Below, in pieces: positions 1-64,000 of a stretch of DNA of 64,000 bases. A program made the translations under genes and the position numbers. Source of the DNA: Schizochytrium sp. TIO01 (taxonomy: Eukaryota > Sar > Bigyra > Thraustochytrida > Thraustochytriidae); the NCBI GenBank assembly GCA_004764695.1, contig SMSO01000007.1, positions 265,501 through 329,500 on the forward strand, read 5' to 3'. Each line of letters begins with the position of its first letter. Within the stretch, counting starts at the first letter, position 1. The notes under the pieces are model-generated. The model saw nothing but the letters and a program-made list of their open reading frames with translations. It had not been told where the DNA came from and did not search any database.

Positions 1-1074
1 GCTGCCAAGGTGTGGAGGGAAGCTCAGGTTCCTGAGGTAGAAGAGCATTGAGAGCTGTGAAGCTGCGAAAGCTGTTTGGCGGCTTCCTTGCTTTCAATTC
101 TTGATCTGCTTCTTCATGTGTGGTGGCAAGCCTCACCACAAAAGTTACCGCAAAGATCGGCCCACGCCATCGGACGCGCCACCCATCTCGGCCGAGTCGC
201 CCCCAGAGTCGATCTTCCCCACGCTCTTCTCTCGTTTAAGCTACTTTTGATTGCCGCATGGCCTCAAGACATCACTCACTTGTTTGGACATATTTCTGTG
301 CAAGATTAGGACGTCTTCTTTAAGCACCTACCTAGGTGGCATACGGAGAAGCGCAATCGTCGCTATCGAAGAGTCAATCAACTTGTATCATTCAAGGCTT
401 GATCACTTTGGGCACCCACCTCGTGACTTGACTTGAGGACTTCTTGGAATAAGTTACCTGCCTCTAGCTAGGTACCTTGTAGGTAAAAAAGCACATCGAT
501 TCGAACCGAAACAAATTCTAGCCAGCCAACAGCCAGGTGCTGCTCTACTTTCCCGTTCGCATGCTTCCTGGCCATCGCCATCCTGATCGCCGCAAACTTC
601 AACTTCTAGCTGGCTGGTTGGTTCCCCAGCCGTCCCTTTGCAATATCTGTTCTCAGATCCATTCGGGGTTAGCAGCTTATCGATTTGGCTCGCTCCCAGG
701 CCTCCAGCTGGCTGCCATGATGCGCTCTGATGACCTTCTCCAACCTCAAGACGAAGGCAGACCCAGCTTGCCGTATTCGGTTTCTCGTTGGCGAGAACAA
801 TGCGCTGCGAGCTCCGAGTCCACGCTGGCCTCGAGGTCCGCGAATCCCCGGAGATCTACTAGCTATCAGGAGCTCGAAGGCCGCGCTCACTCAAAAGGCA
901 CACAACCTGCACCTGACCGTTTGGACTCTGAGAGGTTGAGATCCCAAGGGGTCACCAGGCCTCGCGGCTTCCTGCCAGCGCGCACCCAGCTCTTGTCGTT
1001 TTCCATGCCGGTCTCTTCGGCGTCATCGTGCGTACATCTTCATCTCAAATCAGAGTTTGAAGTACGATTTCAGA

Positions 1075-1161
1075 TTTGAATTTGCAATTTGAGTTTGCAA
1101 ATTGCAAATTTGAATTTGAATTTGAATTTGCGAATTTGAATTTGAATTTGAATTTGCATTT
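1075..1161. repeat. TTTGAA-type simple repeat
   Basis: An imperfect hexamer array (TTTGAA with variants such as TTTGCA and TTTGCG) runs for about 85 bases. It starts at the very end of an unsupported open frame. No function is apparent. Confidence 0.85.
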
Positions 1162-4100
1162 GATATACGTAACACTACTGTTTATTTTATTTTTGAATTA
1201 AAAATTAATTTTTAAACTAGTAAGCCTTCAGTCAGAACTCGATCGGGACTCGCGTGCACAACAAGAAGAACTTAAGGCCAGTCGCATCCGTGGATTGCCG
1301 CTGTTGCCGCTGCTGTTGAGTTGTGGACCAAGTTGTGGTGGCGGTGGTGGTGGTCTTATTGGATGTTTTCAATCATGCACGAATGCTGTCAGCTAGCCAG
1401 CTTCCTCTCAGGTGCTTCCAGCACAGACTGTAACAACACAGTGGCACTGGCTCGCCAAGTACCTTCTACCAGCATGTGCTGCGCAAGGATGGTGCTCTCA
1501 TCTACACAGGGCTCAACATTTTGGCGACAGACTGACCGCATCGTCCAAGCTCGTTTGCCTTAGGTAGCTTGTTTGCTTGCTTCTCGGTGCATGGGATTAG
1601 CTCGCACTCAGGTTCCCCGTCAATGGATGCCAACATGGGCTTTGAAGATAACACATACGTAGACTTGAAGAAGAAGAGGCACACTCGACTTGGTGTGGCG
1701 TAGCTTGACTCGGAATGGGCGAGGGATGTCGCCATTGTTCTAGTACTTAGTACTTACTACCTAGAAACGTTGTTCTATCTAGTTATAATTCTACTAGGCG
1801 TACCTATGCGTTGTATAATCAAGAGCGCAAGCAGAGACACGGCAATTTTCCTTGCAAACTTGCTCTTGTCTTAGACTGTGTGCTGACTTGTGTCCCGCTC
1901 AAGCCTCAAGTGCATTATAGGGGGTTTCAGTCGTATGATCAGTTTTTTTGTTTATCTAAGCCATCAACAACACAGCTAGCCAATCGTTTAGCGTCGCTGC
2001 CTGTTTGCTAATAGCAATTACTTTGTCGCAAATAACAAATACACTCGGCATCTAAATCTTGACTGATAAAACCATGTCTATATATTTATTTATATTTTTC
2101 TAAATTGAAATTAGAAAAAGGCATGGAAAATTGTGCTCTTTATAACTATTCATAAAATTGTCACACTAACCTTAATCCATGCAGTTTCGCACGAAGTATT
2201 TTCATCCAAATTTGAGCTGGGCGGTACCCCTATGAGAGTTGAAAGATCTTTATTTTCGCTTGGAATACTCAATGGCTAAGTGACCTCTATATGTAGTATT
2301 ACATATATAAGTGATGGCAGTAAACTACTCCTATCATCCATGCTTCCACTGGGCAGAGAAACTCAAAGCCAAAATCGCTCTCATACCAGTACACTTTTTA
2401 TGTATTCTTAACTACTATTACACAAATGAGCACTCGCTGATCTAGATATTTATTAACTGGGCTATGCATTTAGGCTTTGAGCACGGCCAATGCCTTGCAT
2501 AACTTAATTTTTTAAAACATACGTATGAATCTTTGCCAGTTGGATGTAATTGACAAATCTGAAATCAGAAGAATCGATCATCCTCATATGGGCGAGATGA
2601 AGCTTCGCAAGAAGGCTGCCAATTCAAAGGCAAATAAATGCTCGATCGTGCCTTCTCTACGGCACACTGTTTTGCCATGTCTTGACAAGCTCTCTAATTA
2701 CGCGAAGAGGAGAACGGGGATACTTTGGAGAAGCCCTCGATTAATTCTTTAAACATGAAACCAATTAGTTCAGGGATCCACATACTACTCTTTTGGGCCG
2801 CACGTGATTTATTGGCTCATTGCCCCGATTACAGCGTCCAAATCATGATATTTAGGACGATCAGGAGTTAAAGATACGGTTTAATTATAGCAACATGCAT
2901 GCAATTAATTGTGTTGAGAAGCAGCTTTGCATGTTTCATGTCCATCCTTTGCAAGAGAAATAGAATTGCTTAAAATTATGCTCGACATTCGATTATATGA
3001 AAGCAGCAACGAAAAGCTTATGCTTGAATTATTCGTGAACGGCAGTCTGGTTTGAGTAGAGAGTTTGTAGTGGCTAAAAGCAGCAGATGCGGAGTCTTGG
3101 GTGGGTGTTTTCGGCTGACCTAGAAGCAGCCGTGATATAACATCTGTTATTGACAAAGCATCGACTTCTAAGCATGAATAATTGAACAGGATATGAGCCT
3201 ATCGCAAACTCCTTAGCAATTCATTGGTTACTATCGAAGTATAACAGCTATGTGTCAGACAGAAGACCAAAGCCTAGACTTGGACATCGGACCTTGTCAG
3301 AAGACCCTGAACGTCAATGCTAACCATTTTTTTCCTTCATCTCTCTACCTGCGCTATCTCTCGGTGATCGCCTCATGCACTGATTTCTTTGAATTTGTGA
3401 TGGGGAAGTTAGCAAAAGGTGTAATACAGATATTCTAATTTAATTCTGAGCGTGCCAGGAGATGATTCTGGTCAGCTTGAGGTTGACTGTAAAGATGAAG
3501 GTAAGTAGCTTGATGAAGGCTTTAGGAAGGCTGATTTAAGAGTTAGCGAACTGTTGTCATGGAGAATGAATCCCAGGACAGATTGATTACGGAGGTTAAG
3601 GCATTCTTGAAAGGTGTTGAGATAATTGATGGGGTTGGGTTAATTCATCCTCTACAACCATTGATTCAAGCTACACCATGCTGTAGGTAATGTGTATTCA
3701 CACTTCTGGTTCTTGATCCCGGCAGCCACATGAATCTGGCTACCTACTCTTGCTCTATTGTAAGGCTTATGTCTAGTAGGGTTTCATAAAGGGACGCCAA
3801 GAACTCTAGCAATGTCTTGTCCACTAGTTCCTTGGATTGGAGATCTCAGCAGAGCGAAACTTACTATTATCTTTCAATTGTGATTGGTATAAATTTTATA
3901 TCACACCCTTGCTTAACCTGCTGATCTTCAGGACAATGTTGCACTGGTATACTTACTACTTAGTAGTGACGAGCATGTTGTTAGGTTCAATCATTTTCGT
4001 CTGGAAAGTAAATCTGAGAGTGATTACTCCTCAAATTTAAGCGTTGAAGATTTGTTGCTAGGTATATTGGGATATCTAACCTCTAGATATTCACTTCAGT

Positions 4101-5815
4101 GCTGCTTCCAGAGGTTTACCTGAATTTCACTGTATTGCCGTGTCATTTTTGCCGTAGACCATGTGTGCTTTAAATTGGAATAAACAATCCCTTATTGAAG
4201 CAGATTGAATAGCATGCTTAAATAGCGCCAAATCTAATGCTAGAGTTTTCAGGATGGGTGTACATTCCGAGCTCTAACTCGCCACAGAGTTTTGCTATTA
4301 CTTTCTGGCCGTTTGCACATCGTGGTTCCAGCCAACTTTGATTTCGTCGGCTCATCATGTAACTTTTTGATTTAACATTATCAAGTCACGCCTGTGACGA
4401 TCGGTACCTTCTTCAGCATATATACATAAACAGCAAGTAACTCTCGCTTGATTCCACTTTTACTGGTAATACAAAAGCTGCTGGAAAGTATTGCAGGAAA
4501 TTTAACTCATCTTGAAGCAAAACTATGTCCAACATAATGAAGGGTATAAATCAACGACTCGGATGATCTAAACTAAGCACAGGAATGGTAGGCTTGTGAG
4601 CTGCAGAGCTATTCCCAGCGATAATGTCTTGAATGAAGTAAATGCAACCCTCGTTAGTGTACGTGTGCTACAAAAAGTATTCCCATGCCTCAGGTCTTTA
4701 TCAACACCTCCGAAATAAAAAGACCCCAGAAGTAGTTCCAATGCAGCTAGTGAGCAGTGCAAGGCCCTCGCGTTTGCTTGTTCTTTGGCTTGTTGCTAAC
4801 GAAGACGGAATAATCGCTGCTTCCACGAGGCTCAGGAAGTTCACTCCTCTAACAACAAGTCGTTTGCCTCACTTTTCGAAGGCTAGTGATGTCAAATTGT
4901 GTCAACTCCCGCAAACTACTAGGTTACCTACCTACAATTTTCTCTTAATCAAGCTTTGTGAATTAGACTCCAACTCTGTCTACCGTCCAACAGTGCAGAA
5001 CTTTGAAGGTGCTGCCCAGCTGAGCGGAAGAGAAGTTTCTCATTTCAGAGTTCTTCAGAGTTCGACCACGCTCCAGGACCCCAAGCCTTGCCAGAGATCT
5101 CTAGTGGAGCAAACCGGCCAGCAATTCCGCAATTGCTCACCGTCAATCATCAAATCCTCAAGCTCCAGTAGAGTTTGATCGACGTGATACTCGATAGGTA
5201 GATAGATTCATGAGCGAGCTCCAAGCAGCCAAAGAACCAACCTGAATTAACGAAGCGGTTATTGTGTGTCGCAAAGAAGAATACATGCTCTCGCCAGGAG
5301 AATCGGAAGGAGCCCCCACCTCGGTTTTAGAGGACCAAAGGATGGCTTGACTGGGACACTACTTAATATATTTAATTGTTTTATAGTTTTTTAAAGTTTT
5401 TTTTTAAGTTTTTTAATAACCCTGAAAACACCATCACGATCATCCGCCTCGAAAATGTATTACTTACCTATCAAATCATCAATCGCCTGTCGCAAACGAG
5501 ATCTCCAGGCGCACAAGAACGGCGTTCTTGAGGTCCCAAGTTTCGCTTCCGCTCGCTGACAGGAGGAGCTCCGGAGGTTTCTGGTCAAAGGTCGGTCTTG
5601 GGCTGATTTTTGTTTCCCGTTTCTCCGTTTTCTCTTGGTCCTGTTTGGTCATGTCTACCTCGCAGCGGCCTTTGCCTGAATGCAATTCGCTAAACCTGAA
5701 GCACAACCCATGAACGTAGACACCTCTGCCTGCGTACCTGCGTGCCTGCGTGGGCGCGCCCATAGCCATATGCACAGCCCCGTCTGCGCCAGTTACATGC
5801 TCCGCGGTCAAATGG

Positions 5816-5955
5816 CAATCAATCAATCAATCAATACATTAGTTACTCAGTACATCAATGACTCAGTACTTCAACAAATCAGTACATCAATCAATACAAA
5901 AACCAATACAAAAAACCAATACAAAAGCCAGTACATCAATCAGTCAATACATCAA
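5816..5955. repeat. CAAT-rich degenerate repeat
   Basis: A CAAT tetranucleotide run grades into degenerate units of the form CAGTACATCAAT and ACCAATACAAAA. Low-complexity sequence; no coding signal. Confidence 0.75.
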
Positions 5956-6070
5956 TCCTCGCTGGTTCTGTAGTCCCTAACGCATTGCTCGAGTTCTAAA
6001 CCCGAGTTCTGAGATCTGGCTCAACCCGACTTTCATCCAAAGCAAAGTTCAAGATTGATCCAAAGCTCAA

Positions 6071-6275
6071 TCTTCTTTGGATCAATCTTGATCTTAAATT
6101 CTTCTTCTTCTTCGATCATGTCTTCTTTGGATCAATCTTGATCTTAAATTCTTCTTCTTCTTCGATCATGTCTTCTTCAATCGTGTCTTCTTCAATCGTG
6201 TCTTCTTCACTCATGTCTTCTTCACTCATGTCTTCTTCACTCATGTCTTCTTCAATCGTGTCTTCTTCAATCTCT
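6071..6275. repeat. 50-nt tandem duplication followed by a 15-nt repeat array
   Basis: A 50-nt unit (6071-6120) is repeated without change at 6121-6170. It is followed by six full copies and one partial copy of a 15-nt unit of the type TCTTCTTCAATCGTG or TCTTCTTCACTCATG. The 15-nt units keep a reading frame on both strands (acidic EED-type repeats on the minus strand), but I cannot show that a gene exists here. Confidence 0.9.
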
Positions 6276-6710
6276 CTCGTCGCAGGCCATGGCCTCGAAA
6301 GAGTGCTCCATAAAGAGATCCTCCAAATTACATTATTTTGCTTTTGATTGCTTGCTTGCTTTGGACTGCCCACGCACCCATGAGCCCATCCACTCACTCA
6401 TCAGTGCATGCATTCGCAAGTCGACCTCCACGTTCTCGAGGCCCTTGTCACGGTCCTGGACTGCGAAGGCGGGCAGTGTAAATCGCGGCTGCTTGGACGC
6501 CATCCTTAAGTTTCGCGGAGGCGAGTTCACCGTTGACCTCTTCAGGGAAGCCAAGAGATCCCGACCCGCATGATAGGAAGGACAAGCCTGCTCAGCGGCA
6601 CTGCTAGCGCGAGCGAGGCAGTTCTAGGATTTTGGGTAGAAGGCCCCTCGCGAGCCTTCCTCCAAGTCAAGAAAGAAGGAGCTTTTAATTGATTTACAAA
6701 AGTTTATGAT

Positions 6711-6733
6711 CGATCGATCGATTGATTGATTGG

Positions 6734-6770
<37 letters not shown>

Positions 6771-6790
6771 GATGATGATGATGATGATGG
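6711..6790. repeat. GATT/GATG simple repeat
   Basis: GATC repeats pass into GATT tetranucleotides and then into GATGAT trinucleotides. A plain microsatellite. Confidence 0.85.
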
Positions 6791-9706
6791 CTCTTGCGGC
6801 GAGTGAACGAAAGAGAGCTTGCCTGGTGCAGCGAGGAGACTGGGGATGAATGCCGGGCGGCTTGGTTTCCGGGTTCTGGGTTCTGGGTTCTTGCTTTTTC
6901 GAAGCTTGGTGTTTTCAGCCTCAGTGTCTCTGCCCTTTTGAAAGAGTGGACGAACAGAATTCCCATCGCTGCATAAGGGGTACGTACCTACATCGGTGGG
7001 ATTCTTAAGCCGCTTCGTTTCAGACAGATGGCCATGGCAGGCGACTGCAGACTGCAAGGATGTGGCTACGGACCTGCGCAAAGCTGTGCTGAGAAACCTG
7101 CAAAGCTATGGGGACGAAGCTTGGCAGGGACGAAGAAAGCAGATAGATCGCTCGGCCTGATGATTCGGAGGCCTCCCTCTCTCGAGCAGGAAGTGAAGAG
7201 AGGGGTGCGCGGGGATGTCTCCAGAAGTACACACCTTTCATCATAGCTGACTTGCTCCCGTATCCTACGTGGTATATTTGAAGGAGAGCGATAGTAGACA
7301 CCGACGAAGACTCGAAAAACCTGGCTGTAAAGAGTATCTAGCCAAGCTCAGATGTCTCTTGGAGGCCCTGGTCTGAGCATGGCCCCATACATCAAAACCC
7401 AAAGATCTGCCAGGTCCAATATAGATTTTCCCAACATCATCTACAACTACTGCTCAGGTGCCGACCTGATTTCTTCCTCTCTTTTTTCCCCACTTAAGAA
7501 GTTTTGTTTTTTTGTTTTTTTAATATAATCGATTTTAATTTATTTTTATTCAAAAATCAACTTTAAAACCAATAAAAACTTTCTTTATTTAGACTAGGGA
7601 TAGTCTGTTAGTTATAATTACTTAGGCAAGTGAAATGCAACTTTTTATCCTTTCTCAATTTTAATTTTAATTTTAATTGGAAAAGTAGTTGTGCAATGAA
7701 AAGAAAAGGACTTTTGGAAAGCAGAGTTGTTAAAATTAAAAACTGTATGCAGAGCACCCCGGGAGCACAGTCCACGCCTCTGCGCAGGATCCGCGTGGCA
7801 TTTATCATAGCGTTGACAGGCTCAGGAAGATTTTAGCAGAGCTGAGTTGGCTTATAGGAGACCAATGAAATGATGCGATTTGCCGCGAGTTTCCTCCGAG
7901 CAGCAGCTCGCGACACAGTACTTACTTTGCGCGCGTCCTGCCGCTCTGCACCAGGAGCCCTCACCTTTCCATTTTAGAATTATGATATCTTCAAGTTGCA
8001 AAATTTATACTTTTTTTACCGCATATAAAAGTTTTCCTGGCTGCCACCGTTAGGACATACTACGCAACCTCTAACCCCCAGGATCGGCTTAGACCCTTTT
8101 ATAAACAGGCCCAAGTCTAATGCAATCTTTTATAAAGTTAAAAGTGCAAGGAGCAGTAGAGAGGTTATAGGGAACCTGCGCGTGAACAACTCTTGAAAAT
8201 ATTTTAAAAGGGAGGTAAAAGGAAAGTAAAAGTAGTTTTGTATCAAGGATGTATGCGGTTTGAAAGGTTGTTGAAAGGGAAGTAAAAAGGAAGTAAAAGA
8301 AAAATGAACAGAGATTGGAAAAACCCGGATTCTCCAAAAAGAGATCTCGTGCCGCGAATCGCAATGCTACACCAGTTCGCGGCCAGCAGAATCGAAATTG
8401 AAATCGACGTAGAGTCTTCGCATGGAGAAGAAGTAGTCCCTCAAGCACGAACCCACTGCTCTGACACGCTGGAACGAGCCTCTGTGGCCGAGGATTCTCC
8501 TCGCGCGTGGAGTTCTATCACCATAAAATAAACTTGCTTGCAAAAGCCAAGGTTGATCAAGGTTGATCCAGGTCTAGACCCCTGCGCCTGACCGGAGACT
8601 GTCTGTATACTGGCAAAATAAACTACGATCTTCTCTGAAAGCTTGGCAGATTGTCTACTTGCGTACACGGTACGCCCGGTCTTTGCAAGAGGACTTTTGA
8701 GCAGGGCTCTGGAACGGGAGCTTTCATAGCAGCAGGAGTCTTGACGATTGAAGTTCTGGGTCAAACGAACACCAAGGAGCAACTCAGCTTGCCTAACGCT
8801 CAACTCATATTAGGACGCAGACCCAAACGCGGGGCCTGTACAGAAATAGAGGTCTGGTTTATTCGCTCCATACAAGCATATTCATTCAAGTCTTTGTCGA
8901 AGCCCAAACAAACAAAAGACTGCAAGATTGATCTCATCTCTGGCGAACTTTTGGACAAATTCTTTATCTTTTAGGTCCTTTCAGTCCATTACATCCGATC
9001 CAGCAATCAATCAAAACCAGCTCGAGTTAACTGATCTGAGCGGAATCACAACTAGAACCAATCAAGGCGGATCCTTCTGTATCCACACCCTTGACCACAG
9101 GCTGTAAACTCACTGGTGCGCGCGTAAGCAATCCTCATCACCGTCAACCTCCCTTCTCCACAAAGTCCAAATTAAACAACCTGCGCCACAAAGGAACGGA
9201 ACAAAGGAACAAAGGAACGGGACGATATAGAACAGAACGCCTCCTCTCTAGCGTACCTATAACTACTCCTACTAGCTGGCAGCGCCTTTCCCAAAAGCTA
9301 ACCACCTTGTGTAGGGTTTGTCTATTGGAAACTATAACAACCGAACCCTCCCCCCAAGATAGCACCACGTAGCTAGCTGATCCAGTAACCCTTTCGTATT
9401 TATCTCTAGGCGAAGGAGGAGGGGTGTGAGCTCGTTACATTGTCAGTATATGATATACGTAGACTGAGATTTATATGGTATAAGGCGCTCTGTGTTAAAT
9501 TGAGGGGTATTCATTCATTTGCTAGCGAAGGCGCGACGAGAGCGTCTTTTGCGAGAGACGAGCGTTGCAAAGACTGCGGAAACTGTGACCAAGCCGTGAT
9601 CTTGGGAGTCTTGGCTGACTTGCTGAGACTTTGAAATAGATTTTGAGAGAAGGCCGAAAGCGGCTTCGAGAGTCAGTTATTGTAGATTGATTGATTTGGT
9701 GGCGGC

Positions 9707-10876
9707 ATGACGGAGGCCAGTGGCGAGGCCGCCAACGGCGCTAATAAAGAGGAAAATGTGGCTGAGAATGGTGTTGAGAACAAAGAGGAGCAGAATGGAA
9801 ACGATGCAGAAGATGTCCAAAGCGAAACTAAGGCTGGCAGCGATGATTCCATGAGCAAATCTGGAGCAAGTAGCTCCCCATCGGCCACTGCGAATGGCAA
9901 AGATGACGACGATGACGATGACGCCGAAGATGATGGCGAAGATGACGCCGAAGATGACGATGACGACAACGACAATGAGGACGACGACGACGATGACGAT
10001 GAGGATTCTGATGATAATTTGACTTTAGATCAACTTCAGAAGTCCAAAAAGGCTACGAGCGATGAAGACGACGATGACGATGACGACAACGACAATGAAG
10101 ACGACGACGACGACGACGACAATGATAATGACGACGATGACGATGACGATGAAGACAACGACAACGAAAATGAAAACGACGATGATGCAGAGGAGGATAA
10201 TGACAATGATGATGAGGACGACGATGAGGACGATGATGAGGACGACAACGTCCCGCTGAGCGATCTGATACCACAGTTGACGCCAAGGCGAAGCAGAAAG
10301 AAACCTAATTACAAGGAAGTAGACTCTGACGACGATGAAGGGTATGAGGATGAAGACGATGATGGTGGAAGTACACGTAAAAAACGCAAAACGATGACAT
10401 CAGCAAGCAAGTCAGCGCAAATTGCGGTAGCCTCGACTGCCGCAGAAGAAACCGAGAAACACGCGCTGGTTGCAAACATCCTGAAGCGCTGGCAATACTG
10501 CCTTCCGTACTGGCCTGACATGTCTAATGTACCAAAGCCCCCCAAGACCTTCATCGAAACCGGAACAAAGGGTGTGTATGTAGGTATTGCACCTGATAAC
10601 CTTGGAGAGATCCGCGACCTCCGGCCGAGGGATGGCAAAGCGCCTATCTTTTCTGTACTCATCAAGTATCCTGTAAAGGAGCTCCGGGAGGACCTTATCA
10701 ATGGCATTACCAAGCAGCAAAAGGCTCTTGACGATAACAAATCTCGTTACCCTGAGGACTGGTACAATAAAGTGACAAAGCTGCTCAAAACGGAGCTGAG
10801 GAATGCGAAGGCTATTAAGCATATCAAGGTAGAAGCTGAGTTCATTGGATGGTCAAAAAAGAACAAGCTTTCTTAA
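9707..10876 (+). CDS. Acidic low-complexity protein, probably nuclear
   Basis: A 389-residue protein that I cannot assign to a family. It starts at the first ATG of the frame. Residues about 65-185 are almost wholly Asp and Glu with Asn, encoded by GAC/GAT/GAA runs. A basic patch with Arg-Arg-Ser-Arg-Lys-Lys follows near residue 195, and a second patch, Arg-Lys-Lys-Arg-Lys, near 225; both could be nuclear localisation signals. The last 145 residues are of ordinary complexity, rich in Trp, Lys and Tyr, and look like a folded domain. Long acidic runs with basic signals are common in histone chaperones, chromatin factors and nucleolar proteins, so a nuclear role is my inference. The acid-codon array is prone to length variation. 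Confidence 0.8.
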   Translation: MTEASGEAANGANKEENVAENGVENKEEQNGNDAEDVQSETKAGSDDSMSKSGASSSPSATANGKDDDDDDDAEDDGEDDAEDDDDDNDNEDDDDDDDEDSDDNLTLDQLQKSKKATSDEDDDDDDDNDNEDDDDDDDNDNDDDDDDDEDNDNENENDDDAEEDNDNDDEDDDEDDDEDDNVPLSDLIPQLTPRRSRKKPNYKEVDSDDDEGYEDEDDDGGSTRKKRKTMTSASKSAQIAVASTAAEETEKHALVANILKRWQYCLPYWPDMSNVPKPPKTFIETGTKGVYVGIAPDNLGEIRDLRPRDGKAPIFSVLIKYPVKELREDLINGITKQQKALDDNKSRYPEDWYNKVTKLLKTELRNAKAIKHIKVEAEFIGWSKKNKLS

Positions 10877-11574
10877 ATTCTTCTGTTGTCTTTTGTACGA
10901 ACGTTTATTTCTCTCACCAATATCTGACTTCTTTTTTGTTTCTATTCCTTTTTACTTCTTGATTCTTCTGTTTTGCGCCTTTTTTTACTTCCTTGTTTAT
11001 ATGTTGGATTCTGTTTCTCCTTATCATTTAAATAGTGGCACCAGTAGTCTTTCTTACAACTTACAGAGGAGCCATCGTTCGAGCTGAATAGATTCATTTT
11101 TTTCTCGCTAACAGCTGTGATCGTTCGTCACCCACCTTCACCTGCCACTATAAATCACAACAAGCAACAAAGCCTGTGTTATTCGATTGAGCAGCATGTC
11201 CTATCATTTTAAAACGTGCGTCTCTTCGCATTTCTCTCAATTGAGAGGCGCAGATTGTGGTTGGCTTCCCAATCTGTCAAAGTAGCATACATGCAGTCGA
11301 TAAAAGAAGATTGAACGCAATCCTCTCAGCTGAACCGGTGATTAAACGCACCAATGAGCCCAACCAAACAAACAAAATGTGCTTAGCACTTTTGAGAAAA
11401 ACAAGCCTTATTGATTTAAACTATACTTTCGTTCAAGTCTCGCGATAGTCTTCCTTGCAATACATAAACCTAAAATCCTAGGTCGTGTACCCCCCAAGCG
11501 GGTTAACGCCACCACGCCATTTCTACTTAAAAAGCCCAGACGCGTCATATCTTACATTGTCTAACAAACACTAA
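10877..11574. other. Intergenic, no gene seen
   Basis: About 700 bases between the acidic-protein gene and the 3' end of the convergent methyltransferase gene. It is T-rich just after the upstream stop codon, as expected of a 3' untranslated region. Nothing else is recognised. Confidence 0.6.
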
Positions 11575-13080
11575 CTAGCATGAAGGAGAAGGAGCTGTGT
11601 CCGGCGCAATACTTGTTGGTTGTCTCCTGCGCGTGAAGATAGCAATCTTCTCAATAAAATGAGTGTAGGCAAAGTGGTCAGCAAGACAGAGTTCCCGAAG
11701 CTCAAAACCTTCCGCAAGAGCTTCTGCGTTGCGCTCTAGGCCGTCTCCACACGCCACATACACGAGTATGTCAACAAAATCAAGCTGACCCAAAAATCGT
11801 GCCAAGTCGTTTGGCAAACCTCGTCTGGGAGGATCAACTAAGCAAACAGTAGGGCCCTTTACATCAGGGAAAGCCGCGCGACGTAGAATCCTAGGCAGTC
11901 GCTTCATGTCATCACAGAATACTTGCACATGGGTTAGATTGTTGATTCCTAAATTGTGTTTGGCCTGCCTCACAAGGTGCGGGTCAATCTCGACACAAAG
12001 GACCTGAGTGAAGAGGTCCGCAAGCCCGACAGTATGATTGCCGCAGCCACTACAGAGCTCCAGAAGGCGAGCATCCGCAACATTGTAACGGGAAGAAAGC
12101 ATCTCGTGCATCCAGTCGTTCACCCCACGCGTGATGGCACCGTTGGGGTTAGAAAAGCTGCCTTCAACCTGGCAGAGCATACGCCCAGGAAAAAGAGCTT
12201 TCTCCACGACCTGGGCAACCCCGCCCATGGACTCATCTGGTGCTGTAGCACCCTCTGTGCGAGCTGTCAACACACATTTCCGTGAGCGCCAAACCACCGT
12301 GATGTCACCATGTAAATTATCTTTGAGCCGCATCAGCAGACCCCTATTCATAGCATCTCGCCACTCCTCCTCAGACACATCGTCCTCACCCTCTGTGAAG
12401 TACATGGTTACCAAAAAGTCATCTCCCTGCATAGTGTCGACGAAATTGACCAGGTGCAAGCGGTCCACGCAAGGCATTTCTGAGCTTTCACCGTGCTTTG
12501 TATTCAGACTCTCAAGAGTGGCCTTCATGGCAACCTGAATTCTCTTTGTCGCAATCGGGAAGTCATCCTCAATATCAAAGAATAGCCTATCCGGGAGATT
12601 TGGGTCCGTATTGGACACCCCGAACCTAAAGGGTCTGCGCTCGCTGACGACCTCGACGTCTCCATCGGTTTCACCAACATCAGCGTTGGCACGGCCCACG
12701 AAGAACTTAAGCCTGAGCCTGTGGTGCCTCACTGGGGATGGCACTACATGCACGCAATCCCCAGCGAGTCCGGGCCAGTTCTGCTGCAGTTCACGCTCTG
12801 TCTTGACTGCGAGCTGCACCGCGTAGGACAGCGAGTTCACAGGCATCACAAAGCCTCGCATGTGATGCTGCCTCGGGCCCGAAGCAGCGGAGTCTTCTCC
12901 CCAGCAATCAAACGCAACTTTCATGATAGCTCGCTCCAAGCTGCGATGTACCTCGACAGAGCTCTCTGCAGCACACCTGCGGACTACAGCGGGAACGGAG
13001 CGGTCCGCAGAGCTTGGGAGTGCATCTTCGAAGCGCAGTGCAGCGGAGATGGCTTCGCAGCCGCCGCACTGACAGACCAT
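11575..13080 (-). CDS. TrmA/Trm2-like tRNA (uracil-5-)-methyltransferase
   Basis: A 501-residue protein of the class I SAM-dependent RNA m5U methyltransferase family, whose TrmA/Trm2 members methylate U54 in the tRNA T-loop. The SAM-binding motif ELCSGCGN lies at residues 341-348. The DPPRRG motif starts at Asp416. YVACGD places the nucleophilic cysteine at Cys444, and the terminal THFIE segment gives the catalytic base Glu477. All expected catalytic residues are present. The frame stays open upstream, but the leading 96 residues are hydrophobic and unlike the family, so I chose the ATG giving MVCQCGG. I see no TRAM domain and no complete iron-sulfur cysteine set, which favours TrmA over the rRNA enzymes. 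An alternative is a TRMT2A/B-like eukaryotic paralogue. The initiator tRNAs in this window carry A54, so they would not be substrates at that position. Confidence 0.88.
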   Translation of the reverse strand: MVCQCGGCEAISAALRFEDALPSSADRSVPAVVRRCAAESSVEVHRSLERAIMKVAFDCWGEDSAASGPRQHHMRGFVMPVNSLSYAVQLAVKTERELQQNWPGLAGDCVHVVPSPVRHHRLRLKFFVGRANADVGETDGDVEVVSERRPFRFGVSNTDPNLPDRLFFDIEDDFPIATKRIQVAMKATLESLNTKHGESSEMPCVDRLHLVNFVDTMQGDDFLVTMYFTEGEDDVSEEEWRDAMNRGLLMRLKDNLHGDITVVWRSRKCVLTARTEGATAPDESMGGVAQVVEKALFPGRMLCQVEGSFSNPNGAITRGVNDWMHEMLSSRYNVADARLLELCSGCGNHTVGLADLFTQVLCVEIDPHLVRQAKHNLGINNLTHVQVFCDDMKRLPRILRRAAFPDVKGPTVCLVDPPRRGLPNDLARFLGQLDFVDILVYVACGDGLERNAEALAEGFELRELCLADHFAYTHFIEKIAIFTRRRQPTSIAPDTAPSPSC

Positions 13081-14359
13081 AGTGAGCGACGATGACAAGC
13101 ACGAGGAGGGGAGCCAGGGCCTGGACCACACCACGATTCGCAACGCAAACCCTTGCGTGCAATATTGATGAATGTTTGCTTCAACTTGAGTGGCTTGAAG
13201 GACACCATTGTTTTGATAGGAAAGAAAGAAGGGAAAATAAGAGATCAAAATGAAGGGAGATGCGAAATGATCAGGTAAGGTGATCACGCAGATTGACGGG
13301 CGAGGGGATTGGAGTGCGCGATAAAGCAATAAGTACGGAGTCAAGTTTGGTGTACTAAGAAGGAGCAAGAGCTTTTAAAACAGTACAAGGGGAAATGACA
13401 TTGTGGAATTTTGAGGGTATGAACGTTACGAATAGCCCAAACAAGCGGATTTGGAAAATGGTTATGGGCATGAAGGAACAACCAAAAGGGAGCACCTGCA
13501 ATCAGGAAACCAGAAAGTTTACCCTGTTCGGTTTGGGTTTAGACCTTGATAAGGTAAGATCTGGATTTTCGCTGTTAATTTGGCACAAATGTAAGCTAGT
13601 ATTCAATTCACAAATCCAGCCAAGAAGTGTTTCCCCGTTTCCTTCTGGTTTTACCAAATCTTTATGCTACATATTGAAGGTTGATACCCTGCTAATATTC
13701 ATCGCTACAAGTTCGCAAATTAAGGTTGCTCTCGAAGCAAACAGTATCTTCACTTCCTCTCTGCTCCGATGTCACCCAGCTACTCAAATATATAAAGCAA
13801 CAATGCACAATGCACAGGCCAAAAAAAATAGCAAAGTATTCCCAAATGGCCGCATAGACAAAACCGCTAATAACTTTCTTAGGTTTCCGTACCCTGAAGT
13901 CATGTTGAATGGAACCTATTTTGCTTTAAAATGGAATCTCACTTCAACAGTATTGGCCTGACCATCTACACTTACTCTGAAATCGTAGTTTTCCGCATAC
14001 GTCGTGTTGCTAAAGAAACAGCGTATAGACAGTATTCTATCTTCTATCCAAGTTGAGTGCCATGCACGCAATGTGGTACCTTTTTGGTCCTCATAGTCGT
14101 AATTCAATACCAATTTAGGTCAACAATAAGGTAACTACAATTGACAAGAATGAAAGAAAGATAATACCACGGTAGTGAACTTTCAAGAACAAAAGTCAAG
14201 TCAGCAAGTCTCGATCGAGCTCCGACGGAGATTCTACTCGCTTGCCAGGCCGCTCGGCGGCACGGCTGGCAGTATTTTCGGGGATAGATACTTTTGTCCA
14301 CCCAGGTTGGCAGCCAGGTAGCGGATCCTGAAAGGAAAGTCTGCGATTAGATCATCAAA
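13081..14359. other. Intergenic, weak coding candidates only
   Basis: This holds the probable shared 5' region of two divergent genes. A 188-codon ATG frame at 13395-13961 (+) and frames at 13916-14301 (-) are open, but they overlap one another and show no domain. I do not call a gene. Confidence 0.4.
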
Positions 14360-17095
14360 ATGGCGATCGGCAGGCTAACCAAGGTCTCGGCGGTAGTCAT
14401 CTGGGCCGCTATCTGCGCCGTGAATGAGCCAGCTAGAGCTGCAGGACCTCATGTCGATGTGCGGTGGAGTGTGCTTGCAGGACAGTACTTTCTTGCAGAA
14501 AACCTCACGGCTCAGGAGGGAGGATTTGACTTGGAAATACACCCTGGGAGCGAAGCCGAGGTCATGCTTCGAGGCGTGGACCTAGAAACATCTTCATCGA
14601 TGTCAAGGCATTCTTCGTCAACAACAGGTTCTTCAGCTTCACCTCCATCACATGAAGGACTTCAAACTTTTGAGCAAAGAAAACGTCAAGTCCATGTAGA
14701 ACGCCGAAGAGAAAGGGTTAGTGCAAACGAGGATGATGACGAAGAGTTGGAAGCAGCGAATACAACAACCACAGCGGAGGAGGATGCAGAGATGGCAAGG
14801 CTAGAGGTACTCTTACCTGTTGCAGATTGGACATTTAAGAAGCTTGATGTTAGAGGTGCGGTCAGAGATGCCGCGCGGTACCGTGTCACGGTTCAGGCAA
14901 GTTCACCTCATGAGAAACCAATGTTTCGGCTCGGTTTGACACCAGGCCAAGACCTCAGACCAGGAGAACGTCTGTACCGGGAGTGGATGGTAGACAACAG
15001 GTGCCTATGGTACCTTGCGGGACGCCCTGATGAATCAGCAGAGCTCAACGATGACCAAGTGTGGGGTGCGTTTGGCCAAGACGGCTGTGTTGTTGGATCA
15101 ACTCTTTCGATGGAAGTTGACCTTACCAAAGGTCAGGTGAGGTTTTGGTCACCATCTTCACAAGGTAGTCAACCCGAGCTACGTTTTTCCCTAGATGGAT
15201 TTGCCCCAATATCATTGCCTCGATTGACAGAGCAGCGGGACCACGTCTCTCTTACTCAGGACCTTGTGATTAATGGTGCGAGTTTTAACTTCGAAACGTC
15301 CAATTTCGGGCCAGATTTGCCGCTTGGTCGTGCAATTGTAGAAGGCCTTGTACTCGCAGACCCAATCGATGCTTGTGATCCATTTTCCACCCGTATGTCA
15401 CAAAAAATAAAGGGTAATGTGCTATATGCGCTTCGTGGCGGGTGTGACTTTCTTGACAAAGTTCTCCATGCCCAAGCGGCCGGGGCAGTTGCTGTTATAG
15501 TTGCAGACAACAAAGAATCTCGGCGTCAAGCCCGTCCCGTAAAAAAATCCAAACTTGGAGCTAAAGGCGGCGATGATGAGTCCATTGCTGCAGGTGACCT
15601 GGCTGACGGGCCTGAGCTCGTCATTATGGATCATATCAACCGCCATGAAGATGCATCTCGGGTGCTCATTCCTTCAGTGTTTGTCTCAAATGCGGCTGAT
15701 AAGTATATTACATCTCAATACAAAGCTGGCCGGTCCATTAATGTTGCACTTCGAGGTTCGGTGGACGCCCCTGCTCATCACGGTTTGCACTGGAGGGAGC
15801 ACCGCTTGTCTCCAGCGATATGGCTTGGCCCGACCACCGAAGTCAGTATTACTGTTGAAGCATCTCCAAAAGCCTCTGTGCAAAAGCAGTCATGCCGCCC
15901 TGTTGCATATTTGCCTCTAGCAGCGTCAGAACGGAAGAGTTTGCTAGCCTCTTTGCGAGGGGTAGCTCGTTCTAAAGAGACTAGTAAAGATGCAGCAGGT
16001 TTCCGTACTAGTAAGCGACTTGCTGCACAGGGTCAGGCATGTGGCGAAACAGAGGCATCACCAGGTAGCTACCTGTCTGTTCTTGATTCAGGTATTTCAC
16101 TTATCCCTTGGCTCAGAAATATCCCTCAATTTAGTTCTGAGTTTCAAGAATCTAAGTTCTCTGCAAGACAAAAAATTACCAACGGATGGGGGCTAAGCCT
16201 GGTGCCGTCCACAGATCTTTTGCGAAGCCAAGAAGATAAGAGTGTGGTTCTTCAGCGTCATGCATCGCGCTGTCCTCGGGAAGCATCGGCAAGTCGAAAT
16301 GAGCTCGTTGTTCAGAGGGCATCTGATGCTAGCGACAAGAGCCAAACTGAATCTGCAATCATTTGTACATTTGTGCATGGACTTGCAGCTCCCCGTGAGA
16401 CAAGTGCTTCTATCCTCCCGGTCGTGTCTCCAGAGTTTTTTGCACTGAGTACCTTGCGTGCCCCTTTAATTTACATGTGGGAGTTCCATTTAATCATCCC
16501 AGAAATCTTTGAATCCACACGCCAATCGAAAGAACAGAAAGGTTCGGAAACGGCAGAGAGCGCGTCTGGTTATGAAAAGAATTTTGAAGACAAACCTAGT
16601 GGGAAGGATAATACTTTGTTTGCTGCAGTTGGTGTTGTAACTGACCCAACGGGCCGGGCCAGTGAATTTTGGGGACTCACCTCAGATGGCTTCCCTCTCA
16701 TCAAAGGTCGGGAAATGAGCATTTCTTCTTCTTCGGTTGAAATCAACCAGGCCCTTCGTTGGACCTCCTATGCTGGGGTTTTGCTTGATCTAAGTGATAT
16801 GAGCATTACAATTTTTACAGATGCTGCACATTCGAGATGGGTCACCTTACAGATTAAGCCAAACCCAGACATCCTTTTGCCTGTAATGGGGGAACCCGAA
16901 AATGGACTGCCGAGTGCCGGTGCTATGCCCTTCATCACGCTGCATGCCGGCTTGCGCGTCCGCCCCGGTGAATTCCTGACACATAAACATGCAGATGCAG
17001 TGCGTGCCCAGAAAGAACATCGAAAAGCCTCTAGCAAATGCATTCAGGCTCACATAGATGTTCACATTTGCGCAGCCTCGGCCTCAACTGCTTGA
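14360..17095 (+). CDS. Secreted PA-domain protein, function unknown
   Basis: A 911-residue protein with an N-terminal hydrophobic segment (about residues 8-27) ending in small residues, a likely signal peptide cleaved near Ala-Arg-Ala-Ala-Gly. Residues about 330-465 resemble a protease-associated (PA) domain: Cys339, then an RGGCDF motif with Cys362, followed by an AGAVAVIVAD segment typical of that fold. PA domains occur in vacuolar sorting receptors, subtilases and M28 peptidases, where they bind substrates or partners. No protease catalytic set is visible. Residues about 75-145 are acidic and serine-rich. There is no C-terminal membrane span or ER-retention tail, so secretion or delivery to a vacuole or lysosome is likely. 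The remaining regions are unrecognised. Confidence 0.85.
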   Translation: MAIGRLTKVSAVVIWAAICAVNEPARAAGPHVDVRWSVLAGQYFLAENLTAQEGGFDLEIHPGSEAEVMLRGVDLETSSSMSRHSSSTTGSSASPPSHEGLQTFEQRKRQVHVERRRERVSANEDDDEELEAANTTTTAEEDAEMARLEVLLPVADWTFKKLDVRGAVRDAARYRVTVQASSPHEKPMFRLGLTPGQDLRPGERLYREWMVDNRCLWYLAGRPDESAELNDDQVWGAFGQDGCVVGSTLSMEVDLTKGQVRFWSPSSQGSQPELRFSLDGFAPISLPRLTEQRDHVSLTQDLVINGASFNFETSNFGPDLPLGRAIVEGLVLADPIDACDPFSTRMSQKIKGNVLYALRGGCDFLDKVLHAQAAGAVAVIVADNKESRRQARPVKKSKLGAKGGDDESIAAGDLADGPELVIMDHINRHEDASRVLIPSVFVSNAADKYITSQYKAGRSINVALRGSVDAPAHHGLHWREHRLSPAIWLGPTTEVSITVEASPKASVQKQSCRPVAYLPLAASERKSLLASLRGVARSKETSKDAAGFRTSKRLAAQGQACGETEASPGSYLSVLDSGISLIPWLRNIPQFSSEFQESKFSARQKITNGWGLSLVPSTDLLRSQEDKSVVLQRHASRCPREASASRNELVVQRASDASDKSQTESAIICTFVHGLAAPRETSASILPVVSPEFFALSTLRAPLIYMWEFHLIIPEIFESTRQSKEQKGSETAESASGYEKNFEDKPSGKDNTLFAAVGVVTDPTGRASEFWGLTSDGFPLIKGREMSISSSSVEINQALRWTSYAGVLLDLSDMSITIFTDAAHSRWVTLQIKPNPDILLPVMGEPENGLPSAGAMPFITLHAGLRVRPGEFLTHKHADAVRAQKEHRKASSKCIQAHIDVHICAASASTA

Positions 17096-18107
17096 ACTCA
17101 TTAAATGTTTCTTATCAAAGAGATCTTTTGCCGCCACAGCTCACAACTCATCCCTGCTGATTATCATTCAGGTTCGCGTTTCGTTTTATCCACATTCATA
17201 ATTGCTGTCGCCGCTTCTCCTTCTGCAAAGCCACAGCCACTACTGAAATGCATACTCTTTCTTGCGAGATCGCCGGCTACATTTGTCAAGATCTAGTACT
17301 CTATAGCAACTATAGTACATTAAAAAAAGAATCAACTGTCTCTTGTGTTTTTTTGTTTTTTGCTTGCTTTCTTTCAACATTTGTTTATAATTGTCTAACT
17401 ATGCCAATAGGATGAGAGACTTTCCAGTGGATTGTCTACATGTAAGCCATAATTTCGGGCCCAACTTTGTGAAGACGTCTTATCAGTGATCAGGATCAGA
17501 TCAGAGGGAAACAAGAACTGGGAATGGTAGGGAAAGGGGGATTCAAGGAAAGGGACAATTCTCGTTTCGAAAAAGAAAGTGCCCTCGAAAACAATAAAGT
17601 TGAGAGAAAGAAAATTTGCGGTCGGCCATCTTAGATGTCACGTCTGAAAAGTTTTACTTTTGTCATTTTCATTTCTTTCGAGGTAAAAGATTTTGATCTC
17701 TCTTCCTTAAAAGGTTTTGAGGTGTGCAAATGAAAAGATCACTTTCTGATTTTTGTAAAAGCTGAAAGGGGAAAGAAAGTTCATTTCTTTCAAGGTAAAA
17801 AAATTACCCTTCAAAGATTTTTGAGGTACGCAAAACGGAAAGATCGCTTTCAGGTTCTGGTAAAGCTGAAAGGGGAAAGGACAATCACGCTTGCTCAACC
17901 AAAACGAGTGTCCCTCTCAAATTGAAGCACGCGTAATCGACATGTTTGGATTTCTATCGATCGAGCGCGTTGCGTTTTATTCCTGAGATCTGTCGGTCTG
18001 GCTAGATCTAGGATGTGTAATCCCCTGGTTGAGTGAAAGTGGGTGTTTCGTTGCAGGCAAATCCGGAATTCTGTCAGCACGTGCAGAGTTTAAGAAGATA
18101 AACAAGG
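17096..18107. other. Intergenic with a diverged tandem repeat
   Basis: There is no gene in this stretch. It contains the repeat at 17670-17880 and should include the promoter of the nuclease-kinase gene that follows. No clear promoter element was recognised. Confidence 0.6.
17670..17880. repeat. Diverged tandem repeat of about 100 nt
   Basis: Two units (about 17670-17775 and 17782-17880) share the order CATTTCTTTC, AGGTAAAA, TTTTGAGGT, AAAGATC and GCTGAAAGGGGAAAG with many substitutions and small indels. They lie about 230 bases upstream of the nuclease-kinase start codon. Confidence 0.75.
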
Positions 18108-20711
18108 ATGGCTCTGCGCCCTGAGAAGCCGTCGAATCTCGTACGGAGACCTTCAACGAGGTCTATTGTTGGTGCTTTTGAGAGAGTGTTGACTGTTTCT
18201 CGGAATTTGCAAGAGAAAACTGGTGAATTGGCTTCGAAATTGAAGGTTCTTGAGGCCCGTGTGCACGAAATTCGACCTTCCATTAATCCTTCCTTGGCCC
18301 TGGCCATTGATGCTGCAGTGAGAGGAGACGAAAAAGCACAGAAGATTGTACGAGAGAGTGAATCCAAAGTTCCTCTGTGTCAGAAAAGGGCGGTCGCGGC
18401 GTACACAGCCGCAAGCCACTCTCTCTTTCGTGTCCTTGCAGACACTGCAGCACTAGAGGAAACAAAGACAGAGTGTGCACTCTTAGTCTCTCAGGCACTC
18501 TCCCTTTTCCAAGTTGTTGAAGGTAAGCAAAACCCGAACACGATTGATAGGCCGTCCATTAGTGAAATCGTTAAGAGTGTGAAAGGGCTTGAAACGAGGC
18601 AAGAAGAAGAAGAAGAAGAAGAAGAAGAAGAAGAAAAGGAGAAAGCAATGCCCTTTCCTCGTCTATCAAGAAAGAAAGCCAAGCACGGCTTGTCTGCGCC
18701 CCTTCACGCGAAAGGGAAGTCCAACGGAAATCGAGGTGTTAGACCCCCGGGAGACGAGGAGGAAGACACAGGTGGACTCGAGACAATCCTTGGAGCAATG
18801 GCGACAAGCAACCGAGACAACGCGGGGGGCAGTGGTGCGCGTTTCGATATTGTCCGCTTTGAGAGACGTCTAGAGGTGCAACAGGCTAGACTTGAGAAAC
18901 TTGAAGAAAAATTGGAAAAGCTGCGAGACAACGGCAAGATTCCTGATGACGTTTTTCCGATCATTGAGGATGTTGTTCAAGAACGCACAGAGTTCGAGGA
19001 CGCAATAAAAGAGGTGGCAAATTTGGATTTAGAGGGTCGTTGGAAACATGACACTTCAAGAGCTCTGCGCATAGCATCTGATATGAAGGAAGCCCGATTA
19101 GAAATCAAGGAGACAAAAGGGAAGATTAGAGAATTTGAGTCTGGAGGCGGTGAAGAAGGAGAAAGCATTTCGCGCTTCTCCGGATCAGTTTGGGAATCCC
19201 TTGGGTGCGTTTTACCTGAAATTACTCACGATCCTTCTTTAGCCGTATCAAACACGAATATCTCAAATACGGATAACTATCCTTTTGCCCCGAAGACTGT
19301 CCAGGGGATTGACTGGGAGAATTTCATGGCATACTGTGCAGATAAAGGATATTTGGAAAAACTTCAGCAAGAATCAACTAATGAAAGTGTTGGTGATTTA
19401 CTTGAGAGGTCAATGCGCTCTCTTTATATAAAGTCTGAGAGTTCCGTTGGACTTTGTTTTTCACAAGTTTTCCAAGCAGTCATCTCTGCTCTAGACTTCA
19501 TTACGGAAAACCTCCGCTACACGTCTGACAAGTCCTCGACGGGTGGTCTTCGACCAGATTTTATTATTGGTCTCGTCGAAAATGGGGTTACAGTACCTAT
19601 AAATCCCTTGCTTGTGGGTGAACTGAAGAGTTACAGTTCAGATCATGAACCATTTTATTTCCGTTGGTGTGACTGGCATGGACATGCCCCTGAACAATGC
19701 CCTGATTCTGCTCGTTCTGAGAGGCACGCGAGTGTGTCCCCAATTAGACAGTTGTATAACTACATGGTCGACTCTGGCAAGTTTGTTGGTGTTTACTCCC
19801 ACTATGGCTGTACTGCGGCATTCTTCCGTGACTGTAAAGGCACTCTTGTTACAACGCCGATGCTCACACGCGACTCTGGTCCAATAAGCGTGCCACAGTT
19901 GCTCGCCTTGGTTATCATGATTGCCATATCTGAGGAGGTGCCGGAATTTTACAACGGTGGAACGCCCATTTTGGTGCCATGCGAAGGCAAAAGAAGTTGC
20001 AAAAAGACCAATCGTAAACATACCAGTCTACCTGATGACTGTAAGTGGTTAAAGAGCGATCTCAAGAGTAGCGCTAAACCTAGAACAGGAGCCACTGCAA
20101 TGAGAAGGGCGGCGAACAAGTCCCTTTACAAAAAGCATGACACTCCCATCACCTGGGGTGATCTCTACAACTGCAAGTACATTTCTGACTGCTACACAGG
20201 TAACGCAGTTGAGTGTGAGATCATGGGCGAGCGAGCAGTGGTTAAATACAACGATTTCGGCGATCACGAAGATGCTGATGAGCGTCTTGACCAGATTGAT
20301 TTTGAAGCTGAAGTCTACGCAAACTTGTCTGACTTGCAGGGGGATTGTATTCCCAAATACCTGGGCCATGGCTCCATTACCGATACTGATGGATCCCAGT
20401 ATGGTTTTGCTACCTCTTATGCAGGTGAGTCACTCTCGTATGAATCTCTTGATTCTCTCACTGAAGAGTTCAAGACAAGCGTCAAGGATGCCCTAGACAA
20501 GATACACGCGCGTGGTGTTTTGCATGGCGACCTGAGACTTCCGAACATCCTGAAGTCGAAGGACGATCCCGAGAAGGCAGTTTTTATCGACTTCAGTCAT
20601 TCAGGGATCTATGACGAACCTGATGATCAGTTCTTTCAAGGCTGCGCAAGGCTTGAGAAGGAGAACCTCGTCAAGCTCTTGAAAGGCGAAAAAATCAAAC
20701 AAGTTTTTTGA
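18108..20711 (+). CDS. Crinkler-like protein: PD-(D/E)XK nuclease plus protein-kinase-like domain
   Basis: An 867-residue protein. Residues 1-165 are helical, probably coiled coil. A poly-Glu run near 165-177, encoded by GAA repeats, precedes a basic patch and a second helical region (about 250-340). Residues about 400-640 look like a PD-(D/E)XK nuclease-like domain: RPDF with Asp484, then GELK with Glu505 and Lys507. Residues about 685-865 look like a compact kinase domain: Lys713 in AVVKY, HGDLRLPN with Asp808 and Asn813, and Asp828 in a DFS motif replacing DFG. The nuclease-then-kinase order is known from Crinkler-type eukaryotic effectors and related host-encoded conflict proteins. No secretion signal is visible. 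The C-lobe is short. Enzyme activities are inferred from motifs only. It is convergent with the Fic gene, with 106 bases between stop codons. Confidence 0.8.
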   Translation: MALRPEKPSNLVRRPSTRSIVGAFERVLTVSRNLQEKTGELASKLKVLEARVHEIRPSINPSLALAIDAAVRGDEKAQKIVRESESKVPLCQKRAVAAYTAASHSLFRVLADTAALEETKTECALLVSQALSLFQVVEGKQNPNTIDRPSISEIVKSVKGLETRQEEEEEEEEEEEKEKAMPFPRLSRKKAKHGLSAPLHAKGKSNGNRGVRPPGDEEEDTGGLETILGAMATSNRDNAGGSGARFDIVRFERRLEVQQARLEKLEEKLEKLRDNGKIPDDVFPIIEDVVQERTEFEDAIKEVANLDLEGRWKHDTSRALRIASDMKEARLEIKETKGKIREFESGGGEEGESISRFSGSVWESLGCVLPEITHDPSLAVSNTNISNTDNYPFAPKTVQGIDWENFMAYCADKGYLEKLQQESTNESVGDLLERSMRSLYIKSESSVGLCFSQVFQAVISALDFITENLRYTSDKSSTGGLRPDFIIGLVENGVTVPINPLLVGELKSYSSDHEPFYFRWCDWHGHAPEQCPDSARSERHASVSPIRQLYNYMVDSGKFVGVYSHYGCTAAFFRDCKGTLVTTPMLTRDSGPISVPQLLALVIMIAISEEVPEFYNGGTPILVPCEGKRSCKKTNRKHTSLPDDCKWLKSDLKSSAKPRTGATAMRRAANKSLYKKHDTPITWGDLYNCKYISDCYTGNAVECEIMGERAVVKYNDFGDHEDADERLDQIDFEAEVYANLSDLQGDCIPKYLGHGSITDTDGSQYGFATSYAGESLSYESLDSLTEEFKTSVKDALDKIHARGVLHGDLRLPNILKSKDDPEKAVFIDFSHSGIYDEPDDQFFQGCARLEKENLVKLLKGEKIKQVF

Positions 20712-20817
20712 ACACTCACAAGTTAATAACCCCTAACTCATGAAAAGAAGAAGAAGAAGAAATAATCAATGTTTGTTTTGTTTCCAATCCATTTTATTAT
20801 AATAAAATGCTACTTAG

Positions 20818-20933
20818 TTAGGTTACGGAGAGGATCTCTCGCAAGTGATTTTCCACTGCAGAACTTGTGTACTCACTGAACCGCCGCTTGTCTTTGGATT
20901 GATGGCAAGTTTCGAACAATGCCAACGGATCCA

Positions 20934-20971
<38 letters not shown>

Positions 20972-21573
20972 ACTTTAGTCGCTTCGGCGTAGTCTTGGGA
21001 GGGTCCAAGCAATGGAATTGGGCCCGGGACAAAGGAGTTAAGTAGCCACGAAAAGAGCACACGAGCGGTCCTTCCATTGCCAAATGCAAAGGGTTTGAAA
21101 AACAGGAACTTTGCTGTGAATTCTGTCGCAACGTGCAAAGCATCTTGCAATGCGGCGGCTTCTATATCTTTTACATCTTGCTTTCCTGTGATCGAGAAAG
21201 GTGTGGTTTGGTATTTTATAATGAGATTCCTCAGTGCACGATCAAGAAGCCCAGGGGTTGGATGAACAAGAGGAATTCTCGTCAAATCACAGGTAATTTG
21301 GTGACGCCTGAATGAGAATGCGGATGCACTTCGCAATTTGCTGCTGCTGTGGGGCTGGCCGAGGATGATTGCGTTAAGTTTGCAGAGAAACGAAAAGGAA
21401 AGGCCGCCATCATAATGCATTGCGAACTTGTAAGCTTCAACGAGGTTGGTTCTGTTTTTTTCTTCGGTTTCCAGGGCTACTCGCTGTAAAAACCAAGTTA
21501 TCAAGGGGCCGTTTTGCAGTTCGCAGCGACTCCTTGCTTCTCGCGCTAGTTCACTCAAGTCAAGGCCGGTCAT
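20818..21573 (-). CDS. Fic-domain protein with the motif histidine replaced by lysine
   Basis: A 251-residue protein. Fic enzymes use an HPFx(D/E)GNGRxxR motif to transfer AMP or related groups to target proteins. Here residues 160-171 read KPFAFGNGRTAR: the catalytic His is Lys160 and the acidic metal ligand is Phe164, while the GNGRxxR anion-binding part is intact. The flanking helical pattern fits the fold. Near the C-terminus a SSAVEN stretch matches the [S/T]xxxE[G/N] inhibitory motif seen at the end of class III Fic proteins, but such a short match may be chance. A run of about ten alanines, encoded by GCA/GCT repeats, interrupts residues about 203-212. Transferase activity is therefore doubtful: it may be a pseudoenzyme or a gene in decay. 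Confidence 0.75.
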
Positions 21574-21731
21574 TTTTCTGTTGTTGTTTTGTTTTGTTTT
21601 TGTCGATTTTGCTTGGTTGATGAAAGAAGTGCAGAGAAAATTAAATTTGTTCGTTCTTCTTCTTGATTTGACTATTTTCTAATGAATAAAAGCGCGTTGG
21701 TTTTTTTGTTGCTTCCTTGTTATTTATTAAA

Positions 21732-22849
21732 TTAAACCCAAGGTTCCATTCGTTCTCTGGAGAGCCGCACGTCAAAAATGACACCATCGTTCGCACCGGT
21801 AATCAAGGTGCTAGAGAGTGTGACATCAAAGAGATAATTGCCGTAACAAATGTCCTGCTTTTGGATGTCTCCTAGACAGTCAATGTCTAGCTCAGGGAGG
21901 CAAATTTCGCCTAGAAAGCCGCGCAGCCGGGCTGGTGCAATGTAAACCCTATCCCCGTCTTCTTCAATTAAGGCTAGATCAGACTCTTCGAGAGGGAGCA
22001 CCTCGTGCGCAGCAGGGGAAACGCACATGGCCACTTTGGCATTATCATACTTGTACGCAAATAGAACGACCGTCTCACTAAGCAACTCAAGAGAGTATTC
22101 AATGTTGTCCTGATGAAATCCAACAGAAATGAGCGGTGAGAAGGGCCGGGGAGATCTTAGGAGATCACTTAAGCGGTCTTGTTTCAATGCTCACCCTTCC
22201 CTGAGAGAAAGGCGAGTTGCTGCCTGTATACAGCATCTTGCGAATGGTCTTTTCATCGAGAAAACTCGGGTAAGCCGCAATCGTGACCTGCACATCATCG
22301 GAATATTCAATCATTTTCAGATCCCCAATGAGTTTTTCTAAAAAACTCTCGTCATTCAGTCTTATCCAGATCTTTTTGAGTTCAGGGAGTTCGTAGACCT
22401 CCTGGAAAAATCCTTTGATACCCTCATCATACCAAAGTTCACCTGAGTAAAGGCTGTTCCTGCAGATCAGCATCTCTTTACATTCCCTCATTCTCGTCAC
22501 GTTCTGCTGGAAAAGTGCTTCGGGATAATCACCGCACTTGTTGAACTTGGGTCGCTCTGCCTAGCGATACGCGAGCACGTGCTAAATATGCTTATTTGAT
22601 AGTTTAGGGTGCATACCTTGCCCCTCTCTTTGTGTTTTTCCTCCTCCCTTCACCCTTCTTAGATTTTGTTCCACAGCTTGCAATCACGTCATACAGAACA
22701 CCTCGCAGGCCTACAGCCTTGTAACGAGTGTTGAATTCGAGTGATGCTGCAGAAGCAAAGGAGGCTGCGAACTCAAGCATTTTGTGCTCATTCTTGGTCT
22801 TGGATTTACGAAAAGAATAAAATATGTCTTCTAATGCATCTTGTCAGCG
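21732..22849 (-). pseudogene. Unrecognised gene, frameshifted or intron-containing
   Basis: Coding-like sequence runs along the minus strand in pieces: about 22849-22614, 22560-22165 and 22189-21732. Each piece has ordinary protein composition and is closed by stops where the next takes over in another frame. A GTATGC donor-like and CTAG acceptor-like pair lies between the first two pieces, but splicing there leaves the wrong phase. A GTGAGC at the second junction likewise has no acceptor of matching phase. I therefore favour a gene broken by at least two frameshifts, though unusual splicing is possible. No domain is recognised. It sits beside the Fic gene and has the same orientation. Confidence 0.45.
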
Positions 22850-23125
22850 AGAAGCTGTAAAGTAGGGAATAATAGTAGGATAGATGATGATTTCTTCCTC
22901 GCAGCTCAGGCTAGACCTCTTTTGATTGTCTGACTGCTGCATCACATTTATTTCAGCTCAAGCAGGGAAACTACAAATCAGTCGTCAGCAAATAATCTGG
23001 CTCATCTATAAAGTATATGCTAAGCCTGAGATCTGAAAGCTAGCATGCTTTTACCACCCTATCGATACGATTAAGCGGAAGCAAGCAAGCAGTGATTCTG
23101 ACAACTGGAGAAAAGTAAGTCGGCT
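22850..23125. other. Short intergenic stretch, nothing seen
   Basis: AT-rich sequence between the remnant and the carboxypeptidase stop codon. No feature recognised. Confidence 0.5.
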
Positions 23126-25159
23126 TTAAAGCTCATCTTGAGTCTCAACACGATCATAGACCACACTGCCGGCTTCTCGTGAGCGCTTCATCATCAAGCA
23201 AGCGCCACAGCCAACCAATACGCTCAGGGCAACCACAACATAAGAATACCTTGGGTCAATGGTGTCCTGATCAGCTTCAGCTTCCTCCTTGTCAAAATCT
23301 GAGCGCAGGTTCTGAGGTGCTGCAGTTGGCGATGCAACTGGCGATGCAACTGGCGATGCAACTGGCGATGCAACTGGCGATGCGACCGGGGGTGCAGTTG
23401 TGGGTGCAGTTGTGGGTGCAGTTGGAGATGCAGTTGGGTATGCGGTTGGCATCAAAGTTGGCTTTGGAGTTACAACAGTGCAAAACGGCTGAGTTTGAGG
23501 TTTACGAGGGAAGAAAATAACATCCGAGGTCCAGTTTGTCCTACCTTTAATGACGTGGCCTGATATCTCAGCATACCACTCTGGGTTCGTGCGGGCATTC
23601 ACAACGTGCGATTGCGGGTGTACCGCAGGAAAGGCCTCTTGTGGGATAGAATACCAATTCTGGTCTACTTTGGCCACAGCAACGACTTGCTGCAGTGTCG
23701 CATTGACTGGAAGTGCAGGCAACACCTGCTTAAATGCAGGGATAAATGGCCAAAGCTCACGATCGTTAATATCATCCTGTGCATCGAGCTTAATATCCTT
23801 GCCAGAAGTGCCCTCGGAGTTTCCGTTGTTTTGGTCGCCCCACAGACCACCACTATTCCAACGCGTCTTTCCAGATAGAACAGGGGTCCGAAGAGTGGTG
23901 AGTCCCCCACCTTGAATCATGAAGGTGTACTCCAAGAAAGTTTCATCCACAAACATCGCGCCACCAACCTCCCAGGTGAATTCTGACTTCGATGCATCTT
24001 CTTGTGAGTCTGGCACGCTAACCCACTGGATATACGGCTGCACTAGGTCCGTCATAAGCAGCGCCAGCCTCAGGTTGCGTGGTGTATGTCCATCTCCGCT
24101 TCCCTCTGGTCTAAGCATCTGCGCCGTTGAGCCTAGAGTTTCTTCCACCGGAGTTTTGTCATCTGCAGTCTCAATGAGAATATTAAATGACCGCAACATA
24201 TACTTGCTATAGATCGTCTTTTCCATATTATACCCCTGAAACCTTTTGGGCTTACACACCTTACCCGTCGGGTCCCACGAAGCTGCGTAAGCCCAGTCTT
24301 CCATTCCGCCTCGGACCGGATATACAAGGTCATTTAAACGATCATGCGGATATAGACCTGCGCCTTTATGCATGTCCCCAGCATAGGCGCTCATAGAAGA
24401 CCCCAGCATGAGTTGTGCAATGTCATCGGGGCTCACAGGTTTTGTACGCCTAGAAAGCGATCCCCACTCGAAAGCGATGGCCTGCATTCCGCCATGGTAA
24501 GTTAGAGCTAGCTGGAAAAGATGCTCTCGAAATAATTCGTTCACAGCACGTGCGGTAATTGACTCCATACAGGTATGCGGCCTATCAATGGGAAAATCTC
24601 TGTTGGGGTCTACCGTATTCTCTGTGCGGGTGTTACGGTAGTATCCAAGGGCATTTGTGGTTGGCATAATAAAAATAGAGCGCGTGTTAACAAGCCTGCG
24701 GATCCAGGCATTCGAACAGCTTGTGTAAGACTCAAGCAAGAGCCTGGCAAACTCCATCATTGTCGTGGGACCAACACGCTCGTTTCCGTGGAGTGCGCCG
24801 CTGAAGAAAACCTCAGGACGCTCAGGATCTGGCAAAGTCGCCTCGTTAGTGATACGCAAGATGTAATGTTTGCAAGGACCACGAGTTCCGCAAGACCCGG
24901 CAGAAGGAAGACCGTAGCGTGCCTGTGCGTCGTAAACCTCGACGAGACCGGGATACGTTCTCTCAAGACGTTCGAGCTCGGCTTTGATGGCCCAATAGTC
25001 GAGGTATTTCACGGGCCTTGCTGAAGAGCTTGGGCTTGATAACTTCTTTCCCACCATCTCCATGAACTCGGGATGGTCCGGATGAATCCCCTGTGCGGCC
25101 ACAGAGGCACACAGAGTGGCCACCGCCGCCAGGGCGGTCCAGATGCCTCCGAACTTCAT
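23126..25159 (-). CDS. M14-family zinc carboxypeptidase, type I membrane protein
   Basis: A 677-residue metallopeptidase that should remove C-terminal residues from peptides outside the cytosol. The start is the ATG giving MKFGGIW, because it places a signal peptide (about residues 1-21) at the N-terminus; the frame extends 32 codons further without an obvious signal. The zinc ligands are His124 and Glu127 in HGNE and His222 in TYHGG. The NRDF motif gives Asn186 and Arg187 for the substrate carboxylate, and IETAD gives the catalytic Glu330. The set is complete, so the enzyme is probably active. A Pro-Thr-Ser-Ala stalk with APTT and VASP repeats (about 575-615) leads to a membrane span near residues 640-658 and a short basic cytoplasmic tail. 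The stalk repeat is visible in DNA as 12-base units near 23330-23400. Confidence 0.9.
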   Translation of the reverse strand: MKFGGIWTALAAVATLCASVAAQGIHPDHPEFMEMVGKKLSSPSSSARPVKYLDYWAIKAELERLERTYPGLVEVYDAQARYGLPSAGSCGTRGPCKHYILRITNEATLPDPERPEVFFSGALHGNERVGPTTMMEFARLLLESYTSCSNAWIRRLVNTRSIFIMPTTNALGYYRNTRTENTVDPNRDFPIDRPHTCMESITARAVNELFREHLFQLALTYHGGMQAIAFEWGSLSRRTKPVSPDDIAQLMLGSSMSAYAGDMHKGAGLYPHDRLNDLVYPVRGGMEDWAYAASWDPTGKVCKPKRFQGYNMEKTIYSKYMLRSFNILIETADDKTPVEETLGSTAQMLRPEGSGDGHTPRNLRLALLMTDLVQPYIQWVSVPDSQEDASKSEFTWEVGGAMFVDETFLEYTFMIQGGGLTTLRTPVLSGKTRWNSGGLWGDQNNGNSEGTSGKDIKLDAQDDINDRELWPFIPAFKQVLPALPVNATLQQVVAVAKVDQNWYSIPQEAFPAVHPQSHVVNARTNPEWYAEISGHVIKGRTNWTSDVIFFPRKPQTQPFCTVVTPKPTLMPTAYPTASPTAPTTAPTTAPPVASPVASPVASPVASPVASPTAAPQNLRSDFDKEEAEADQDTIDPRYSYVVVALSVLVGCGACLMMKRSREAGSVVYDRVETQDEL

Positions 25160-27210
25160 GGCTTCGACAACAGACAACTGCGAGGCCCACCGAGGTATTG
25201 CCTTTGGGCTCTGCCTACCAAAGCGACGTGGCCAAAAACAAAGAAATCGTAACAACGAATTTTAATCGAAGTAACATACAAAGTAGTCCTAACACCTATT
25301 ATACGCTATCTAGGAATAACTATCCAAAAAATGAATTAGGCCTTTTACCGATAGATGACTCGGTACTTACATGAGAAGCTTCTTAAGACAGCCATTCTCA
25401 GAGGGTACGCGCAAAGCTTCGACTTTATTCATAAATGCTCGAAGATTATTTTAAACACAGCTGTGTAATTGCAATGTGGTTGACTCAAAGCAGCTTGGCT
25501 TGCTTGTACTGTTTACGCAGTATTGCTCGTCGCTGTGATAGGATTCAACTAGATTAGTTTTTATTAGTAGTAAACATGCATCGAAAAAATTAGGTACTCT
25601 TGATATACATACGTACGATTTGTGGCGGGTGTGGCTGATATAGATGCACACTCTGTAGCGTGAAAGCTTGGTTCGGGCGTTGAAGTTTGTGTTTCTAGCA
25701 GGTCATCTTCATTGCTAGTCTATGTTTTTCAAGGAAGAACTGCGGTATTAATGAATGACGATATAGCAAGGCAGTTTCAATTAAAAGTATGAACCGAGCA
25801 GTGGAAAAAGAAGCAAAGGCGAACGCAATGACAACGTGATAGTTGTATTGCCTTACAACAAAAGCAAAGATACTTATCAAAAGCAAGTATTCTGGGTTGG
25901 CTTTGGTTGACATAAAGCTCTTACCATAATAGTCCTTGGCATTCACATGTTCACTATTCAGTCAATTTCTTGTTTATGCAAAATATGGCAACCACAAGAG
26001 AAGAGTCAGCAATTATGGTAGGGACCACAAGAAGTGCGCGAAGTGGTTACATAGGGAAATAGTTTGCGAGTTATGTATGTGTGTAATATATAGACTCGCA
26101 GCAAATTTATGTACGATAAGTATGTATGCCGAGAAATCAATGATGGCATTATAGCTGAGGGTAAAAAAGACTAAATCCAGTAAGCTCCTAATCATGAATT
26201 ACATTCAAGGTACCAAATAGATAGGCAGATTGTGTAGCTTTAAATTGCTTGCAAAAATTGAATCTATAGAAGGAAAAACTATTCACAAAATACAGAAGCA
26301 GTGCTAAAAGGAGCAGCATCATGCAAATTTTGCGACGAATACATAAGAGATGAAGAAGTCCCGCTTGAAAGCATCATTGTCAGTTTCTTCAATTCCCCAA
26401 TGACGGATGGTCTTTATAAATGGGTAATAGCACCTACTACTAGGTTCCGTTCCAATTCGTTCTGTTCTCTCTCTCTCTCTTCGCTTTTGCAGACCGGAAC
26501 AGAACAGCTTCCTCAATACAGAAGTTGAATGGACTTGGACGGTGTAGGTGCTGTGGCAGCATTCTTATTCACGGACGGGAATGAGGAAGTTGTGGTAGGG
26601 TTCACGGGCGTTGAGACGTGCGGCATCGGTAGAAATGGTGTCCTCATAAATCTCAATATCTTTGTGAAAAGAAACTAACAGAACGGAGGTGGTGACTTCA
26701 GATCGCAAGTTACGACCCGACTCAACGGCTAGATCTTCGTAAATTCTGCTCCACCAAACAAAAAAGCATGACAGAACCCTCGAGTTGCCTACTAAAAATA
26801 AAGGATGCAGGAATTAGAAGCTTAGAACTACTTACCGTGAATGACTGAATTTGCTCTTCGGTACTAACCTCTTTTCCGAACGTATTGATAGGCCATCCGA
26901 ATAAAAGTGAAGCGTTCATGTAAGAACTGAGCTGCTATATTAGGAAGAAGTTGTGTGGTTCTAAATATTGCAATTCTAGTACAAAGAGCAACATTGCCAG
27001 CAATATATATGAAATAAGGATTTGGCACGCAAGGCATTTTTCATAGCTTAGGTAGAGAAACAAAACTTGACAGAACATCGGGTGCAGCTAGCTAGTGCAG
27101 CTGCAACGACAACCAAAGTTGAGGCCAGAAGGAGGCCAGCCAGCATTGCAGGGGCAAGAGTCATTTAACCCAAAGGCATGAGCTAGCTGGCGGAACCTGT
27201 CTTTCGATTC
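25160..27210. other. Intergenic, nothing recognised
   Basis: Two kilobases of AT-rich sequence between divergent genes. Only short, random-looking open frames are present. It should contain the promoters of the carboxypeptidase and channel genes, but no element could be identified. Confidence 0.55.
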
Positions 27211-29871
27211 ATGGAAAGCCAAGAGAAGGACGGATCACCTCTCCCTGCTGGCGCGCCTTCGCCTGGGAAGTGGAAACGAAGCAACACAATGTCGGCGACT
27301 ATCCGAAGGGCGAGTGTCAGTATTGAGCAGACTATTGAAGGAGGCCTTGCAAACATGATGCGCCGACTTTCTACGGATGCTGCAGCTGAGGAGCATGTCA
27401 AAGTTGTCTTTGATGGTTACTCTACTTATCGGCACTTTGAGTTTCCGGATATTACACCTCTCAAACTTCGAGCGATGACCACATTGGAAAGCTTTGACAC
27501 TCGACAGGCAAGACGTCTCAAACTACTCCATAAATTTCTCATTTCACATCGTAGCAAGTGGCGAACGAGCGTAATTAAACTTTCCTTTGTCGCATCTTTT
27601 TATGCAGCAAACTCTACGCCTGCTTTTGTTGCCTTTGGGTATGAAATGTACCCAGTATTTTTCATTCTTCAGATGCTCGTATATGCTGTATTTTGGCTTG
27701 ATATTTTCTGTGAATTTAATTCGACGTATCAGGCTCAGAACGGTCATGATATATCCGACCATATTAGCATTGCAGAGCAGTACATCCGAACTTGGTTTGT
27801 GATTGACTTCTTGGCAGCCTTACCATTTCACGTTTATCAATCATCGGAACGTTTAGAAAACAACTTCAAGCTCGAGTGGGACCTAACAAACCGCATGGAC
27901 AAACACCCGTTAGAGTTTAGGTCGGCCCTCCAGCTTGTCATTGTCTTTGCTAAATTCCTTCGGGAGGCAATTCGTATGCGAAAAGTTGGGTTCTCAAGCA
28001 CGAGGTACGCGACAATAGTTCATGGCTTGTCCTATGCAGCATATTTGTTAACATTAATTCAAATCCTCACAGCAATCCTTTTTGTAGTTTGCCAGACTGA
28101 AAACTCTGTGTTTTTTGCCAAGGCTATGATTGGTGAGCTTGATACAATGGTAGCTGAACAGGGAACAGATGTCTCCAACGCATATCTGATGCGATACATT
28201 GTATTCCTACACTATGCTACAGTATATATTCTTGGCAAAGGCGAACCAACATGCACCGCGGAGCGTATCTTTGCAATTTCTACTAACGTGCTTGGCTTGT
28301 TTTTCACTGCCACAGTTGTTGGTCAAGTCACACATATAATTCATCAAGCTAATGCAAAGGTTTCGAAATGGCGTGCGAAAATGGAAGAGGTTGATGACTC
28401 AATGTTGCAGATGGGTTTAAGTCCTGACTTACAGAACCGGATCCGAAATTACTATGCGTTCTCATGGGCAGTGAACGGTGGTGAGGACAAAAATTTTCGT
28501 TGGCTACAAGATTTAAGCAAGGGTTATCATGAAGCAGCAGCAATTCAAATGAATGAAAACCTGATTGCCTCTGTGCCAATCTTCCGAGTCGCTGACAGAG
28601 CTTTTGTGCATGCTATCATCATGAAACTTCAACAACAGCTCTACTTACCTGGTGACTACATAATTAAACATGGAGATATCGGTAACGAGATGTACTTTGT
28701 TGTCAAAGGTACAGTTCAAGCGATGGATAAAGAGGAGACTGTTATATACACAACGCTCTCAGAAGGGTCCTTCTTCGGTGAAATCGCTCTCTTGAAGAAA
28801 AATTCAAGGCGAACTGCTACTGTAAGATCCTTTACCTACGCTCAACTTAACGTCCTTTATAAAGCTGATTTTGAGGAAATCTTAGTCAATTTCCCAAAAG
28901 ACGCAGCGCTTTTAGAGGCTGAGGCACGTCAACGTGAGCAAAAGTCTGACGCTATGGCCAAGATCAAAGAAAAGCGTATGCAAAGCCAGAGTAGCCAGTC
29001 ACGCTCTCACGGAGATTCGCTTCTTTACACTGTTATCCCGGAAAGCGAGGGAGAGGCAGAAGATGATGATTCTGACAGTGCACGTGGGCATGCCAAAAAT
29101 TCTTCATTTAGAAAAATACACCCGAAACAGGAAAAAGGCACTAAGAGTTCTGCCGATACAGCCCACCATGCGCAAGAAAATTCATCTGTCCCTGCCACCC
29201 CTACTCCCAGTGGTGGCATAGTGTTTGGAACTAGTTCTATTCTTGCAACGGGGGACTCACCTCAACGGTTATCATTTGGAGGGGCTGTGCATAGTGCTAG
29301 GTTCTCAAAGAAGAGCGGCAGAAGCTATCAGGTTTCTCCTGATATGAGCGCTGGAGACGGCCAAGGGCATAATACAATCTTTAACCTAGACGCAGATGGT
29401 GAGATTGACCTCTGCTATTCTCAGCTAAAGAAAGCGTCTACATCTGAACTGCGCTCAGACGAAATATTGCAAATGCTTTCTATCCTCACACAGCATTTGC
29501 AAGCATCTGAAAGCTTGCCTAAAATCAAAACGCGACGAATCTCAATGCTCGTAAACGAATTAAATCATGGGCTGGAACAGTGCGAATCTGCTCAGACAGC
29601 ATCAACTTTAGACACAGATGATACAGAGACTCAACTCGATCTTGCTGAAGCTAGCGAAGAGGTACAGTCCACCCGAAAAGAGGTCCCTCCTCTTGACCTA
29701 TCTCTTACGTCGACTGAAACTGCTTCAACTAGTAGTAAACATTTGCAAACCGCAGAGACTGGAGGTGCGGTCGAAACAAGTACCCAGGAGGCAGCTGCAA
29801 CTGACCAGAGGTCTTCTAGGAAAACTAACGATTCAGTTGTCAATACCCTAGATTCAAAGCCTTCAGAATGA
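27211..29871 (+). CDS. Six-span cation channel with cyclic-nucleotide-binding domain, atypical pore
   Basis: An 886-residue membrane protein of the KCNH/HCN/CNG superfamily. Hydrophobic segments S1-S6 lie between about residues 112 and 375. The S4-like helix near 240-262 is poor in regularly spaced arginines, so voltage sensing may be weak. The pore loop reads LGKGEP (341-346) where potassium channels have GYGD or GFGN, so ion selectivity cannot be assumed. A C-linker of helices leads to a cyclic-nucleotide-binding domain (about 460-580) with the phosphate-binding cassette FFGEIALL (521-528) and an arginine pair at 533-534, consistent with nucleotide binding. The C-terminal 300 residues are Ser/Thr/Glu-rich and probably disordered. 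The start is the ATG after an in-frame leader. It should gate cations in response to cAMP or cGMP. Confidence 0.87.
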   Translation: MESQEKDGSPLPAGAPSPGKWKRSNTMSATIRRASVSIEQTIEGGLANMMRRLSTDAAAEEHVKVVFDGYSTYRHFEFPDITPLKLRAMTTLESFDTRQARRLKLLHKFLISHRSKWRTSVIKLSFVASFYAANSTPAFVAFGYEMYPVFFILQMLVYAVFWLDIFCEFNSTYQAQNGHDISDHISIAEQYIRTWFVIDFLAALPFHVYQSSERLENNFKLEWDLTNRMDKHPLEFRSALQLVIVFAKFLREAIRMRKVGFSSTRYATIVHGLSYAAYLLTLIQILTAILFVVCQTENSVFFAKAMIGELDTMVAEQGTDVSNAYLMRYIVFLHYATVYILGKGEPTCTAERIFAISTNVLGLFFTATVVGQVTHIIHQANAKVSKWRAKMEEVDDSMLQMGLSPDLQNRIRNYYAFSWAVNGGEDKNFRWLQDLSKGYHEAAAIQMNENLIASVPIFRVADRAFVHAIIMKLQQQLYLPGDYIIKHGDIGNEMYFVVKGTVQAMDKEETVIYTTLSEGSFFGEIALLKKNSRRTATVRSFTYAQLNVLYKADFEEILVNFPKDAALLEAEARQREQKSDAMAKIKEKRMQSQSSQSRSHGDSLLYTVIPESEGEAEDDDSDSARGHAKNSSFRKIHPKQEKGTKSSADTAHHAQENSSVPATPTPSGGIVFGTSSILATGDSPQRLSFGGAVHSARFSKKSGRSYQVSPDMSAGDGQGHNTIFNLDADGEIDLCYSQLKKASTSELRSDEILQMLSILTQHLQASESLPKIKTRRISMLVNELNHGLEQCESAQTASTLDTDDTETQLDLAEASEEVQSTRKEVPPLDLSLTSTETASTSSKHLQTAETGGAVETSTQEAAATDQRSSRKTNDSVVNTLDSKPSE

Positions 29872-30764
29872 GTAGGATGCAAGTCTAAATAGGGAGGCTA
29901 GACTATTATTCCTCTATACGCACCCACCTTTAAATACACTTCAAACTTATCACTCACCATGTTATATTTGTTTATTCCTCTTCAAAAAGTAGGCTTGCTA
30001 TAGCTGTTATTACGATTTGTTGTCTAGTAATAAGAGACATAGTCTTCCATTCAAAATTTTCTAGCTGGAGTTAGGAGCGCTTGGTCTTATTATGCCTTGC
30101 AAATACTCTTTCTTTGACTTCTTTTGCAGAACAATTTTTCTTTAAAATGCGAGTCATAGTTTGTATCTGATGGACCCAAATAACTCGTTTGCTAAGTTTA
30201 TTTCAAAGACAGTGTGGAATGTCAAGTTGCCAAGCAATCGCAACCTGAAAATGAATTTCCGTCGACAATCAGTCCATGGGGATGCATTGAACAGTATATC
30301 TAAGGATGACTCCGTCTTAAATCGAAGACAATTCAGGGGAAGATAGAAACAAGTTAATGAAAGGGCAAGACGGCAATTGCATACAAGTGAGTAAATACAA
30401 CATCGTAAGCAAGCAACAGTGAAACAAGTTCTAACCTTCCCCCTCCTACTCCCAACCCAGAGCGACTGCCCCACTACTTCGTTTGCTGTTGCTGCTGGAA
30501 AAAGAGAGAAGACAAAGAAGAAGGATTAGAGTCGATAAAAGTAAAACCATAAGATGTTTGAGAGGCATTGAGCAACTAGGCCAGTGCTCCTAGGTCATGT
30601 TTGGTTTCACACAAAGAGGGTCGATTGGAAATGGTTGGGAGCAATATTTGAAGGTTTTTTTGTAGAGTTTGGGAGTTGGGGTTAGTTCATGCAGACAAGA
30701 AAGTCCCTACTAATTGTATAGGAATAAATTGCTGGGAGGACAATAGAAAGCAAAAAATAACCTT
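29872..30764. other. Intergenic between convergent genes
   Basis: This probably holds the 3' regions of the channel and eL34 genes. T-rich stretches follow the channel stop codon. Nothing else is recognised. Confidence 0.55.
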
Positions 30765-31115
30765 TTACTTCTTGCTCTTGCGCTGGCGCTGAGCCACAAC
30801 GCGCTTCACAATCTTCTGCTCCTCGATCAAGAAGGCGCGGACGATGCGGTTGCGCACGCAGGTACCGCAGCGGGAGCCACCGTAAGCACGGGTGACGGAC
30901 TTCTGGCGGGAGGTAACCTTAGCGAGCTGCTTGGGGCGGAAAGCCTTGAGGCCGCAGAGGGTGGCCTTGCAGTCACCGCACTTAGCAATGTTGGTCTTCT
31001 TGGCGATGTACTTGGCAGCAAGGTTGCCACCAGGGGTCTTGACAGCCTCCACCCGGTTGGAGCGGGTGCGGTAGGCGTGCCGCCGGCGGTATGTGATGCG
31101 GATGTTCTTGACCAT
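30765..31115 (-). CDS. RPL34: 60S ribosomal protein eL34
   Basis: A 116-residue basic protein of the large cytosolic ribosomal subunit. The opening MVKNIRITYRRRHAYRTRSN, the zinc-ribbon-like CGDC and CGTC cysteine pairs and the YGGSRC segment are characteristic of eL34, and the length is that of the family. The last residues are basic. Third codon positions are strongly G/C-rich compared with neighbouring genes, which fits a highly expressed gene. The coding region is uninterrupted. It is the clearest sign that the window is eukaryotic nuclear DNA. Confidence 0.97.
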   Translation of the reverse strand: MVKNIRITYRRRHAYRTRSNRVEAVKTPGGNLAAKYIAKKTNIAKCGDCKATLCGLKAFRPKQLAKVTSRQKSVTRAYGGSRCGTCVRNRIVRAFLIEEQKIVKRVVAQRQRKSKK

Positions 31116-34100
31116 CTTTCCTAGTTTTCACACGACTGTGGATGATTATTGTTTTCCATACCAGTCATTTGTATTATCATCCAGATTCCATCGTTCCACA
31201 TTTTTGTCAAGAGAGGTAGCAGCGTCATATTCCAAAGCCCATAGTCAATTCAAAACATCAACATATCAAAAATGATGATTGGTATGTGCGAATATAACAT
31301 GTCAACGAAGCACGGAATAAGGGAGGAAGAATCCACAAATGAGTCCACGAGAGAGAAAGATTCAACCAAGTAATACGGTCAGCCACGATCGCCACAAGCA
31401 AAATTTTGCGTCCACCAACAACAGCGTCACAGCCATCACCAACGATAACAAGCAAATAACATTAATCACAACACAAATCACGTCAGTCTCTAGATCCATA
31501 TACATGTCCACATCCCTTCCTCGCCTCGATACACCTCAGAAGCCACGCATCACCGTTCGCTAGCCGTCAGCCGTCTCCATATTTCTATGGTCTTGGTGTC
31601 TCATGGGTCCATGGATGCCGGCATGGGCATTCCGCATCTCACCAAGCGACGTGCCGGGGTCCGTGAGCGTAGCGTTTCATCCCTCAGGTGTCCTCCAGAG
31701 CCCACCAGGACCCTCGGAGGCGTCCGGCCAGGCCAGGGCGGCGTCTCGAGCGCCCTCCGCAGCAGCACCTACCCGCGTGCAAGGACTTGTTGTCTCTTTG
31801 TTGGCGCTCCGCCACTCTGCTCCTTCTTGCCCTAGGCGCTTAAACCTCCACTGTATACGCCTCTTTAACCTACTTTCCACTCCCTATAAAGCCCTTTCCC
31901 CCTGCCTATAACTCACTTTGCCTGCTTTACCCTACTGTACCTGGCCTTTGCCACTCGCGGCGCCGCAGCCACCGAAGCAGTTCCCGCCGTTCCCCGAGAC
32001 CGCGAGAGCTAGGGTTAGGGCAGGGGGTCCCGGAAATCCGGGCTTAAAAATGGGTTGTGCAGAAGGGAGGGCTGGTGCAGGAAATGGGTTGCGCAGGAAG
32101 AGAGGCGGAAAAGGGTTGCGCGCGGAAGAAAGAGCGGAGGTGGTAGAGGCCTAGGTTAGAGGTTAGGAGGCAGCCAGTAGGAGTAAGAATTATTGGTAAT
32201 TGATAGATTGATAGCAGGAAGCTATCTAGTTTTAAGTTGCAAGGAGATGGCTGACTTGATCATCATCCGCACTCATCGATCTAGTACATTCATTCGTCCA
32301 TGAAGCATGAAGCATGATTCATGATGGGCTACTATGATAATTCATCATGTCAATTTGTGGGCAGCTTTGGGACGATGGCATAACAAAAAAATTGAGGCAT
32401 AAATTGTTGCAGGAAGTGGTTCATTAGGTGTGCCAGAGTTGGTAGCTGGCATCGCTTCTCCACTTGGGACTGAAGACAGCATAAGAAGAAGCTGGACAGC
32501 GCTTTTCTTTTCATGAGGTTAGCTTTAATTAAGGGAGGCTATGAGTATCTTATCACATCCTAGAGGCCTAAGTTTTAGAAGTGCGTTGTTCTGCTCCAGG
32601 TTTAGTGGCTTGCATTGGTTGCACTCATGTCATGAATATGAAAGTCGTGAGAAAGTTTGTCATGCGCGTGAACAAAACTGTTAGAATGTATTTTTTTAAA
32701 GGATGAATATGTTCCGGAGTAGAGATCAGTGCTACTGTTTTAGGTTCCAGCTCAGCTAGGAACGTTACTTTGAGGAAATGTGAATTTTAGGCCTAAATAT
32801 CTAAGGACATGATATGAGGGTTTAGCTAGAACTTTTAACTTTTCAGGGTTACTGCTTGTATTCATCTCTTTTTTAATAAACAGCAAAATTAGAAGATCCT
32901 GCATTGACTAGCAATATTAAAAACACACCATCGCCCGCTCATCGGGAAAAGTCACAGGAGTAACTAATCACCTCAAAGGCTATACTTGTATAAAAATATT
33001 CAGAAGCCCTAACGACTGAGAGGGCTTACAATACGATATGCCTAGTTCAGGTAGATTTGTTGATTTTGCGCGGAACATGCGTTGATACTGCACATGCTTT
33101 CACCTTAGCAAAACTTTAGTTACTGGGACACTTAGAACAACATTCATTGTTGTCATTAATTACTTGATGGACTTTGTCTGTACGTCCACTCAAATTACTG
33201 CAAAGATGTAAAAGCCTGTTTGTAAAAACATCATCCGGCTTGAAAGCTATGCACAGTGCGATGCAACATTCTTCTTCTTTTTTTAATAAACTTATCTAAG
33301 ACATGCTTGAATCTCAAAGGTCCAAAGATTTTTCAGCTCACGATAACAATGAAGCAACTCTCCTAAACAAACTTGAGAAGAGAATCTCTAGTCTAACTTT
33401 TCTTTCAATGAGAAATTGTATGATCTAGTGTGGCATGATGGCCACTGATCACTTCTGTTAAAGTGTGGAGAGCGTTTCTTGTTGCCTGAAGAGCTAGATT
33501 TTGGCAGACTAACAACCTATAGTTTGATCACTTTACGCCTATAACACAAGATAAACTATGCCTGTCATTGTTTCCTGGAGGCGGTAGAGCTCATGCTAAA
33601 GTTTATGAACTCAAGTAACACTTTAAATCTGTTGTGAATCTATATCAAGAAGTTGCTACGTCAAATTCCAAGCTCAAAGCCAGCATGTTGTTACTGATCC
33701 TTCAAGACAGTATATAGTAGAGATAATTCTTAATTTCGAAGAGAGAAGCTCTGGTTTAAAGACCGGCCGTCATCTTGTACAAAAGTACGCTGGTCCTTCG
33801 TATTTGCTATTGTCTGTCGGCACTACTCCCAAGAAAAGTTCGCAAATCTCCATAGGGCTAAGCACAATTATACCCTCCTTAAGAAGTTGCAGAAGGCCAT
33901 TGGCCAAGCGCACGCATTCACTGCACGTGCGAAGAGTAGTGCTGAGGCCTGCCCACTGGCTAAATCAATCAATGATCATCGATGACGACGGACTGCTATG
34001 AACCTCCTTCCTCTTCAGGTTTAGTACGAGGCAGTTCCTTTTGCCTGCCTATCACCTCAAATCGCTAAAGCATCGCCCCAAGACCTTGGGGTTCTTCAAG

Positions 34101-35164
34101 TTCCTCAAGTTACTGAAGAAGTTCCTCAAGTTCTTGGAGATCTTTGCAAACTTCCAGCATCGACAACAACCATAGTGCGGATAAATCAGCACAAAGTAAG
34201 TAGGTAGTCACTCTCAGAAGCACTGACTACCTTCTACTTCAATCAACAGAAGCTCAACAGCAGAGCCGCGATTCCGAAAGGTGACCGGGACTTATTCATT
34301 CATACCCAGGTATTTCAGGTACTACCCCCGTGCCTGCCTACACACTTAAGTGCATGCGCCGTACCTAGGTGAAGGAATGCAATTCGAAGAACGCAAATGT
34401 GATCTCGATATTTCAAGGTAATAGAATCAACGAACCCACAGACCTCCCGAGAATGAATCCCAACACAAACCTTGAAAGGCCTTGATCCCAGGCAGTCCGA
34501 CGAGCGACCAAAGCTTTTCCTACAGAACTTCCAATGCCAGTGGCGTGCTGGCAGCCCAAGGGCCCAAGGGCCACAACGACGACGACGACGACGTAGAGAT
34601 TACAGGGCGGGATCAGCGAAAGCTCTTTGATTGCTCGACTGAAGTTGTAATTCCTTACTTACAAACAAACAGTTAGAATTGCCGATTCTTGCCATTCACA
34701 TTCTTTGCGCTCATGGCGCCCTCCTATCCTAAACAATAGCAATGGCTAAGAGCTCTGCGCGCTCTTCTTTCTTTGGACTTACCTATGATTCCTTTCACTT
34801 CTCTGTTCCTTAACGTAGCAGTAATAGTAGTTAGGCAGGTGAATAGGCTAGTATTCTTCTCTTTTCTCTTTATCTTTTCTTTTTTTGCAATGCTGAGGGT
34901 CAGCAAGAGTTATGACAAACAGACGCACGCAACAGAACCGATACGTACGGACAATCCACCGAGGGCAGCCCCGGAGTGGATCGAGTGGGCCTCCGTGCCA
35001 CGCTTGAGCCCCCGCGGACACCCTTGAAGGCTCATACTGAGTGTAGAGCAGCTGCTGAAGCTGCAGAAGCTCCGTTCGCAGAGCCTCGTTTCTAGGATTA
35101 CCTCAGTGAAGGTGGGCGTCGAGAGCTTAAAGAACGTGCACAAGCTCAAGCCAATCGGGACATA
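31116..35164. other. Four-kilobase gene-free stretch
   Basis: No gene is supported. Bases 31570-32160 are clearly more GC-rich than the rest and hold several overlapping open frames in both directions with proline- and arginine-rich, unconvincing translations. A single CTAGGGTTAGGG near 32010 resembles two telomere units. From 32.2 to 34.9 kb the sequence is AT-rich with only short frames. Confidence 0.5.
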
Positions 35165-37036
35165 ATGCTCCGCTTTTTAGGGTCCGCGGCTGTAGGAGGT
35201 GCAGGAGTAACTTTTGCATATGTCGGAGCTACTGATGAAGATGCCCGAGAAGCCGTCCGAGCAGCATCGCACAGCACAACTGGAATTGTGCGCTTCGCAA
35301 GAACCTGTACCAACGCCTTCATCACCGCCGTTGACTACTCCATTTCGTTGTATGGTAAGGACCGCGAGGTTAACTATGACGAGTATAAAACAGCACTGAA
35401 TGCTGCGAATTTGAGAGCTGCGAAACGACTCTACAAGGTGTGCAATAGTAATGGAGGTCTGTACACGAAATTTGGACAAGGTGTGTCCACCATGAACCAC
35501 GTGCTGCCAAAGGAGCTCGTAGAGACATTGGCACCACTGCATGATAAGGCGAGATCTATGAGCGAAGAAATGGCCCGCGAAGCCGTAGAGTCTGAACTAG
35601 GTGGCCTCAAGATTGAGGACGTTTTTGAATCCTTCGAGCCTCAGCCGCTGGCTGCAGCCTCGCTGGCACAGGTTCACAAAGCTGTGCTCAAGGGTTCTGG
35701 TGAGGTGGTTGCCGTGAAGGTTCAGTACCCTTATTTGAAAGATCAGACTCGAGGTGATCTTGCCACGCTTCGTATGCTCACAGACTTTGTCGGATACTGG
35801 TTTCCCAACTTTGCGTATTCCTGGCTCACCCCGGAGTTCACTGATGATATGACTTTAGAGCTCGATTTCATCCAGGAAGGTAGAAATGGAGAGAGACTTC
35901 GGGAAATGTTTTCGAACCGTGCGGATGTTTATGTGCCCAAAGTATTCTGGAAACACAGCACCCGTCGCATGCTTATTATGGAATTCATAGAGGGAACTAA
36001 GATTTCCAATGTTGACGATTTTGCTCAGCATGGCATCCATCCATTGGAAGTGGCAACTACTGTTTCGTCCATTTTTGGGGACATGATCCATGTTCACGGC
36101 TTCACACACTGTGACCCCCACCCTGGTAATCTCTTCGTTCGCAGGGCGCCAGAAAGATCGCTATGGTCTAACTTTAGTTTTCTGTCTTCGGCGACCTTGC
36201 TTGTCTCCGGTGTAGCGCTAGCTATCACAGGTGCAGGACCAGCGCTGGCTGCTCCAGTCATTGGCACCGCTGCAGCATCCTATATAGCCCCAACGCTCAC
36301 TCTAGTAGGTGGTCTGTCATCTGTGGTAAGCACATTCGGTCCAAAGAAGAAGACTTTTGGTGGTCAGAATGGTGCACCATACCAGGTTGTTGTTCTGGAC
36401 CACGGTATGTATCGGCGTCTGGATCCTGAGTTTCGCAAAAACTACTGCATGTTATGGAAGGCCTTGCTCCTGCGTGACATGAACCTTGGCCGTACTGCTG
36501 CTGAGCGTCTTGGTGTTGCAAAGGAATCGTTTGACGTTCTTTCACTTATTTTCACGTACCGTAGTTTAGATTCGACATCTCGTACTGGTGAGAAAATCAG
36601 CAAAGAAGAACGTGGTCGCTTGCGTGAAAAGTACAAGGATGTCAATGCTGGCGATATCAATAAGTTCCTCGAAAGCCTTCCACGTGACTTACTTTTTGTC
36701 ATGCGCTCAACAAATATTGTGCGTAGTATCAACCTTGGCCTTGGTGGCACGAGCCGCCTCCGTTTCCGTATCATGGGTGAGTCCGCTGTACGTGGCCTCC
36801 TTGTGCAGGAACCAACAAAGCAGCAGTACCTCAAGCGCATTCAAGAGGACCCTGAGGTTCCAGTACATGGTCCATACCGCATCAACCTCCCTGTGGCCTC
36901 GGAGATCATCAACACGGACCGCATCACTTGGCATCAGAGCTTCGAGATGTGGCGTCTCGGAACCTATTTGCAGCTCATTGATGCAACTTGGTTCTCTGCA
37001 TCCCTTCTTGCACAAATCGTACAAAAGCTCCCATAA
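35165..37036 (+). CDS. ABC1/UbiB-family atypical kinase (ADCK-like)
   Basis: A 623-residue member of the ABC1/ADCK/UbiB family, which supports ubiquinone and lipid metabolism in mitochondria or plastids. The signature KxGQ is KFGQ at residues 102-105. The alanine-rich loop that replaces the glycine-rich loop is at 161-169 (PLAAASLAQ). The catalytic loop HCDPHPGN is at 315-322, and the metal-binding DFG equivalent is DHG at 412-414. The N-terminus has a short hydrophobic, glycine-rich segment that may act in organelle targeting. About 90 residues separate the catalytic loop from DHG, far more than usual, and the insert is hydrophobic and Ala/Gly-rich (about residues 330-385), perhaps forming one or two membrane helices. 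The start is the ATG directly after an in-frame leader. Confidence 0.9.
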   Translation: MLRFLGSAAVGGAGVTFAYVGATDEDAREAVRAASHSTTGIVRFARTCTNAFITAVDYSISLYGKDREVNYDEYKTALNAANLRAAKRLYKVCNSNGGLYTKFGQGVSTMNHVLPKELVETLAPLHDKARSMSEEMAREAVESELGGLKIEDVFESFEPQPLAAASLAQVHKAVLKGSGEVVAVKVQYPYLKDQTRGDLATLRMLTDFVGYWFPNFAYSWLTPEFTDDMTLELDFIQEGRNGERLREMFSNRADVYVPKVFWKHSTRRMLIMEFIEGTKISNVDDFAQHGIHPLEVATTVSSIFGDMIHVHGFTHCDPHPGNLFVRRAPERSLWSNFSFLSSATLLVSGVALAITGAGPALAAPVIGTAAASYIAPTLTLVGGLSSVVSTFGPKKKTFGGQNGAPYQVVVLDHGMYRRLDPEFRKNYCMLWKALLLRDMNLGRTAAERLGVAKESFDVLSLIFTYRSLDSTSRTGEKISKEERGRLREKYKDVNAGDINKFLESLPRDLLFVMRSTNIVRSINLGLGGTSRLRFRIMGESAVRGLLVQEPTKQQYLKRIQEDPEVPVHGPYRINLPVASEIINTDRITWHQSFEMWRLGTYLQLIDATWFSASLLAQIVQKLP

Positions 37037-37765
37037 TTCAACGTGGGATTCATAAATCAGGTCAAGGTTTACAAAGAATCAATTATTTCAGAATGGAGCT
37101 CAAAATTAATCATTACAATTCGATGGACCAATGTAGCTAGCAGGTACGTCCTTTGCTGGGTAGTGTCAGGTCCCCTGCCTTTCTCTTGACGTTGTCAGGG
37201 CGTAGTAAATTTTTACATCATTAAATTGTTATTAGCAGTTAATGAGTCAAATCGCATCTTCCTCTTCTTTTTTCTTGTACAATCTATATTTTAGTCAAAA
37301 TACGTATATGAGCCATATGGATTCATCGTGTTCATAGAAAAGGTAGTCAAGCTGGTTTACGCCCCTAAGAAATATAAGACATACAGTACATATGAGTTTA
37401 AGAACTCTAGGAGCTCAAGGTCCTATCGTAGCTGCAGGTTGTATCCCGAGGATACTTCATCATAAGAGATTTTTGAGGTAAAGGGACTACACTAGATTAA
37501 ACTAGACCATACTATGCAAATTCTTATACGCAACATGAGAACTAATAAATATATTTGATCGCAGCTTACATTAAAAAGCATTATTTAATAACTACCACCA
37601 TAAAGTCCAATACTGCTAATCTCCCCTTTCCCCTTATACCGTTTCGCAGCCTTCTGCTTTTGAGAATGTGCCTGACATAAATACTGGCAGCGCCATACAT
37701 CAAGATGCGAATGCGAATAAGTTGAGAAGTGCTTGGTCATTCGATTCATTCATCTCCTCAGTTAA
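37037..37765. other. Intergenic between convergent genes
   Basis: AT-rich sequence holding the 3' regions of the ABC1 kinase gene and the coiled-coil gene. Nothing else is recognised. Confidence 0.55.
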
Positions 37766-38932
37766 CTAATGGTCTTCTGTGCTGGAAGACTGTTTCGACA
37801 ACTTCTCCGGTTTCCCAGCTCCACAAAGTCTGCACCAGCACTCGCAGGGTAGTAGAATATCCGGAGCTTCCCCATCCAGTTTTTCATCATCAGCGATAAA
37901 GAGCATGCCAAGTTCAGAATGGTTTCTGAGTAACAAATTGTCTCGTTCGTACTTGCGAAGCATATTAACCTTGTCCTTCTTACGCTCATCTTTAGCTTGC
38001 CATAACGAAGACTGCAAACCCACAGCTCGTTTTTGCATCTCACGAAACCTGTCCTCAAGTGAGGTTTTATCCTCAGCCGCAATGTGGAGTCCACGCTGCA
38101 GCTGACCAACTTCTGCGGCTTGGGCCTGCAAATCCCTACGCTGCCGATCAAGCTTATCTTGAGCTGCCTCAAGGTCTCTTTGAAGCTGCAAAGATCTTGA
38201 TTTTTCTGCAACTAGCTCGCGTTGCATGCTGCTGACCCGGGCGGCTTGCTCCTCGAAGGCTCGTCGCAATGCAACCACTGCTGAGGGAGCTTCGGAAGGC
38301 CCTACCGGAGATGTCGTCATCGAAGTCAGTGAAGAAGAAGATGTCGGAAATGGCATCATATCAGAGATGTCTGAAGACGATCGTAGAGATTCAAGAGGGA
38401 GCTCTTTCATAACTTCGGAGAATGGCGGGGATCCACGCATGTAAGACTCTGGAGAAAGAGAAGAAGTTGATGTTGATGAAGGAGAATTAGGTTCAGACGA
38501 GGAAGCCTTTGGCATCTCCAAACGCGCAAAGGATGATCTTAAGAGGTCCGAGGAAGAAGATCGCTGCGAAAGGTCCAAAGGAGAGGATTGCAAGAGCTCC
38601 TGAGGGGGCATCTGCTCCGTTCGGGAAGGAGACTGGGAAGTCAGAGCTCCAGACCGTAATTGATGTGAAGAAGAAGCTACCCGAGAGGACAAAGAAGAAG
38701 AAGAAGAAGAAGAGAGCGGAATGCATTCTGCTTCTGCCGCAGTGGAAACATGAAAAGCGGCTGCAAAATGCTGAGGTCGCTGTTCCTGCGAAGAAGAAGA
38801 CGAAGAAGAAGAAATTGAAGGAAATGTCTGGAAGGTACTAGAACTATCGGGATCGGTGAGATCTTGATCATTTTCGTTTTCGGCGAAGCGGACCTGACGC
38901 ACGCCGCGAAGATTCAGGCGAAAGGGTTGCAT
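37766..38932 (-). CDS. Serine-rich coiled-coil protein with a cysteine-rich C-terminus
   Basis: A 388-residue protein not assigned to a family. The first 210 residues are Ser/Pro-rich with poly-Ser runs and probably disordered. Residues about 215-330 are strongly helical with heptad-like leucines and charged residues, a likely coiled coil. Near the C-terminus LLPCECWCRLCGAG packs four cysteines. This resembles the second half of a RING finger of the IAP type (LLPCGHxxLCxxC), but the first half is missing. Either the domain is degenerate or an unseen exon supplies the rest. A scaffold or ubiquitin-ligase partner role is possible but unproven. Confidence 0.7.
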   Translation of the reverse strand: MQPFRLNLRGVRQVRFAENENDQDLTDPDSSSTFQTFPSISSSSSSSSQEQRPQHFAAAFHVSTAAEAECIPLSSSSSSSLSSRVASSSHQLRSGALTSQSPSRTEQMPPQELLQSSPLDLSQRSSSSDLLRSSFARLEMPKASSSEPNSPSSTSTSSLSPESYMRGSPPFSEVMKELPLESLRSSSDISDMMPFPTSSSSLTSMTTSPVGPSEAPSAVVALRRAFEEQAARVSSMQRELVAEKSRSLQLQRDLEAAQDKLDRQRRDLQAQAAEVGQLQRGLHIAAEDKTSLEDRFREMQKRAVGLQSSLWQAKDERKKDKVNMLRKYERDNLLLRNHSELGMLFIADDEKLDGEAPDILLPCECWCRLCGAGKPEKLSKQSSSTEDH

Positions 38933-39800
38933 GTTCGACTGACTGTGCGAATATAAAACAAGTCCTCAGAGGTAACCAAGTGACAGTGAAAGAGACGGAG
39001 TCGGCAACGTCACACAATTGAAGATTTGAAATCGCCAGCCCTGGAGAGCCTACCTCGATTTGAAACTTTATCCGAAGTTCTTAGTCCAAAAGGTGTCGGC
39101 ACTTTGAAGGCCTTGGGAAAGGTGCTTTCGGTCATTTCAAGGCGTCACTTGGGCGTCGATGAGTTCATTTGAGCGCTTTGCATACCGCCGAAGTTCTGCT
39201 TGGGGGTAGGGTATAATTATTTTAAAGGATTCGAAAATGGTAGTACATATAAATTACTATAATTTCAGAATAGAAAGTCTGAGAAAAGGTTTATAATAAC
39301 CCCATATGTGCGGGGATACGAAGATGCTCTGAATGAGGGCAAGAACGTAAACACAGAATCACAAGTTTGGTTCCCGACGATTCTAGCAAAAATATTGAAC
39401 AAGTTAGTACCATTTTTCAACAGAAGTAATTTGTTGGTGGATAGAAATGTAGCAGTGAATGAATTTGAGTTTACGATTACACTCATAACTACTGCCATAG
39501 TACCTTGATGGAAAGTAAAAACGCGAATAACTGGTGATAGAAAGGTGAGAACTATCATTAGAGACCTGTTCGCCAAGAAATTCTGCAGCCCAGGCGAAAA
39601 TGAAAGCTTATACGTTCAACTGAGAGCCGCTACGATTTCATAGTTGCAACGTTGGAAAGGATGTCTGGGGTATATAAAACTAGTTTCACTGGGAATTTAA
39701 GTTGTACAGAAGGAATTAAGTTGTGAAAGATGCTTCAAATAGTGATTCTGAAGGACATCTGTGTTATTGCGTGTAAAGCAACACTAATATGTTGTGGACA
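38933..39800. other. Intergenic, nothing recognised
   Basis: The 5' region of the coiled-coil gene and the 3' region of the scaffold gene. AT-rich, with no convincing frame. Confidence 0.55.
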
Positions 39801-42800
39801 TTACTTGAGGGTTGACGTTGGGAGCTGCTTTGCAGAAACGCGAAGGGTACGAGCAGACTGTCTACCATTGGGACGCATGGCATCTGGTCTACGTGGACTC
39901 CTAGATTCTGAAGGAGCCTTTGCTGACGAGGAGACTTGCTCAAGGTGCCGTCGTAACACCCCAGGGATAAACCGATCATTGTGAACTCGGTCTGATTCGA
40001 CAACTTGGTCTGGTGAAACCATAGCCAGGCGTGCTTGAAGAGAGGATTGTTGGCGCAAAGACCCAGTAGGATCATTATCATTAAGGGTATTTGGTGGAGA
40101 GTGGACTCCTACCCCTAATACCGATGGGAGGATACTAAACTCCATGTCACAATCCACCTTGAGAGGTACCATGTCCGATTTAAGAGGCTTGGTTCGGGGC
40201 TTACGAGTTGGCATCTGATCTTTATTGATTTCTTCGCTAGATGCGGAGTGATCCTTTTTAGATTTATGTTTAGGTTTACGCAATGCACCGCTAGGTGTAC
40301 TAGATATCTTCATTAGTCTTTGTGATGTCTGCGCCCAGCTGTCACGGCATAGCTTATCAGAGTCCTCTTTAATTATGCTGTTTTGACCATTAGAGACAGT
40401 GTGCTCTCTATTATTTAATGCTGGAACTGTTGTAGGCAACGACTCCGCAGAAGCAGTATTCTGATCTGGTGCGTTTGGGATTTTAGATGTTGCTGATGTG
40501 ACCGAAGTTTTCACTTTAGGAGCGGGAACACGAGGCTCAAACTCTAACAGCATTTGAGACACGGACTGTTGGCGTCCAATCAACGGTTTATCAGAGGCAA
40601 GATCATCATGGTCGCCATCATTTTCATCATCATCGAGGAATCCAGGCTGCACTTCACCTGGTTCGTCAGCTTCAACTGGTTTGGCACCGCGTGGCTCAAA
40701 GTCTAGCAGCATCTGTGATACAGACTGTTGTCTTCCAAGACCGGGAGCAGGTGCAAAGGGGCTATCTTCTTCTTCGTCATCGAAACTACCTGGTACGACA
40801 TCCAGGTCAGCAGAGCCGCTTGTAAAAGCTTGCTTGTTTCCTTGAGGCTGAAAGTCTAGCAGCATCTGTGAAACTGACTCTTGTCTTCCAAATCCTGGAG
40901 TACTTCCAAAGGGATCTTGATCGTCCGGTTCATCATCATCGAACCCGCCCGGTAGCGAAACATGTTGTTGCTTATGTTGTGATGGTTTGTTTCCTGTTGG
41001 ATTGAAGTCAAGAAGCATCTGCGACACAGATTCTTGACGTCCAAAGTCGGGGACTGAACTCGCAAAGGGATCATCATCGACCTCATTATCATAGTCCATA
41101 AATGCTTCCCGAACAATGTGTGTGTTACCTGATGATTTGCTTGACTTTCCAGGGGAAAAGTCAAGAAGCATTTGAGACACTGATTCCTGACGTCCTAGTC
41201 CTGGAGCCGATGGACCATCTCCAAATGGATCATCATTGTCATCTATGGTATCATCGTCATAGAATGTGTTTACATTGTGTGTATACTGCGAGGTCGAATT
41301 GTTTGACTGTCTTTTAGCTTCTTGCTTCTTTGCACCTCCTGGCGAAAAGTCTAATAGCATTTGCGAAACAGATTCTTGACGTCCAAGCCCTGGACTACCA
41401 AGGAAATCGTCGTCGTCAAAGCCAGTTCCTATAGGTGTCTCCTTTTCGGCTTTTGGTTTTGCCGGTTTGAAATCTAAAAGCATCTGCGATACAGACTCTT
41501 GACGTCCAAGGCCAGGGCCTGGTGAAAACGGATCGCCAAAGTCATCGTCATCGTTATCAAATTGAACCGGGTTTGCCTCCCTGTGTTGGTGTTGAGGTTT
41601 GGACGAAGGTTTCTGTGGAGAAAAGTCCAGCAGCATTTGGGAAACTGATTCTTGACGTCCGAGGCCTGGCGTTGAAGCAAACGGATCATCATCGTCATCA
41701 TCATGCAGAAAGCTGCTTTCCTTTGATGTACGATTTGATGAATTTGTCTGGGAAGTTGGCTTTTGAGGTCTGGCAGGAGTGAAGTCCAATAACATCTGCG
41801 ACACAGACTCCTGCCGCCCAAGCCCACGTGCAGAGGCAAAGGGATCATCTTCACCAAAATCATCACCAAAATCATCACCAAAATCATCACTAAAGCCATT
41901 GCTTTCGTGTTGATTTGTTTGTCTGTGTTGCTGTTGCTTTGGCGCAGCTTTAGTAGGTGTAAAGTCAAGTAACATTTGTGATACAGATTCTTGACGTCCA
42001 AGTCCACGTGCAGAAGTAAAAGGGTCATCTTCATCGAAGTCATCCCCCAAATCATCAAAGAATTCGTTCCCATATTGAGAAGTAGGATCTCTGTGTTGTT
42101 TTTGTTGTTGTTTAGACACAGCTTTTGTGGGGGAAAAGTCAAGGAGCATTTGTGAAACAGACTCTTGCCGGCCTAGCCCAGGCGCAGAGTTAAATGGGTC
42201 ATCGTCTTCAGTATCCTCTAATCCTAAGTCGAATTCGAAATTTGGACCTTGTGGTTTAGTTTGACTTCGGCTCGGTTTGGCATTAGGCGAGAAATCCAAG
42301 AGCATTTGTGATACAGACTCTTGACGCCCCAAGCCCGGAGCTCCGCCTAAGAAATCATCGTCACTATCATCCCTACTAATAGTTTTATTTGCATACAAAC
42401 GTGTGTTGCCTCCTTTTTGGGCTGCTCCTGTTGTTGGAGCGAAATCCAAAAGCATCTGAGAAACAGATTCTTGTCGGCCAATTCCTGTTGGTACGTCAAA
42501 CGGGTCGTCATCATCTGCACCATCCTCAATTGCTATTAGATCACTATCTACACCAACACTACATTCAAACGGAGAATTTGTTGCTCCCTGCGGGTCAAAG
42601 TCCAAGAGCATTTGCGACACAGACTCCTGACGACTAAAACCTACAGCAAGTCCCACTGGGGAACCAAAGGGATCCTCTGTGTCATTCGCATCATCATCAT
42701 CCGGTGTATTGATTTCTTCCCCGAATGGGTCGCCTTCTGGATGTTCTATTCCCATTTCCAACAAGGCAGACACAGTCGATGCTCTTGCTAGTTCTGGAGC

Positions 42801-45650
42801 CTTGGTTGATCTTGTCTTAATTTGCTGAGCACGTTGAGTAACTTCATCTGATGGTTGAGTGAGGCCCATTTGCTCTGATGCATTGGCCAAGGCAGTTAGA
42901 GGGTCAAACAGATTTGATCGGCTCATCCCAAATGCACTCTTCGACATCTCTCGCCTGATCGAAACTGGCCGTGACCCCGTTGATTGTGTAGATACTTGAC
43001 CTTCTAAAGGAGGTTGAGATAACTTTGAAGCAGGTTTAGCACCAATTGCTACTGAGTTGTTTGGAACAACGCCCATCTGGTCTGCGGCAGATGGTATAAT
43101 ACTACTAGCATCAAACAAGTTTGCTCTTGAAGCGCCAAAGTTGCTTTGTGACATAGTCTTGTGAAGTTTGACAGGCTTACTGAGAGATGTTGTTGCACTT
43201 AGCTGAGACCCCGCACCGGTAAGAGAGTCAGTGTCCTTAGAGAACTTTTGAGAAGAGTGCATACCCTTAGGTTTGTTATGTGTCTGGGGGGGAATGGCAG
43301 GTGAATTGTTGGGTACTACACCCATTTGATCAGCTGCTGAAGCGATGACTGAGCTTGCATCAAAAAGGTTAGCCCGAGAAGCTCCAAAGTTACTCTGAGA
43401 CATTGTTTTATGCAACTTGACAGGTTTGCTGATAGAGCTTGAATAAGTCAGACGAGAGGAGTTACTCTGCAAAGAAGAGTCATCATCATTTTGGGTTGCT
43501 GTGGTGTTTGTGCGGTTTTGAGGAGGAAATGCAGGCGAATTATTGGGTACCACACCCATTTGATCCGCTGCTGAAGGCATGACTGAGGTTGCGTCAAATA
43601 AGTTCGCACGTGATGCCCCAAAGTTGCTCTGAGACATTGTTTTATGAAGCTTGACCGGTTTACTTATTGAACTAGACGTGCTAATTTTGGACTCCACACC
43701 GCTAAGGTCACCCTCACCGCCATTTATACGGGGAGCTTTTCTGGTCTGAGGGGGAATCGCGGCTGAGTTAGCTGGGATCACACCCATCTGATCTGCTGCT
43801 GAAGGAATAATCGAACTTGCATCAAACAAATTAGCTCTTGATGCGCCAAAATTGCTCTGAGACATTGTCTTATGAAGCTTGACCGGTTTATTGATTGAAC
43901 TAGCCGCGCTAATTTTTGAGTCAGCACCAGTCAGATTACTGTTGACGCCGCTTACATGAGAGTTCTTTTTGGTTTGCGGAGGGATGGCCGCTGTGTTTGT
44001 TGGAACTACACCCATCTGTTCTGCTGCTGAGGGGATGATTGAGCTTGCATCAAATAGGTTAGCTCTTGATGCACCGAAATTGCTCTGCGACATTGTCTTC
44101 TGCAGCTTAATAGGTCTGCTTAGAGAGCTACTTGCTGCCAGTGCAGAGTCCGTTGCTTGGAGAGAGGTTTCGTTGCTGGTAGCTGTCTTGCGGCCATTCG
44201 CCGTCGCATTTACTTGGGGAGGAAGTGCTGGAGAGTTATTCGGAACCACGCCCATTTGGTCTGCAGCTGATGGTAAAATAGAACTTGCATCAAAAAGATT
44301 TGCGCGAGATGCACCAAAGTTGTTTTGTGACATTGTCTTCTGGAGCTTAATAGGTCTACTGACGGAGCTAGCCGCGCTTAAACGAGAATTTGTTGCGGAA
44401 AGAGATGCTTCATTTTGTGCATTAGATTCGTTTGACTGTGATGTTCGTTGTGGCCTCAATGCAGGGGTATTTTTTGCTACTACTCCCATTTGTTCTGCTG
44501 CAGAGGGTATGACACTTTGTGCATCAAATAAATTTGCCCGCGACGAGCCAAAATGCCCTTGCGACATCGTCTTCTGCAGCTTCACAGCTCGTGTACGAGA
44601 AGGCGTTGCTGTTAGGGAGTCAGAACCCGAAACACTTTGGCTGTTGTTGCTGTTGTTGCTGTTGTAGCCACTCTTGCTGGCGTGAGTTGACTGCTGTTGC
44701 TGGGACGAGGACCCAGAGCCCATTTGATCTGATGCTGTCATGCGGACTGTTAAAGGGTCAAATAATTGTGCACGAGACTGCGAAAAATGTGAATTTGATA
44801 GGCCTCTCTGTAAGACAACAGGAACTTTATTTTTACCACCTCGCGCAGATTTTTCTTCCGTTTGACTTCTTGAAGCTGTAGACGAAGTAGAAACAGCCGG
44901 GGCGAGACCCATCTGCTCAGATGCTGACGCAAGAACCGAGCTAGAGTCAAACAAATTTGCACGAGATGCCCCAAAAGTGCTTTGTGAAAGAGCTCGATTC
45001 AAAGCAACTGGAGGTCTTTTCTTTGAAGGGGCTGGTGTTGTTGATGATGCTTTTGAACCAGATTCATTTTTAATATGACCATGCTGCTCCGCAGCACTTG
45101 GAATAATTGTAGATGAGTCAAATAGATTTGCTCGGGATGCTCCGAATTGCCCAGTGGACATTGTTCGCTTAAGAGCAACAGGATTAGAGGACATGTTTTT
45201 GTTGTGAGATCTTGCTGAGCTGGCCCCTGATATGTTCGAGTCGTTGGAAGTCGTTGGTGTAAGCCCCCCACCGCCAAGCATTGAGTCAGCACCAGTGGAA
45301 ACTAAACTTGAAGGGTCAAACAGGTTTGATCGTGATTGTCCAAAGCCTGAGTTACTCATACCACGTTGAAGGACCACGGGTCGAGGTGGAACAGGTTTTT
45401 GCTTGGAGTTGGCCTTTGTAGAAGACACCTGAGAAGGCTCACTTCCATCCTCGGATTTGGCTTCTTCGTCAAGGTCTTCTTCTACGCAAGTCTGGCTCGA
45501 CTCGGCCACAATGTTATCTCCATTTGTGATTTCGCTAATAACACGAAGCTTGAACTTTGTTTTTGCCCATCGAGCTCTCCCAGGAGTAAACATGTTCTTT
45601 GCATCTTTTCTGATTCCTAAAGCTCCAACCTCTCCTGTTCTCTGTGACAT
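39801..45650 (-). CDS. Giant repeat scaffold protein with DPF and clathrin-box-like motifs
   Basis: A 1,949-residue protein in one uninterrupted frame, starting at the first true ATG (MSQRTGEVG). It is not assigned to a known gene. The N-terminal half holds about twelve repeats with core MSQSNFGASRANLFDASS followed by AxxQMGVVP, spaced 50-90 residues. The C-terminal half holds about fourteen repeats with core GRQESVSQMLLDF, each usually preceded by an acidic run and DPF. DPF tripeptides are known ligands of the AP-2 alpha ear, and LLDF followed by an acidic residue, found in a few copies, approaches the clathrin box. RQES fits a basophilic kinase site. The rest is disordered and rich in Ser, Gln, Asn and Asp. 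An endocytic scaffold akin in logic to Eps15 or epsin is my inference. Repeat units differ in codons, so the expansion is not very recent. Confidence 0.88.
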   Translation of the reverse strand: MSQRTGEVGALGIRKDAKNMFTPGRARWAKTKFKLRVISEITNGDNIVAESSQTCVEEDLDEEAKSEDGSEPSQVSSTKANSKQKPVPPRPVVLQRGMSNSGFGQSRSNLFDPSSLVSTGADSMLGGGGLTPTTSNDSNISGASSARSHNKNMSSNPVALKRTMSTGQFGASRANLFDSSTIIPSAAEQHGHIKNESGSKASSTTPAPSKKRPPVALNRALSQSTFGASRANLFDSSSVLASASEQMGLAPAVSTSSTASRSQTEEKSARGGKNKVPVVLQRGLSNSHFSQSRAQLFDPLTVRMTASDQMGSGSSSQQQQSTHASKSGYNSNNSNNSQSVSGSDSLTATPSRTRAVKLQKTMSQGHFGSSRANLFDAQSVIPSAAEQMGVVAKNTPALRPQRTSQSNESNAQNEASLSATNSRLSAASSVSRPIKLQKTMSQNNFGASRANLFDASSILPSAADQMGVVPNNSPALPPQVNATANGRKTATSNETSLQATDSALAASSSLSRPIKLQKTMSQSNFGASRANLFDASSIIPSAAEQMGVVPTNTAAIPPQTKKNSHVSGVNSNLTGADSKISAASSINKPVKLHKTMSQSNFGASRANLFDASSIIPSAADQMGVIPANSAAIPPQTRKAPRINGGEGDLSGVESKISTSSSISKPVKLHKTMSQSNFGASRANLFDATSVMPSAADQMGVVPNNSPAFPPQNRTNTTATQNDDDSSLQSNSSRLTYSSSISKPVKLHKTMSQSNFGASRANLFDASSVIASAADQMGVVPNNSPAIPPQTHNKPKGMHSSQKFSKDTDSLTGAGSQLSATTSLSKPVKLHKTMSQSNFGASRANLFDASSIIPSAADQMGVVPNNSVAIGAKPASKLSQPPLEGQVSTQSTGSRPVSIRREMSKSAFGMSRSNLFDPLTALANASEQMGLTQPSDEVTQRAQQIKTRSTKAPELARASTVSALLEMGIEHPEGDPFGEEINTPDDDDANDTEDPFGSPVGLAVGFSRQESVSQMLLDFDPQGATNSPFECSVGVDSDLIAIEDGADDDDPFDVPTGIGRQESVSQMLLDFAPTTGAAQKGGNTRLYANKTISRDDSDDDFLGGAPGLGRQESVSQMLLDFSPNAKPSRSQTKPQGPNFEFDLGLEDTEDDDPFNSAPGLGRQESVSQMLLDFSPTKAVSKQQQKQHRDPTSQYGNEFFDDLGDDFDEDDPFTSARGLGRQESVSQMLLDFTPTKAAPKQQQHRQTNQHESNGFSDDFGDDFGDDFGEDDPFASARGLGRQESVSQMLLDFTPARPQKPTSQTNSSNRTSKESSFLHDDDDDDPFASTPGLGRQESVSQMLLDFSPQKPSSKPQHQHREANPVQFDNDDDDFGDPFSPGPGLGRQESVSQMLLDFKPAKPKAEKETPIGTGFDDDDFLGSPGLGRQESVSQMLLDFSPGGAKKQEAKRQSNNSTSQYTHNVNTFYDDDTIDDNDDPFGDGPSAPGLGRQESVSQMLLDFSPGKSSKSSGNTHIVREAFMDYDNEVDDDPFASSVPDFGRQESVSQMLLDFNPTGNKPSQHKQQHVSLPGGFDDDEPDDQDPFGSTPGFGRQESVSQMLLDFQPQGNKQAFTSGSADLDVVPGSFDDEEEDSPFAPAPGLGRQQSVSQMLLDFEPRGAKPVEADEPGEVQPGFLDDDENDGDHDDLASDKPLIGRQQSVSQMLLEFEPRVPAPKVKTSVTSATSKIPNAPDQNTASAESLPTTVPALNNREHTVSNGQNSIIKEDSDKLCRDSWAQTSQRLMKISSTPSGALRKPKHKSKKDHSASSEEINKDQMPTRKPRTKPLKSDMVPLKVDCDMEFSILPSVLGVGVHSPPNTLNDNDPTGSLRQQSSLQARLAMVSPDQVVESDRVHNDRFIPGVLRRHLEQVSSSAKAPSESRSPRRPDAMRPNGRQSARTLRVSAKQLPTSTLK

Positions 45651-45824
45651 TGTTAAAGAAGCATACACGCCGAACGAGTGGTCTCAGCACGTGTGTCGCC
45701 TTGGTCAGCGTCTGTAAGCTGCTGCCTTTCCTCGAGTTCTAGATGACAAAACAATTGAAGTTGAGGTCTTAGGACTAAGCAATTGTCTCTCGAGCAAAAA
45801 CAGCAGCTACACACACAGACGTTG

Positions 45825-45870
<46 letters not shown>

Positions 45871-47796
45871 ACCACGCTGGCTGCTGCAGCAATGCCTTGC
45901 TTCTGCAGCAGCTCAGAGAGGCTCTGAAGTATACTATAATCTTCAGTGTACTTCTTCAATTTGTATTCCTGCTTCAGGAGCTACCTGCTATGGCGTATTA
46001 GAGATATTATACGTGATTATTCATAGATCCAAGCAACTCCTCTGTGTCAGCACTCGTCATATGTGTGTGCAGCTCATGAGTATATAGCACTCATACCTGT
46101 TCGGGCATTCTGATAAGCACGCACTCTTCGCAATACTGATGCAGGCGTAAAGTACACACTTTGTTGCTAATAGTGTTCTATTTTTGTAAGTGTTAAATCA
46201 ACAGATAGTTATTCGCATTCGTTGGTACTTTCCCCCTATTTATTTCTATTCAATATTCGTTTATTTATTGTATTTTTTTGTTTCCAAAACACAGGACAAA
46301 ACTTAATAATAGGGAAGCGTACACAAAGCTGAGCTAGTTGCTGTCTCTCTGAAAAGAAGCGGAGGACAATACTTCAAAACTTATAGTTTTGGGTCGAGAC
46401 GCTTGCTGGTACTCTCTTTTAGGGTGGAGCAAGGCCTAGCTAATTTCTAGAAACGATTCTTCACCACGAGGCTTACAACATGCCGCGCTGCCGTTTAATC
46501 TTAGCGCAGAGATGAAGTCATACACCTATTATAGGCTTAATCTAACAAAAATATCACACCAGCATTACGACTGCGATGGACAATGTATATGTGTAAACCT
46601 TTGAAAGACAACCTGCTGCCAAGCCTCTTTCTTAAGCTCATTCCTTTCCATCTCTACTACTTCTTTTCCCACACATAGTACCGGGGAAAGAAAACCTGAC
46701 ACGCAGTGAAATCGACCTTCTCCATCCACGACAGAAATTTCACTACCTCTTAAAAAAGAATCAAAACCCCCTCAACTATTTCATCCTAACCAACTATTTA
46801 CCCCAACAGCGCTCCATCAGCAATTCACCAATATTTGTCAGATGAGTTTACATTTTCATCAAACGCATTTCGCATCCCCCAACCCTGGAAAGGTGCCTCA
46901 AAGACCCATGACTTTCCACCTGCCTACTGTGCTCGTATCCTCCCTCCTCCGAGGGTTAGTCCTAAGAAAAGAGCAAGCTCAAAAGAGACCAACACCTGAC
47001 CACGGCCCCTGCCGCTCGAACGGATCCCGGTGTGTGTAACGGATTGCGCAACTTCGGCGCATATTGGCGCCGAATATTCCTGTGACCATCTCTCTGGGCC
47101 AGCATGGAAGCTGAAAGATGACCAAAGGGAAAGAAAGATTCCGAAAGCACTAAAAAGAAAGAATACTGAGACTAACTGAGGCCTAGCTTTTACAGGTAGT
47201 AGGTAGGTAAGTAAAATAAGTACCACGAGAGACTCGAATAGATCGCTATTTACTTTCAATTCAATCAAAGTAGATGGTATGATTGTTATTAATGAGTTTA
47301 GTGAGGAAAGTAAGATAAAGTAAAGAAAAGAAATCGGTGTATGAATGAGTCGGAGAAGGACAGTCAATCCTTGCGAGATTGGTTGACTCGAGCAGTCAAT
47401 CACTCATTGGTTGTACAACTGTCGGGACCGCCTCGAGACGTTCTGACGCTTGCAGATCGCGCCTGGACGCTTGCAGGAGCAGCTGTTGAACTCGCTGAGC
47501 CAGCTTGGATAAGTGGGCTGATCAGTATCCATCCAGTTATCCATCGATATCGTATCGCTTGGAAACAGGTCTCTTGAGGTTGAACTCTCGGAAATAAACC
47601 CGTTTCATCTCGGTGTGCATTCGGTCTGGCAAGACATCGAGGTTACACCAATTGTGACTGCTTTGGTCAGCTTCAAACGTGCATTCAAGTCGTTTTAAAT
47701 AGACATTGATATTGACTTTTGGGCACGGGCGATTCTGGGCTTGAACTGACGTGGAATTGGCGTGCGTAAGGTTAACATAAACTACCTCTAGGCCCA
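45651..47796. other. Divergent intergenic region with CTG repeat
   Basis: This lies between the scaffold and BAR-SH3 start codons. It contains the CTG array at 45821-45870. A 78-codon ATG frame at 47341-47577 (+) has fairly protein-like composition and could be a small gene or upstream exon, but no domain supports it. Confidence 0.5.
45821..45870. repeat. GTTG/CTG trinucleotide repeat
   Basis: GTT units followed by about thirteen CTG units lie about 170 bases upstream of the scaffold start codon, as CAG on that gene's strand, probably within its 5' leader or promoter. Confidence 0.9.
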
Positions 47797-49080
47797 ATGT
47801 TTCTCTGGAAGCAGAAGATCTTGGGTGGTGGCGATAAGGAGCCTGAAGGCTTCAAAGAGAAGAAACGAGAATGTCTTGCCATGCGAGATGGCCTCAAGAA
47901 ATGTGAAAAGGCTGTACGAGCTTGGATGGAGGGTGCCGCCAAGATGAGCTCAGCTGCTCAAACTATGGCTGACCTTGCTGGGTCGTCAGATCAAGGTCTC
48001 ATGCGTCTCGGTACTCAGATTGCCAACGAGCTTGGTCCCGAGAAGTCTCTCAAGGTTTGCCAAGATGCGGTCAACTCTATCGAGCTCAAGATCAAGCTCG
48101 TGGACAAGCTCAAGAAGGAAAGCACCGACCTTGAGGAGAAGCGTCTTATCATGAACCGTCTGAAGCGCAAGCTTGACGATGCCAACAAAAAGGACGATGC
48201 CATGGCCAAGGATAAGGCCAAGGCCGAGCACGATGAGGCTGTGAACGTGCATGCACAGCTCTTTGCCGAGGTTGATGGAAGCTTCGACTTTTTACAGGAG
48301 GAGGACCAGCACATGGGCGGTGTGGGTCTGGCAAAGCCTGAGATGTCTGCCTTTAAACAAAGTACGGTTAATTTCTTTCGCGACTGCGCTGCAGTTTGCG
48401 AAGGTTTGGTACAAGAGATCAACATGGAGGACGTGGATCTGACTTCCGAGTGGACCCGTTTCAATGATCGCAAGGATGCCAAAGTCATGGCACTCCGTGA
48501 CTCTAAGATGGCCATGGTGGGCTCTTCGCGTGGCTTAAATAGTGCCGAGGATGACAATCAGTACGACTCTGGCTCTTCTCGACTCGACAGCAACGACTCT
48601 TATCACACGGCTGCTGGGTCTTCATACCCTCCTCCGCCGCCTGTGCCTAGCTCTGGAGGTGGAGCTCCACCACCTCCACCGCCTCCCCCCCCAGCTGGTT
48701 CCAGTTCTGGTTCCTATGGTCAACCACCACAGAGGCCGCCTAGCATGCTCTCAACTCGACCTCCTCCGCCTCCGCATCCATCTCAAACACAAGCCTCTCC
48801 TGCACCCCCTCCGCCTCCACCCCCGCCTTCGCAATCGTCGTATGCAAAGCCCAGTGGCCTTCAAGCCACAGCTCTCTATGCTTATTCTCCGCAGAATGTC
48901 GACGAATTGGCACTCCAAGTTGGCCAGGTCGTCACCATCACCAAACAGGAGGAAGATGGATGGTGGGAGGGTGTACTTCCCAATGGAAGACGCGGTGTTT
49001 TCCCCAGCAATTACGTTTCTTTGAACAGCGGAGGTGGTTATGATGACGATGATGACTCGGATCTTGATGGCAACGTTTGA
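47797..49080 (+). CDS. BAR-like domain plus SH3 domain protein
   Basis: A 427-residue protein of amphiphysin/endophilin-like layout. Residues about 15-215 form long, charged helices with the length and pattern of a BAR domain, which senses or bends membranes. Residues about 265-350 are a proline-rich linker with several runs of six to eight prolines, typical SH3 or profilin ligands. The SH3 domain (about 356-412) shows ALYAY at 359-363, an acidic RT-loop region, the GWWEG motif and a final GVFPSNYV. An acidic Asp-rich tail ends the protein. Such proteins act in clathrin-mediated endocytosis or actin remodelling at the plasma membrane. The BAR assignment rests on helix pattern rather than a firm motif. 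It is divergent from the repeat scaffold gene. Confidence 0.85.
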   Translation: MFLWKQKILGGGDKEPEGFKEKKRECLAMRDGLKKCEKAVRAWMEGAAKMSSAAQTMADLAGSSDQGLMRLGTQIANELGPEKSLKVCQDAVNSIELKIKLVDKLKKESTDLEEKRLIMNRLKRKLDDANKKDDAMAKDKAKAEHDEAVNVHAQLFAEVDGSFDFLQEEDQHMGGVGLAKPEMSAFKQSTVNFFRDCAAVCEGLVQEINMEDVDLTSEWTRFNDRKDAKVMALRDSKMAMVGSSRGLNSAEDDNQYDSGSSRLDSNDSYHTAAGSSYPPPPPVPSSGGGAPPPPPPPPPAGSSSGSYGQPPQRPPSMLSTRPPPPPHPSQTQASPAPPPPPPPPSQSSYAKPSGLQATALYAYSPQNVDELALQVGQVVTITKQEEDGWWEGVLPNGRRGVFPSNYVSLNSGGGYDDDDDSDLDGNV

Positions 49081-49789
49081 GTTTATACCTGGTTCTCTGT
49101 AGAAGACAAACTGTCATTCTTGGGTGAGCAGGAACATATATCGTGTTTATACCTGGGACCTATCTGGGTAAGTTGCTAGAGCTGCGAAGAAACACAGTCC
49201 ACTGCTGTCGATGCCACTTGCTGCTTGTTTACTTGCCAGATCCATCGTTGTTGCATCTATCTCATCCTAGTCCTTTGGCAGACATGCTTCACTAGGAATT
49301 ACATTGCATGTATGCTTTCATTTATACAATTTCTATTTTTGTTGTAAACTTTTACAAAGGCTGTTGGCTAATGTTTATAGCCAATTGGAATTTGACACAA
49401 TGCATAGATAAATGATACTTGCAAGTTTAGTTTCTCTTCATTACAAGACAGTCATTCTGATAGGCTTTAGTACGACTAGTGGTACAATTTGCGAACATTG
49501 TCCTTGGGCATCGTTTAACAAATTAACAAAAGTATATTCTGTAATGTACCTCTGGACAAAGAAATGAGTTCTCTCTTCTCATTATAGGTGTATCCTATCG
49601 CCATCGTTTTATCATTACCAACGGAAGCATCCTATCAACGTAAAAAAAATTAATAGTGCCTGGGCCTTCTCTTGTCAAATTCGAGGAAAAATAGCTAGGG
49701 GCGGCTATTACTACTAGTACTGCAACCTTTAATTAACAATATATATCACAGAAGATCCAAATTTCCTGTTGGTAAAAGCCTTGCATCAC
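49081..49789. other. Intergenic between convergent genes
   Basis: T-rich 3' regions of the BAR-SH3 and DUF268 genes. Nothing else is seen. Confidence 0.6.
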
Positions 49790-50653
49790 TTAATCTTCAA
49801 CCTGAATTGGAGGGCTTGGGCTCTCCTTGTTCGCGCGGAGTAGGAATACAGTTCGATTGAGGGTGTTTGTCTGGTACGGCAGGCTATCCTCAATCTGCCA
49901 TCCCTCAAGAAGCAGTGGGAGACGTTCTTTGCCATAAATGCGGTGGGCATTCCAAATGATAGTATCTTGACCGGTCGGAATACTCAAGAGAACGTATGAT
50001 GCCTTTTCTCTGAGGTGGTCCATAACAATCAAATCGGCGTCAGGACACAGTGGGTCCCCATATCTACCGAGCCCATCGTGCTGGAGCGCATCTACAACTA
50101 CAGCGAGTCTCACACGCTTGATTTCTTCTGGGAGACGATTTCCACGGAAAACTTGTACACGCGGATGCTCTATTCTGAGACGATTATATTCGATTGTAAA
50201 AATTTGCTTAGCTCCAAGCCGAAGTAAAAGACCTTCTAAAATAGGTTTTTGCGAGCCGAATACGGCAACTTTGGTCACTAGACGCGGGTGAGACCGAAGC
50301 ATTTCTGCAACAACAGGTTCATATTCTTCCGCACGCGCCCCAAACATTCCTACATCGGCTGCAGAATACGCATAATATGATCCTTGGCCCTCAAAAGAGT
50401 CATCTACAAAGGATTCTTCGTCATAAACAACTGGGATGCGTCCATCTCTTGAAAATGCATTAAACATGTGATCTGGAATTCGCTCTGGGGGCATTTCTCC
50501 CGGTGTTGGCTTCTCGCACTGGGTTTCCTTAAACAAGATCCTATCCAAGGCACCCCCCCTGACATCTACTTCGTCACACTCATTCAAGTCCGCATTTGTC
50601 GCTGCAAGAGTCACCGTGCCAATTAAAACCACACCAAGCTTTACAACCCTCAT
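49790..50653 (-). CDS. DUF268-family protein with signal peptide
   Basis: A 287-residue protein. The first 20 residues form a signal peptide or signal anchor (MRVVKLGVVLIGTVTLAATN). The segment HDGLGRYGDPL at residues 192-202 and a later WNAHRIYGKERLPLL stretch are what I recall as diagnostic of DUF268, a family known mainly from nematodes and a few other eukaryotes. The middle, with VTKVAVFGSQ and an acidic residue after the next strand (IEYN), recalls a SAM-methyltransferase Rossmann fold, so methyl transfer in the secretory pathway is possible. The function is not established. It lies about 240 bases from the first tRNA gene. Confidence 0.75.
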   Translation of the reverse strand: MRVVKLGVVLIGTVTLAATNADLNECDEVDVRGGALDRILFKETQCEKPTPGEMPPERIPDHMFNAFSRDGRIPVVYDEESFVDDSFEGQGSYYAYSAADVGMFGARAEEYEPVVAEMLRSHPRLVTKVAVFGSQKPILEGLLLRLGAKQIFTIEYNRLRIEHPRVQVFRGNRLPEEIKRVRLAVVVDALQHDGLGRYGDPLCPDADLIVMDHLREKASYVLLSIPTGQDTIIWNAHRIYGKERLPLLLEGWQIEDSLPYQTNTLNRTVFLLRANKESPSPPIQVED

Positions 50654-50896
50654 CTAACACGGCCTGCAATCTTCAGTCTCAGCTCATACGCAGCGACCTG
50701 TTTCTGATTTGCTTAGCTTATCTTAGCTTATCGATCTCATTTCTTTTTAAAACTTTATCCTCCTTCATGCACCAATCAATTCATATATATTCCTATGCCG
50801 CTCAACCCTCCAACTCAGTGTTGGGGCCATCAGCCCAACAGATCATCCGGACTTCCATGATACCCCTCTGGAATTCCCGATGTGTTGAGGATGAAT
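50654..50896. other. Short intergenic stretch upstream of first tRNA
   Basis: Contains the 5' region of the DUF268 gene and the leader of the first tRNA gene. This leader lacks the CCGG hairpin seen before tRNA copies 2, 3 and 5. Confidence 0.5.
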
Positions 50897-50999
50897 AGCG
50901 GGTTAGCTCAGAGGTAGAGTGTTGGGCCCATACTTCCGATTCTTCCGAGGGTCAGGAGGAGGCACCCAAAAGTCGGCGGATCGAAACCGCCACCCGCTA
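50897..50999 (+). tRNA. Initiator tRNA-Met(CAT), copy 1, with 31-nt intron
   Basis: The gene folds into a full cloverleaf. The acceptor stem AGCGGGT/ACCCGCT starts with A1 paired to T72, the anticodon stem TTGGG/CCCAA has three G-C pairs next to the loop, the loop is CCCATAA with C33, and the T-loop ATCGAAA has A54 and A60. These are hallmarks of eukaryotic initiator tRNA. The anticodon CAT is at 50929-50931. A 31-nt intron (50933-50963) sits at the canonical place one base after the anticodon. B box: GGATCGAAACC. The mature length is 72 nt without CCA. A hairpin and a six-T terminator follow. Confidence 0.93.
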
Positions 51000-51038
51000 C
51001 AATAACAACAACAGTTCGAGGATCCTCGAGCGCATTCC

Positions 51039-51044
51039 TTTTTT
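51039..51044 (+). terminator. Pol III terminator of tRNA copy 1
   Basis: Six T residues, preceded by the self-complementary TCGAGGATCCTCGA at 51016-51029. The hairpin lies in the 3' trailer. Confidence 0.85.
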
Positions 51045-51893
51045 ACCCTGTCTTTTTTTTTTCCTTCCTTGTTTTTATTTATAAAGCAAAACACCTTTTT
51101 TTCCCTTCTCCTCTCTTAAAGTTCAAGTATGAGAACATTGGAATATCCTCTGAAGAGTAGTGCTTATCCCATATCAATGATGCATTGTAATTAATTGGGT
51201 CTTTGCCGAGAAGTGGAGGCTAGGTAAGAAAATGGCATGGCCAAGGAACCACCAACCTCGAAACGCTACAAGTCAAGCAAACCTTCAATACAAGCCAGCA
51301 AAGGGCTTCAGCCAGAAGTTTGGAGTCTCAGCAAGCGCCCGTTGGTTGCCCAGTCGCATGTACGCAAGTGACGACGTTGAACGTACCTATGGCTGACCCT
51401 ACCAGCATCCACGATAGGAGTGTCCTCCGCCAAGAAAGTGCTGCTTCACAAAGTCGAGCATCCCCCGGTATAGACTTGTTGTTTGGCGAGATGATAACTC
51501 TTCAAAACTTGGAGAATCCAAGGTTTTCGAATGCCCCAAATGCAAACCTAGTCGGTCGTGACATCTACGCCATCAGAGGCATCCTTTGCGCAACCTGTCC
51601 AAGGACATTCTTCAAAACAATGTGATTGAGTCATGAGTTGTAATTTTAACCCCAGATTGCATGGCACCGGAGGAAATGTAAGTTTTGCAAGTTGTACAGG
51701 GTTTCGTTTTTAGCCATTCCTGATAGATCGAGGCGAATCTGGGTAAGGTCACATTTTTTTCCTCTACAGAGAGTTAAAGGTCATATATTACCATACCTCT
51801 CTTACCATCATCATTCAATGATGAGAACATTTCGTTCATCATCGGTGACTCCTAAAGTCACCCTTGAAGATTGTCCGGTTCTTCCGGTGAGAT
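51045..51893. other. Spacer between tRNA copies 1 and 2
   Basis: No gene supported. The 101-codon frame at 51320-51625 lacks an ATG start and any domain. A CCGGTTCTTCCGG hairpin lies just before tRNA copy 2 (51876-51888). Confidence 0.5.
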
Positions 51894-51996
51894 AGCGGGT
51901 TAGCTCAGAGGTAGAGTGTTGGGCCCATACTTCCGATTCCTCCGAGGGTCAGGAAGAGGCACCCAAAAGTCGGCGGATCGAAACCGCCACCCGCTA
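51894..51996 (+). tRNA. Initiator tRNA-Met(CAT), copy 2, with 31-nt intron
   Basis: The exon sequence is identical to copy 1. The intron (51930-51960) differs from copy 1 at a few positions, and CTTCC at its start can pair with GGAAG near its end. The leader carries CCGGTTCTTCCGG; the trailer carries CGAGGTTCCTCG before the T run. Confidence 0.93.
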
Positions 51997-52034
51997 CAAC
52001 AACAACAACAGTTCGAGGTTCCTCGAGCGACTTC

Positions 52035-52040
52035 TTTTTT
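52035..52040 (+). terminator. Pol III terminator of tRNA copy 2
   Basis: Six T residues after the trailer hairpin. Confidence 0.85.
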
Positions 52041-52656
52041 CCCCTTTCCTTTTTATTTATTAAAAAAAATAAAATTTCAATCCCAGACAGTCAAAACATG
52101 TTTTGTTATTTTCCACCCATGTTCAAGTTCTTGAAGGGCGATTCAGTTTTTTCTCAAACTTCAAAGAGAGAATGTTAATCCAAAGGCCGTGAAATGAAGT
52201 TTAATTCCTTCATTCTATGAATAATTTGAATTGGATTAGCTTTCTGCGTTTCGACTTTTAGAGAGAAGAATAGATAAACTATTATTAATTATTCTTAGTT
52301 AAAAAAGTAGAAAGAGAAAAAGCTAATTGAACTTACGTTCGGGTCAGTATGGTGATGTGTTTCTCCATGAAAAGAAAAACTGTCACTACCGCCAGCGGTA
52401 ATAACTTAAAATGTTATAAAAATTAAGTTTGGATGAGAAACCTCAAGCCAAAATAATAATTCACAAAAAGAATGTTTAGCTATGTGTATACATAGCTACA
52501 CTACCATAATGAGGCCATTTTAGAAATTTGTCGGAGACATTTTACAAAAGTGATTGCTGCGATTTGGCAACATCAGCTCATCAAAGATCAATTTTCTGAA
52601 GAGTTCGGCTGCTCCAACAGTAGCCCCTGAAGATTGTCCGGTTCTTCCGGTGAGAA
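52041..52656. other. Spacer between tRNA copies 2 and 3
   Basis: AT-rich, no gene seen. It ends with the CCGG hairpin leader of copy 3. Confidence 0.55.
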
Positions 52657-52759
52657 AGCGGGTTAGCTCAGAGGTAGAGTGTTGGGCCCATACTTCCGAT
52701 TCCTCCGAGGGTCAGGAAGAGGCACCCAAAAGTCGGCGGATCGAAACCGCCACCCGCTA
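52657..52759 (+). tRNA. Initiator tRNA-Met(CAT), copy 3, with 31-nt intron
   Basis: Exons are identical to the other copies. The intron (52693-52723) matches that of copy 2. It has the CCGG leader hairpin and the TCGAGGATCCTCGA trailer hairpin. It forms a pair with copy 4, 123 bases downstream. Confidence 0.93.
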
Positions 52760-52797
52760 CAATAATAGCAACAGTTCGAGGATCCTCGAGCGACTTC

Positions 52798-52803
52798 TTT
52801 TTT
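52798..52803 (+). terminator. Pol III terminator of tRNA copy 3
   Basis: Six T residues after the trailer hairpin. Confidence 0.85.
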
Positions 52804-52882
52804 CCTCACTATGATTATTTCATTTTAGTTTTTGAGTTACTCAAAGTTTATATCGTTCAGGTTCCAATGCTGCATCATGGAA

Positions 52883-52984
52883 AGCGGGTTAGCTCAGAGG
52901 TAGAGTGTTGGGCCCATACTTCTGATTCTACTAGAATCATTAGGAGGCACCCAAAAGTCGGCGGATCGAAACCGCCACCCGCTA
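52883..52984 (+). tRNA. Initiator tRNA-Met(CAT), copy 4, with 30-nt intron of second type
   Basis: Exons are identical to the other copies, but the intron (52919-52948) belongs to a second family. It contains TGATTCT-ACT-AGAATCA, a perfect seven-pair hairpin. The trailer hairpin is GTTCGA-TTCCT-TCGAAC, unlike the type-one trailer. The CCGG leader hairpin is absent. Confidence 0.93.
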
Positions 52985-53020
52985 CAATACCATCATCAGT
53001 TCGATTCCTTCGAACATTGC

Positions 53021-53026
53021 TTTTTT
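53021..53026 (+). terminator. Pol III terminator of tRNA copy 4
   Basis: Six T residues after the second-type trailer hairpin. Confidence 0.85.
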
Positions 53027-53613
53027 CTTTACTTTTTCCCTCTTTGAATTTATACACTTACTACTTATCAATAAATGATATAGATATGTAGGCCTTTATA
53101 AGTATATTTTTTTAAATGAGAGAAATATAATATTTTAAAGTAAAAATAAATAAAAGTATTGCTGTCACCTTTGGAAAGGAAACAAACACAAGTGGAATTT
53201 GTTTATGTTATTTGAGCAGAGCAATTTGCCATGATAAGCTTAGTTTTCTGATGCGCCATTCTGATAGGTTTGTGTTTCTTATTTTTCTAGCGGTACAAAA
53301 AATATCAAACACAATTATAATAGATAGGTAAACATAATTAAATAAACGATAAACCTTATATATTCTAATTTTTTATATCAACACGATCATCATTCCGAAT
53401 TCCTTCGGAACATCAAAGTGTTTAATTCATCCTTTAGTTATCTCACGTTGTCATAAGAAATTCCAATAGAAGGTTCCACTAGAATTGATAGGCTTTGAGG
53501 TAGTCAAATCTCTATCAGGCACACGAATAATTGTTTATGTATAATTGGCTTACAGAACTACTTACATTTACCCTTAATTTACTACTATTTTACAACTCTA
53601 TACTCAGGCTGCC
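53027..53613. other. AT-rich spacer
   Basis: Very AT-rich; no gene seen. Confidence 0.6.
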
Positions 53614-53874
53614 ATGCCAATACATAAATTGCAAAAAATCGAACCAAACAAAGAGATTGAAGATTGCCCGGGGAGCAGTGCTGTCTATCCTGACAGGGGG
53701 TACTCCAATGTTGATTTTGATGCTGCCAAGGAGCTTAGTGTTGGTGCTGTGATGACGAAATTGTTTGCTTATACGACTTACATTGCGGCGAAGTGTTTTT
53801 TACATGGTGTCATGATCTTCATGATTCGAATCATTCTTGCTTGTTCTGCAGTAATTTTGCTCTGCTTTGTTTGA
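53614..53874 (+). CDS. Possible small membrane protein
   Basis: An 86-codon frame from an ATG. The first half is polar (KEIEDCPGSS, then NVDFDAAKELS) and protein-like. The last 40 residues are strongly hydrophobic and could form one or two membrane spans ending at the C-terminus. No family is recognised. It lies alone in the tRNA cluster, between the two copies of the duplicated tRNA pair, and is absent from the equivalent place elsewhere. It may equally be a chance frame or a remnant. Confidence 0.3.
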   Translation: MPIHKLQKIEPNKEIEDCPGSSAVYPDRGYSNVDFDAAKELSVGAVMTKLFAYTTYIAAKCFLHGVMIFMIRIILACSAVILLCFV

Positions 53875-54413
53875 CTATTCACTTCCTCAATTATGTTGCT
53901 CCTTCGGGTGTTTGCTCTGGTTTCGATTGGGGTTTTCTTTCTAGCCTTTCTATTCTGGTGACCAGATTACTTTGCTGTGCAGTTGGGCATGGCTCCTTGG
54001 CCACTTCCTAGCGGTCCGGCGAAGTATGATTCCGATGGTTCTACGATTTGTCAGGATGATGAATTGAAGAGAAGAATGTGCATACGAATGCTCTCATTTT
54101 GTAGCAATTCCAGTTCCTCAAATGATTCTCACCACTGCTCTATTGCTTGTACCTTGTGACAAGGCTTTTACTATGGCCAGGCTGCTTAAGATTTGACAGT
54201 GGATGCTTGTAGCCGTGCTCCTGTGAGTATGAGTAATTCTTGTACAGCTTTATTCGTTGCCAATGAAACAAACATAGAAATCAGTAACTATACAATCTTT
54301 TATATTTGATTAAAGAATCATTGTCATCAACTTCCAGTAAAGCATACCGCTTCACAGGAATTGGGCGCGTCGCAAGATGCACCCACAGAAATGTCCGGTT
54401 CTTCCGGTGAGAT
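53875..54413. other. Spacer before tRNA copy 5
   Basis: Nothing recognised except the CCGG leader hairpin at 54396-54408. Confidence 0.5.
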
Positions 54414-54516
54414 AGCGGGTTAGCTCAGAGGTAGAGTGTTGGGCCCATACTTCCGATTCCTCCGAGGGTCAGGAAGAGGCACCCAAAAGTCGGCGGATCG
54501 AAACCGCCACCCGCTA
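54414..54516 (+). tRNA. Initiator tRNA-Met(CAT), copy 5, with 31-nt intron
   Basis: Exons are identical and the intron (54450-54480) is of type one. The leader and trailer hairpins are present. Together with copy 6 it repeats the arrangement of copies 3 and 4 about 1,757 bases away. Confidence 0.93.
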
Positions 54517-54554
54517 CAATAATAGCAACAGTTCGAGGATCCTCGAGCGACTTC

Positions 54555-54560
54555 TTTTTT
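54555..54560 (+). terminator. Pol III terminator of tRNA copy 5
   Basis: Six T residues after the trailer hairpin. Confidence 0.85.
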
Positions 54561-54638
54561 CCTCCCTCTGATTATCTCATATTAGTTTTTGAGTTACTCA
54601 AAGCTTATATGGTTCAGGTTCCATGCTGCATCATGGAA

Positions 54639-54740
54639 AGCGGGTTAGCTCAGAGGTAGAGTGTTGGGCCCATACTTCTGATTCTACTAGAATCACTAGG
54701 AGGCACCCAAAAGTCGGCGGATCGAAACCGCCACCCGCTA
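54639..54740 (+). tRNA. Initiator tRNA-Met(CAT), copy 6, with 30-nt intron of second type
   Basis: Exons are identical. The intron (54675-54704) has the TGATTCT/AGAATCA hairpin and differs from copy 4 by one base. In the trailer hairpin one C has become T, turning a C-G pair into a G-T wobble and keeping the stem. Confidence 0.93.
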
Positions 54741-54776
54741 CAATACCATCATCAGTTCGATTCCTTTGAACATTGC

Positions 54777-54782
54777 TTTTTT
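54777..54782 (+). terminator. Pol III terminator of tRNA copy 6
   Basis: Six T residues after the trailer hairpin. Confidence 0.85.
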
Positions 54783-54792
54783 CTTTACTTTT

Positions 54793-55846
54793 TTTCCTCT
54801 TTGTTTTTGATATTCGAGGTCGCTCGAACCTGAGCAGCCCCTGCGGCCCTCTCGTGCCGTTGATTACGAGCTCGCTCACGGGCGACGTCATGCAATTAAT
54901 TACTGAATTCCACTTGGTCTCAGCCAGGTATCTGTCATCATGATCTCCCGAAGAACTCCAGCTTGCATCATCTCGAAGTCGCAGTTGCTCGTGGACAATT
55001 GAGGCAGCGCAAGCGACCTGATCCCATTTGCCTTGAGATGTCTTGCGTTGTCTTGTCTTGACACCAAGATGGTCGTGGGTTTTGTATTCCAATGGGACAA
55101 ACCTGCATGTGCAGGTATCAGCCGCGATATACAGATATAGCTAGCAAACAACGTGCCGGAAGCAACGAGGATCTCCGGCTTGCGATCACAGTCTCGAAGA
55201 CCGTCAGCGAAATTGGACTCGTTCCACGAACTGGCAAGCCTTCTGAACTGGGGGAGCCCCTCGTGCTCGCTCCAGAAGAGTTATCGAAGTTGACGGTGAC
55301 AATGCTGAAGAACTGATACTTGCTTACTTACTTACTTATTTATTTGCTACTAAGGACGCACACACCTAATTATTCATCCATCATGATACCTCCGTTTTAG
55401 TTTCTACAGTATATATCGATATCAACGTCGACGCGAGGTCTATGATTGCGAATCTTGAAGTTCGAGATGAATCCAACATAAAGATCAGCACGGTTCAAGG
55501 AATGAACTCGTGCGTGGCGACCCACCACCTCGTGTCATGTCCTTCCACCTCCAGCGATCAGAACTCTGGGACTCCGCGCATTTAACCCGAAGTTGTTGTT
55601 TATAATCTCTTTACAACTAAACATAGCATAGCCAATGCTGTAAAACCAAGTGACCTCTAGGTTGGTACATCTTGCGTCGATTGGCATTGGACACGCCGCA
55701 GCATTCTACGAACGAGTTCTGTGCTAAATTCACATTCTCTCTTAACTGAAAATAGGTCACAAACCACACTTCAGGATATCTCAGCAAACGAACAAACAAA
55801 CAACGTCGCACACCAGGACAGCAGCCCGACTGAGAAGTCCAAACTG
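54793..55846. other. Intergenic, possible remnants only
   Basis: Less AT-rich than the tRNA spacers. A 74-codon ATG frame at 55092-55316 (+) looks partly protein-like near its end (GLVPRTGKPSELGEPLVLAP), but no family or promoter supports it. Confidence 0.4.
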
Positions 55847-56254
55847 ATGGCCATCGGGTCCCTCGTGTATTACATCACAGAAGCCGGCTACCCCTGCAAC
55901 TCGCCAAACAACGCCAAGAACTGCCCGATTCTCCACTTCAACGCCCGCAACTCAAACGCCGAGGACAACTATCCCTACTACCGCACAGGGTTCTTTGGGA
56001 AGCTCTTCCACAACCAGGTTCTGGACAGGTTCGCCTTCCACCAAGGCAGCGAGGCAGAAGGAGAAGAGGACCTCGTGCTCATTCGCGTGCTGTCGGACGA
56101 TCTCTGTGACAGAAACGAGTGCATCGACGTGCGCATCAGTGTCACGACCTACTACCTCGCTGCAAACACCAGCGTAAACGACGAGTTCTACCTCACAGAC
56201 GACCTTTATTCAGCGGGCGTGCTCTGGAGGTGGACCTGGAACCTCAGCGAATAA
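55847..56254 (+). CDS. Unrecognised orphan protein
   Basis: A 135-residue protein from the ATG giving MAIGSLVYY. The frame continues 42 codons upstream without an ATG, and that part is less protein-like. It is rich in Asn, Asp, Tyr and Phe with four cysteines (Cys18, Cys27 and a CDRNEC pair later), as in a small disulfide-stabilised or extracellular domain, although there is no clear signal peptide. The last residues are aromatic (WRWTWNLSE). Codons are more G/C-ending than in the surrounding DNA, supporting real coding. An AAC repeat follows the stop codon. Function unknown. Confidence 0.6.
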   Translation: MAIGSLVYYITEAGYPCNSPNNAKNCPILHFNARNSNAEDNYPYYRTGFFGKLFHNQVLDRFAFHQGSEAEGEEDLVLIRVLSDDLCDRNECIDVRISVTTYYLAANTSVNDEFYLTDDLYSAGVLWRWTWNLSE

Positions 56255-56279
56255 CTCCCCTCCCTCCCTAAAAAGAGTG

Positions 56280-56312
<33 letters not shown>

Positions 56313-56355
56313 AAATAAGAGAACCATAAACTTGCAAACGTGCCCCTTCCTTTCA

Positions 56356-56916
56356 TTAGTCTTTCTTGACCTTATCCTGCTTCGCGCGAAACTTCCGCTG
56401 CTTCAGAGCACGCTCCAGTGTGCTGAGGCTCTCGTCACGACGCAGGCGATCGGCTTCACGAGTGCCTTTCCTTAGCACCTTGTACGCAATAGCATCAAGC
56501 CTTTCTAAGAGTTCTGCTTGGTCAGCATAGGCCTTGGCCTGAGCTGCCTTTGCATTCGCCAAATTGAGCTCAGACATGCACTTCTGATGCTCTAAATTGA
56601 CATCATTCTTGTCTGCGGCCCTGCGCTCCTTGCCACCGGCTCCGCTGCCAGCACTAGACTTGGAGGAAGGGTCCGCCAAAGGAAACCTGTCGCGGAAGTC
56701 CAAGAGCCCCTCTCCCTTCCAGACAATATCTTCCAGGCTCGAATTAAAGAAGTTCGAGTTCAGCTCAATTCGTTTTATAATCGCACTCTCGTCTAGAGGC
56801 ACATTGCCATCTTCCGAGAAGTACACATCTCTGCTCGTTGCAGCCTCCCGGACCAGCTGATCCTTCACCTGCCTGAATTCAGAATTAGAATTCAATTCAT
56901 TAATCACCGAGTTCAT
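56356..56916 (-). CDS. Unrecognised helical protein
   Basis: A 186-residue protein from the ATG giving MNSVINELN. The N-terminal half is mixed. The C-terminal half (about 105-186) is a long charged helix rich in Ala, Lys, Arg and Glu, ending in a basic tail. It starts five bases after the stop codon of the upstream two-span membrane-protein gene on the same strand, so the two could share a transcript. No family is recognised. Confidence 0.6.
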   Translation of the reverse strand: MNSVINELNSNSEFRQVKDQLVREAATSRDVYFSEDGNVPLDESAIIKRIELNSNFFNSSLEDIVWKGEGLLDFRDRFPLADPSSKSSAGSGAGGKERRAADKNDVNLEHQKCMSELNLANAKAAQAKAYADQAELLERLDAIAYKVLRKGTREADRLRRDESLSTLERALKQRKFRAKQDKVKKD

Positions 56917-56921
56917 ATCTC

Positions 56922-57308
56922 TCACTCCGCGCGGCTGCTTTTTCGGCTGCTCGAGGGCAGCGTCTGCATGAGCCGGGACAGTTTCTCCAGTGCCATTTCC
57001 AAGCCCTTATCGAAGTTGGCCGCTTGGTGCGTTCGAACCAAGTAGCGCACGCGCGCCACCGCCCAGATTAGGCCATTGCGTCTGGCATGGTACAGAAGGA
57101 AACCTCCCAAAATCAGTGCGGCGCAAATTGCAGCAACCACCGAACCCACTACGGCCTCGTCCAGATCAACATTAGCACTGACGCACTCAACAGCATCAGC
57201 AGAGCTGCTCGGATCTCTATTGGTCAGCGTCATGACCAGCGCTGCCACAAATCCAGCTAAAATTGCAGCTGCGCCGATACCCAGGATTACCTTCAGGTGA
57301 GTCTTCAT
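56922..57308 (-). CDS. Small protein with two membrane spans
   Basis: A 128-residue protein from the ATG giving MKTHLKV. Two hydrophobic helices, about residues 5-27 and 51-72, flank a short polar loop with one cysteine. The C-terminal 55 residues are basic and probably cytosolic. The predicted shape is a hairpin in the membrane. The gene lies head to head with the membrane-protein gene at 57493, with about 185 bases between start codons, and is followed closely by the helical-protein gene at 56916. Function unknown. Confidence 0.6.
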   Translation of the reverse strand: MKTHLKVILGIGAAAILAGFVAALVMTLTNRDPSSSADAVECVSANVDLDEAVVGSVVAAICAALILGGFLLYHARRNGLIWAVARVRYLVRTHQAANFDKGLEMALEKLSRLMQTLPSSSRKSSRAE

Positions 57309-57492
57309 CGTGTGCCAGTGCCCCTCTTCAAACAAAAAAACAACAATCAAGCAAGACGGAAAGAACGTCAAACAACAAGGAAAACGCTAACCAAGTCCTC
57401 CAGCTCAATCTACTCCATGCCCAGAGAAAAAAAATCATCTTGTCTAGCCAGCAGAGACAAAGAGGATCCACAATCTAACCGTGCCCCGAACC

Positions 57493-58329
<837 letters not shown>

Positions 58330-58400
58330 AGTCGTTTCCTTTTCAATTAATCGTTTAAATTATCTTTTGCGACTCGTTGGTTTAAGAAAACAGATCAGCT

Positions 58401-58706
58401 TTGAAAAGGAGTGGCAGTCGCCATGGGTCAATTGAAGAGATCGAGAATCTAGTTACGACAGATGGTTCCCCACGGTTGGCAGGAATCCCGTCTCAACAGC
58501 AAGCAATGCATGCACCAGCAAGTGAGACAAGCCGACCTCAAAATGCTTCGGAGCAACAGGCAAGTAACAACGAATTCATGCAAGGTTTTACCCAGGGCGT
58601 CTCCATCATGGCACCCAAACGCTACTCGGCACAACCGGAAAGTACGCCAATCGGAAGCGACTACATGAAAAGTATCGAACCAGAAGAAGAAGGAGAAGGA
58701 ATTTAG
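58401..58706 (+). pseudogene. Orphan frame without start codon, related to the gene at 60281
   Basis: A 101-codon frame that lacks an ATG near its beginning. Its opening contains EEIENLVTTDG, matching SEIENVVTSDK near the start of the protein at 60281, with related DNA beneath. This suggests a shared N-terminus whose start codon has been lost here, or an unseen upstream exon. The rest is Gln/Ser-rich, then ends in an acidic EPEEEGEG tail. No membrane span. Function unknown. Confidence 0.4.
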
Positions 58707-58774
58707 AAATTAAAAATAAAATAAAAATGAAAAGAAATTCTTTTAATTTTAAATTGCTTTAAAGTGATTGAAGA

Positions 58775-59971
58775 TCACGAATCTTGATTATGTAAGGTCC
58801 GCACAAACGCAGAGCCAAACTCCCGTTCATAAATATCATGCACAATGGCCGATCGGGCTCCAGCATGGGAGAGTTGATGTGCATCCATATGAAAATAGTA
58901 TACCATGATATGCTCCAAAAGCTCACGAGACGGCCAGTCGCAAGTCTCACCGACGTGGGCATCTAATGTTCTCAACTCATAATCGATAGGAGTCGCGTCT
59001 ATGATGTCGAGCTTCACTGTATCAACTTCAAGAGCAATCTGCATGGGGTGGAAGGCAAGCCTGATGCTCTCCCGGATATAGTTCACTCTAAACATATGCG
59101 CAGGTGTCCCCTCATTCGAATATTGCTTGTAGATTCCATAGTCATCCATGGGTGCCGACAGAATGACGCCTTCTAACCACTCAAGGTACTCCTTGTAGTT
59201 ACACATATTGGTCCAAAATATGTTCAACAGAGCCTCTGCGCTATCCCTAAACTGTTTCGCCTCATTCCTTTCGGCTGTGGCGCGTATAATGCAGCTCAAT
59301 TCCGTGAACACAGTGTGCTGGTCGTCGAGGGAGCGATAGTTACCCAAGAACATGAAAAGCGTCATGTCCCAGTCATTGATAAAGTCAACGAGTTCCAAAT
59401 GAATACTCTTGGCTGGCGTGATTTGTCGCAGAGCAAGGTTATTGACCTGATCCATATCCGTATCTGGGTCTTCCAGAAGATTTTGAAGTTCCTCAACCAC
59501 GCTTTCGATAATGCTAGCACATTCCCGCATCTGGGGCTGGATGATGTGCTCGTACAATTGCTGTCCAATGAAAGCAAACGAAGTCAGGTAGCTCTTGTGA
59601 ATCGTACGATAGCATATCCGGAATTCTCTGGAGATCCGTTCAGTAGTCCTGATTGGGGCTTCTTCGAAGCACCTCTGCAAGGAAAGAGCAGAGGACTGGG
59701 CGTCCCTCACCATGGCTGAATATTTGCGTGCTAATCCGAAGATGCTGGCGTGCAATTGCTGTAATTCTTGTATGGCACCATTTATAGTATGTGCCACTAA
59801 GTTTCGACGAAATCCAAGCGCGGACAATGATATTCCCCTAATGTTGTTCTCCCTGTGCAGGGGGCGACTCAGCTTGGCCGCGCCCTCGTCTGGCGAGTCA
59901 TGATCTTCGCGCCTGTTGGAGAGTCGGTGCGAGACACTCTGGCGGAGCCCACGGATTGAGAGGCGCTTCAT
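58775..59971 (-). CDS. Unrecognised mostly helical protein
   Basis: A 398-residue protein from the ATG giving MKRLSIRG; the frame continues five codons upstream without an ATG. The first 45 residues are basic and Ser/Arg-rich. The rest is a long series of amphipathic helices with no signal peptide or membrane span. The layout recalls helical membrane-shaping or exocyst-like proteins, but I find no motif that proves it. Frame length and codon pattern make it a confident gene. It is divergent from the membrane-protein gene at 60281. Confidence 0.7.
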   Translation of the reverse strand: MKRLSIRGLRQSVSHRLSNRREDHDSPDEGAAKLSRPLHRENNIRGISLSALGFRRNLVAHTINGAIQELQQLHASIFGLARKYSAMVRDAQSSALSLQRCFEEAPIRTTERISREFRICYRTIHKSYLTSFAFIGQQLYEHIIQPQMRECASIIESVVEELQNLLEDPDTDMDQVNNLALRQITPAKSIHLELVDFINDWDMTLFMFLGNYRSLDDQHTVFTELSCIIRATAERNEAKQFRDSAEALLNIFWTNMCNYKEYLEWLEGVILSAPMDDYGIYKQYSNEGTPAHMFRVNYIRESIRLAFHPMQIALEVDTVKLDIIDATPIDYELRTLDAHVGETCDWPSRELLEHIMVYYFHMDAHQLSHAGARSAIVHDIYEREFGSAFVRTLHNQDS

Positions 59972-60280
59972 TGCTTTTTCGTGCAAACGACAGAGTCTCC
60001 TCTTCTACAATTTGACGAGGGGAGGTGGCTTGCGAGGGCGTCTGAGCTGGGTATTTGCCTTTCTCTGGTTTTGATTTTGGCCTTTGGCCATGATTCTCAT
60101 CTGAGTAGGTCAGAAACGTAGGAGTTTACAAACAAACGAGCCCAAAAAATCTTACTGTTATGCAATGTGAACCCTTTCTTTTTTCTTTCTACCTTTCAAT
60201 AACAACAATCATACAAAGAATCGAGAAAACTAAAAAACAAGATAAAAAACTTTTCATTAAACAGGAAGGGCTAAACAGCC

Positions 60281-60913
60281 ATGGAGAGAGGGATGCAAGC
60301 ATTATCCGAGATTGAGAATGTAGTGACCTCTGATAAGTCGTACGATACAAGCTCAGTCGTGCTGCAAGTGGTTCTGGTAGTTTCGCTGCTCTGCGTGACA
60401 GGTTTTCTTATGTATTTCACTAAGCTCTGTCTGGCCGCAATCGAGCAGGATGGAAATGCCTCTGGTTCTGAGACTGGCGGCGACGATCGGCTGATTGGCC
60501 CTTTTATGATCTTGTCAGGCGTCTCTCTCACCCAAATCTCCTATACCCAGGAAGGAGCATGTTCATATATTGGGTGTGTTACTGGTTCCCCTAGAATATG
60601 CTACGATTGGTATGCATTTCTGGGGTACGTTTGGCTGCAGACTTGTTGCTTCTGGGGCTCCCTTAAACATCAAACTCAGGGCCGCGGCCTGTATAGGATA
60701 TATCGGTATAATGTTCACTGCGAGCTTGCAGGTGTGCACTGGATCTACTGCTACCAGAACCCGCGGAGGGGATCTTTTCTGGCTGTTGCTGCGCCTGACT
60801 TTACTTCCAACACTCATCTCATATTCTATGTTGACCACACAGAAGACAGCTTGAAGGAGGACCCCGTCTTGGAAGAGGCTACCTCCAAGGCGGCGCATTT
60901 GCGAAACTCGTAA
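60281..60913 (+). CDS. Membrane protein with an ambiguous middle reading frame
   Basis: A 210-codon frame from an ATG. Residues about 27-50 form a clear membrane span, and the end is acidic. In the middle (about 60555-60854) this frame gives an odd Cys/Trp/Tyr-rich translation, while the +1 frame is open and gives typical membrane-span sequence (GVLLVPLEY, then LFWLLLRLTLLPTLISY). The gene may therefore carry two compensating indels, a short intron pair or assembly errors. The N-terminal EIENVVTSD is shared with the frame at 58401. Function unknown. Confidence 0.45.
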   Translation: MERGMQALSEIENVVTSDKSYDTSSVVLQVVLVVSLLCVTGFLMYFTKLCLAAIEQDGNASGSETGGDDRLIGPFMILSGVSLTQISYTQEGACSYIGCVTGSPRICYDWYAFLGYVWLQTCCFWGSLKHQTQGRGLYRIYRYNVHCELAGVHWIYCYQNPRRGSFLAVAAPDFTSNTHLIFYVDHTEDSLKEDPVLEEATSKAAHLRNS

Positions 60914-61432
60914 ACTTCTGTCGAGCAATTACAACGATTTCACGCGCCACGACTCGGTTCCGCTAGGTAGGGTACTTAGATTGAAGAAAAGTAGGTAAGA
61001 TTTTCTTTTAATTTTCTTTCAATTTTCTCCCTGGAGGGAGAAGGTAGGTAAATTTTTTGCTGCGATGCGCTGCGCAGTGCCGCCCGATTTGAACCTCGCA
61101 ATGGCCAAATTCCTTGATGAAAGGCGCCCAAAAAGAAAAACTCTTTCCAATTTAAGACGTAGTACTATTCAAAGGTACTACATTACCACGGATCTTTCAT
61201 GGGCTATACAGTTGCATTGAGCTTTCACGTGCTTTATTTGGGCCTTTCTTCCTACTTGGACTACCGCGATGGTCTCTCCAGTCTGAGAGTTCTAGTCACT
61301 CCCCATTTCATGTGAAAGAATATCCAGTAGCGATTGTTCTTTCATGGATAATTGTGTCAACTTCCAATCCTGTTCCTGATAACTTCCAGTTTTGGTCATC
61401 AGAAAATCAAATATTCGACTATCAAGAACGAA
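60914..61432. other. Intergenic, nothing recognised
   Basis: Contains TAGGTAGG-type motifs near 60964-61050 and no convincing gene. Confidence 0.5.
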
Positions 61433-61770
61433 GCCTCTCTTTTTGATTTACTATCATTGTGGAATAGAAAATTTCTTCAGAGCGTTAACTCTTCTTCTCA
61501 GGATTTCTATCGAGGAAGGATGACAAGTCAGATCAGCAGCAACGGCGGCGCCTGAGAGTAGAGGCACGGCAGCATAAAAGGGTGAACCTGATGACCCCTT
61601 TTTACTATTATAACAACCCTTCAGAGCAGCTTGCGCGATCCGCAGCGATGCTAGGAATTGACTGGTCGGTCCGTCGCCGCATAATTGCTCTTGTTTTAAT
61701 GTCCCTTTTTTTCATTGTGGTCGGTTTACTGCTCTCGCGGTATTCTTGATTTGTTTCCCCTTTTCAGCAA
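61433..61770 (+). repeat. Direct repeat unit 1 with a truncated small membrane-protein gene
   Basis: About 340 bases recur near 63592-63935 in the same orientation, with many substitutions and several indels. Confidence 0.9.
61591..61749 (+). CDS. Shortened tail-anchored protein (diverged copy of 63680 gene)
   Basis: The original start region (ATG at 61520) is broken: relative to the copy at 63680 an 11-base deletion shifts the frame to a stop. One extra T just before the conserved part restores an open frame from an ATG at 61591, giving 52 residues with the YYYNNPSEQ segment and the C-terminal membrane span. In this shared part most differences from the other copy are synonymous, with two Ala/Ser changes, which hints at selection on the protein before or after the break. 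It may be a pseudogene. Confidence 0.4.
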   Translation: MTPFYYYNNPSEQLARSAAMLGIDWSVRRRIIALVLMSLFFIVVGLLLSRYS

Positions 61771-61880
61771 CTTTATAAATATACAAAATTTTCAAAAGGA
61801 ATAAGATTTCAAATAAAAATGAATTTAAAAAAGAAAAATTGTAATTAACTTTTTAAGAAGAAAAGGAGGAAAGGAACCTT

Positions 61881-62264
61881 TCATTTAAGGAGGGAAGGAT
61901 CGAAGCCGATACGCCTATAGTCCTCGTCGCTTTTGATGTTAAGGAGGGAGGGATCGAAGCCGATACGCTTACAGTCCTCGTCGCTTTCGATGCCGTATGC
62001 CTGCCCGATTATCGACCACGTGCGTTCGAATTCAGGGTTATCAAATATGCTTTCCCGCCGTCTGAAGTCGTCCACGGTCGCTTGGGGGTCCCGCATAGCT
62101 GGAGGCACGTAACGAGTGTAGTCAGGGAACCTCTTTGCGGTCAACTCATTCAATTCCTTGAACGTCGCAGTAATTCTTTGGAGGGCCTCACACATCTCAG
62201 CATCATCATATTTCCTCTGAGCCTTCGGCACCGGCACCACCTTCCTTGTGGTCATGGGTTTCAT
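61881..62264 (-). CDS. Unrecognised small protein with a C-terminal duplication
   Basis: A 127-residue protein from an ATG. It is charged and helical with no signal peptide or membrane span. The final part contains two copies of an 18-residue unit (SDED, then RRIGFDPSLL or KRIGFDPSLL), matching a 54-base tandem duplication at 61886-61993. The duplication keeps the frame and ends at the stop codon. Function unknown. Confidence 0.5.
   Translation of the reverse strand: MKPMTTRKVVPVPKAQRKYDDAEMCEALQRITATFKELNELTAKRFPDYTRYVPPAMRDPQATVDDFRRRESIFDNPEFERTWSIIGQAYGIESDEDCKRIGFDPSLLNIKSDEDYRRIGFDPSLLK
61886..61993. repeat. 54-nt tandem duplication
   Basis: Two adjacent 54-base units differing at a few bases, in frame within the gene on the minus strand. 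Confidence 0.92.
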
Positions 62265-62582
62265 CCTTCTTCTTTACCTGTACTTGCAAAGCTTCTTGAG
62301 GTTTCGGGTTTGGAGTTTGCACGTGCTGTATTTTCGGTGTCCTGAGTCTCGCTCCCTGCCAGGCTAGGGTTTTCCTTAGAAAGTGCTTACACCAGTAGAG
62401 TACTATCATAGTATTCGTTAGCAGCCCGCATCGTCCCTGATTTCGAGTATCAGTGAGCTGGAGGAGACAGATTCAGTTTGTTGGAGTGTGGTTTCTTCGT
62501 TTTACTGATCAGGATCGATTGCAGAAGGAACTGGACATTGCTGCGGTCTGAAAATGAATAGCTTCAATAAGATCACCGATTT
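62265..62582. other. Intergenic, nothing recognised
   Basis: Short spacer. Only overlapping short frames are present. Confidence 0.45.
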
Positions 62583-63445
62583 CCACTTACCCAAGTCAGT
62601 TTTGATGTCTAGAACTTCATCAAGCGACCTTTGAAAATCCTCGAAACATGGCCCGGAAGAAATTTCCGTCGGATCATACGCAAGTATATGTCTTTGCACA
62701 AAATCCACAGTCAATGTGAATCTTGTAAAATCGGGAAAAGGACAAGCTTTGCGCCAGGAAGCAATTGATATTGCAAATGAGCAATTAGACGTAGTATTCC
62801 GAAAGTTATAGCCACTTCGTGCATTAGGACATCTACACTCCCGTTCAAGTATGAGCTATGTTCTTTCGAAGGAGCTACTTCTCTAGCTTGTTCAGGTTTC
62901 ATCCAGGTGTCCTTTTCTACATCAAGATGTGTCTCACAGCGTGGACAATAGATCGTATTTTTCATTGAAGAAAACCTCTTAGTAGGGTACCAAAGTCCGG
63001 CAGCTCTTTCTCAGCACCTACAGGCCATCTGGGCGCAACTTTCGAAATTACCCGTATCAAATCTTTTTCAAGCCTGTGGAGAGTTAGAAATATGCGAAAC
63101 CTCTTTAATGCATTCGACTATAATTTTTTCTTTCATAATCCGTAATGTCTAAAGTCTTTCCTCGCTTCGTTCATCTCCCTCATATTCGTGTTCGGGCTCC
63201 TCGTTAAGATCTCTTTCGATCCCAATTTGATCAAGGAAAGGTTCCAAAATAATTTGATTCTTCAGCATTTGGATTGATGGTTTCATTTCGAGAACGTTTT
63301 GAACCTGCGCCACGAGGTTTGGCTATTAATTATCTTGGTCTTGATGATCTCTTCTACAGTCTTCCTCACTTTGAAGATGTATGGGTTTGAAGCTTTTACC
63401 GTTCAACTCCTCCAATCCAACTCGCATGAGTGACTCGGCGTCTAG
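62583..63445 (-). pseudogene. Long frameshifted gene remnant with a CxxC motif
   Basis: Protein-like sequence runs down the minus strand in at least four frame segments: about 63445-63327, 63326-63149, 63117-62962 and 62965-62600. The third ends with a TGA overlapping the ATG of the next. The last contains YCPRC and later shifts frame again near 62760 before a consensus GTAAGT donor at about 62586. Each segment has ordinary composition (for example KSFKP, LEPFLDQIG and APRWPVGAEKELPDFG), while alternative frames are stop-rich. A gene broken by several indels is the simplest reading; small introns are an alternative. No family is recognised. Confidence 0.4.
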
Positions 63446-63591
63446 TTTACAAGCAATATATTAGAAGACTAGATAGCGAACTTTCAGGTCAGTGGAATGC
63501 GAGGCAGTTAAATCACAGTGACGTAAGAGGGAACAGAAAGCTTTTCTTAGACAGAGAATGAAATTCAAAAGAAAGAAGCTTAGACTTTCCA

Positions 63592-63935
63592 AGTCTCTCT
63601 TTTTGAATTACTATCATTGTGGAATAGAAAATTTCTTCAGAGCGTTAATTCTTCTTCTCAGGATTTCTGTCGGGGAAGGATGACAAGTCAGATCAGCACG
63701 GCGAATGCAGCAACAACGACGCCTGAGAGTGGAGGCGCGGCAGCAAACAAGGGTGAACCCGATGACCCCTTTTACTATTACAACAACCCTTCAGAGCAGC
63801 TTGCACGGTCCGCGGCGATGTTAGGAATTGACTGGGCGGTCCGGCGCCGCATAATCGCTCTTGTTTTAATGTCCCTTTTTTTCATTGTGGTCGGTTTATT
63901 ACTCTCGCGTTATGCTTGATTTGTTTTCCTTTTAA
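63592..63935 (+). repeat. Direct repeat unit 2 with small membrane-protein gene
   Basis: Second copy of the block at 61433-61770. Confidence 0.9.
63680..63919 (+). CDS. Small tail-anchored membrane protein
   Basis: A 79-residue protein from an ATG. The N-terminal 50 residues are polar (Thr, Ala, Gly, Asn) with the segment DDPFYYYNNPSEQ. An Arg-Arg-Arg cluster then precedes a 20-residue hydrophobic helix ending two or three residues before the stop codon, the pattern of a tail-anchored or signal-anchor protein. The open frame continues about 30 codons upstream without ATG, and that part is also conserved in the other copy, so an upstream exon is possible. Function unknown. Confidence 0.6.
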   Translation: MTSQISTANAATTTPESGGAAANKGEPDDPFYYYNNPSEQLARSAAMLGIDWAVRRRIIALVLMSLFFIVVGLLLSRYA

Positions 63936-64000
63936 GTAGTAGCTTAAAAAATAAGAAATGAATCTAAAATTAAAAAAATGAAATTGACTTTTTAAGAGAA

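Follow-up and report, generated by a model that had tools for sequence, protein, structure and literature searches.

All of the full-length initiator tRNA-Met genes that we have found in the genome of the thraustochytrid Schizochytrium sp. TIO01 (7/7, and thus at least seven) carry an intron at position 37/38, one base 3' of the anticodon. Six are located in a single stretch of 64,000 nucleotides (the window) and the seventh on another contig. Very probably, these are genuine initiators whose introns are excised by a Sen/Trl1/Tpt1 pathway and whose 3' trailers are removed, and cytosolic initiation in this organism depends on tRNA splicing. To our knowledge, the initiator tRNA genes of well-studied eukaryotes are intronless.

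Gene set and coordinates

Rfam (RF00005) identifies exactly six tRNAs in the window, all on the forward strand and with scores of 49.7-49.8 bits (cut-off 29). ARAGORN, run under the bacterial code, reported no tRNA in the window, and its result was set aside in favour of that of Rfam. The six genes belong to two repeat families and are hence not independent: genes 3 and 4 form a unit that recurs with genes 5 and 6, the two units being direct repeats of 232 nt (97% identity) and 171 nt (99%). The identity of these tandem copies could be due in part to gene conversion.

Table 1. Initiator tRNA-Met genes, their introns, repeat units and 3' trailers (window coordinates unless a contig is given)
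Feature	Position	Strand	Intron or substructure	Basis or remark
Gene 1	50897..50999	+	exons 50897-50932 and 50964-50999; intron 50933-50963 (31 nt)	Rfam 49.7 bits; splice reading; foreign initiator model 69.5 bits
Gene 2	51894..51996	+	intron 51930-51960 (31 nt)	Rfam; splice reading; foreign initiator model
Gene 3	52657..52759	+	intron 52693-52723 (31 nt)	Rfam; splice reading; foreign initiator model
Gene 4	52883..52984	+	intron 52919-52948 (30 nt)	Rfam; splice reading; foreign initiator model
Gene 5	54414..54516	+	intron 54450-54480 (31 nt)	Rfam; splice reading; foreign initiator model
Gene 6	54639..54740	+	intron 54675-54704 (30 nt)	Rfam; splice reading; foreign initiator model
Gene 7	G000:C36:4222025-4222128	-	intron 32 nt	genome search; another contig
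Two-gene unit	52635..53037	+	genes 3 and 4	repeated at 54392-54793
Two-gene unit, second copy	54392..54793	+	genes 5 and 6	direct repeats
Gene 1 3' trailer	51000..51038	+	stem-loop 51014-51031	then T-run
Gene 2 3' trailer	51997..52034	+	stem-loop 52011-52028	then T-run
Gene 3 3' trailer	52760..52797	+	stem-loop 52774-52791	then T-run
Gene 4 3' trailer	52985..53020	+	stem-loop 52999-53015	then T-run
Gene 5 3' trailer	54517..54554	+	stem-loop 54531-54548	then T-run
Gene 6 3' trailer	54741..54776	+	stem-loop 54755-54771	then T-run

Initiator and elongator tRNA-Met genes

The initiator hallmarks listed in an earlier, sequence-only reading (A1-T72, three G-C pairs by the anticodon loop, C33, A54 and A60, CAT anticodon) were found by direct inspection in all six window genes, with TTGGG/CCCAA as anticodon stem and CCCATAA as loop. 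Gene 7 shares the three G-C pairs, the CAU anticodon and the T-loop ATCGAAA (A54, A60), which thus occur in 7/7 genes. The D-loop contains GGTA in all seven, compared with GGAA in the four reference initiators; A at position 20 (as in GGAA) is frequent in initiators.

Isotype was also assessed using an initiator and an elongator covariance model built from foreign tRNAs only (four and three sequences, respectively). A model that included the window's own sequence (R1) was left out of this evidence. The window genes score 69.5-69.6 bits with the initiator model compared with 46.9 with the elongator model, so the isotype proposed earlier stands. Gene 7 scores 68.6 bits with the former and is absent from the list of the latter at E <= 0.01. 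Four elongator tRNA-Met genes from a cluster on contig C34 show the reverse preference (37.6-40.8 initiator bits against 54.3-55.6 elongator bits). We consider the seven genes to be genuine cytosolic initiator tRNA-Met genes and, from their sequence, predict eIF2-GTP binding and function at the start codon. A functional link with a tRNA uracil-5-methyltransferase encoded in the window (protein 11575-13368) was dropped, since the initiators carry A54 and not U54.

The four elongator genes have a CAT anticodon and introns of 13-14 nt at 37/38. They are included in the nine C34 matches among the 33 obtained with an improved elongator pattern (74 in the control); four of these nine were read and the other 24 matches were left unfolded. 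A first pattern, which demanded C62, gave 27 matches against 59 in the control, and these were taken by eye as chance. An intronless elongator gene may be present among the unread or unfolded matches.

Intron conservation and folding

The 30-31 nt intron one base after the anticodon, described in the sequence-only reading, is present in 6/6 window genes, and the spliced length of 72 nt given there is correct by sequence reading. Exons are identical across the six (72/72). Gene 7 matches at 70/72 positions, and its two changes constitute a single compensated pair (UA to GC) in the anticodon stem. The introns diverge, with identity falling to 17/32, and yet retain a hairpin. Two of its inner pairs occur as UA, UG and CG. 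This level of covariation was reached in 40 of 500 shuffles and is thin because there are only five distinct precursor sequences. The hairpin is not perfect in every copy: genes 4 and 6 cannot form two outer pairs, and genes 2, 3 and 5 lack one inner pair.

All seven spliced sequences fold as a cloverleaf. In the lowest-energy precursor folds of genes 1-6 the intron extends the anticodon arm, and the splice sites lie in or at unpaired stretches. For gene 7 the lowest-energy fold (-47.2) is not a cloverleaf, although a cloverleaf that includes the intron hairpin, obtained under constraint, comes close to it in stability (-47.0). The introns are predicted to be removed in the cell.

Trailers and leaders

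In all seven initiator genes a hairpin trailer of 29-39 nt precedes the T-run; the median for 45 other tRNA genes is 5 nt. The pattern GNTCGANNCN{30,60}TTTTTT was useless, with 662 matches against 784 in the reversed control.

Folding of the 5' leaders of the tRNA genes is a separate observation. In 52 leaders, from genes that are not independent and with two rows misplaced by 2 bases, the mean z is -0.80 (p <= 0.05 in eight). Control stretches give +0.11 (p <= 0.05 in 1/35, the other 17 rows being without a control stretch), and the 45 nt downstream give -0.4 (p <= 0.05 in 9/52). Four of the six initiator leaders in the window have z from -0.2 to +1.2. A general leader hairpin in tRNA genes is suggestive only.

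Searches for intronless copies and alternative explanations

The assembly, 64 Mb in total, consists of 37 contigs, many of which exceed 2 Mb; it is possibly incomplete. Three search routes failed to find an intronless initiator in this assembly. Queried with the spliced 72-nt sequence, the genome gave all seven loci, their introns notwithstanding, and no further match up to E = 10. The pattern CGGGCCCATAACCCG at up to two mismatches revealed no intronless copy across the genome (33 places against 27 in the control, the surroundings being read at 11 and the other 22 judged from the matched letters), nor did GGGCNCATAN{8,38}GATCGAAAC. An intronless or different initiator gene, absent from the assembly or diverged beyond the reach of the searches, might nevertheless supply most of the initiator tRNA. 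The searches do require an initiator-like sequence, evaluate just the top candidates and pass over words that are very common, and their counts are lower bounds. Against this are the results of the spliced query and the two patterns, the size and contiguity of the assembly, and the presence of seven copies with conserved exons, which do not resemble backups. We regard such a gene as improbable.

Two other explanations concern the genes themselves, and to both we attach very little weight. They might be tRNA-derived repeats or pseudogenes whose insertion is never removed: eukaryotes often carry repeats derived from tRNAs, and the copies in the window are duplicated in tandem. Such elements would hardly keep intact, near-identical exons while their introns diverge, or a compensated stem change on another contig; moreover, a T-run follows each gene and no other initiator was found. 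This makes the idea highly implausible. It is just as implausible that these CAT-anticodon genes belong to another isotype, such as elongator Met. The D-arm GCTCAGAGGTAGAGT is similar to that of this genome's elongator tRNAs, and GGTA replaces GGAA, but the window genes score higher with the initiator model (69.5-69.6 against 46.9 bits), and the elongator genes of C34 show the opposite preference.

Predicted splicing enzymes and a proposed pathway

Domain matches above cut-off suggest that the genome encodes the corresponding enzymes. The Sen endonuclease domain (PF01974) is present at two loci; one PF01974 piece has a stop inside the match, and a 281-base piece was read at the stronger locus. 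A Trl1-type ligase domain (PF09511) lies in an open frame of 995 aa and two Tpt1 domains (PF01885) in a frame of 429 aa. RtcB was not found in the genome by domain search.

In the pathway that we propose, RNA polymerase III would produce a long initiator precursor, folded as a tRNA body with an extended anticodon arm and the intron as its own hairpin. A Sen-type endonuclease would cleave this at 37/38, and a Trl1-type ligase together with Tpt1 would join the halves into the 72-nt initiator. Six genes would give one sequence and gene 7 a product differing by its single compensated base pair. The structured 3' trailer would be removed and CCA added. Since the searches turned up no copy free of an intron, tRNA splicing should be a requirement for all cytosolic initiation.

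Comparison with known systems

Nuclear tRNA introns range from 6 to 133 nt, and in Cryptococcus 132 of 143 tRNA genes contain introns, according to excerpts of the source (PMC4090602). The introns described here resemble canonical nuclear tRNA introns in their 37/38 position, in their length (30-32 nt, within this range), in pairing within an extended anticodon arm and in the Sen, Trl1 and Tpt1 domains encoded by the genome. They differ in that the host is an initiator and that all seven copies found are interrupted. Among the matches listed in a search of the open-licence literature, there was no description of an intron in all initiator copies of a eukaryotic nucleus. The available portion of a thraustochytrid genome paper (PMC7073664) gives 493 tRNA copies and contains no mention of tRNA introns.

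The novelty is tempered because endonuclease-dependent initiators have been published. Excerpts of PMC3978253 describe permuted nuclear initiator genes in Cyanidioschyzon merolae and Micromonas. These likewise could not be made without the splicing endonuclease, but their halves are in reversed order, whereas the thraustochytrid genes have the normal order with an intron. In archaea, the Nanoarchaeum initiator is split at 37/38 and that of Thermofilum is permuted with an intron at 37/38 (excerpts of PMC3218864 and PMC3978253); the site of interruption is shared, and the difference is that these are archaeal and trans-spliced or permuted.

Biniszkiewicz (1994) reportedly described a self-splicing intron in a bacterial initiator tRNA gene. 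A group I ribozyme would presumably need more than the 30-32 nt of the introns described here. Intron-containing elongator tRNA-Met genes are known in plants and, like the C34 cluster, share the CAT anticodon and the intron at 37/38; they are elongators, and in the four C34 genes read the introns are shorter.

Searches beyond this genome were uninformative. Three metagenomic matches in genome contigs, all named bacterial MAGs and with no tRNA around them by eye, were rejected. Viral contigs gave zero for the intron-bearing and the intronless pattern alike, so that this zero says nothing about relatives.

Biological significance

Should every initiator gene require splicing, each translation start would have the ligase and the Sen endonuclease as its gatekeepers, and selection would not have excluded canonical introns from a tRNA that ranks among the most constrained. 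More speculatively, all cytosolic Met-CAU tRNA of thraustochytrids, the initiator in particular, may have to pass through splicing, and splicing together with removal of the dedicated hairpin trailer of the initiator may control the rate of initiation, for example under stress or nutrient change; we think this rather doubtful at present. This culturable group of protists would provide a natural system for testing the regulation of initiation by tRNA splicing, and the intron-bearing initiator a marker for the spread of tRNA introns across isotypes in stramenopiles.

Initiator tRNA genes in the window and in the genome

According to the Rfam tRNA model, the window contains six tRNA genes, every one on the forward strand (see the table). 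Each has A1-T72, C33, A54, A60 and three G-C pairs adjoining the anticodon loop, together with an intron of 30 or 31 nt located one base 3' of the CAT anticodon. The sequence-only reading had described six tRNAs with initiator hallmarks and such an intron, and both the Rfam matches and our reading of the sequence bear this out. The predicted spliced product of genes 1 to 6 is one identical 72-nt molecule with a cloverleaf fold (-27.8 kcal/mol).

Coordinates of the features discussed (G000, genome assembly; C, contig; L, retrieved stretch)
Feature	Location	Strand
Initiator tRNA-Met gene 1	window 50897-50999	+
Initiator tRNA-Met gene 2	window 51894-51996	+
Initiator tRNA-Met gene 3	window 52657-52759	+
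Initiator tRNA-Met gene 4	window 52883-52984	+
Initiator tRNA-Met gene 5	window 54414-54516	+
Initiator tRNA-Met gene 6	window 54639-54740	+
Initiator tRNA-Met gene 7	G000:C36:4222025-4222128	-
Initiator trailers	window 51000-54776; L037	
Elongator tRNA-Met cluster	G000:C34:4233740-4240620	
tRNA in L001	L001:1067-1139	
Rejected intronless candidate	C35:2380633	
Two-domain Tpt1 frame	G000:C4:585520-586695	
Elements with GGGCCCATAACCTG	C6:5809; C6:6216; C33:4841760	
Phe-Leu-Ser repeat frame	window 57481-58329	
1955-aa repeat frame	window 39801-45668	-

Splicing-dependent initiation had been proposed on the proviso that the genome holds no intronless copy. The assembly searched contains 64.06 Mb in 37 contigs, the window being bases 265501-329500 of C6. 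A genome-wide search with a 102-nt query gives seven copies: genes 1 to 6 and one on C36 (gene 7), whose intron is 32 nt long. The strongest test, a genome-wide search with the spliced 72-nt sequence at E values up to 10, returns the same seven loci and no others; the alignments span the intron at six loci and fall into two 36-nt pieces at the seventh. The pattern GGGCNCATAN{8,38}GATCGAAAC has no match in the genome, and CGGGCCCATAACCCG with up to two mismatches occurs at 33 places versus 27 for the reversed control. One of these places, on C35, was considered as an intronless initiator and rejected: GGGCCCATAACCC is intact but no T-arm is visible downstream by eye. From the outcomes of the 102-nt, 72-nt and pattern searches, all seven initiator genes detected in the assembly carry an intron and no intronless one was found. 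These searches cover assembled genes with the usual initiator features; missing or atypical genes would escape them.

Isotype assignment

Two covariance models were built from foreign sequences, none from this genome: an initiator model from four initiators and an elongator model from three elongator Met tRNAs. Each was run on the same eleven sources. Genes 1 to 6 score 69.5-69.6 bits with the initiator model versus 46.9 bits with the elongator model, which upholds the initiator identity first read from the sequence. Gene 7 scores 68.6 bits with the initiator model and is absent from the elongator listing. Below these seven genes, the best initiator-model score in the eleven sources is 54 bits. 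The D-arm is less typical, with GGTA in these genes versus GGAA in the four reference initiators.

Nine pattern matches on C34 form an elongator tRNA-Met family. In the four of these genes that we read (two in L095, one each in L096 and L097), an intron of 13-14 nt sits where the initiators have theirs. The four elongator Met genes in the eleven sources show the opposite preference to the initiators (initiator model 37.6-40.8 bits versus elongator model 54.3-55.6 bits). Splicing seems to be required for both Met tRNAs of the cytosol. No intron is present in the other nuclear tRNA genes that we read, which have Val, Asn, Lys and Arg anticodons; they are among the best 63 of 2627 candidates, a list biased against intron-bearing genes because introns lower the score. 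A tRNA gene on C4 (L111, 39.4 bits) probably combines an intron with a long variable arm. The tRNA in L001 scores 50.5 bits with the initiator model, not above the nuclear elongators. C15 (71.7 kb) and C37 (41.7 kb) share tRNAs, and those of C15 recur about every 41,149 bases; together they are probably the mitochondrial genome, with C15 as an over-long concatemer.

Exons, introns and precursor folding

The exons of genes 1 to 6 are identical at 72/72 positions. Gene 7 agrees at 70/72, its two changes forming one compensated anticodon-stem pair (UA to GC). Intron identity between copies ranges from 31/31 down to 17/32, and despite this divergence the introns retain a hairpin with as many as 11 pairs. 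Two inner pairs are seen as UA, UG and CG and six more are intact across all five distinct sequences, while two outer pairs are broken in genes 4 and 6 and one inner pair in genes 2, 3 and 5. The covariation statistics are weak (the score is reached by 40 of 500 shuffles) because there are only five distinct sequences. Pairing in the structure is 96.9% versus at most 57% in any shifted register, although the structure was derived from the same sequences and is hence favoured.

In the lowest-energy fold of genes 1 to 6, C33 and C34 pair with two intron G's; the predicted 5' splice site borders a 3-nt internal loop, and the 3' site falls within a 2-nt bulge. This modelled setting agrees with the eukaryotic pre-tRNA described in PMC4090602, in which single-stranded splice sites adjoin paired stretches. 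For the gene 7 precursor, an alternative fold is favoured over the cloverleaf by 0.2 kcal/mol.

Flanking hairpins and other features

The distance from the tRNA end to the first run of five Ts is 29-39 nt in all seven initiator genes, versus a median of 5 nt in the 45 other nuclear tRNA genes measured, where it exceeds 18 nt in only two (30 and 33); this comparison set is a subset of the genes retrieved, representing few isotypes and partly tandem clusters. Every initiator trailer includes a predicted stem-loop of 6-7 pairs ending 1-7 nt upstream of the T-run. The six window trailers share a common ancestry; the gene 7 hairpin has another sequence at a similar location. Our guess is that the hairpin acts in termination, stability or the timing of 3' processing.

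A short hairpin also seems to occur 5-35 nt upstream of many nuclear tRNA genes (L105, L103, L104, L101, L004, L009, L012 and L026), with a mean z of -0.80 for 52 leaders versus +0.11 for 35 controls. For tRNA-Lys(CTT) the leader stem co-varies in several copies (GAGC/GCTC, GTAGC/GCTAC, GATGC/GCATC) but pairs imperfectly in L102 and in gene 2 of L106.

A nearly identical element with GGGCCCATAACCTG is found in L044, L045, L049, L053 and L066; on at least two contigs it sits close to an end. For two window proteins, the closest organism-named match is Hondaea fermentalgiana (Labyrinthulomycetes, Thraustochytriidae; 69% and 56% identity), and one also has a 100% match in MMETSP, EukProt and other sets. 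We regard the source as a thraustochytrid. An open frame with a long terminal Phe-Leu-Ser tandem repeat (FFLSFFLS...) is probably a simple-sequence expansion, not a protein. A 1955-aa open frame is built of many repeats (for example, GLGRQESVSQMLLDF and SQSNFGASRANLFD).

Splicing machinery

Two loci exceed the curated cut-off for the tRNA intron endonuclease catalytic domain (PF01974), one piece having a stop inside the match. The readable piece of the stronger locus contains YGGHFAIYQGDPDFFHSQF, resembling what we take to be the SEN2 Tyr/His region. The Trl1-type RNA ligase domain (PF09511) is above its curated cut-off in a 995-aa open frame; no control genome was positive, all of these being prokaryotes. 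Two Tpt1 (PTS_2-RNA, PF01885) domains above the curated cut-off lie in a single 429-aa frame, an apparent internal duplication of this tRNA splicing enzyme. No RtcB candidate was found in the genome, the control search being positive in 9 of 14 genomes. Since PF09511 and PF01885 domains are found and RtcB is not, ligation is likely to follow the Trl1/Tpt1 route.

Comparison with known systems

According to PMC4090602, canonical 37/38 introns are common in eukaryotes and, in one yeast, 132 of 143 tRNA genes are intron-bearing; with so many, an intron-bearing initiator may exist there. Initiator genes requiring the splicing endonuclease are already published for eukaryotes and archaea (PMC3978253, PMC3218864): permuted genes in Cyanidioschyzon and two Micromonas species, a permuted gene with an intron in Thermofilum and a split one in Nanoarchaeum. 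Among the matches listed from the open-licence literature, represented by extracts, we recognised no description of a nuclear initiator gene of a eukaryote interrupted by a conventional intron. With an intronless copy not found, the present case is one of ordinary splicing biology affecting the only tRNA for which it was unexpected.
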